The position numbers and the translations under genes were made by a program. A stretch of DNA of 33,086 nt, taken from the NCBI GenBank assembly GCA_030625775.1, contig DAOUQC010000058.1:1-33086 (forward strand), read 5' to 3'. Shown here piece after piece: positions 1-33,086 of the stretch. The DNA is from Verrucomicrobiota bacterium. Its GTDB lineage: Bacteria > Verrucomicrobiota > Verrucomicrobiia > Verrucomicrobiales > DEV007. How positions within the stretch are numbered: the stretch's first letter is position 1; each line of letters starts with the position of its first letter. Under the pieces are notes generated by a model that worked only from the letters and a program-made list of their open reading frames with translations, did not search any database and had not been told where the DNA came from.

Positions 1-1430
1 ACTTCGGGATTATCAGCCGCTACGTTGTTTTGCTCCCCCACGTCCTGACTCAAATCATAGAGTTCAATCTCAACCTTGCCCTTGGCCATCTCTTGCCTGA
101 CCGCTTTCCACTTGCCTGACCAAAGAGCCTGCTGCCCCCCATAACTCGGGAACTCACGATAGAGGAAATCCCGCTCGCCCTGTTCCCGACTTTCCAGAAC
201 CGGCACCAGACTCACCCCGTCCAGGCCTTTTGGTATACCAGCTGAATCCCCGATCACTTCCATCATCGTCGGCAACCAGTCTTCGAAACCAGAAACAAAA
301 TCCGTCACCGATCCGGCTTTCACATGGCCTGGCCACCGCACGATCGCCGGCACTCGAACCCCGCCCTCATAGAGCGAACCCTTCAAACCACGCAACGGCC
401 CGACACTTTCAAAAAACTCATAATCCACTTCATCTCCCAAATGCGTGGTACCATTGTCCGAAGTAAAAACCACGATAGTGTTTTGTGCCAAATCCAATTC
501 ATCCAGCTGCTTCAACAGTTTGCCTATATAGCGGTCCATGCGCGAAATCATCGCCGCATAGGCTGCCTTGGGGGTCATATGTGGCGTATAGCCGTAACGT
601 TTGCCATTGTCATTGCGCCCGGTGAAAGGCTTTTCTTTCCAGCCTAATTTCAAATAAGGCTCCAGTTCTTCATCCGGCACATGCAGGGCAACATGGGGAA
701 TCATCGTCGGGTAATACAAATAGAAAGGCCTGTCCTTGTTTTTACGCATAAATTTCAAGGCCTCCTCATTGATATGATCCGAGGCGTAATCCGTGCCCTT
801 GAACATGGCGTAACTTTTAGGATCCAAGGGATCCGCACCATCGGCCAGACCCGCATGCCCGGGAATCGGCGGATTATTTTTCAAAGCAAAATGTTTGTCA
901 TCATCCTGCAGGTATTCCGAATAATAACTGTGGGCACGGCTCTGGCAATTGTATCCAAAAAAACGATCAAAGCCCTGATTCAGAGGATCCCCACTCGAAC
1001 CCGGTCTGCCAAGCCCCCACTTGCCAAAAGCCCCGGTCGCATAACCCTGCTTCTTCAACAACTCGGCCACCGTCACCTCACTGTCAGGGATCGGCTCCTG
1101 CCCCAGTGGCTTGGTCGCCTTGTTGCTACGCACCCAGGCATGACCGGGATGTTTGCCCGTCATCAACACACACCGCGAAGGTGCACAAACCGCATTGCCG
1201 GAATAGTGACGGGTAAAACGCATGCCCTCTTTAGCCAACTGGTCAAGATTCGGCGTGCGGATTTTTTTCTGACCGTAGGACCCAAGTTCAGCATAACCTA
1301 GATCATCAGCCATTATGAAAACGATATTTGGTTTTTTGTCTGCCGCTCCAGCACTTGAGCTCAAAACAAAAACCGCCAATACGATCAACATTGGTAAGAG
1401 TGCACGGGGATAATTACGTTTATTTTTCAT
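1..1430 (-). CDS. Type I sulfatase (arylsulfatase A-like), 3' end outside window
   Basis: This gene is read right to left from an ATG at 1430 and is still open at base 1, giving 476 residues. The N-terminus is a signal peptide (hydrophobic stretch about residues 10-29). It is followed by PNIVFIMADDLGY, the first metal-binding block of alkaline-phosphatase-fold sulfatases. The active-site motif CAPSR is at residues 82-86, and Cys82 would be converted to formylglycine. Further family marks are GKWGLG and VVFTSDNG. The last visible residues (LYDLSQDVGEQNNVA) are the typical C-terminal sulfatase block, so only a short tail is missing. Family knowledge: a periplasmic or extracellular enzyme that removes sulfate esters from polysaccharides. 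The substrate cannot be read from the sequence. It faces the cytochrome gene at 1633 across a shared 202-bp upstream region. No clear Shine-Dalgarno precedes the ATG. Confidence 0.93.
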   Translation of the reverse strand, partial: MKNKRNYPRALLPMLIVLAVFVLSSSAGAADKKPNIVFIMADDLGYAELGSYGQKKIRTPNLDQLAKEGMRFTRHYSGNAVCAPSRCVLMTGKHPGHAWVRSNKATKPLGQEPIPDSEVTVAELLKKQGYATGAFGKWGLGRPGSSGDPLNQGFDRFFGYNCQSRAHSYYSEYLQDDDKHFALKNNPPIPGHAGLADGADPLDPKSYAMFKGTDYASDHINEEALKFMRKNKDRPFYLYYPTMIPHVALHVPDEELEPYLKLGWKEKPFTGRNDNGKRYGYTPHMTPKAAYAAMISRMDRYIGKLLKQLDELDLAQNTIVVFTSDNGTTHLGDEVDYEFFESVGPLRGLKGSLYEGGVRVPAIVRWPGHVKAGSVTDFVSGFEDWLPTMMEVIGDSAGIPKGLDGVSLVPVLESREQGERDFLYREFPSYGGQQALWSGKWKAVRQEMAKGKVEIELYDLSQDVGEQNNVAADNPE

Positions 1431-1632
1431 TAATATTTGAAAGAAAGTTTAAAATTCGCAAGTGGCTTGAATCCTCATTTTAATCTTCTAATCCCTCATT
1501 GCACCATTCTTTTTTTCACCAATCTATACGCAAATGCGCCATGAGAAATTGAACAGCCGAACTGACACTCGGTCAAAGACCGCGGAAGCAGGCGTATAGA
1601 AAACGCCCTGCTCCGGGAACCTCGTTTTAACA
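1431..1632. promoter_or_regulatory. Divergent intergenic region with 5'-leader hairpin
   Basis: This 202-bp gap separates a leftward sulfatase from a rightward cytochrome gene, so both promoters must lie here if neither is read from further upstream. A hairpin at 1588-1611 (left arm GCAGGCGT, right arm ACGCCCTGC, one bulged base) sits 21 bp before the ATG at 1633. It would lie in the 5' leader of the cytochrome transcript. No convincing -35/-10 pair or operator was recognised. Confidence 0.4.
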
Positions 1633-3993
1633 ATGATTTCAACTCTCTTTAATCGACCCTTGTTTATCGCAGCAATCCTGTCACTTGCCGGCTGCTTCAT
1701 TCCCGCGATACAAGCCAAGGATCTTTTAAGCCGGGGTGCCGCTATCTACAAAAAACAATGCCTCGATTGCCATGGACCCAACGGTGAGGCCGTTGAAGAC
1801 AAAACCGATGACCCTCTATATGGAAACCGCGACCTCACCTCGCTTGCCAAGCGCATCGTGCGCACCATGCCGGAAGACGAGGAGGACCTGTGTGTCGGTG
1901 ACGACGCCAAGGCTGTGGCTGCCTACATCCATGATGCCTTTTACTCCCTCGCTGCCCGTGCACGCAATACCCCGGCCCGAATCGAAACCGCTCGTCTCAC
2001 CGTTCCGCAATATCGAAGCTCGGTTGCCGATCTGGTCGGAGGCTTCCGTAATAACTACGCCTCACCGCTAGGGAAAGATCGCGGTTTATCCGTAACCTAC
2101 ACCGGCACCCCCCCGAAAAAGAACAAAAAGGATAAAAAAAAGCAGCAGCACATCAAAGGACGTGATGCCCAAATCAAATTCAACTTTGGAGAACAATTAC
2201 CCGAAAAACTACGCGGCAAAAACCTGACTAAGGAAAAATTTTCTGTCAAATGGGAAGGCACCCTCATCGCAGAGGAAACCGGCACCTACGAGTTTGTGAT
2301 CCGCACCCGCAATGGTGCACGATTTTATATCAACCAACAACATTGGTGGGATTCTAAAAAAAGCGGCAAAGCAGCTATCGATGCACAAGTCGCTTCCGAC
2401 AATAAAGTGCGTGAAGAAAAAGTGCGGGTCTTTCTGCTCGGTGGACGCGCTTACCCCATGGCGCTGACCTATTTCAAATTCAAAGAAAAGCTCGCCTCGA
2501 TAGAGCTGCTATGGAAACCACCCCATGGCAGCCTGAAAGTCATCCCCGAACGCAACCTCTACCCCTGGGGTGTCCCCGAATCATTGGTGGTCAATACCCC
2601 CTTCCCCGCCGATGACCGCAGTGTCGGTTACGAACGTGGCACCCAGATGTCCAAGGCCTGGCTCGAAGCCGTGACCCAGGGGGGCATCCTCACCGCCAAC
2701 TACGTGGCAAAAAATATCGATGAGCTCGCCAAAACGAAAAAAGACGCCCCTGACCGGGTGAAAAAAATTCAAAGCTTTGGCCTGGCATTTATCGAATCGG
2801 CCTTCCGCCGCCCACTCACAGACAGGCAACGACAACAGATCAGTGAAATCTTTTTCAAAAACAGTCCCTCCCCGGAACAAACGAGCAAACGCCTGGTGAT
2901 CTTTGCCCTGACCTCTCCGCGATTTCTCTACCCCGACCTGCCGCTTGCTGATGAAACCGACCCTTACCGCATCGCCTCCCGCCTGGCACTGACCTTATGG
3001 GATTCCCTGCCTGACAAACAACTCACTGACGCTGCAAAAGAAGGCCAGTTAAAAACGGCTCAACAAGTCGAGCAGCAAGCTGCCCGCATGGTCGCCCACC
3101 CACGCACCAGGGAAAAAATGCACGGTTTTTTTCATCATTGGCTTGAACTCGATCGCGCCGACAATGTAGCCAAGGACAATAAGACCTTTCCCGACTACGA
3201 CGAAAGCCTGCTCAGCGATCTGCGCAGCTCTCTCTTCCTTTTCCTCGATGACACCGTCTGGAACAATGACAAATCCGACTACCGCCAATTGCTTCTAGCT
3301 GACTACCTCTACCTCGACGAACGCCTGGCCAAACTCTACGGGCTCAAAGCACCCGCCCCCACCGCTGGATTCCAACGTGTGTCCGCCGATCCAAAAAGAC
3401 GGGCGGGTATCATCACCCACCCCTATCTGCTGACGACTCTCGCCTACCACAACAGCACCTCCCCCATCCACCGCGGCGTGTTCCTCACCCGCAACATCCT
3501 TGGTATGAGCCTTAAATCCCCACCCACCGCCAACAAGTTCGAACCTGCCAAATTTGATCCCACCCTGACCATGCGGGAAAAAGTCGCCGACATGACCCGC
3601 TCCAAAGCCTGCATGGCCTGCCATGTCACAATCAACCCTCTCGGTTTCAGTCTCGAGCACTACGACGGACTCGGTCGCTGGCAAGTGAAAGACCACAACA
3701 AAACCATCGACTCAAGCAGCAAATTCAAAACGGCCTCAGGTGAAACCATCCAGCTAAACGGGGCCCGCGACGTAGCCAAACTCGCCGCCGATCACCCACT
3801 GGCCCACCGGTCTTTCATCCAGCAACTGTTCCATCACAGCGTCAAACAGCCCGCCCTCGCCTATGGCCCCGATACGATGACCAAGCTGGAAAAACAGTTT
3901 ACAGACTCTGGATATGACATCCGTGCCCTGTTAAAAAACATCGCCACCACCGCTTCCACAAAAGGCGTGCCAACCCCAGACTCTGACTCCTAA
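1633..3993 (+). CDS. DUF1592/DUF1588/DUF1585 c-type cytochrome with PA14 domain
   Basis: 786 residues. The N-terminus carries both a hydrophobic signal and a good lipobox (LAGC, Cys21), so it may be a lipoprotein; cleavage after IQA28 is the alternative. Domains in order: cytochrome c with heme motif CLDCH at 43-47; a DUF1587-like stretch (LTVPQYRSSVADLVG, about 123-137); a Lys-rich linker; PA14 (about 175-305), a probable glycan-binding module; DUF1595-like (FRRPLTDRQ); DUF1592 (about 445-510); DUF1588 with a second CxxCH (CMACH, 660-664) before INPLGFSLEHYDGLGRW; and DUF1585 at the C-terminus. Family knowledge: a PVC-specific architecture thought to be exported and redox-active, with unknown substrate. 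It is followed after 20 bp by a DUF1552 gene, the usual partner, so the two are probably one operon. No Shine-Dalgarno is obvious. Confidence 0.92.
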   Translation: MISTLFNRPLFIAAILSLAGCFIPAIQAKDLLSRGAAIYKKQCLDCHGPNGEAVEDKTDDPLYGNRDLTSLAKRIVRTMPEDEEDLCVGDDAKAVAAYIHDAFYSLAARARNTPARIETARLTVPQYRSSVADLVGGFRNNYASPLGKDRGLSVTYTGTPPKKNKKDKKKQQHIKGRDAQIKFNFGEQLPEKLRGKNLTKEKFSVKWEGTLIAEETGTYEFVIRTRNGARFYINQQHWWDSKKSGKAAIDAQVASDNKVREEKVRVFLLGGRAYPMALTYFKFKEKLASIELLWKPPHGSLKVIPERNLYPWGVPESLVVNTPFPADDRSVGYERGTQMSKAWLEAVTQGGILTANYVAKNIDELAKTKKDAPDRVKKIQSFGLAFIESAFRRPLTDRQRQQISEIFFKNSPSPEQTSKRLVIFALTSPRFLYPDLPLADETDPYRIASRLALTLWDSLPDKQLTDAAKEGQLKTAQQVEQQAARMVAHPRTREKMHGFFHHWLELDRADNVAKDNKTFPDYDESLLSDLRSSLFLFLDDTVWNNDKSDYRQLLLADYLYLDERLAKLYGLKAPAPTAGFQRVSADPKRRAGIITHPYLLTTLAYHNSTSPIHRGVFLTRNILGMSLKSPPTANKFEPAKFDPTLTMREKVADMTRSKACMACHVTINPLGFSLEHYDGLGRWQVKDHNKTIDSSSKFKTASGETIQLNGARDVAKLAADHPLAHRSFIQQLFHHSVKQPALAYGPDTMTKLEKQFTDSGYDIRALLKNIATTASTKGVPTPDSDS

Positions 3994-4013
3994 CTTCTAT
4001 CATCCTATCTTCT

Positions 4014-5327
4014 ATGAAACGCCGCCAATTCATCCGCGACCTGGGCATCTCAACTGCCACCCTGCCTTTCCTGTCAGGACTGCCTGGACTACGAGCCGAA
4101 GCAAAATCCGCTGGCCCGAAAAAACGCCTCATCATCATGTTCTCACCCAACGGAACGATCCCCGATGCGTTCTGGCCCAAAGCGGAAGGAGCAAATTTCG
4201 ACCTGCCCCCCATCCTCGAACCGCTGAAAGCATTTCAAAAACAAATGCTCGTTCTCAACGGAGTCTACAACAAATTGCAAGGCGACGGTGACCGGCACAT
4301 GCGCGGCATGAGCTGCCTGCTCACCGGTGCCCCGCTTTTCCCCGGCAACATCCAGGGAGGCTCCGATACGCCGGCTGGCTGGGCGAGTGATCTCTCAATC
4401 GATCAGAAGTTGAAAAATTTCTACCAGAGTAAGGATGATACTAAAACCCGCTTTGGTTCGCTTGAGTTTGGTGTGGCGGTACCCAATCGAGCCGATCCAT
4501 GGACACGAATGGTTTATGCGGGGCCCAACAAACCGGTCGCCCCGATCGCCGACCCAAAACAAATGCTCAATAAAATCTACGGCGGCATGAAGGACAAAAA
4601 AAGCGTTGTCAGTATCCTGGACAACCTGAAAGGCGACCTGCAACAGGCTTCCAAAAAACTCGGCAAGGAGGATCGCTCACTGCTGGAAGAGCACCTCACC
4701 CTGGTCCGGGAAATGGAAAGCGAACTCAAACAGAGCAGTAGCAAAAGCAAACTGGATCACCCCGTTCCCGACATAGATCCCAATGTCGAATTGCTCAATG
4801 ACAATACCCCGAAGATCAGCCGCATGCAGATCGACTTGCTGGTGAATGCCATGGCCAATGACATGACCCGCATCGCCACGCTGCAATACATGCGCTCAGT
4901 CGGGCAGGCGCGTATGCACTGGATGGACATCGACGACGGCCACCACGGCCTGTCCCACGAACCCGATGACAACAAGGAAGCGGTGAAAAAACTGATCAAA
5001 ATCAATCGCTGGTTCAGCACTGAGTTGGCCTACCTGACCGAGCGCCTGCAAAAAACACCCGAGCCCGGAGGCGACGGCAGCATGCTTGATCACACCCTCA
5101 TCGTCTGGGTCAATGAACTGGGTAAAGGTAATACCCACACCCTCGACAACATCCCCTTCGTCCTGATCGGCGGAAAAAATCACGGTATCAAAACCGGCCG
5201 CCACCTGAAAGTCGACAAGGCAGCCCATAACCGCCTTTTGATGAGTATCGCCCAATCGATGGATCTCCCGTTAAAATCCTTCGGTGCCAAAAAACACTGC
5301 GAAGGCGGAGCTCTGGGATTAGGCTGA
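4014..5327 (+). CDS. DUF1552 domain-containing exported protein
   Basis: 437 residues. The start MKRRQFIRDLG carries a twin-arginine-like motif followed by a short hydrophobic stretch (about 13-28), suggesting export of a folded protein through Tat. The body matches the DUF1552 family in layout: LIIMFSPNGTIPDAFWP near the N-terminus, LLTGAPL, a helical central region with LVREMESEL, and a C-terminal block with DHTLIVWVNELGKGNTHTLDNIPFVLIGG. That block resembles the metal-binding end of the alkaline-phosphatase/DUF1501 fold. It lies 20 bp after the DUF1592-type cytochrome and is probably cotranscribed. Family knowledge: DUF1552 proteins accompany DUF1592 cytochromes in Planctomycetes and Verrucomicrobia, and their reaction is not established. 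The gene ends before a folded repeat and a strong terminator. Confidence 0.9.
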   Translation: MKRRQFIRDLGISTATLPFLSGLPGLRAEAKSAGPKKRLIIMFSPNGTIPDAFWPKAEGANFDLPPILEPLKAFQKQMLVLNGVYNKLQGDGDRHMRGMSCLLTGAPLFPGNIQGGSDTPAGWASDLSIDQKLKNFYQSKDDTKTRFGSLEFGVAVPNRADPWTRMVYAGPNKPVAPIADPKQMLNKIYGGMKDKKSVVSILDNLKGDLQQASKKLGKEDRSLLEEHLTLVREMESELKQSSSKSKLDHPVPDIDPNVELLNDNTPKISRMQIDLLVNAMANDMTRIATLQYMRSVGQARMHWMDIDDGHHGLSHEPDDNKEAVKKLIKINRWFSTELAYLTERLQKTPEPGGDGSMLDHTLIVWVNELGKGNTHTLDNIPFVLIGGKNHGIKTGRHLKVDKAAHNRLLMSIAQSMDLPLKSFGAKKHCEGGALGLG

Positions 5328-5347
5328 CTGGATGATGCGAAGCCGTA

Positions 5348-5441
5348 GGACAGATTTCCATATCTGTCTTGTACGACCAACGCTCTCCCTGACAGATATG
5401 GAACCGGAGTGCAGCGAAGATAGACAAAGTCAAATCTGTCC
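5348..5441 (+). repeat. Dispersed structured repeat, copy A (nested inverted repeats)
   Basis: Three stretches with the same arm sequence combine into two nested perfect stems. The outer stem pairs GGACAGATTT (5348-5357) with AAATCTGTCC (5432-5441). The inner stem pairs TTCCATATCTGTC (5356-5368) with GACAGATATGGAA (5391-5403). A local hairpin, GACAGAT/ATCTGTC with loop TTCCAT, is an alternative fold of the left half. The block 5399-5423 recurs with 23 of 25 bases identical at 28593-28617 on the other strand. It lies about 20 bp after the stop codon of the DUF1552 gene. There is no T-run, so it is not itself an intrinsic terminator. It is likely a REP-like dispersed element. Confidence 0.75.
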
Positions 5442-5452
5442 CACATTGACAC

Positions 5453-5488
5453 AAAAAAACCGGAGCCCATTCAGGATCCGGCTTTTTG
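5453..5488. terminator. Bidirectional intrinsic terminator
   Basis: An A-run (5453-5459) precedes the stem CCGGA (5460-5464) / TCCGG (5477-5481), followed by a CTTTTTG tract. It sits between a rightward gene ending at 5327 and a leftward gene ending at 5502. The flanking A and T tracts let it work on both strands. Confidence 0.75.
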
Positions 5489-5501
5489 TGAATTCAATTT
5501 T

Positions 5502-5945
5502 TCAGCCATCAATTTCCTGGGCGTGAAAAATTGTCCAGTCATCGAGGTTGTTGAGGTTCACAGCATCCTTGATCGATCCATCGTCAGGGCGACCGGCGGC
5601 TTCAAGAATTTCGGCACGAGTGGCATCTTCGTGAATGTAACCAATCACACCTGCATTCAACTCATCCACCTTGGCCTGATCCAGTGAGCCTCCTTTTTGC
5701 TCGAGAATCCAGTTTTCCATCTGGATGTAGCTTGGTTTTACCGAGCCGATGTAGTTAAGGAATTCCTCGCGATCAATACCGATCGCATCAAGCACCATCT
5801 GATCATAGCCAGCCCCTGCTGCAGGGTAGTCATTATGAAGTTTTTCTACAGCAGCGAGGGAAGCTTTCTGCCACAAACGAGGAAGGTGAAGAACGCCAAG
5901 TGGGCCGGCGGTTCCAGAACTGATAGTTGGTACGATTTTGCTCAT
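5502..5945 (-). CDS. DUF5069 domain-containing protein
   Basis: 147 residues, no signal peptide or membrane segment, so cytoplasmic. It starts MSKIVPTISSGTAGPLGVLHLPRLWQK. The pattern of a short N-terminal segment, GVLHLPRLW, a helical region with AIGIDREEFLNYI and a second helical half (MENWILEQ) fits the DUF5069 family, which is known mainly from Verrucomicrobia and relatives and has no established function. Assignment rests on recognition of this pattern, not on a catalytic motif. It appears to be transcribed alone: it ends at the bidirectional terminator, and the K+ channel that follows in map order (6036) ends 90 bp upstream of its start. No Shine-Dalgarno is visible before the ATG. Confidence 0.7.
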   Translation of the reverse strand: MSKIVPTISSGTAGPLGVLHLPRLWQKASLAAVEKLHNDYPAAGAGYDQMVLDAIGIDREEFLNYIGSVKPSYIQMENWILEQKGGSLDQAKVDELNAGVIGYIHEDATRAEILEAAGRPDDGSIKDAVNLNNLDDWTIFHAQEIDG

Positions 5946-6035
5946 AGTTGTATTTCGTTAGATTGTATTTCCGTAAAGGATAAATAAGTCTACAAAATTA
6001 CTCGGACAAGGCAAAGGGAATTTGCCTGCCCTGCG

Positions 6036-6722
6036 CTATTCCAGCTCACGAGCTTTCGATAGCGCGGAGGCAAATAGACCGGCGGGCACTGCAACAATTC
6101 CCAATCCGATGATCATTACGAAAAATGTGAATATTCGTCCGCCAAGCGTAATCGGATACACATCACCATATCCAACTGTTGTTAAAGTCACGATCGCCCA
6201 CCAAAGAGAGTGGAAAACAGACGCAAACTCTTCAGGTTGTGCATCCCTTTCAAAATAGTAAATGCCGACTGCAGATAAATACAAAATAATAAGCGCAGTT
6301 ACTCCAAAAAGAACCAATTCTTCCCTCGCTATGAGAAAAGCCCGATGGAGGCGCTGCATTGCAGCGCTGTAACGTGCTAATTTGAGCAAACGAAATAAAC
6401 GAAGCAAGCGGAAAGCTCTTACTGACCTAAGATCAATCCCTGTCGAAATGTAAAATGGTAGAATTGCAAGCAGATCAACAATTCCAAAGAATGAGAATGC
6501 GTATGAAAATCTCGGACGGCAAAGCACCAGCCTTAAAGCATATTCAATCGTAAAAATTACAACGGTAACAATCTCAAAAACCCTGAGCCTCACGACCCAT
6601 TCCGCACTGAGATCAGGAAGAGTCTCGACGGCAAACGCGATAAGACTCAAAATGATGAGAAGCTGAATCAGGTAATCCCACTGACCAAATGAAACACGGC
6701 CTCTTTTATCCCAAGAAATCAC
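6036..6722 (-). CDS. Voltage-gated potassium channel (6-TM ion transport family)
   Basis: 228 residues with the full layout of a bacterial Kv-type channel. S1 is about residues 17-34 and S2 about 49-65. S3 contains GIVDLLAILPFYI. S4 is Arg-rich, RSVRAFRLLRLFRLLKLARY, with basic residues at roughly every third position as in a voltage sensor. S5 is about 139-156. The pore helix leads into the selectivity filter TTVGYGD (181-187), then S6. It forms homotetramers in the inner membrane. There is no C-terminal RCK or cyclic-nucleotide domain. The start is a GTG; the rightly spaced AGGA just upstream (AGGAAGAGCAGTG) supports it. It lies 51 bp after the start of the ABM-like gene in map order, same strand. 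Confidence 0.93.
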   Translation of the reverse strand: MISWDKRGRVSFGQWDYLIQLLIILSLIAFAVETLPDLSAEWVVRLRVFEIVTVVIFTIEYALRLVLCRPRFSYAFSFFGIVDLLAILPFYISTGIDLRSVRAFRLLRLFRLLKLARYSAAMQRLHRAFLIAREELVLFGVTALIILYLSAVGIYYFERDAQPEEFASVFHSLWWAIVTLTTVGYGDVYPITLGGRIFTFFVMIIGLGIVAVPAGLFASALSKARELE

Positions 6723-6773
6723 TGCTCTTCCTGTTTAATAAAAAATATTTCTTCAAAAAGAACAAATAGAGAT

Positions 6774-7136
6774 TTAACGCCGAAAACCATACTCGAGAAC
6801 AAAAAACTGCGGCTTCAACTCAGCCAAAGGTTCGCGGAGTTTTGCCAACTCTTCTTCCGGCCCATGAATTTCCAAACGGGTGAAATCCGCAATTTTCAGA
6901 CTTTCTTCAAGCAACTCCCCTACATTGTCAAGATGCGCCAGCACCCCCTCGGCTCCTTCATACCCCTCCCTGCAATGGGCCTGATCGCCATCAAAACTGA
7001 ATCCATAATAAAGGCATTGTGATTCTTCACTCGTTTTTGCAATAAACCTTTCACTTAAATTTTTAAACGTCTCCAGTTGCCCCTCATGTATTCTAAAATA
7101 GGGCGCGATCGTGCAGCATTTGTCTTGGGTTGCCAT
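6774..7136 (-). CDS. ABM/dimeric alpha-beta barrel-like protein
   Basis: 120 residues, no signal peptide. The pattern IAPYFRIHEGQLETFKNLSERFIAKTSEESQCLYYGFSFDG, then HCREGYEGAEGVLAHLDNV and a final LKPQFFVLEYGF, matches the ferredoxin-like fold of antibiotic-biosynthesis-monooxygenase (ABM) and putative quinol monooxygenase proteins: two strand-helix units with an E-x-Y-x-x-x-E-x-x-x-x-H-like block before the second helix. These are usually small cytoplasmic dimers without a cofactor. The actual reaction here is unknown. A Shine-Dalgarno (AAGGAAG) lies 5 bp before the ATG. It is upstream of, and may be read with, the K+ channel gene. Confidence 0.65.
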   Translation of the reverse strand: MATQDKCCTIAPYFRIHEGQLETFKNLSERFIAKTSEESQCLYYGFSFDGDQAHCREGYEGAEGVLAHLDNVGELLEESLKIADFTRLEIHGPEEELAKLREPLAELKPQFFVLEYGFRR

Positions 7137-7215
7137 AATATCTTCCTTACTTTTATTCTTCCTTTACGTTCTTAGCGCCTTTGCGAGAAACCCTCTTCCT
7201 CTTCCTTCCCCGCAA

Positions 7216-10200
7216 TCACTCCTTTTCCGCCAGACAATACACCGAACCATCCTGCAAACTCAAGAAAAGCCGTCCGTTGGCCGCTGCCATACCATCAAAT
7301 ACCGGTGGCGACGGAAGTTTGATCTGCACGGTCTTTTTCCCGTCGGAAATTGCTGCCGCATATAAAATTCCACCTTTTTTGCCACGCCAGGCAGCCATCG
7401 CCGTTTCCGCATCCTTCAATTTCAATGCTTCCTCCCCATCACCCACAGGACTGAATTCATCCGGCGGACCTGCGATAAATACCATATCGGGTGTAGCAAC
7501 GAGCGCAGTAGCCAGCAGCGGAACCGTTTTGGTCCAGCGATACACAACCGTTGACTCCGCCGGAACCTTCTTTTTTTTGCCCTTGCGAGTGATCACTTCT
7601 TTTGGCGGTATCGTGCTGCGGTCATAGGAAAAAAGCTGATACTTTTCACCACCACGCCACTGGCCGGTATTGCCTCCAGGATATTTGTCGCGGCCAAAAC
7701 CGATGATCTGCTCATCGTCATAGGAAAGGATCCGCCCGGAAGCCACCCGGTTGCCCACTTTCCACCAACGACTCCAGTGTGATTGGAATTCATCATGTAC
7801 CACCCAGTAAGCACGATGCCACCAGGTATCGTCGAGCAGGCCAAGCGGGGTGAAAAGATGCACCCCTGTTCCGTTTTCATCCCCGGTCTTAAAGTCCACC
7901 TTCAGATGCCGCATGTAGAGGTCCGAATTGTCGGAAATGAGGATATCGGAAATGACCCCATGAACATCCTTGCGATCTTCCCCCGCTTTTGGAATATCCT
8001 GTTTGCCACTATCCTCTTCGGGACTCCAGATAGTGGTGGCTCCCAAACGATCTCCTGTAACCGGGTCGAGCTTGTGCAGACGTATTCCGCCGTCGAGATA
8101 AGAAGACCGACCGGCCGAACACACCAACTTGTTATCCTGAATCAACACCGCACCATGAACCGGCCAGGCGCTTTCCAGCTGACCACGAATCAATACCAGC
8201 CGTTCTTCCGGAGCTGCCCGAAAGCGCCAGGCCAGTTGACCATCACTGGCACGCAAAGCGTAAACCCAGCCATCAGCCGAACCAAAATAAACTCCCCCCT
8301 GATGAACCGTCGGAGGCGAATCAATTCTACCACCAACGGTGAATTCCCATTGCTGCTTGCCGCTTGTGAGATCCAGGGAATGCAAGGTGTGTTGATCAAT
8401 CGCCGCCACATAACAGCGTCCACCCGCCACCACCGGACTGGTGAGCGGCCCTCCCAAATCCACCTTCCACGCCTTGCCGAGATCCGTGGCGACTTTCGTT
8501 GAAGCCATTCCATTACGACCGGGAGATCCTCTGAACGTTGCCCACTCACCTTTTTGCTGTGAGCTGCCCGCTTTACCCTCAAGCTTGCCAAAGGCAGGGC
8601 CTTTTTCAAATCGCGGAGCCTTCGATACCTGCTTTTTACTCGGGTTGTTATACGTTGAAGCAAAAGCGTAAAGACCGCTCAGCTTGGTTTTCATATTACA
8701 GGCACAGGAATCCGGCGGCACATAGAGCAAGCCGTTGGCCGGCATGATTCCATATTGGCAAGTACCGCGAATCCAATCGTTCTCACGGATCTCACCGGTC
8801 TCGGTATTCACCATCTGCACCCCCATTTCACCAAACAGCATGTAGTTCCCAGCAACCTTGCCGCGGTAACACCTCGGATGCATATACGGCTTTGGAGTTT
8901 TGATCTCTTTCCTCACCTTGCCAGTGAGAGGATCAAGCGCCACCCGTGCCCCGTTTTTGCGCATCCACAAATCCTTGCCCACCAGCATCAGATCTGGCGG
9001 AGCATTGTATTCCTGCTTGCTTTCTCCCTGCCACAACAGTTTGCCGGTTTTAAAATCATAGGCGTGCACTTTTTTGAAATCGGCCGCCAACACGAACTTA
9101 TCTTCTACCACGATACTCGGAGACTCCCACTGCATTTCACCCGCACTGAGCTTGTTCTTCGAAATCGGCAGCTGCGCTTCAAAATCCGCACTCCAGGCTT
9201 CTTTGCCCGTCTCTCCATCAAGCGAAAAAACACGTGTTGGAGTCTGCACCAGAACACGATCATTTTTCAGTGCCATGCAGGGGAAAACCAGTTCATCCAC
9301 TTTTTCTTCCCAGAGAATTTCGCCGGTATAAACCTTCGCTTTCATGATCTTGCAATGATGAGGAAGAAATTCCCCACGTCGTCGAGCCGCATCGATTTCA
9401 TCGTGAGTGTCCACTTCTTCATCAATCAGCAAGGTGACCACCCCATCCTTGTAAATGATCTGTTTGGTTTTTTCAGAACCCGGAATGGTACGAATCGTTT
9501 TTCCCGTCGCTGCATCGAGCACCGAAACCGGATCGGTGAAGGCCATCGTTACAAAAACTTTGCCATCCGCAGCAACCAGGCGGAAAGGCAAACTCGCTGG
9601 CCCGGCACGAAATCGCCGATACTGACTCACCCAGTCTCCCATCCGACGACGCCAGAGTTCGATGCCGTTGAAAGCATCGCGGGCGATCAAATACCACTCA
9701 CTCGGCAGACGGATATCCACCCGCGGCCCGTCGTCGAGGATGTAGAACATCTTACCTCCACTCGACACCGCCGCGCTGAAACTCGCCTGCTGCTCATGCG
9801 CCCGGGCGAACTTGGGCGGAGCCATCCACTGAATCTGATCAGGCGGCCCCACCAAGGTGTCTGTCGAGACAGGATTATTGTCGGGCGAACGCAAAAAATG
9901 CTGCCAGTCATCCATCGCTTCCGGACGCGGCTTGACGATCTTCCTCCACTCCTTGCCCTCGCGAATCCACGCCTCACCATCAGGGACCAGAACCCGGGTC
10001 AATTCTTTCTCCGGAACCAGGTCCGCTTTTTCCACCACAATCAGGTTCACCAGGTTGTCGGCATAGGGAAGCGACTTGGATAGAAGCCGGTCGAAAACAA
10101 TATTCCCGTAATTCCCGGCCTTCAATTGCCGTTCACGGGCCCGGGCCACATTTTCAGCATCGGAATCCAAACCCTGAATACGAAAACCATCACCACCGAG

Positions 10201-10350
10201 CAACTGGGCTGTTGCCGAGCCATCGCCGCATCCGAGATGAACCACAAGCCCTCCCTTGAGTCCACTTGATTTCAGAACTTCGGCAGGGTCAGCAAAAGCT
10301 GGAGAGATGAGCAATACACACAGGGTGAGGGAGGAAATCAGGGGCTTCAT
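7216..10350 (-). CDS. Exported PQQ-like beta-propeller protein with N-terminal methyltransferase-like domain
   Basis: 1044 residues from the ATG at 10350. This start was chosen because MKPLISSLTLCVLLISPAFA is a clear signal peptide; a longer frame to 10419 would bury it. Residues about 22-130 look like a class I SAM methyltransferase: VVHLGCGDG (motif I, 36-44), a following acidic strand (QGLDSDAE), and LVPDGEAWI. The rest is PQQ-type propeller (PF13360/PF13570-like), with repeated units such as LDAATGKTIRTI, AYDFKTGKLLWQG, LDPLTGKVRKEI, SLDLTSGKQQWEF and ALRASDGQLAWRF, making probably two propellers. No quinoprotein dehydrogenase catalytic block was recognised, so redox activity is unproven. 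It is the last gene of the leftward run, 119 bp after its neighbour. A secreted methyltransferase-like fold is odd because SAM is cytoplasmic. Confidence 0.85.
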   Translation of the reverse strand: MKPLISSLTLCVLLISPAFADPAEVLKSSGLKGGLVVHLGCGDGSATAQLLGGDGFRIQGLDSDAENVARARERQLKAGNYGNIVFDRLLSKSLPYADNLVNLIVVEKADLVPEKELTRVLVPDGEAWIREGKEWRKIVKPRPEAMDDWQHFLRSPDNNPVSTDTLVGPPDQIQWMAPPKFARAHEQQASFSAAVSSGGKMFYILDDGPRVDIRLPSEWYLIARDAFNGIELWRRRMGDWVSQYRRFRAGPASLPFRLVAADGKVFVTMAFTDPVSVLDAATGKTIRTIPGSEKTKQIIYKDGVVTLLIDEEVDTHDEIDAARRRGEFLPHHCKIMKAKVYTGEILWEEKVDELVFPCMALKNDRVLVQTPTRVFSLDGETGKEAWSADFEAQLPISKNKLSAGEMQWESPSIVVEDKFVLAADFKKVHAYDFKTGKLLWQGESKQEYNAPPDLMLVGKDLWMRKNGARVALDPLTGKVRKEIKTPKPYMHPRCYRGKVAGNYMLFGEMGVQMVNTETGEIRENDWIRGTCQYGIMPANGLLYVPPDSCACNMKTKLSGLYAFASTYNNPSKKQVSKAPRFEKGPAFGKLEGKAGSSQQKGEWATFRGSPGRNGMASTKVATDLGKAWKVDLGGPLTSPVVAGGRCYVAAIDQHTLHSLDLTSGKQQWEFTVGGRIDSPPTVHQGGVYFGSADGWVYALRASDGQLAWRFRAAPEERLVLIRGQLESAWPVHGAVLIQDNKLVCSAGRSSYLDGGIRLHKLDPVTGDRLGATTIWSPEEDSGKQDIPKAGEDRKDVHGVISDILISDNSDLYMRHLKVDFKTGDENGTGVHLFTPLGLLDDTWWHRAYWVVHDEFQSHWSRWWKVGNRVASGRILSYDDEQIIGFGRDKYPGGNTGQWRGGEKYQLFSYDRSTIPPKEVITRKGKKKKVPAESTVVYRWTKTVPLLATALVATPDMVFIAGPPDEFSPVGDGEEALKLKDAETAMAAWRGKKGGILYAAAISDGKKTVQIKLPSPPVFDGMAAANGRLFLSLQDGSVYCLAEKE

Positions 10351-10469
10351 GGAACAGACATTTTCCCAGTTGTGAGAGGACCGGGCAACGCCTTTTATTG
10401 GCGCGTTCACGTGAGCCAATGAATATCCAATCCTCCGTTTTTCACCATGAAGGAATTCTCTTCTTCATT

Positions 10470-11192
10470 TCACCTGCCTCTGCCAGCTATCAGATAACCG
10501 ATTCCCAAAGCCACAAGCAAGCCCACGCCCCAAACCACAAACTGCTTCCATGTTATTTTCGCAGTCTCGGCAGCTGCCGTTTCTTCTTTTCCTATCACAC
10601 TCAAAGCCACCGGAAACGACTCATCTCCACCCAACATGATCTGCCAGGGAACCTCCTTGCCAGGCGGAAGACCCGACACCTGCGCACCCGCCCACCAGAA
10701 AACCACATTCTGCTGACAATCATCCGGCAGGAAAAAGGACATCTGCTTTTTGTCAGGCAAAGGTTTCCACTTCCATTTCAATGTGAGGATTTTATGTTTT
10801 GTTCCGTTTCCCTCCGCCACCACTCCCGACTCCAATTCTTCCAAACCCGCCCCGCCAATCGGCACCGGACTGTCCTGCGGAAAACTGATATCCTCCTCAA
10901 AATCACCCTTCGCCACATTGGCTACTGGCACAAGCTCACCTTCAATCCCACTCCTCACCTGCATTAAAGAATTGAGCGCTTCAACTGCCTGCTCCCGGTT
11001 TTCGATATTGGGATTGTCGGAAATCTGAATACTCAGCGACAGCTCGACTGAACCATCAATCTGATTTTGACTCCAGCGGGCAAAAACAAAATCCGAGCTG
11101 TGAGCGGACGCTCCTTCAGTGCTCACCAGGAGCAAAAAAAAAGTCGCCACCGCCCCTTGTACCAGACGGTTGGTGACTTTTAAAAAAAACAT
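10470..11192 (-). CDS. Unrecognised exported protein with C-terminal membrane anchor
   Basis: 240 residues; family not recognised. Visible: an N-terminal signal sequence (hydrophobic about 12-28, ending ASA), a mature region starting HSSDFVFARW, a beta-rich middle, three Trp residues in the WKWKPLP/FWW blocks, and a C-terminal membrane helix (about 216-236) ending in AGRGR. It is therefore probably anchored in the inner membrane with the bulk in the periplasm. The AHSSD-type mature N-terminus and layout are vaguely like the periplasmic part of HupE/UreJ-like proteins, but this is not strong enough for a name. It starts only 6 bp after the NHL-repeat gene, so the two are almost surely cotranscribed. 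A GAAGG lies very close to the ATG. Confidence 0.8.
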   Translation of the reverse strand: MFFLKVTNRLVQGAVATFFLLLVSTEGASAHSSDFVFARWSQNQIDGSVELSLSIQISDNPNIENREQAVEALNSLMQVRSGIEGELVPVANVAKGDFEEDISFPQDSPVPIGGAGLEELESGVVAEGNGTKHKILTLKWKWKPLPDKKQMSFFLPDDCQQNVVFWWAGAQVSGLPPGKEVPWQIMLGGDESFPVALSVIGKEETAAAETAKITWKQFVVWGVGLLVALGIGYLIAGRGR

Positions 11193-11198
11193 CGCCTT

Positions 11199-12173
11199 CT
11201 ACTGCTTGTCGAAACGAAGCACACGACCGTGCACGTTCCACTCAGTTACGATGATGTTGCCATCGGCGTCAAAGGTGAGCCCGTGAGGTGCAGTGCAGAC
11301 TCCTGTTTTCCAGTTACCCGGCTTGACCTTGTTAGTGCTGATCTCACCCTTGGTTTCGTTTTTGCCAAGCTCGGCCACCACTTTGCCCTCTTTATCGAGA
11401 ACCACTGCGCGTCCGGCCAATTCCGCTACCGCAACCAGGTCACCGTGAAAATCAGCGGAGCAAGGCAGGCGGATTCCTTCAGCGATCACGCCGAGAAACT
11501 TGCCGTCGAGATCCAAATGAACCAAACGGCGATTCGCCCGGTCACAGACCAAGAGGCGATTTGGCTCGAAGCGCGGATCAACAAAAACCTTGTGAGCTGT
11601 TTTAAAATTGTAGGGCTCTCCTTTACCTCCAAAAGTAGTGAGATATTTTCCTGTCTTGTTGAAACGGTGAATGAAATCCCTGCCGTAGCCATCTGCGATG
11701 TAGATATCACCTGTCGGCCCCACCGTCACAGAAGTTAATTTGAGCACCTTGCCGTCCTTGCCGCCTTTAAACTTTTCCGGAATCGTCGCCTGGCCATCAA
11801 TCGTAAGAACCACCGTGCCATCCAGTTTCATTTTCACCATTTTCGCTTTGCCAAGCACTGATGCGTAAATGAAATCTTCGCCGCCTTCATTGTTGATGAT
11901 GAAGCCGTGCAAAGTCATCGGTGCACCTTCCACGTTGCGCAGGTATTTCCCATCCTTGGCGTAAACCTGGATCCCCCCTCTGTCTCCCTCAACACTGATA
12001 TAAACGTTGCCCTTGGAATCGACTGCCGCATCACCATGAGAATTACCAATATGATCCATTCCTTCCGGCGCTTTCAACCAGTCCGGAACCAACTTGTAAG
12101 AAACTTCGGCCTGCAGCAGGCTCGCCGTCGCGAACACCGCCGCGCTTGTCAGGGTGATAATAAGAGTTTTCAT
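11199..12173 (-). CDS. Exported NHL-repeat / six-bladed beta-propeller protein
   Basis: 324 residues. Signal peptide MKTLIITLTSAAVFATASLLQA. The mature protein is made of NHL/SMP-30-like propeller blades: DAAVDSKGNVYISVEG, YAKDGKYL, SVTVGPTGDIYIADGYG, HRFNKTGKYLTTFG, LVCDRANRRLVHLDLDGKFLG, and GLTFDADGNIIVTEW. The order resembles the family related to peptidyl-alpha-hydroxyglycine lyase and gluconolactonase-type propellers. No reaction can be assigned. The pair of His residues near blade starts (MDHIGNSHGD and APHGLTF) could bind a metal, which is inference. It is third in a same-strand series after GSDH and the cupredoxin (67-bp gap) and sits 6 bp before the membrane-anchored protein. Confidence 0.85.
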   Translation of the reverse strand: MKTLIITLTSAAVFATASLLQAEVSYKLVPDWLKAPEGMDHIGNSHGDAAVDSKGNVYISVEGDRGGIQVYAKDGKYLRNVEGAPMTLHGFIINNEGGEDFIYASVLGKAKMVKMKLDGTVVLTIDGQATIPEKFKGGKDGKVLKLTSVTVGPTGDIYIADGYGRDFIHRFNKTGKYLTTFGGKGEPYNFKTAHKVFVDPRFEPNRLLVCDRANRRLVHLDLDGKFLGVIAEGIRLPCSADFHGDLVAVAELAGRAVVLDKEGKVVAELGKNETKGEISTNKVKPGNWKTGVCTAPHGLTFDADGNIIVTEWNVHGRVLRFDKQ

Positions 12174-12240
12174 GGGATTGTTTTTTGTTCCTTGTTTTGT
12201 TGAAATTATTATTCGGCTTTAGATACGGAAATTTCGCAAT

Positions 12241-12801
12241 TCACTTCGCCTCCACGGGTTCCTCACCATCGACCGTGTAAACAGGTGCCTTGGCCTCATC
12301 GCTGATCTCAAGACCCAGCCAGTGACCTGCGAGACAGTGAGTGGGAAATCCGCAGACAAAAGCGTAATCCCCTGATTCATCGGCAACAAAGGTGAACTTG
12401 GCCTGCTTGGCGATCGCCACCGTGGGATCCGGTGACGACGCTCCGTCCCAGTAGGGATCCCCCACTTGCATTTTTCTGGTTTTCTCTTCCTCAACCACAA
12501 CCACGCTATGTGGAACCGGGCTGGCATTTTTAAACTGTACCTCCACCGTCCAGCCAGTAGGTATGGTGTAAACGGCACGGCCTTTGAAGTGACCGTTAAA
12601 ATTCATGCCGTGATTGGCATCGTTATAAGTCGCGATGATCAGAACCTTGACGGTCTTCGGCTTGTCCCCCAGTGAGATAAAACCCGCCTCATCCGCCGGT
12701 TTTTTTTCTTCAGCCTCCGCAGACGCCAAAGCCCCCAGCAAACAAGTTGTTGTGGCTGACAAAAAAAGACGCCTATCCATTGATGATTTAGATTCAAACA
12801 T
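12241..12801 (-). CDS. Sulfocyanin/plastocyanin-like cupredoxin, exported
   Basis: 186 residues. MDRRLFLSATTTCLLGALASAEA (residues 8 on) is a Tat-like signal. The upstream ATG at 12801 is preferred because GGAG lies 6 bp before it, while the internal ATG has none. The mature part is a single cupredoxin fold with the sulfocyanin-style block MNFNGHFKGRAVYTIPTGW. Copper ligands visible are His98 (PHSVVVV), Cys150 and His155 in CGFPTHCLAGHW. In sulfocyanin-type proteins the pattern C-x4-H-x4-M supplies an axial Met; here that position is His160, and an extra Cys156 sits beside His155. The likely role is a periplasmic one-electron carrier. It lies 20 bp after the GSDH gene, making it a candidate electron acceptor for that enzyme. 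Confidence 0.88.
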   Translation of the reverse strand: MFESKSSMDRRLFLSATTTCLLGALASAEAEEKKPADEAGFISLGDKPKTVKVLIIATYNDANHGMNFNGHFKGRAVYTIPTGWTVEVQFKNASPVPHSVVVVEEEKTRKMQVGDPYWDGASSPDPTVAIAKQAKFTFVADESGDYAFVCGFPTHCLAGHWLGLEISDEAKAPVYTVDGEEPVEAK

Positions 12802-12821
12802 AAAGAACTCCAGCCTTACTA

Positions 12822-14153
12822 TTACTTGGCTTCAAGCGCTATGGTCTTGGCCCCATCCGGCACTTTGTCAGAGGGCACCAGCTTCCAAACCGAACCCGGC
12901 TCGTTGTCATACGGATCCACCGGGCCGCCATAGTTAGGAGTCGCCGTGGTCACGTAAATCGTGCCGTCCTCCGCATCTCCAGAACCGGTAAAACGCAGCG
13001 TCGAATCCAACAGTTCCTCCATCTGCCATTTGCCTGCTCCATCGCGGGCCATGCCCCAGAGTTTGCCTGACCCCCAGTCACCGACAAAATAGGTGCCGTC
13101 GAGTGAAGGGTATTTTTTGCCGCGATAAACACCCATACCTACTACACAGATACCCTGGTCAACGTGACTGTATTGGCCGATCGGCATGATGCCCACCTTC
13201 GGTGCATTTTTTGCCGAAAGAGGAAAAGGATAAGTGCCACACATGAATTTCCATCCGTAGTTTTCACCGCCTTTACTGCCAGCTGTCTGCAAGCTGATCT
13301 CTTCCCAGTGATTCTGTCCAACATCGGCGATGTACATTTCACCCGTCTTACTGTCGAAATGCATCTTCAGAGGATTACGCACTCCGTATGCCCAGATTTC
13401 GGGGCGGGCTTCCGGATGAATTGAAGCAAATTTTTCTTCGCTCACACCAAACAGTACCATCAGCTGTTTGGGAGTAATGAAGGGATTGTCCGGAGGAATT
13501 GCGTAACCTCTGTCTGCCGTGTGACTGTTGACGTCGATACGCAGAATCTTAGCCAGTAAAGTGCTCAAATCCTGACCCGCACTCAGCACATCACCTTCCC
13601 AACCACCATCGCCACTGCCGATGTAAAGATAACCATCCGGTCCAAAGACCAGTTCACCACCATTGTGATTGGCGTAAGGTTGCGGAATCTGCATCACCAC
13701 CCGGGCGCTGTCGGGATCCGCTTTGTCCGGTTTTTTGGGATCAACTTTGTATTCAACGATGAGCGAGTCGCCATTGAACCACATGTCGGAATAATGAACG
13801 TAAAACTTCCCGTTCTTTTTAAACTCGGGATGAAACTCAATATCATAAAGTCCCTGCTCCAGAAAAGAACTCACCGTCGTATCCTTGATATCGAGAAAGG
13901 GTCTTTTCTGCAACTTGCCGTCCTTGATGATACGCACTATGCCAGGACGCTCCACCACAAAAATGCGGCCGCTGCCGTCTTTGGCGGAGGCGATATTGAT
14001 CGGATCGATCAACCCACTGGCGACTTCAACCAACTGAACAGAAACTTTTTTTGCCAACTTGCCCCCAGGCTCGGCAGTATTCGGCGGTTGTTGGGCGGAG
14101 AGCGGCGTCAGGCCGAGCAACAGACAAGTAGCTGTAATAAGGGGCTTTTTCAT
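12822..14153 (-). CDS. PQQ-dependent sugar dehydrogenase (glucose/sorbosone dehydrogenase family)
   Basis: 443 residues with signal peptide MKKPLITATCLLLGLTPLSA. The rest is one six-bladed GSDH/HHIP-type propeller: RIFVVERPGIVRII (blade 1), FLEQGLYDIEFHPEF, NHNGGELVFGPDGYLYIGSGDGG (the most conserved block of the family), LAKILRIDVN, EIWAYGVRNPLKM, YIADVGQNHWEEI, and a final GSGDAEDGTIYVTTATP. Family knowledge: soluble periplasmic aldose or alcohol oxidation with PQQ; substrate unknown here. No PQQ synthesis genes are in the window, so the cofactor would come from elsewhere. It is first after the transporter (85 bp) and precedes the cupredoxin by 20 bp. No Shine-Dalgarno is visible. Confidence 0.9.
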   Translation of the reverse strand: MKKPLITATCLLLGLTPLSAQQPPNTAEPGGKLAKKVSVQLVEVASGLIDPINIASAKDGSGRIFVVERPGIVRIIKDGKLQKRPFLDIKDTTVSSFLEQGLYDIEFHPEFKKNGKFYVHYSDMWFNGDSLIVEYKVDPKKPDKADPDSARVVMQIPQPYANHNGGELVFGPDGYLYIGSGDGGWEGDVLSAGQDLSTLLAKILRIDVNSHTADRGYAIPPDNPFITPKQLMVLFGVSEEKFASIHPEARPEIWAYGVRNPLKMHFDSKTGEMYIADVGQNHWEEISLQTAGSKGGENYGWKFMCGTYPFPLSAKNAPKVGIMPIGQYSHVDQGICVVGMGVYRGKKYPSLDGTYFVGDWGSGKLWGMARDGAGKWQMEELLDSTLRFTGSGDAEDGTIYVTTATPNYGGPVDPYDNEPGSVWKLVPSDKVPDGAKTIALEAK

Positions 14154-14238
14154 ATTTTTAACGAGATCGAATATTTGAGAGTAAAAGATAAAAACAAAGC
14201 TTTCCCTTAAACGTCCAGAAAATTAAAAATCTTACGCT

Positions 14239-15924
14239 TTATTTCATGTAATGTTTTTTGTCCACCGGATGCACCGCCAGATTGGCGAAAAAACCAATCA
14301 CCAACAAGGCTGCCATGGCATACATCGTCGTATTGTAGAGGCTTGAAGTCGGATCCAGTGTTCCTTGCGGAGCAATTTCCATCAGCTTGGAAACCGTTAC
14401 ACTTTTTGCCGCCATCAGCTGCTCCAGCTTGTCCACCGATGCCCCGAAGGTTTGCTGGAATTGTTCGGGATCAACTTTTGCAGACAAATCACGAACAGCT
14501 TTGTCAACTGAGCTTTGACGCAAGGAGGTGATCACCAAGGGGCCGAGAACCCCTGCCGTGCTCCACGCGGTCAGCAGACGTCCATGAATTCCACCGACAA
14601 ACTTGGTTCCAAATATGTCTGCCAGATAAGCAGGAATCGTTGCGAAGCCACCTCCATACATAGTGAAAATCAGCATCGTCGCCGCATAAAAAATCACTAA
14701 CCAGATCGTCGCCGGCGAAGCGCTGACCGCACTGGCCGCGAAGGGAATCGAAAGGTAAAGCAGCGTTCCGATCACAAAAAAACAGTGATAGGTATTTTTC
14801 CGCCCAATGTAATCCGACATGCTCGCCCAGAAAAAACGCCCCCCCATATTGAATACGCTGATCATCAATACATAGGTCGCTGCGAAAGACCCTTCTGCAT
14901 CTACAAACGCCGGCAGTGCAGATCCGAAAATTTCACCTATCATTGTTTTGGCGACCCCGATCACGCCAATACCTGCCGTAACGTTAAAACACAGCACGAT
15001 CCACAGAAGATAGAATTGGCGTGTTTTTAACGCTTCATTAATCTCAACGTTATGCTGGGTGATCATCTTCCTCGAAGAATCTCCCTCTACCGGAGGTGTC
15101 CATCCTTCCGGCTTCCAACCCTCTGCCGGCACACGATACGAAAAAGATGCAACAATCATCACCACGAAATAAACCAATCCAAGGGTAATGAAGGTGCTCG
15201 CCGCACCCGTATTACCGGTTCCCACTACGTAAACACCTTCCAGCAGGCCACCACTAACATCCGCTGCAGCAGCCACTACCACCTCTACTTTTTTTCCTGC
15301 CACCTCGGCAAAACGCACTCCTCCTTCGGTAACCAAATTCACAGCGTCCACCGCACCAAGGTATTCAGGGGTCTCCGAAAAAGTTTTCAACAACCACCTT
15401 TTGATCGGCGCCGCAATCATCGCACCACCACCAAAACCCATGATTGCCATTCCTGTCGCCATGCCCCGGTGATCCGGAAACCAGCGAATCAAGGTGCTGA
15501 CCGGCGACACATAACCCAAACCCAGGCCACAGCCGCCGAAAAAACCATAACCCAGATAGATCAGCCAAAGCTGATGTGTGGAAATGCCCACGCTACCAAT
15601 TAAAAACCCACCCCCCCACAAGCAGGCCGCTGTCACTCCCACACAACGGGGCCCGACTCGTTCCAACCATTTCCCCGCAATCGCCGCCGCCAGACCAAGA
15701 AAAACAATCGCTGTGGAAAAAATCCATACCACCTGGCTCAAGGCCCAGTCCCCTGCCGCAGGAACAATAACTCCCAACTCCCGCATCAAAGCCGGATTAA
15801 AAATACTCCACGCATAGACCGAACCAATGCACAGGTGAATGGCGATCGAAGCCGGTGGCACCAGCCAGCGATTGTAACCCGGTGGTGCGATGATCGACTC
15901 TTTAAGGAGGGTTTTTGGGATCAT
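14239..15924 (-). CDS. MFS transporter, oxalate/formate antiporter (OFA) family
   Basis: 561 residues from the ATG at 15924. An in-frame TTG at 15954 is rejected because the added residues come from a repeat copy (15934-15958). About 12 membrane helices. OFA marks include NRWLVPPASIAIHLCIGSVYAWSIF in TM1, YGFFGGCGLGLGYVSP in TM4, and RWFPDHRGMATGMAIMGFGGGA after it. Two unusual hydrophilic insertions stand out: about 60 residues after TM6 (AVDAVNLVTEGG on, Val-rich) and about 65 before the last helix (LSAKVDPEQFQQTFGAS on). Related members carry organic anions such as oxalate, formate, lactate or pyruvate; the substrate here is unknown. It lies 85 bp upstream of the GSDH gene on the same strand and may lead the same transcript. 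Confidence 0.9.
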   Translation of the reverse strand: MIPKTLLKESIIAPPGYNRWLVPPASIAIHLCIGSVYAWSIFNPALMRELGVIVPAAGDWALSQVVWIFSTAIVFLGLAAAIAGKWLERVGPRCVGVTAACLWGGGFLIGSVGISTHQLWLIYLGYGFFGGCGLGLGYVSPVSTLIRWFPDHRGMATGMAIMGFGGGAMIAAPIKRWLLKTFSETPEYLGAVDAVNLVTEGGVRFAEVAGKKVEVVVAAAADVSGGLLEGVYVVGTGNTGAASTFITLGLVYFVVMIVASFSYRVPAEGWKPEGWTPPVEGDSSRKMITQHNVEINEALKTRQFYLLWIVLCFNVTAGIGVIGVAKTMIGEIFGSALPAFVDAEGSFAATYVLMISVFNMGGRFFWASMSDYIGRKNTYHCFFVIGTLLYLSIPFAASAVSASPATIWLVIFYAATMLIFTMYGGGFATIPAYLADIFGTKFVGGIHGRLLTAWSTAGVLGPLVITSLRQSSVDKAVRDLSAKVDPEQFQQTFGASVDKLEQLMAAKSVTVSKLMEIAPQGTLDPTSSLYNTTMYAMAALLVIGFFANLAVHPVDKKHYMK

Positions 15925-15933
15925 GGGGGAAGG

Positions 15934-15958
15934 GGAATAATTAATATTGAACAAGGAA
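15934..15958 (+). repeat. Left inverted repeat flanking the four-helix-bundle gene
   Basis: 25 bases, ending in TTGAACAAGGAA. It matches the reverse complement of 16464-16488 at all but three positions. It is followed by AATTCAGAATGTCGGAGG, an extension not present at the right end. Confidence 0.75.
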
Positions 15959-15995
15959 TTCAGAATGTCGGAGGAATGAAAAGAAAAAATGGAAG

Positions 15996-16376
15996 TTATT
16001 GGCTCAATAGATTTTTCTTGGCAGTTGTTATGCTTACCACAAAAATGGAAATCAGTTCGTTGGTTTCCTCGATAATGGAATTGAGTTTTTTAGGCAATTC
16101 AACCAGCGGCTTACTTTGAATAATCAACAACCATACCAACGTTTCCCTCAATTCTTTTAAGGAGATTTTCATTTTATGAATAAAATCCTTCCGAGATTCA
16201 GCTCCCTGAGCTTCTCCATAATTCGCTGCAGGTGAAGTGCCTGATCGGACCAGTTGTCCCGCAACATGCTTTCCCGCCAGTGTATCAGGCAACACTTCAA
16301 CCACATTCAAAACTCTAACTGCGTATTCAACCAGTCGTTCCTGCAAATCAAAATTTCTCGCCTGTTCACCATTCAT
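15996..16376 (-). CDS. Four-helix-bundle protein (23S rRNA intervening-sequence / bAvd-like family)
   Basis: 126 residues from the ATG at 16376. A TTG one codon earlier is possible, but GGGGGAG placed 6 bp before the ATG decides the start. The protein is all-helical with the family's core pattern: DLQERLVEYAVRVLNVVEVLP, GKHVAGQLVRSGTSPAANYGEAQGAESRKDFIHKMKISLKELRETLVWLLI, and a last helix. The block LVRSGTSPAANYGEA is the hallmark of this family. Relatives are encoded inside 23S rRNA intervening sequences in some bacteria, or as accessory proteins of diversity-generating retroelements, and form a basic pentameric barrel that may bind nucleic acid. Here there is neither rRNA nor reverse transcriptase. 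It stands alone between inverted repeats, which suggests it travels as part of a small dispersed unit. Confidence 0.88.
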   Translation of the reverse strand: MNGEQARNFDLQERLVEYAVRVLNVVEVLPDTLAGKHVAGQLVRSGTSPAANYGEAQGAESRKDFIHKMKISLKELRETLVWLLIIQSKPLVELPKKLNSIIEETNELISIFVVSITTAKKNLLSQ

Positions 16377-16434
16377 CAATTACTCCCCCTCTGCACTTCC
16401 TCCTTCTTCATTGCCTTCAAGTAGTTTTTTCCGG

Positions 16435-17886
16435 TTATCTCGCCCCGCGGCTGCGGGACTCGGTTCCTTGTTCAACATTCAATATTCCCTTCTTACCCTT
16501 GCCTTTGTGGAGGGCTGCAGTCAGTTCTTTTACTGTAACGGCCTGCTCTGTTTGTTCCGACACGTTTACATTTTCTCCCGGATCCTTGCTGTGATCGTAA
16601 AGCATGCGTGAATTGAATTTGCCGCCTTTACGGGTGTACTCACTGAAACGAAATTGATCGGTTCGAATGGTATCGCCATTCACAAAACGTCCGATGGCGG
16701 CAGGCTTCCACGGTAAATCCGGATCTTTCAGCAAAGGTACAAAACTCTTGCCCTGAAGGTGTGATGGCAAAGGCAAACCAGCGAGTTCGCTGAGCGATGG
16801 GTATATATCGATGAACTCGGTGAGAGCCTTCGTTCGCTGCCCCCCCTTCGTCACTCCCGGCGCACGCACGATCAGCGGCACCTGCATCGATGTTTCGAAG
16901 CAGCTGTGTTTGCACCACATAGTGTGCTCCGCAAGATTCCAGCCGTGATCCCCCCAGAGAATGACAATCGTATCCTCTGCCAGCCCCAGCTTTTCCAACT
17001 CATCCAGCACCTTGCCCACCTGGGCATCGGTGAAACTGACGCAGGCGTAATAACCATGAATCATCTTGCGCGCCATCTCATCCGAAACCGGCCCCTTGGC
17101 AGGCACCCCCGCATAAGCGCGCAATTCACCCGATGTATGAACCGCTTCTTTGGGCGCATTTTTTGGAGGGTAGTAATTCGGCGGCAATTGAATGCTGTCA
17201 TAATCATAGAGATCCCAGTATTTTTTTGGAGCTACAAAAGGTAAATGAGGTTTGAGAAAACCCACTGCCAGGAAAAACGGCTCTTCTTTGTCTTTCAGAC
17301 GTCGCAAGTCTTCGATGGCTTTTGCCGCAATCTGTCCATCAGGATAATCCATATCCGGTGCATCCGCCGACTCATAGGGAGGGCCCCGTCTCCTCCGGCC
17401 TTTCATTTTGCCCCGCTCTTTGTGAATCTTCTGATTTTCCTCAAGCCGGTAACCGATCCCATTTCCTGTCGGTCGCCACACTTCCTCCGACCAACCCCGC
17501 GCATTATCCTCGCGATGATGGAAAATTTTACCGTTCGATACCGTGTGATAACCATTGTTTTTAAAATGGGTATTCAGGGTCATGATGCCCGGCGTCTCCT
17601 TTTGTGCAGACGCGAGATACGAAACAAAACGCCCACGCGACGGACGGATCCCCGTCATCAAACTGGCGCGCGATGCACCACATGTCGGCACCATGCAATA
17701 AGCACGCTCAAAAAGAAATCCGGTCTTCGCCAATTTATCAATATTAGGCGATTTGATGTGCGTCTTACCGTAACAAGCCAGCTCCGGCCGCAGGTCATCC
17801 ACTGCAATGAACAACACATTAGGCTTGGCCCAGGCAACGACAGCACTTTGCGCAACTAAAATGATAATGGAAATCGAACGGAACAT
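16435..17886 (-). CDS. Type I sulfatase, iduronate-2-sulfatase-like
   Basis: 483 residues. Signal peptide MFRSISIIILVAQSAVVAWA, then NVLFIAVDDLRPELACYG, the N-terminal metal block typical of iduronate-2-sulfatase-like members. The active-site motif is CGASR (69-73), which fits the C-x-P/A-x-R rule with Ala at the third place. Other marks are YPDGQIAAKAIEDL, FFLAVGFLKPHLPFVAPKKYWDLYD, VILWGDHGWNLAEH, and FIDIYPSLSELAGLP. It is a probable periplasmic sulfate-ester hydrolase acting on sulfated glycans. The C-terminal tail after KGKGKK is encoded by the right inverted repeat, so the original end was probably replaced or lengthened. It starts 76 bp after the stop of the neighbouring sulfatase on the same strand, likely cotranscribed. 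Confidence 0.93.
   Translation of the reverse strand: MFRSISIIILVAQSAVVAWAKPNVLFIAVDDLRPELACYGKTHIKSPNIDKLAKTGFLFERAYCMVPTCGASRASLMTGIRPSRGRFVSYLASAQKETPGIMTLNTHFKNNGYHTVSNGKIFHHREDNARGWSEEVWRPTGNGIGYRLEENQKIHKERGKMKGRRRRGPPYESADAPDMDYPDGQIAAKAIEDLRRLKDKEEPFFLAVGFLKPHLPFVAPKKYWDLYDYDSIQLPPNYYPPKNAPKEAVHTSGELRAYAGVPAKGPVSDEMARKMIHGYYACVSFTDAQVGKVLDELEKLGLAEDTIVILWGDHGWNLAEHTMWCKHSCFETSMQVPLIVRAPGVTKGGQRTKALTEFIDIYPSLSELAGLPLPSHLQGKSFVPLLKDPDLPWKPAAIGRFVNGDTIRTDQFRFSEYTRKGGKFNSRMLYDHSKDPGENVNVSEQTEQAVTVKELTAALHKGKGKKGILNVEQGTESRSRGAR
16464..16488 (-). repeat. Right inverted repeat, inside the sulfatase 3' end
   Basis: This copy lies within the reading frame of the sulfatase ending at 16435. 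The last residues of that protein from about 467 on (GILNVEQGTESRSRGAR) are encoded by this repeat and the sequence beyond it. Confidence 0.75.
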
Positions 17887-17929
17887 GTGATTTTTAGGAA
17901 TTTAGAAACAAAACAGGCACCACTTTTCT

Positions 17930-17943
17930 ACCATGAAGGAATT
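17930..17943 (-). repeat. Short intergenic motif shared with 10444-10457
   Basis: ACCATGAAGGAATT occurs here and at 10444-10457. In both places it lies in a gap between two leftward genes, about 40-95 bp upstream of the next start, in the same orientation. The surroundings are also similarly C/T-rich. It may be a fragment of a dispersed repeat or a shared leader element. Confidence 0.35.
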
Positions 17944-17962
17944 TCTGTATTCTCATCCTTCC

Positions 17963-19516
17963 TCAAAGTTCCTTCACCGATTTTGATCCCTTGCCCGGCT
18001 TTGTATTCCCCGTCTTCGGATTAGGCCGCAGGAATTTGGCATCCACCTCTTTCCTCCAATCACTCAGTATCCTGTGCATCTTTTCTGCCCGCTGCGGATA
18101 GAGTTGCATCAGATTATTGTGCTCTGAAATATCATCCCTTAAATTATACAGCTCAAGCTCGCCATCTTCGAGGTCCTCAATGAGCTTGTAGTCCCCCAGA
18201 CGAATCGCGCTGGCCGGAAAACCTCCCTGATTGCCATAGTGCGGGTAGTGCCAGAACAACGGTGCCCGCTCAAACCGAGCAACAGGATTACGCAGTAAAT
18301 TCACAAAACTTTTGCCATCCACATGTTGATCCTTCCTGGCAGGTATCCCCGCCATCTCTAGAATCGTTGGGTAAAAATCAGTGCTGATCAGTGGAAATTC
18401 ACAACGGGATTGAGGTGGAGTTACCTGCGGCCAACGGACAATCATCGGCTCACGAATCCCTCCCTCATACATCCACCCCTTGCCCCCACGAAGCGGGCGG
18501 TTCGAGGTCGGCCAACCTTCGGAAGTCGATGTGCCTCCGTTGTCCGACATGAAAATCACCGCCGTATTATCCCTCATACCAAGGACGTCCAACTTATCCA
18601 GCACCTTTCCAACAGCCGTATCCAGACTCTCCACCATGGCCGCAAAAGTTGCGTGATCCTGGCGAATGCGAACCTTCCTCGTATCTTCTTTCTGATTCAA
18701 AAACAACTGCCGCTCGCTACCCCATCGACCTTTTTCTTGAGTCAGCCCCATTCGTTCGGCTTTGGATTCATATTTTTCCACCAGATGCTTCGGAGCCATG
18801 AGCGGCGTGTGCACCGAATAGAAAGACAGGTAGAGAAAAAACGGATCCTCGGACCTGGCTGAGGATTCAAGGAAACTTACCGCATCTTTTGCCAGCCGAT
18901 CAGTAAGAAATTCCCCATCCGGGCCCGGCGGTAAATTGGTAACATTTTTGTAGGGCGAAAAATAACTCCGTGGTAAACCGTTTTCTCCACCTCCCTTGTT
19001 GATATCAAATCCCTGATCCGTCGGTGAATGCCCCTCGTTCGGGCCCAGATGCCATTTGCCGGCAAAAAAAGTTTTATACCCCTTTTCCTTGAGTGCTTCA
19101 GCTATCGTCACCTCTTCACGCTCCATCTGACAGTTGTACTCTGCGGGCAAAAACTTCTCCGCCCGCTTGCCACAGAAAAAATTCGTCGTGCCCGTGCGCG
19201 CCGGATACTTGCCGGTCATGATACTGGCCCGGGTCGGTGAGCAGACCTGGCAAGCTGCATAAAAATCCGTGAAAATCATACCCGAGCGAGCGAGCCGGTC
19301 GAGATGCTGGGTTTCGTAAAAGGTATTGGGGTTATTGAAACCCACATCCATGTAACCGAGGTCATCGGCCAGGAAAAAAAGGAAGTTGAGTTTCTTTCCA
19401 TCCGCTGCATCAGCGTGACCGGCCGCAAGCATCAGGCAAGCAAAGGTCATCAACGCAACAAACAGGCGTCGTAGGTGAAGCAGCATCAACAGGTGGCAGG
19501 GGGCTCTGAAAGTCAT
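17963..19516 (-). CDS. Type I sulfatase, arylsulfatase A-like
   Basis: 517 residues from the ATG at 19516. The frame is open to a TTG at 19582, but that adds 22 residues ahead of the signal sequence; an ATG at 19486 is another option. The hydrophobic signal (LFVALMTFACLMLAAGHADA) precedes LNFLFFLADDLGYMDVG. The active-site motif CSPTR (92-96 in this numbering) is followed by ASIMTGKYPARTG. Further marks: FAGKWHLGPNEGHSP, FLYLSFYSVHTPLMAP, VIFMSDNGG, and DFYPTILEMAGI. The arrangement is that of arylsulfatase A/choline-sulfatase-like enzymes; the substrate is unknown. A Lys/Gly-rich tail (NPKTGNTKPGKGSKS) ends the protein. It faces the sulfatase at 19605 across 88 bp. Confidence 0.93.
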   Translation of the reverse strand: MTFRAPCHLLMLLHLRRLFVALMTFACLMLAAGHADAADGKKLNFLFFLADDLGYMDVGFNNPNTFYETQHLDRLARSGMIFTDFYAACQVCSPTRASIMTGKYPARTGTTNFFCGKRAEKFLPAEYNCQMEREEVTIAEALKEKGYKTFFAGKWHLGPNEGHSPTDQGFDINKGGGENGLPRSYFSPYKNVTNLPPGPDGEFLTDRLAKDAVSFLESSARSEDPFFLYLSFYSVHTPLMAPKHLVEKYESKAERMGLTQEKGRWGSERQLFLNQKEDTRKVRIRQDHATFAAMVESLDTAVGKVLDKLDVLGMRDNTAVIFMSDNGGTSTSEGWPTSNRPLRGGKGWMYEGGIREPMIVRWPQVTPPQSRCEFPLISTDFYPTILEMAGIPARKDQHVDGKSFVNLLRNPVARFERAPLFWHYPHYGNQGGFPASAIRLGDYKLIEDLEDGELELYNLRDDISEHNNLMQLYPQRAEKMHRILSDWRKEVDAKFLRPNPKTGNTKPGKGSKSVKEL

Positions 19517-19604
19517 TTCAAATACAAGCTTAAGCTCTACGAGGATAAACTTGAATACTAAAGAATAACGGATTCGCGCCAATGTAAACCCTTACCTTTG
19601 CACA
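19517..19604. promoter_or_regulatory. Divergent promoter region between two sulfatase genes
   Basis: 88 bp separate the starts of a leftward and a rightward sulfatase gene. Unless the leftward gene uses its upstream TTG, both promoters and any shared operator must lie here. This would let one signal switch both genes. No specific operator or -10/-35 pair was recognised. Confidence 0.4.
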
Positions 19605-21161
19605 ATGAAACAAATCACCTACCCTTTCACCATGAAATTCCATCTTCACTGCCTACCCCTGTCGCTTCTAATGGGATTTTTTTTCTTCTGCCCCCAGAGT
19701 CATGCTGATGATAAAAACACTCAACGCCCCAATATCATTTTTGCCATTGCCGATGACTGGTCGGGCGAGCACGCAGGGGTCAATGGCTGCAAATGGGTGA
19801 AAACCCCCTCCTTCGACCGCATCGCCAACGAAGGGGTACGCTTCACCAATACCTTCACCTCCAACCCCAAGTGCAGCCCCTGCCGGGCCAGCATTCTGAC
19901 TGGCCGGAATTCCTGGCAACTAAAAGAAGCGGTCAACCATATGACCATCTTCCCCAAGGAGTTCAAAGTTTACCCGGCCTTGATGGAAAAAGCCGGCTAT
20001 CACGTTGGATTGACTGGTAAAGGCTGGGGGCCCGGAGATTACAGGGTGTCAGGCTACACGCACAATCCAGCGGGGAAGGAATACCAGAAGATCAAAGACA
20101 AACCTCCACATCGCGGCATGTCATCAACCAACTATGCTGCTAATTTCAAAGAATTCCTCAAAGACCGCAAAAAAAACCAACCCTTTTGCTTTTGGTATGG
20201 CGCCTATGAACCGCACCGCACTTATGAAGATGGGGCGGGGTTGCAGGAAGGGAAAAATCTCAAGGACGTCGAAGTGCCCCCCTATTTCCCGGACACCCGT
20301 ACTGTGCGCAGTGACATGCTGGACTACGCCGTTGAAGTGGAATGGTTCGACACCCATCTGGGACGGATCATCGATCACTTGGAAAAAATCGGCGAATTGG
20401 AAAATACGCTCATTCTGGTGACATCGGATCACGGCATGCCCTTTCCACGCGTGAAAGGACAAATCCTCGAGGATGGCTTTCACCTGCCACTCGCCGTACG
20501 CTGGGGCAAAAAAGTGAAACCCGGGCGCGTGATCCACGATTTCATCAACGTGCGTGACTACGCTCCCACCATTATGGAAGCCGCAGGGCTCAAGCCCGAT
20601 CCGCAAATGACCGGCAAAAGTTTCATGGATCTGCTGTTGTCTGGGAAAGAAGGCCTGATCGACCCCACACGCGACGTGCAGCTCATCGGCAAAGAACGCC
20701 ATGATATCGGCCGCCCTAACGATGTGGGATATCCCGTCCGGGCGATCCGCACCCGCGAATTCCTCTACATCCGCAACTACGAAAGCGACCGCTGGCCCGC
20801 CGGCAATCCAGAAACTGGTTACCGCAACTGTGACGACAGCCCTACCAAAACCGCCATCCTCAGCAAATTTAACAAGTTCTATCGCCTGTCATTCGGCAAA
20901 CGCCCTGCGGAGGAACTCTACCGGATCGATTCCGACCCTCGCTGCATGGAAAATCTCGCCAACAGTGAGGAATACAAAAACGTGACCCGGGACATGCAGA
21001 GCAGGATGGAATCCATGTTGAAAAAAGAAGGAGATCCGCGGATGAACGGCAATGCCGCTTTTTTTGATACCATCGACTACGTAGGTAAAAAACCTCACGG
21101 CTGGGAAGCCTGGCTGGAGTTCCACAAACCCGCCGACAAGGACAAAAAATCAGGCAAGTAA
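19605..21161 (+). CDS. Type I sulfatase, heparan N-sulfatase-like
   Basis: 518 residues. The ATG at 19605 is used; an ATG at 19632 gives a more standard signal peptide (MKFHLHCLPLSLLMGFFFF) and cannot be excluded, since no Shine-Dalgarno marks either. Then RPNIIFAIADDWSGEHAG, the SGSH-like metal block with Trp after Asp-Asp. The active site is CSPCR (90-94), with Cys rather than Ser at the fourth position, followed by ASILTGRNSWQL. Also FCFWYGAYEPHRTYEDGAG, VTSDHGMPFPRVKGQ, and FINVRDYAPTIMEAAG. The family includes N-sulfoglucosamine sulfohydrolase, but many bacterial members act on other sulfated sugars. It is probably cotranscribed with the SGNH hydrolase 68 bp downstream, unless the palindrome in that gap interrupts the message. 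Confidence 0.92.
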   Translation: MKQITYPFTMKFHLHCLPLSLLMGFFFFCPQSHADDKNTQRPNIIFAIADDWSGEHAGVNGCKWVKTPSFDRIANEGVRFTNTFTSNPKCSPCRASILTGRNSWQLKEAVNHMTIFPKEFKVYPALMEKAGYHVGLTGKGWGPGDYRVSGYTHNPAGKEYQKIKDKPPHRGMSSTNYAANFKEFLKDRKKNQPFCFWYGAYEPHRTYEDGAGLQEGKNLKDVEVPPYFPDTRTVRSDMLDYAVEVEWFDTHLGRIIDHLEKIGELENTLILVTSDHGMPFPRVKGQILEDGFHLPLAVRWGKKVKPGRVIHDFINVRDYAPTIMEAAGLKPDPQMTGKSFMDLLLSGKEGLIDPTRDVQLIGKERHDIGRPNDVGYPVRAIRTREFLYIRNYESDRWPAGNPETGYRNCDDSPTKTAILSKFNKFYRLSFGKRPAEELYRIDSDPRCMENLANSEEYKNVTRDMQSRMESMLKKEGDPRMNGNAAFFDTIDYVGKKPHGWEAWLEFHKPADKDKKSGK

Positions 21162-21178
21162 TCCCCCCTTCCCGTATA

Positions 21179-21196
21179 ACGAAGTTCCAACTTCGT
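21179..21196. repeat. Perfect 18-bp palindrome (REP-like hairpin)
   Basis: ACGAAGTTCCAACTTCGT has 8-base arms around CC. A realistic hairpin has 6-bp arms and the loop TTCCAA. It lies in the 68-bp gap between the sulfatase stop and the SGNH hydrolase start. No T-run follows, so it is not a standard terminator. Its loop resembles that of the local hairpin at 5349-5368 (TTCCAT), though the arms differ. Confidence 0.6.
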
Positions 21197-21229
21197 CTTC
21201 TTCCGAAGCATCCATCGTTCCACGAACTA

Positions 21230-22927
21230 ATGAGAGCCCTCATACTAACATTAATAATAATCCTTTCCGACAGTGCCTCCGCTGCCCCCGTCGTTCTCGA
21301 AGACTTCGAAAAACTTGATGGATGGAATAGCCTGGGCAAGACAGCCTCTTTCGAAAAAGCTGATTCCGCAGCTGTCGGAAGCAATGCCATCCGCGTGACC
21401 CTGCCCGGCACCGTTTCCAAACAGTTGAGCTCCCGTCCTCTGCAGGGCAGTCCAATCTGGGATCAATACCAAGGCATCTCTTTCATGGTCAAAGGCGATG
21501 GCTCTGATTTATTCGGCTGTCTATCTGTCGGAGACCGGCCCACTGGCGCCTATTCATACATTTATTATTTTCCCCTGCGCAATACTGAGTGGAACAAAAT
21601 CACCATCCCGTGGTCAGCGCTCGTGCCCGAAGGTCAATACGACCCCATCGGCTCAACGGGCGCCCTTCCGCCCAGTGGAATCAAAGCCCTGCGTTTTGGC
21701 AGTCGCTGGTCGATCTATTTCAACAACGCAAAAATTCCGCAACACAGCTACAGCATCGATCAGGTTCAGATCGAAAAACAGGTCGAGCCAACAAGCACCG
21801 ATTATAAAGCACGAGCTTTCTCCAACGTGCTTGAACTGCTCAAAAACAAAAAGCCAGTTCACATTGTCTGCATCGGGGACTCCATCACCGCCGGCACCGG
21901 TCTGTCAGACAAAGACAGCCAACGCTACACCGCTCTCACCCAGAAAATTCTACACGAGTGGCTGGGCTATGACGATATCATCATCGAAAGCCGTGCTGTC
22001 GGCGGAGCAAAATCAACCGATGGCCGCGCCTGGATCCCTCGTGATTTTGTCGGTGATGCTCCTGACCTCGTCACTATCATGTATGGATATAATGACAAGA
22101 GCGGCACTTACACCAAAGAGTATTTCAAAAACTCGATGGACGACTATATCAAACGGCTTGTCGAAAAAACCGAGGGCAAAACCGCCATCCTCCCATTCGC
22201 CACCACGCCCGGCACCGGGCCCCGCTTTGTGATGATGGATGACTTCGCTGATGCGGTCAGGGAAGTCGCGGCAAAACGAAACCTGCCTGTCTTTGATCTC
22301 AATCGGATCATGACAAAAATCGGGCGGGATAAAATCGAAAACTTTTTCGGGGATCAAGCCCACCCCAATGCGCAAGGCCACAAAATCATCGCCAATGAGT
22401 TCGCCGACTTTCTGGTGAAATCAGCCGGGATCAAAACTCCCAAACCCAAGGTGAAAGCCAAGGCCAAGGCCAAACCCGGAAAAGCTTACACCTGGACATT
22501 TGACGATAGGGCGACCAACTGGAAACTCTCGCACAGTGAAGTCACCCTTGCTCCTGGAAAATCCAGTTCATCACTCAAATTTCAGATGAAACGCCCTGGA
22601 AAAGATCATCGGCGCGCCTATTCACCTGCCATCCCTGTCTCCGAAGGGCAGCGCTACCGGATTGAAAGTAAAATATTTTGCCAGACTGCCGAGAAAGGCG
22701 GTATCGCTCTTTATGTCAGCTCTTACCCCAACGCTGAATCCTCTGGAAAAGGACAAATAACCCACATCAAAGCGGCTTCCAATTCGGTGGATCGAGAGGA
22801 AACACTTTCAGGAACCTTTACGGTTCCTGAAGGCATGCTCTCCATGGAAGTCCTGCTCTGGTCGAGCAGCGAATCGGTCGGCGCCTATGACATCCGCGAT
22901 GTGAAAATTACCCCCATTGCTGAATAG
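21230..22927 (+). CDS. SGNH/GDSL hydrolase flanked by two carbohydrate-binding-like domains
   Basis: 565 residues. Signal peptide MRALILTLIIILSDSASA. Residues about 20-185 form a beta-sandwich of CIA30/CBM11-like type (VLEDFEKLDGWNS, ISFMVKGDGSDLF, WNKITIPWSAL). The catalytic domain, about 208-410, carries all SGNH blocks: GDSIT with Ser218, Gly258/259 in AVGGAKS, Asn288 in YGYNDK, and Asp375/His378 in DQAHPN. A Lys/Ala linker (KPKVKAKAKAKPGK) leads to a C-terminal sandwich (TWTFDDRATNWKLS on, about 425-565). It is probably an esterase removing acetyl or other acyl groups from a polysaccharide. It follows the SGSH-like sulfatase by 68 bp, so desulfation and deacylation of the same glycan is plausible. 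Confidence 0.9.
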   Translation: MRALILTLIIILSDSASAAPVVLEDFEKLDGWNSLGKTASFEKADSAAVGSNAIRVTLPGTVSKQLSSRPLQGSPIWDQYQGISFMVKGDGSDLFGCLSVGDRPTGAYSYIYYFPLRNTEWNKITIPWSALVPEGQYDPIGSTGALPPSGIKALRFGSRWSIYFNNAKIPQHSYSIDQVQIEKQVEPTSTDYKARAFSNVLELLKNKKPVHIVCIGDSITAGTGLSDKDSQRYTALTQKILHEWLGYDDIIIESRAVGGAKSTDGRAWIPRDFVGDAPDLVTIMYGYNDKSGTYTKEYFKNSMDDYIKRLVEKTEGKTAILPFATTPGTGPRFVMMDDFADAVREVAAKRNLPVFDLNRIMTKIGRDKIENFFGDQAHPNAQGHKIIANEFADFLVKSAGIKTPKPKVKAKAKAKPGKAYTWTFDDRATNWKLSHSEVTLAPGKSSSSLKFQMKRPGKDHRRAYSPAIPVSEGQRYRIESKIFCQTAEKGGIALYVSSYPNAESSGKGQITHIKAASNSVDREETLSGTFTVPEGMLSMEVLLWSSSESVGAYDIRDVKITPIAE

Positions 22928-23061
22928 CTTTATCCCTCCTTCGCGAACCTCGTAAGCCGAATTCACAACTTCCTTTAGGTGAAGCATTCAAACAGCTCCA
23001 AAGCCCGCTCCCGCCACAGGTAATGACGCAATGGCATTGCATCCTGCTTTTTACAGCACCC

Positions 23062-23093
23062 AAAAAAAGGGCACTTACAAAAAGTGCCCTTTT
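23062..23093. terminator. Bidirectional intrinsic terminator
   Basis: A7, then the perfect 8-bp stem GGGCACTT (23069-23076) / AAGTGCCC (23082-23089) with loop ACAAA, then TTTT. It lies between the rightward SGNH gene (ends 22927) and the leftward cyclophilin gene (ends 23126). Confidence 0.9.
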
Positions 23094-23125
23094 GGATAAA
23101 TCGAAAGGTGATTCGCTCACCTTCT

Positions 23126-23710
23126 TTATTTCAACTCACCGGAATCCTTGATGACGATTTTTGCGCTGGTAGCCCCGGATCGTGAGCCCAAATTCTCGAT
23201 TTTTTGCACTACATCCATGCCTTCGACCACCTTACCAAATACCACGTGTTTGCCGTCGAGCCACTGGGTTTTCACCGTGCAGAGAAAAAACTGCGAACCA
23301 TTGGTGTCAGGGCCAGCGTTGGCCATGCTCAGGATTCCCGGCCCCGTATGCTTGAGCGTGAAATTCTCGTCCTCGAATTTTGTGCCATAAATCGATTTCC
23401 CACCCGTTCCGTTGTGATTGGTGAAATCTCCTCCCTGCGCCATGAAATTCTGGATCACCCGGTGAAAGCTGCTGCCCTTGTAACCAAAACCTTTTTCTCC
23501 GGTGCAGAGTGCGCGGAAGTTTTCAGCTGTTTTTGGAACCACATCGGAACGCAGCTCCATCACAATACGTCCCAGCTTTTTACCGTCAGCTTCGATATCA
23601 AAATAAACCCGGGGCAACTTTTTGTCCTGAGCCATCAAAGAAGTGAGTCCTGCCAGTAAAGTGGTGGCAGCAATAAGAAAAAAATGTTTGCGTGAAATTT
23701 TCATGGTCAT
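23126..23710 (-). CDS. Exported cyclophilin-type peptidyl-prolyl cis-trans isomerase
   Basis: 194 residues (192 if the second Met at 23704 is used). Signal peptide [25 protein letters not shown]. The isomerase domain carries the catalytic Arg in [16 protein letters not shown], then [32 protein letters not shown] and [14 protein letters not shown]. The complete set, including the Trp of the [11 protein letters not shown] block, resembles eukaryotic cyclophilin A more than the short bacterial PpiA/PpiB form. It should catalyse proline isomerisation during periplasmic protein folding. It stands 109 bp downstream of the large cytochrome gene on the same strand and ends at the strong bidirectional terminator. 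Cotranscription with the cytochrome gene is possible. Confidence 0.93.
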
Positions 23711-23819
23711 TTTGTTTGGTGTTAGTTAAGTAGCAAGGTGCAGAGGAGAATCCCCTTCGTCAATTAGGAAAGCTGATAAATCCCACGCATCTATACCCCC
23801 TTCCCTGATTTTCTGCCGA

Positions 23820-26800
23820 CTACTTCAACTTCAAAGTCGCCAGATAAGCCACCACATCACGAATCTCGTGCTTCTTGAGCAAAGCACTCATCGGTGGCAT
23901 CGTCGAAATCACAGGGCTTCGTTCCTTGATCTGATCCACCGCCACCTTGATCGTTTTATTATCAGCATCACGAACCTCAATCTCCTTCTTTGTCTCTTTA
24001 CGGAACTGCCCGGCCACCGTATCCCCATTTTTCAAAGTCACCGAAATCGTGCCATAACCCGGAGTGATCACCGCCTGCGGATTCAGAACTGATTCCAAAA
24101 TATAACGGCGATCCTTTAGCCTCCCGATCGATTTCAAGTTCGGCCCGATGGTGCTGCCCTTGCCATTGTTGTATTTGTGGCAACGCACACACTGTGCCGC
24201 AATGTGATTCATGAAAATGTCCTTACCCTCTTCAGGATCCCCGCCCTCCAGGCATTCGTAAAAAGAAGCCACCAGATCACCCGGCTTGCGAATTTTGCCA
24301 AACTCATCAAGAGCCGATTTGATCTTTGGCACTGACTCCGCTCTTACCTGCGCCGCAGTGATCACATCCAGCAGTAACTCCGGTTTCACTCCACCATTCG
24401 CCAGCTTCTCGGCCCATTCCGTCAGTACTTGATCCGCTTGTTTATTGCCCATACCGGAAAGTGTCACAAAAACCTGCTGGCCTTCAAACACATCCGCATC
24501 CTTTTTCAAAATCACAGCAGCCCGTTGAACCGCTTTCTGCGAGTCAATCGCCGCCAGCAAGCGCAAAGCCCGAACCCTGAGCCGACGCGACGAAGACGCC
24601 AGGCCCGCATCCACCGCTGCCGCCAATTGGGTCGAGCCCTGTTTCTCCAGCGCATTGAGAGCCTCCAGTCGCAATGCCGATGCATTGGCCGTCCCTTTGA
24701 CCACCGTCAGCAAAATCTCAGGATCGATGGGAACCTTCAGCGTGGTGGCCACGCGCATAGCCAATTCCCGGATTCCCGACTCCTTGTCTGCCAGCAAAGA
24801 ACCCAGGTGAGGCTCCACCAATTTGGCAGCTGCTCCAAGATCGCGTTTGGACAGCTCGCGGTAACGTCCTTCGATACGGTCAATCTCGGGAAGATCCGCC
24901 CACATCGACAGGGCCTGCAACGCATCCCGTCGCAGAGGCAGCGGAGCCTGTTTTTTCAAAGTATAAACGGCCAGACGCTCTGCCGAGTGATCATCTCCAA
25001 GCCGGAAGTTCGCGTTTACCGCACGGCGGATGAAGGCTTCGTTTTCATACGATGTCAAAACCAAAGCTGCCGCCAAAGCCGGCAGAGCTGCTGCAATCGA
25101 ATCATCATCGTGAATCGCCCGGGCCGCATCGGTGGCAATAAACTCTTCACCATCAGCCAAAAACCCGGCAGCGCCTGCATCACCCGAACGCCGCAGTGCC
25201 AACAAGGCCGCGTGGCGTATTGCCGGATTCCCGTCCTTGCTCAAAGCAGCCAACTGCTGCGCTGTCGCACAGTGTTCCAGCGCCGATACCGCGGCATGAC
25301 GCAAGTAAGTCTGATCCCGCTGGATCTTCCCTGCAAAAGCCAGCAAGGCCGGGTAAGCTTTGTCTGCCGCCAAATTCCCCAAAGAGATCGCCGCAAAACT
25401 CCGCACCCGGTCACTTTTGTCTTCCAGTAATTTGATCAAGACATCGAGCGTAGCCTGTCCCTCAATCGAACCCATGTCCCCAATCGTCCGGGCAAACTGC
25501 GCCCGCATTTCCACGTCCTGATCGCCGGCCAGTTTCAGTAGTGATGATGGTTTGCGCTGCTCTTTTTTCCGCTGCAACTGTCCCCAGCCCCACAAGGCGT
25601 GAATCCTCGCCATCTGCGGCTGTTTCACATCCAATGCCGTTTTCCCAAGTAAGTCCGCCTCCTCTCGCTTGACCAATTCAAACTGGGCCGCCAGTCTCAC
25701 CCGTTGGTCCGCGTGGGCACAATATTCCACCAAATCCCCATCCTTCCACTTGCCCATGCCATCACCCAGCAAAAAAGCGGTTTTCTTCCGCTCCTTCGAA
25801 TTTTCATACTCCGGCACATCAATTTTCCACACCCCGCCTTCATCATTGAGCGGGTACCCCCCACCCCAGTCCGTGCCGTAAAGCCCACCATCCGGCCCCC
25901 AGTTTAATCCCACCAGCGGCACCCCGTTGCCGATGATATGATCGTTGATCATTTCAAACGATGCCCCCTTGGCTTTCACCTGGAAAGCATTCTGATATCC
26001 TGAAGAAAACTGGGTAATGAAAAAATAATTGCGGTACTCCGGACTGAGTGCCGTGCCGGGATTCCACGCAAAACCGGACGGACCGTTTACATAATTCTTA
26101 ATGGTCGGCACAATATGTCCCGGCTGACCATCAAAGTAAGGCTTGTACATTCCCTCACTGGTCCAGAAATTGTAATCCCCTTTGAAATACTGCCAATTGA
26201 TCCGCCAGCCGGCATCCATGTGTTGAACCAGGTAAACCAGACGCTCCATTTCCCCCGGGCTATCGCCATCGTTATCCACCCCGAACCAGTTTCCATAAGC
26301 ATCAAAACGCGGTTCCTGCAAATTGCGCAGGCCGCGCACAAATACTTCAAAATTCGAACCGTCCGGCTCACAGCGCATCATGCTGCCTTCATGGGGGTAT
26401 TCGTATTTTTTCCCTTCTTTCGATGTCACGTTGATCCCTTTGTCCCCGATCGTCCAGTAGATGCGCCCATCCGGCCCGACGTTCAATCCGTGCATATAAT
26501 GCCCTGCGTAGGCCACGTGAACTCCAAAACCGTGGGCGATGGATTCCCGTTTGTCAGCCACCCCGTTTCCAGAGGTATCACGAAATTTCATCAACTCCGG
26601 TGAAGCCGTCGCATAAACATCACCATCGAAATACATCACCCCCGCCATGCTTCCGGTGATTTCTGTTTTGACGTCCGTTGCATAGGCTGTTTTTATATCC
26701 GCCTTGCCATCACCATTGCTGTCCTCCAGACGATAGATCGTATCGCTCATCACCGTCAGGTCACGCCAGTCGTGTGAACCATCTTTGTTATGATCCACTA

Positions 26801-27761
26801 CTTGTTTTTTGCTATTTTCGCTCTGCCCCTTTTCCGGTGACAACTCACGATGATAAAAAGCACGTTTGTCTTCCACCGAACGCAATTTCAAATCCTCCAC
26901 CATCCACTCCTGGCGAATCGCCAGATCCTGCGCCACCCGACGCCGGGCCCCTGTCACATAGGCACGTCCCTTTCCATCAAAGCTCAAGGCAATCGCATTG
27001 TGAATCTGAAAGTCAGACGTCCACTTATTGTATTTCAAAGTTTTAGGATCCGCATGCGCCGCTGCACCCTTGGCTTTGACCTTGATCCCCCGCAATTCCA
27101 CATCATCCCACATCCCCGTATCATCAAAAGACCCCAGTCCGATGCTGCCCCAGTCAAAGGTCTTGTCGTGTGCCGCCATCATTGGCTTTTTCATGTCGTC
27201 AAAATAGACCTCGATCAGCCCGCTCTCTACTTCGCGCACTATTTTCACCTGATGCCAGGTGTCATCCTTCCACGGCGTACCTGCACTGGTTTTTTCCGAG
27301 ATTTTTATCCTCGGCGCATCGTTGACAATGAATATCTGGTTGGCATGATCATCCGCTTTCTGCCCCAGATGCACATAGTAAAAATGCGCCGGATCCTGAT
27401 AGCCAAAAAACAAGCACATGTCCCGATGACCATAACTTTTTTTCGTCGTTCGCACCTTGGCCGTGAGAACAAAATCCCCCACCGTCTGGTATTTCAACAT
27501 CGCCATGTTCACCGGACTGCGATGTGGCGGCTTGTAATTGGAAGCTCCGTAAAGCTCTAACACCCGATTGCCCGGCTTACCAAACTCCCGCACCCGCCAG
27601 GCACTGGCATCCGTAGTGTCCCATGCAGCAAAACCACGTTTGAAATTTTCTTTAAGTAAGACCGGTAAGTCATCTGCCGCCCGGCTGACGGGAACCGGCA
27701 AAAAAATCAGAACTAAAAAAATACAGTGCACCCAAAGTGTGAAAACTCTCATAAGCTTCAA
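23820..27761 (-). CDS. PVC-type heme-binding CxxCH protein: LamG-like, propeller, HEAT repeats, cytochrome c
   Basis: 1313 residues. Signal peptide ends about residue 28 (SRA). Residues about 30-225 are a laminin-G/DUF1080-like sandwich (FKRGFAAWDTTDASAWRV, FYYVHLGQK, WHQVKIVREVESGLIEVYFDD). Then comes the Pirellula/Verrucomicrobium N-terminal propeller domain (TIGR02604-like, about 250-640), with ALSFDGKGRAYVTG, HGLNVGPDGRIYWTIGDKG, GVDNDGDSPGEMERL and GLNWGPDGGLYGTDWGGGYPL. Alpha-helical HEAT repeats follow (about 690-1140: VRSFAAISLGNLA, RHAALLALRRSG). The C-terminal TIGR02603-like cytochrome c has CVRCH at 1191-1195, GPNL, and the probable axial Met in STMPPMS. It is a large periplasmic redox or binding protein found almost only in PVC bacteria; the substrate is unknown. 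Confidence 0.93.
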   Translation of the reverse strand: MKLMRVFTLWVHCIFLVLIFLPVPVSRAADDLPVLLKENFKRGFAAWDTTDASAWRVREFGKPGNRVLELYGASNYKPPHRSPVNMAMLKYQTVGDFVLTAKVRTTKKSYGHRDMCLFFGYQDPAHFYYVHLGQKADDHANQIFIVNDAPRIKISEKTSAGTPWKDDTWHQVKIVREVESGLIEVYFDDMKKPMMAAHDKTFDWGSIGLGSFDDTGMWDDVELRGIKVKAKGAAAHADPKTLKYNKWTSDFQIHNAIALSFDGKGRAYVTGARRRVAQDLAIRQEWMVEDLKLRSVEDKRAFYHRELSPEKGQSENSKKQVVDHNKDGSHDWRDLTVMSDTIYRLEDSNGDGKADIKTAYATDVKTEITGSMAGVMYFDGDVYATASPELMKFRDTSGNGVADKRESIAHGFGVHVAYAGHYMHGLNVGPDGRIYWTIGDKGINVTSKEGKKYEYPHEGSMMRCEPDGSNFEVFVRGLRNLQEPRFDAYGNWFGVDNDGDSPGEMERLVYLVQHMDAGWRINWQYFKGDYNFWTSEGMYKPYFDGQPGHIVPTIKNYVNGPSGFAWNPGTALSPEYRNYFFITQFSSGYQNAFQVKAKGASFEMINDHIIGNGVPLVGLNWGPDGGLYGTDWGGGYPLNDEGGVWKIDVPEYENSKERKKTAFLLGDGMGKWKDGDLVEYCAHADQRVRLAAQFELVKREEADLLGKTALDVKQPQMARIHALWGWGQLQRKKEQRKPSSLLKLAGDQDVEMRAQFARTIGDMGSIEGQATLDVLIKLLEDKSDRVRSFAAISLGNLAADKAYPALLAFAGKIQRDQTYLRHAAVSALEHCATAQQLAALSKDGNPAIRHAALLALRRSGDAGAAGFLADGEEFIATDAARAIHDDDSIAAALPALAAALVLTSYENEAFIRRAVNANFRLGDDHSAERLAVYTLKKQAPLPLRRDALQALSMWADLPEIDRIEGRYRELSKRDLGAAAKLVEPHLGSLLADKESGIRELAMRVATTLKVPIDPEILLTVVKGTANASALRLEALNALEKQGSTQLAAAVDAGLASSSRRLRVRALRLLAAIDSQKAVQRAAVILKKDADVFEGQQVFVTLSGMGNKQADQVLTEWAEKLANGGVKPELLLDVITAAQVRAESVPKIKSALDEFGKIRKPGDLVASFYECLEGGDPEEGKDIFMNHIAAQCVRCHKYNNGKGSTIGPNLKSIGRLKDRRYILESVLNPQAVITPGYGTISVTLKNGDTVAGQFRKETKKEIEVRDADNKTIKVAVDQIKERSPVISTMPPMSALLKKHEIRDVVAYLATLKLK

Positions 27762-27855
27762 TCGCTAACATAGAATGCAACACTGTTCCACTAGTGCTTT
27801 AGCCACCGCCTTCAGAAACCCCAACCACTGTAACCGGGGCAACTCAATACAGTTG

Positions 27856-28302
27856 CTAATCCTGCCCAAGATTGGGCTCAGCCTGATCACGCTTGCGCTC
27901 AGGCATAATAACGCAGGCGCCCTTGCAGCCAAAGAGCTTGCTCAGGAATAACCGATTGCGGCTGATCCACATATAAAATTTCTCCGCCAGCCAGATCACT
28001 CCGGGTATCCACAAAAACAAAGACAGCGGCACCAACAGGGGCAGCCGCATTCCTAGATAGCGAATGCATCTCGCTCCACGATAGATCTTCCCGCCAACCG
28101 TCACACAATGAATTGCCTCCAGAAGGTCTTCTCGTGTCAAATTCGGCGCAATGATTGCCGCCTGGGCATCTTTGATCGGCAAAAACTTGACCCGGTTGAA
28201 CCAATCCAGCCAAGTGAGTGACTTCATTTGAAAAGTACACAAAGGACAGTCACTGTCGTATAGAACGATGATGACATCATTGCGGTTATCTTCACTGCTC
28301 AT
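27856..28302 (-). CDS. DUF393 / DCC-family thiol-disulfide oxidoreductase-like protein
   Basis: 148 residues from the ATG at 28302. A longer frame to 28383 would overlap the upstream small gene and adds an unlikely Arg-rich start. VIIVLYDSDCPLCTFQMKSL carries the DxDCPLC motif of the DCC family (thioredoxin-like, with a CxxC redox pair). It continues with VKFLPIKD and YRGARCIRYLGMRLPLL. The C-terminal half has a hydrophobic stretch (LLVPLSLFLWIPGVIWLAEKFY) that may insert into or lie on the membrane, then GCKGAC. These proteins are presumed redox proteins without a known partner. The stop of the zinc-ribbon gene lies 4 bp upstream, so the two are translated from one message. A 6-bp hairpin (27839-27844/27851-27856) abuts the stop codon but has no T-run. 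Confidence 0.85.
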   Translation of the reverse strand: MSSEDNRNDVIIVLYDSDCPLCTFQMKSLTWLDWFNRVKFLPIKDAQAAIIAPNLTREDLLEAIHCVTVGGKIYRGARCIRYLGMRLPLLVPLSLFLWIPGVIWLAEKFYMWISRNRLFLSKLFGCKGACVIMPERKRDQAEPNLGQD

Positions 28303-28306
28303 TTTA

Positions 28307-28528
28307 TCAAGAATTACGATCCTGCAACCATTGCCTGAAATCAAAAATCGCCTCCGGATCCCGCCCTCCATCATCGCCTTCACCGATCACCAGATCCCAG
28401 CGATCCATGCACCCGGAGCAACGGTAGGCCACTATATCCCCGTCCTGCCAGCCTTCTTCAGGTGGATAGCTCAAACGATGCGCTTTCTGCCCACAATCGA
28501 CACAAGTTATAATCTCCGGAACATCCAT
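28307..28528 (-). CDS. Small four-cysteine zinc-ribbon-like protein
   Basis: 73 residues from the ATG at 28528; a GTG one codon earlier is possible. Two Cys pairs, CVDC (9-12) and CSGC (37-40), are spaced 24 residues apart like a zinc ribbon. The second half is acidic (IGEGDDGGRDPEAIFDFRQWLQ). There is no signal peptide. The family was not recognised by name. It is judged a real gene because the Cys pattern is coherent, the frame ends 4 bp before the DCC gene start, and the two share a strand. It could be a metal- or nucleic-acid-binding partner of the DCC protein; this is a guess from position. Confidence 0.7.
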   Translation of the reverse strand: MDVPEIITCVDCGQKAHRLSYPPEEGWQDGDIVAYRCSGCMDRWDLVIGEGDDGGRDPEAIFDFRQWLQDRNS

Positions 28529-28561
28529 CACTTAATTCGTCTGCAGCATAGCACGCGTAAA

Positions 28562-28650
28562 GTGGATTGGACACCGTCTATTTGCCTATGGACTATCTCC
28601 GCTGCGCTCCGGTTCCACTCCGCTCCGCTTCCAAATCCGTCCATTGATGG
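28562..28650 (-). repeat. Dispersed structured repeat, copy B
   Basis: 28593-28617, read on the minus strand, matches 5399-5423 on the plus strand at 23 of 25 bases (shared start TGGAACCGGAG). The outer arms GGATTTGG (minus strand, about 28630-28637) and CCAATCC (minus strand, about 28564-28570) can pair with one bulge. It begins 15 bp after the stop of the beta-helix gene, in the same relation to that gene as copy A has to the DUF1552 gene. Confidence 0.65.
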
Positions 28651-28664
28651 CTACGCTTTGCCCC

Positions 28665-30077
28665 TCACTTTTCCAATTCCTCATAATAAACCGTCGGCCC
28701 GATCAGATGCTTGCCGATCTTTTGTAACGAAGCTTCTCCAATTCGGAAATGCGAATCTAAAACAGGGTCCTGCTGCAAGGCCTGCTCATGGTGGCCCACA
28801 GCCGCCTTGAACGCATCCCACTCTTGGGACAAAAAACTCTTTCCTCCCAGCTCATACCTTCCGGGAAAATAGATATTCGCCTCACCGAAAAAACTCTCCC
28901 CTTTTAACCGCAACTCCAAATCTTCACAATTGGCAACCACACTTTTGGTCAAATGAACCCGGCTCCCCCGCTCCGCAGCAATTCCAACTTTCGAAGCGGC
29001 AAAAATCGAGCTCACAATCATGACCCGGGCGCGATCAGCAATGAACGCACCGTATTCGCCACCATGGGAAATGACGTTCTGAAGATAGACTGAGGTGCCC
29101 TGAATCGGGCTGAATTCCCCGCCTACCAAGTGCTTGGTTGTTCCGGGAGCGATTCTGAAATTACTCGGATTGTCATAGACCTGAACATCCACCGCGCTGT
29201 GAAATGCGCCGATAAACAAAATGCCGAGCCTGCTGTTATGATGGACTTTGATCCCTGAATAAAAAGAACGGGACAAATTCACATCCTCAATTCCTGAACC
29301 ATTGTGATGAAAATGCCCGTTGCGCACCACTGCCTCGATTGCTTCATGAATACTGAAACCATCATCGCCATTAAAACGCCCCTCGATATTCTCGAATACC
29401 GCACTGCGACAATCGCCGTGAATATTAAATCCATCGTTCGAGTGAAACTCTGAAATAAGATTTTTTACCACAAAATAACTCGATGATCCCACCTGCAATC
29501 CTGACGATTGAAAAGATCCCTCCAATCGATAATCCCCCGGTTTTTTCCCCGCTTCAGGCCTGAATCGCAAGATTCCCTTCTTTTTGTCATCCTCAGTCCG
29601 CAGCCACGACCACTGCCCTTGCTGCAAAGCCTTTGCATCGCCAGAAGCTGTGCGCTTCCCATCAATGACCAGCATAGGCCAACCGTACGGACGTGGCCCG
29701 GCAATTTCATACACATCGCCGCTTTTCTGCCATTGCCGGGGATCAATTTCACGCAAACCGCTGATCACCGCACCGTTGCCCTCGATGACCAACGGCTTCG
29801 AAGGGGTGCCTCCCAGATGGCTCAAAACCAGTGGCTCCCGATAAGCTTCCCCGGTATTGGCAATGATAATGGTGTCGGAGGTTCTTGCAGTTTTCACCAC
29901 CTTCGCCAGCGTTCGGAAGGCCTGCGCTGCCGTTCGACCCTCATTATCATCCTTGCCTTGCAGATTATTCACAAACCAGGTTTCGGCAGTGCAAATCTCC
30001 ACTCCAGCAAAAGACAGCAGGATAAAAAGGAGGGGGAGGATTATTTGAAAACAAGAGCTTCTTACCGGAGGTTTCAC
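28665..30077 (-). CDS. Exported right-handed parallel beta-helix repeat protein
   Basis: 470 residues. Signal peptide about 1-30 (IILPLLFILLSFAGVEICTA). The mature start WFVNNLQGKDDNEGRTAAQAFRTLAKVVKTA is the usual opening of the pectate-lyase-like/NosD group (tandem x-G-x-D-x-N-x-G-t-x-x-x-P/AFRTLAKA pattern). From about 190 on the sequence repeats short turns such as VKNLISEFHSNDGFNIHG, FENIEGRFNGDDGFSIHE, VRNGHFHHNGSGIEDV and VQVYDNPSNFRI, giving stacked coils of a beta-helix. The family contains polysaccharide lyases, epimerases and binding proteins; no catalytic residues could be placed. It reads away from an esterase remnant 35 bp upstream and ends before repeat copy B. Confidence 0.85.
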   Translation of the reverse strand: MKPPVRSSCFQIILPLLFILLSFAGVEICTAETWFVNNLQGKDDNEGRTAAQAFRTLAKVVKTARTSDTIIIANTGEAYREPLVLSHLGGTPSKPLVIEGNGAVISGLREIDPRQWQKSGDVYEIAGPRPYGWPMLVIDGKRTASGDAKALQQGQWSWLRTEDDKKKGILRFRPEAGKKPGDYRLEGSFQSSGLQVGSSSYFVVKNLISEFHSNDGFNIHGDCRSAVFENIEGRFNGDDGFSIHEAIEAVVRNGHFHHNGSGIEDVNLSRSFYSGIKVHHNSRLGILFIGAFHSAVDVQVYDNPSNFRIAPGTTKHLVGGEFSPIQGTSVYLQNVISHGGEYGAFIADRARVMIVSSIFAASKVGIAAERGSRVHLTKSVVANCEDLELRLKGESFFGEANIYFPGRYELGGKSFLSQEWDAFKAAVGHHEQALQQDPVLDSHFRIGEASLQKIGKHLIGPTVYYEELEK

Positions 30078-30112
30078 TCCTCAAGCTACGCAATAATCAC
30101 AAAACTCCAGAA

Positions 30113-30385
30113 ATGAATATCTCCAAAGCTAGAAAAATTCTCTGCATCGGCTTCACCCTCACTGCCCTTATTAGTCAAAAGGCCTTGGCGCTTGACGTCT
30201 ATATTGTCGCTGGACAGTCCGTAGAAAATAACCCTAACTTCAAAAAGAAGCTTTCAAGGAATTCAACAGAGCTACATAAATTCCGCGGCAAAAACCAACT
30301 GCCTCTTCGCTGTCAGAATCCCATGCTGATGACCATTCGACAAAAGTCGCAGGTCCATCATTCATCGTTATCGGTTTCAGACTGA
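30113..30385 (+). pseudogene. 5' remnant of a sialate O-acetylesterase-like gene
   Basis: The frame opens with a signal peptide (MNISKARKILCIGFTLTALISQKALA) and then LDVYIVAGQS, the first block of SASA-family esterases, which ends in the catalytic Ser (usual form DVxxxAGQSN). Right after this Ser, about base 30222, likeness to the family stops. The frame continues with NFKKKLSRNSTELHKFRGK and ends at 30385. This second part lies antisense over the 3' end of the SRPBCC gene (30240-30668), so it is probably not selected as protein. The simplest reading is a deletion or recombination that removed the rest of an exported acetylesterase and brought the SRPBCC gene in tail first. Confidence 0.65.
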
Positions 30386-30668
30386 TCACGCCCAGATAGT
30401 TACTCACCTCACCCGGAGAAACCGGACTAGGACCGTCATCAATCGAATATTCCAGGATATGCGCACCAGCATCCACCCGGGTCACTGTTTCATGAAAGGC
30501 GTCATTCAATACCCTCTTCGCCCCAACTTCCCGCCCTCCGGAATCTCCTACCTTCTCACATTTGCTGATCACTTCCGGAGCCCATGACAAATCGTGGAAA
30601 TCACTGATCCTATTCCAGACATCTTCCAAGGAAGCATTCACAACAGTAGATTGATATGTAATTGGCAT
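30240..30668 (-). CDS. SRPBCC-family protein (polyketide cyclase/dehydrase-like)
   Basis: 142 residues, cytoplasmic (no signal). It opens with the family's ITYQSTVVNASLEDVWNRISDFHDLSWAPEVISKCEKVG, where the strand, helix, D-F and W pattern marks the START/Bet v 1-like ligand-binding fold. It goes on with GAKRVLNDAFHETVTRVD, LEYSIDD, LGVISLKPI and FVEWSSAWD, and ends in a long C-terminal helix. Ligand and reaction are unknown; many relatives bind hydrophobic molecules or act as small cyclases. Its last bases overlap, in the opposite direction, the frame of the esterase remnant. It diverges from the YdjY gene at 30788. Confidence 0.85.
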   Translation of the reverse strand: MPITYQSTVVNASLEDVWNRISDFHDLSWAPEVISKCEKVGDSGGREVGAKRVLNDAFHETVTRVDAGAHILEYSIDDGPSPVSPGEVSNYLGVISLKPITMNDGPATFVEWSSAWDSDSEEAVGFCRGIYVALLNSLKASF

Positions 30669-30787
30669 AGTGATTTTTTAGCTGATTAATCAACCGGAAG
30701 CAAGCCCAGGCAAACATCAATGCCTGACAAAGTTTGCTGGCATCCACCCACAGATCCAGCTATCGTTTGATTGTGATTTTTAAACCC

Positions 30788-31618
30788 ATGCCTGCCAAGC
30801 AATCCCCAACCTCCCCACTGCTGACTGCCTTGATCGCAGGGCTGGTTCTTTTTTGCCTACCCGATGCTCCCGCCGCCCGGGCCGAAAAAGCGAAAGTAAA
30901 ACAAACCTCCCCTGCAAAAGAAGAAGAAGGCAAAAGCAAAGCTGCCAGCCCAAAGCAAGCAACCCCCGGCAAAGCAAGTGTCAAAAGCCTGGGAGACCAC
31001 CGCTATCAGATCGGGGACATCACCTTCAACGGCAAAACCCGGGAAATCCGTTTCCCCGCCACCATGAACCTGGAAAAAGGTCTGCTGGAATACGTGCTCG
31101 TCACTGATGAAGGGAAAATCCATGAGAGCCTGCTCAGCACCAAAATCAGGCCTGCACAGTTGCAAATCGCGCTGAAACTATGCCATTACCGCGACGGCGT
31201 GGGCGACACTTTTGATGCCCTTTTCCCCGAGGATGAAAAAAAAGGCAAAGCCGGAATAGCTGATCGTGGCAGTTCCATTCGGATCGCTGCAGAATGGACA
31301 GAAAAAAGCGATGGCCTCGAAAAACCCAGACGTTTTCAAATAGGTGAACTCATCCGCGATTTAAAAACCGACAGCCCCATGAATGAAGGCCAATGGATTT
31401 ATACCGGATCCATCATTTATGAAGGCACCTTTATTGCCGAAGCAGAGGGAACCCTGATCGCCGTCTACATCGACAATGGATCTCTGATCAACAGCTTCCG
31501 TTCCGGTTCGGACGACGATGAACGATGGATGACCAATACCAAGATCGCACCAAAAATGGGAACCCCGATCACCCTTGTTTTGAGCCCGGAAAGCCAAGGA
31601 AAGCCTGCAAAAAAATAA
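30788..31618 (+). CDS. YdjY domain-containing exported protein
   Basis: 276 residues from the ATG at 30788. The frame extends to a TTG at 30734, but the ATG directly precedes the signal sequence (SPLLTALIAGLVLFCLPDAPAARA). A Lys/Ala/Glu-rich linker follows (about 34-66). The conserved YdjY core is DITFNGKTREIRFPATMNLEKGLLEYVLVTDEGKIHESLLSTKIRPAQLQIALKLC (about 73-130). The C-terminal half contains EGTLIAVYIDNGSLINSF and DERWMTNTK. YdjY occurs near iron-sulfur or electron-transfer genes in some genomes, but its role is not established. The gene for the toroid protein starts 12 bp downstream, so these form an operon. Confidence 0.85.
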   Translation: MPAKQSPTSPLLTALIAGLVLFCLPDAPAARAEKAKVKQTSPAKEEEGKSKAASPKQATPGKASVKSLGDHRYQIGDITFNGKTREIRFPATMNLEKGLLEYVLVTDEGKIHESLLSTKIRPAQLQIALKLCHYRDGVGDTFDALFPEDEKKGKAGIADRGSSIRIAAEWTEKSDGLEKPRRFQIGELIRDLKTDSPMNEGQWIYTGSIIYEGTFIAEAEGTLIAVYIDNGSLINSFRSGSDDDERWMTNTKIAPKMGTPITLVLSPESQGKPAKK

Positions 31619-31630
31619 ACCTCTTCTGCC

Positions 31631-32836
31631 ATGAAAATCTTTCCTCTCAATAGCGCTTCCCTTTGCTTTGCTTGTTTTATCTTTGTTGTTTTCACTGCAA
31701 ACCCGGCTTTTACACAAAAAAATATCAGTTCTAAACCCGGAGCCCAGGGAGATCTGTCCCTGCGTCTGGAAATCGAACACGCTATCGACAAAGGAGTCAT
31801 CTGGCTGAAACAACACCAGGATCAGGAAAGCGGGGCCTGGAGCGAAACCGACCAACCCGCGCTCACTGCTCTGGCGGTCGCTGCCATCGCAGGTGATCCC
31901 TCACTCGCCCCTTCAGACAAACTCCCTGCCCAGATAAAAAAAGGCCTCGCGTTTATCGTCAGCAAAAAAAAGAGTGATGGAGGCATTTACGGCAAGGGAC
32001 TGGCGACCTACAACACCTCGCTGTCGCTGATGGCCCTGATGCAGGGCGGTGATTCCAGCAACGATGAAATCATCCGCAGCGCTCGAAAATTCCTCATCAA
32101 CCAGCAATCCGATTTTGATGCCCGGGGCCAAACAGACAATGTCTTTGATGGCGGCATTGGCTACGGCGGCACCTATGCTCACTCGGATTTATCCAATACC
32201 CACCTCGCTCTCGAAGCCCTGCATTACTCCAAACAGTATCTTTCCGATACCGCAGGAGGAGCGGGCGAATTTGATCTCGACTGGGGAGCCGCCATCGAGT
32301 TTGTCGAAAAATGCCAGAACTCGGAAAAAACCGTGAAAATGCTCGGCAAAGAATATGCCCTGAACAAAAAAGACCTCGGAGGTTTTGTCTATTTCCCCGG
32401 GGACACCAAAGCCGGTGAAGAGGTAACCTCCGATGGGAAAATCGCCCTGCGCTCTTACGGCAGCATGGGTTATGCCGGAATGTTAAGCTTCATTTATGCT
32501 GACATGGACAAACAGGATCCGCGAATGAAAGCCGCCCTCACCTGGTTGCAGCAAAATTTTTCGATTGATGAAAATCCCGGGCTTAAAGCCCAGGGTCTAT
32601 ATTATTATTACCACACCATGGCCAAAGCCCTGACCCTCTATGGAGCTGACACCTTGACGCTGGCCGACGGCAGCAAAATCAAGTGGCGTGAAAAACTCGC
32701 CCTGAAACTCTTTGATGATCAGCAGCGTGATGGATCCTGGGTCAACCAGGGTTCCAGTCGCTGGTGGGAAGACGACCCGGTGCTGGTCACCGCTTATGCC
32801 GTGCTCGCCCTCGAACACATTCACCGGGGATTGTAA
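31631..32836 (+). CDS. Exported terpene-cyclase-like (prenyltransferase/squalene oxidase repeat) protein
   Basis: 401 residues with signal peptide (SASLCFACFIFVVFTANPAFT). The mature region is an alpha/alpha toroid of squalene-cyclase type repeats: IDKGVIWLKQHQDQESGAWSE, ALTALAVAAIAG, IKKGLAFIVSKKKSDGGIYGK, TYNTSLSLMALMQGG, MKAALTWLQQNFSIDENPGL, and FDDQQRDGSWVNQ. The acidic DxDD cyclase motif was not found, and the location outside the cytoplasm argues against a true triterpene cyclase. It is more likely a binding or scaffold toroid. It lies 12 bp after the YdjY gene and 36 bp before another exported protein gene, so the three are probably one operon. Confidence 0.88.
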   Translation: MKIFPLNSASLCFACFIFVVFTANPAFTQKNISSKPGAQGDLSLRLEIEHAIDKGVIWLKQHQDQESGAWSETDQPALTALAVAAIAGDPSLAPSDKLPAQIKKGLAFIVSKKKSDGGIYGKGLATYNTSLSLMALMQGGDSSNDEIIRSARKFLINQQSDFDARGQTDNVFDGGIGYGGTYAHSDLSNTHLALEALHYSKQYLSDTAGGAGEFDLDWGAAIEFVEKCQNSEKTVKMLGKEYALNKKDLGGFVYFPGDTKAGEEVTSDGKIALRSYGSMGYAGMLSFIYADMDKQDPRMKAALTWLQQNFSIDENPGLKAQGLYYYYHTMAKALTLYGADTLTLADGSKIKWREKLALKLFDDQQRDGSWVNQGSSRWWEDDPVLVTAYAVLALEHIHRGL

Positions 32837-32872
32837 CTCGGCAAAAAACCAAACTCCAACTATTACCAAGTC

Positions 32873-33086
32873 ATGATCAAAATTCCCCATTTCTTTCTCG
32901 TTGCTGCAACGCTACTGCTTTTCACTTCTGGCAATTTGCTTCACGCACAAAACGAAACCAGTCGTAAAAATCTGGAGCAGACCTTTATCAACATGCTCAC
33001 CGATGCCAGCCTGAAAGGGAGCTGGATGCCCGTAAAACAGGGTGCTGTTGGTGACAAACAAGCAGACAGCTATCACATCGTGCGAG
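32873..33086 (+). CDS. Exported protein of unknown function, 5' part only
   Basis: 71 codons are visible before the right edge. Signal peptide MIKIPHFFLVAATLLLFTSG with probable cleavage after LLHA. The mature part begins QNETSRKNLEQTFINMLTDASLKGSWMPV and continues with a Lys/Asp-rich stretch ending in YHIVR. Family not recognised. It starts 36 bp after the toroid protein gene on the same strand and is probably the third gene of the YdjY operon. Confidence 0.8.
   Translation, partial: MIKIPHFFLVAATLLLFTSGNLLHAQNETSRKNLEQTFINMLTDASLKGSWMPVKQGAVGDKQADSYHIVR

Follow-up and report, generated by a model that had tools for sequence, protein, structure and literature searches.

In several phyla, few unexplained small genes are as common as those for S23, or 'four helix bundle', proteins. 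One such gene lies between a sulfatase gene and an MFS transporter gene in the window (the whole stretch of DNA analysed here, 33,086 nucleotides of contig DAOUQC010000058.1 from a Verrucomicrobiota bacterium), and it is framed by inverted repeats. What kind of unit is this, and how could it have come to lie there? We consider it probable that it is a compact mobile element, in which an S23 gene stands between inverted arrays of about five heptads, and that it corresponds, as a free-standing unit, to the S23-coding intervening sequences (IVSs) found in 23S rRNA.

Anatomy of the window element and its protein

The arms of the element (Table 1) are 26 nt each, match at 23 of 26 positions (88% complementary) and are separated by 505 nt. 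Local alignment of the 300-bp flanks gave a score of 39, which none of 5,000 dinucleotide shuffles equalled (maximum 36, mean 19), ruling out a chance inverted repeat, and repeat search found no further long inverted pair in the 1.5 kb around the element. The inverted ends reported in the preliminary description (25 bp, matching at 22) are thus real, but they are not simple repeats: each arm is a degenerate array of heptamers (GAATATT GAATGTT GAACAAG GAA..). As had also been claimed, exactly one gene lies between the ends, a single S23 (TIGR02436) gene, with its likely start at the ATG preceded by AGGGGGAG. The hairpin that had been noted in the leader is present as well, but it belongs to a separate dispersed repeat with six more copies elsewhere in the source genome; in other phyla this repeat is no part of the element. 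Its other sites (GAGTCCCGCAGCCGCGGGACGAGACAGCCGGAG..CGAAGGCAAT, L002-L007, corresponding to window 16396-16468) have heptad-like edges and carry no S23 gene. The repeat may be non-coding cargo of the ends that bound the S23 element.

Table 1. Features of the element and its neighbours in the window. Order along the minus strand of the element: 5' heptad arm, leader repeat, S23/four-helix-bundle gene, 3' heptad arm.
Feature	Position	Strand	Basis or remark
Whole element, ~557 bp	15933..16489	minus	inverted arms; missing from the corresponding junction in G001, with the ancestral tail of the junction kept in G002
5' arm, GGGAATATTGAATGTTGAACAAGGAA on the minus strand, degenerate period-7 array	16464..16489	minus	repeat search, shuffle test
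Leader repeat with GC-rich hairpin (GAGTCCCGCAGCCGCGGG..)	~16396..16468	minus	dispersed repeat of the source genome
Ribosome-binding site AGGGGGAG	16384..16391	minus	sequence
S23/IVP four-helix-bundle gene, 126 aa from ATG	15996..16376	minus	profiles, AlphaFold, Foldseek
3' arm, inverted copy of the 5' arm	15933..15958	minus	repeat search
Host sulfatase gene	16435..17886	minus	Pfam PF00884; comparison with G001
Host MFS transporter gene, starting directly after the element, downstream	14239..15924	minus	Pfam PF07690; orthologues in G001 and G002

The element is not cleanly intergenic, because the sulfatase ORF extends at its 3' end into the 5' arm. The native stop codon of the sulfatase is lost, and the C-terminal tail of the protein, ILNVEQGTESRSRGAR (window 16435-16480), is coded by the 5' arm and the leader; the sulfatase of the genus mate G001 ends shortly before the equivalent point. 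In an RNA fold of the element the paired arms form the terminal closing stem. No minus-strand promoter-like site was found in the window copy. Rfam gave no match around the element apart from one chance hit, outside it and below the gathering score, and a known structured RNA or group II intron was therefore rejected.

The window protein scores 79 bits against TIGR02436 (cut-off 24) and 50.7 bits against PF05635 (cut-off 33.8). Its AlphaFold model, built with 44 relatives in the alignment, has four confident helices (mean pLDDT 91.7). The top Foldseek matches of the model are 2RLD and 2GSC, crystal entries with five chains in each, followed by Avd of the diversity-generating retroelement (DGR) of a Bordetella phage (4DWL; probability 0.96, TM 0.67, 13% identity). 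Avd is a pentamer and binds nucleic acid. The S23 protein of Xanthomonas is likewise described as a homopentameric toroid (PMC4990558, citing Lin 2006). These pentameric solved relatives suggest that one S23 subunit may correspond to one heptad. The gene had no PADLOC defence match and no PHROG phage-family match, and both identities were rejected on these grounds. Although the ORF is intact in most S23 copies, several have premature stops, as would be expected of a selfish element, though the element may serve a function in some hosts.

Heptad arms and genomic setting of S23 genes

The S23 unit is not limited to the source genome. We read the DNA around the S23 gene in 80 relatives from the GTDB species collection and in others from related genomes, mostly metagenome-assembled sequences. 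Ends of the type GAATATC GAATATC GAACAAG GAAT.TC GAA flank homologues in Verrucomicrobia, Planctomycetes, Cloacimonadota, Bacteroidota and more, and the heptad-arm pattern as such spans these four groups and Cyanobacteria. The arms are inverted tandem heptamers, typically of about five units. The best flank-to-flank inverted repeat exceeded every distal control in 72 of 98 loci. Identity at lag 7 was 0.657 beside S23 genes against 0.429 at distal positions and, over lags 2-24, only lags 7, 14 and 21 were raised beside the genes. Of near flanks, 47% contained period-7 runs over threshold, compared with 1.7% of distal flanks; the commonest length was five heptads. Both arms were periodic in 80 of 175 loci; the remainder, about half, we read as decay.

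The two arms of one element agree even when they are unlike those of other elements (in L061, for example, left and right arm alike carry GAACAAGGATTAACGATTTTAGATTTTAGAA). Across the 80 loci that were periodic on both sides, the consensus heptamer of the left arm differed from that of the reverse-complemented right arm by a mean Hamming distance of 1.21 out of 7. The distance was 3.16 for permuted arm partners, with none of 2,000 permutations as low as the real value, and 3.08 for left and right heptamers compared in direct orientation; three loci were counted twice in the permutation test, which left the result unchanged. When whole arms were swapped between loci, no swap did better than the true partner in just 19 of 98, a low figure that reflects the GAATATC-type heptamers shared by many elements. 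Permutation of consensus heptamers over all lineages is the cleaner test.

Arm sequence varies from element to element with protein lineage. The other two S23 genes of the source genome have the arms CTCCTAACTCCTAACTTCTAAC and CTGTAGGTGTTTAGGCTATAGG, unlike those of the window element; with three kinds of arm in this one genome, the heptamer evidently goes with the element, not with the genome. Some elements point to concerted change of their arms. At a Nostoc methyltransferase site, two copies (L137 and L172) have arms of 33 nt on both sides and a third (L173) has 26 nt on both sides, implying one heptad fewer in each arm of the latter, and in L136 both arms contain one and the same inserted repeat, GCGTTAGCGGAGCGGGACGTTAGTCCATTGCG. 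Across loci, left and right arm lengths were uncorrelated (rho 0.16), so that concerted change is either limited to some elements or hidden by decay. Wobble pairs showed no significant asymmetry between the arms (286 versus 254, p = 0.18) and so do not speak for selection on pairing of the arms in sense-strand RNA.

The elements also have a preferred orientation. Neighbours could be identified for 137 copies; of these, 100 run in the same direction as both neighbours and 11 oppose both (binomial p = 4e-19), a departure from the equal numbers expected of random insertion into operons. This suggests that the insert needs the host transcript, or is tolerated only within it. None of the fetched relatives was located in rRNA, as judged by conserved 23S motifs. 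Some S23 genes lie in helicase-methylase defence loci (L129, L130, L135 and L138), including the DISARM drmD-pglX locus of Planktothrix; these copies either mark preferred insertion targets or are a recruited component. On Nostoc plasmids, S23 genes adjoin xisH/xisI (L132 and L278). The highest number of TIGR02436 matches seen, 26, was in a 2.8-Mb Cloacimonadota genome (G109). At a distance of about 300 bp from one S23 gene (L051), on the opposite strand (G002:C181:2544-2720), there is a short stretch resembling RVT_1, which may be a chance match or a dead retroelement.

Occupied and empty homologous sites

Comparison of homologous sites showed that, in the aligned sequences, the S23 gene and its arms are present or absent as a unit. 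At the window site, G001 has the sulfatase-MFS junction without the element (flanks 83% and 86% identical at the nucleotide level), and G002 has kept the same junction tail before the MFS gene, its sulfatase being gone. The tail common to G001 and G002 includes the sulfatase stop (AAGAAAAAGCTGGAGTGA), whereas the window ORF runs on into the arm, which marks the window state as the derived one. The empty junction of G001 holds a different heptad-like run, so that some of the ~70 bp counted as replaced in the window may reflect subsequent change.

Besides the window site, five more sites carry the element in one replicon and lack it in others. In three Nostoc plasmids a 466-bp unit (L137:1146-1611) interrupts the gene for a DNA cytosine methyltransferase and replaces 328 bp that are intact in L168, L169 and L174; the same unit, 87.8% identical, is found at an unrelated Nostoc locus in L136. 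A cas2-cas1 junction is occupied on plasmids of Nostoc TCL26-01 and Anabaena cylindrica PCC 7122 (L131 and L133), where the element is oriented opposite to both genes and has replaced ~60 bp, including the end of cas1; on two other Nostoc plasmids (L170 and L171) the junction is empty and the pair intact. Within a single strain, Nostoc C052, plasmid pC052_A (L279) is occupied and pC052_D (L288) empty, with a right flank 99.7% identical, arms that form a perfect 35-nt inverted repeat of five heptads, and 188 bp replaced. In Aulosira, ~25 bp are replaced in the occupied L277 relative to the empty L290 and L291. In Rhodohalobacter, ~560 bp are inserted at a stop codon in L248, while L283 and L284 are empty and a genus mate has a 4-bp gap between the same genes.

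Across these insertions between 0 and 330 bp of target are replaced, and no target-site duplication was seen at the compared sites. Among this handful of sites, the target near the junction holds the heptamer of the element, or a near copy of it, at the Nostoc methyltransferase (CAATTCG) and in Rhodohalobacter (CGATAA/CGGTAG). Where closely related genomes have an S23 gene at the same site (L060/L099 and L104/L111), vertical inheritance is indicated. Two 98%-identical segments of 1.96 kb on one chromosome (L217 and L218) were considered as a recent transposition and rejected: one copy is flanked by runs of N, and we treat the pair as a probable scaffolding artefact.

The preliminary description had read the unit as a non-autonomous mobile element or selfish module, and had named recurrence of the ends at other loci and empty sites in sister strains as the way to check this. 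The ends do recur with homologous genes at unrelated loci (three in G002/JAJRVS, dozens in other phyla), and empty sites exist in sister genomes, the window site included. The mobile-element reading is therefore supported, movement being deduced from comparison. The unit may not be strictly 'non-autonomous', since the S23 protein could itself be the mobility factor.

Known relatives and possible routes of movement

The closest known system is the IVS of the 23S rRNA gene of Coxiella burnetii, which is 428 nt long, has an S23 ORF and 28-bp inverted termini, carries before the start codon tandem GACAGAT heptamers whose number varies between strains, and is cut out by RNase III (PMC4990558). It resembles the elements described here in size (~420-560 bp here), in its S23 ORF, in its inverted, stem-forming termini and in the heptamers beside the ORF. 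In contrast to it, the S23 elements lie in protein-coding neighbourhoods (in the window, a sulfatase and an MFS transporter, with no rRNA), have heptad arrays on both sides, and occur with many copies and heptamer types per genome, most copies with an intact ORF. The window unit is thus not an rRNA IVS by location, but it has IVS anatomy. IVSs have been suggested to be remnants of transposition or of mobile elements (as recorded in PMC4990558). The window element is of a kind already described in part, as an IVS of the same anatomy has been published; of S23 genes bounded by heptad arrays outside rRNA we found no earlier description in the literature searched, which took in little of the subscription journals. 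We know of no mode of movement demonstrated for rRNA IVSs since 1990.

Filamentous cyanobacteria have short tandemly repeated sequences (STRRs) of 7 bp that can form hairpins and whose function is not known (PMC2670836). The period of seven led us to expect cyanobacterial S23 genes between STRR-type heptanucleotide arrays, a prediction that held on plasmids. The arms there are GATTTAC in Planktothrix, AATTCGT in Dolichospermum and Nostoc C052, AAAAAGT in Nostoc TCL26-01 and Anabaena cylindrica, and ACTTGCG and CAATTCG in Nostoc ATCC 53789. The likeness, which is one of array type, lies in tandem 7-bp, hairpin-capable arrays between genes; unlike free STRRs, which have no gene, the repeats of S23 elements bound a gene as inverted arms. 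From the plasmid loci we propose that S23 elements are a likely source of cyanobacterial STRR heptamers. REP/REPIN sequences with their RAYT genes also pair short inverted repeats, scattered through intergenic regions, with a linked single-gene family. They differ in that a REP is a hairpin plus a tetranucleotide and has no period-7 array, that the RAYT protein is a Y1 nuclease and not a four-helix bundle, and that the S23 gene travels with its ends.

How such a unit could move can be outlined as follows. The window copy, having no recognisable promoter of its own, would ride on the host transcript. There its arms would fold as a terminal stem, which could shield the element or, like that of rRNA IVSs, serve as a substrate for cutting by RNase III. 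The S23 protein ring would bind its own heptad array with one heptad per subunit, a proposal based on the match between the five-chain ring and the five-heptad mode. The protein-arm complex might then anneal to heptad-like microhomology in the target DNA, with host replication or repair completing the insertion, a step in which our confidence is low and lower than in the others. Annealing of this kind would explain target deletion without duplication, and also the matching arms. A general class of elements free of transposase and reverse transcriptase (RT), whose pentameric ring reads five 7-nt repeats and pairs with a heptad-like target for host replication or repair to install, with IVSs and STRRs as specialised or decayed forms, is a tentative idea that we find possible but rather doubtful. 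If there is one class with one anatomy, it would tie together S23 genes, rRNA IVSs and cyanobacterial STRRs; if movement without a transposase holds, it would be a new mechanism of mobile DNA and possibly a homology-guided insertion module.

No recombinase, RT or transposase is coded in the S23 element, so an enzyme of the host might act in trans. Movement by a host RT of group II intron or DGR type, with S23 as an Avd-like partner and the arrays arising by slippage of primed cDNA, would fit the fold shared with Avd, which is essential in DGRs (PMC12875486), the sense-orientation bias of S23 copies, and target deletions that resemble target-primed insertion. We nevertheless regard it as unlikely. 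The window locus, unlike a DGR, has no RT, template or variable repeat; the source genome, with its three S23 genes, has no RVT_1 match in an assembly that is 96% complete; G009 has six S23 matches and no RT; and no association was found across 69 near-complete genomes (RT in 20 of 38 versus 14 of 31, p = 0.63), absence being scored per assembly. That the unit is a REP- or MITE-like DNA element whose arms are recognised by a host transposase, Y1 (RAYT) or another, with the S23 gene as a passenger, seems to us quite improbable. Seven Y1_Tnp matches in the source genome, and the dispersal of solo arms and of the hairpin repeat family, would suit it, but the leader hairpin repeat was not found beside any of five Y1 loci that we inspected, a single transposase would leave unexplained the arms that vary with protein lineage and are of three kinds in the source genome, and no target duplication was seen. 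With no RT association found and no link between Y1 transposases and the arms apparent, the S23 protein is the remaining candidate for mobility.

Two further accounts dispense with present movement, and we give them very little weight. An old IVS-type insertion might have been lost from G001 and G002 instead of gained in the window lineage. The genus is represented by only three genomes, as metagenome-assembled contigs, which leaves this some room, but the junction tail with its sulfatase stop would have to be restored twice. Least probable of all is an ordinary resident accessory gene, a regulator or defence component, whose flanks happen to gather repetitive intergenic sequence. It would accord with the several copies in DISARM and helicase-methylase loci and with sites conserved between related species (L053/L055 and L061/L067). 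Occupied and empty homologous sites, inverted and element-specific arms, scattered neighbours, premature stops and the lack of a PADLOC match all speak against it, and it is largely refuted by the same unit standing at two unrelated loci, L136 and L137.
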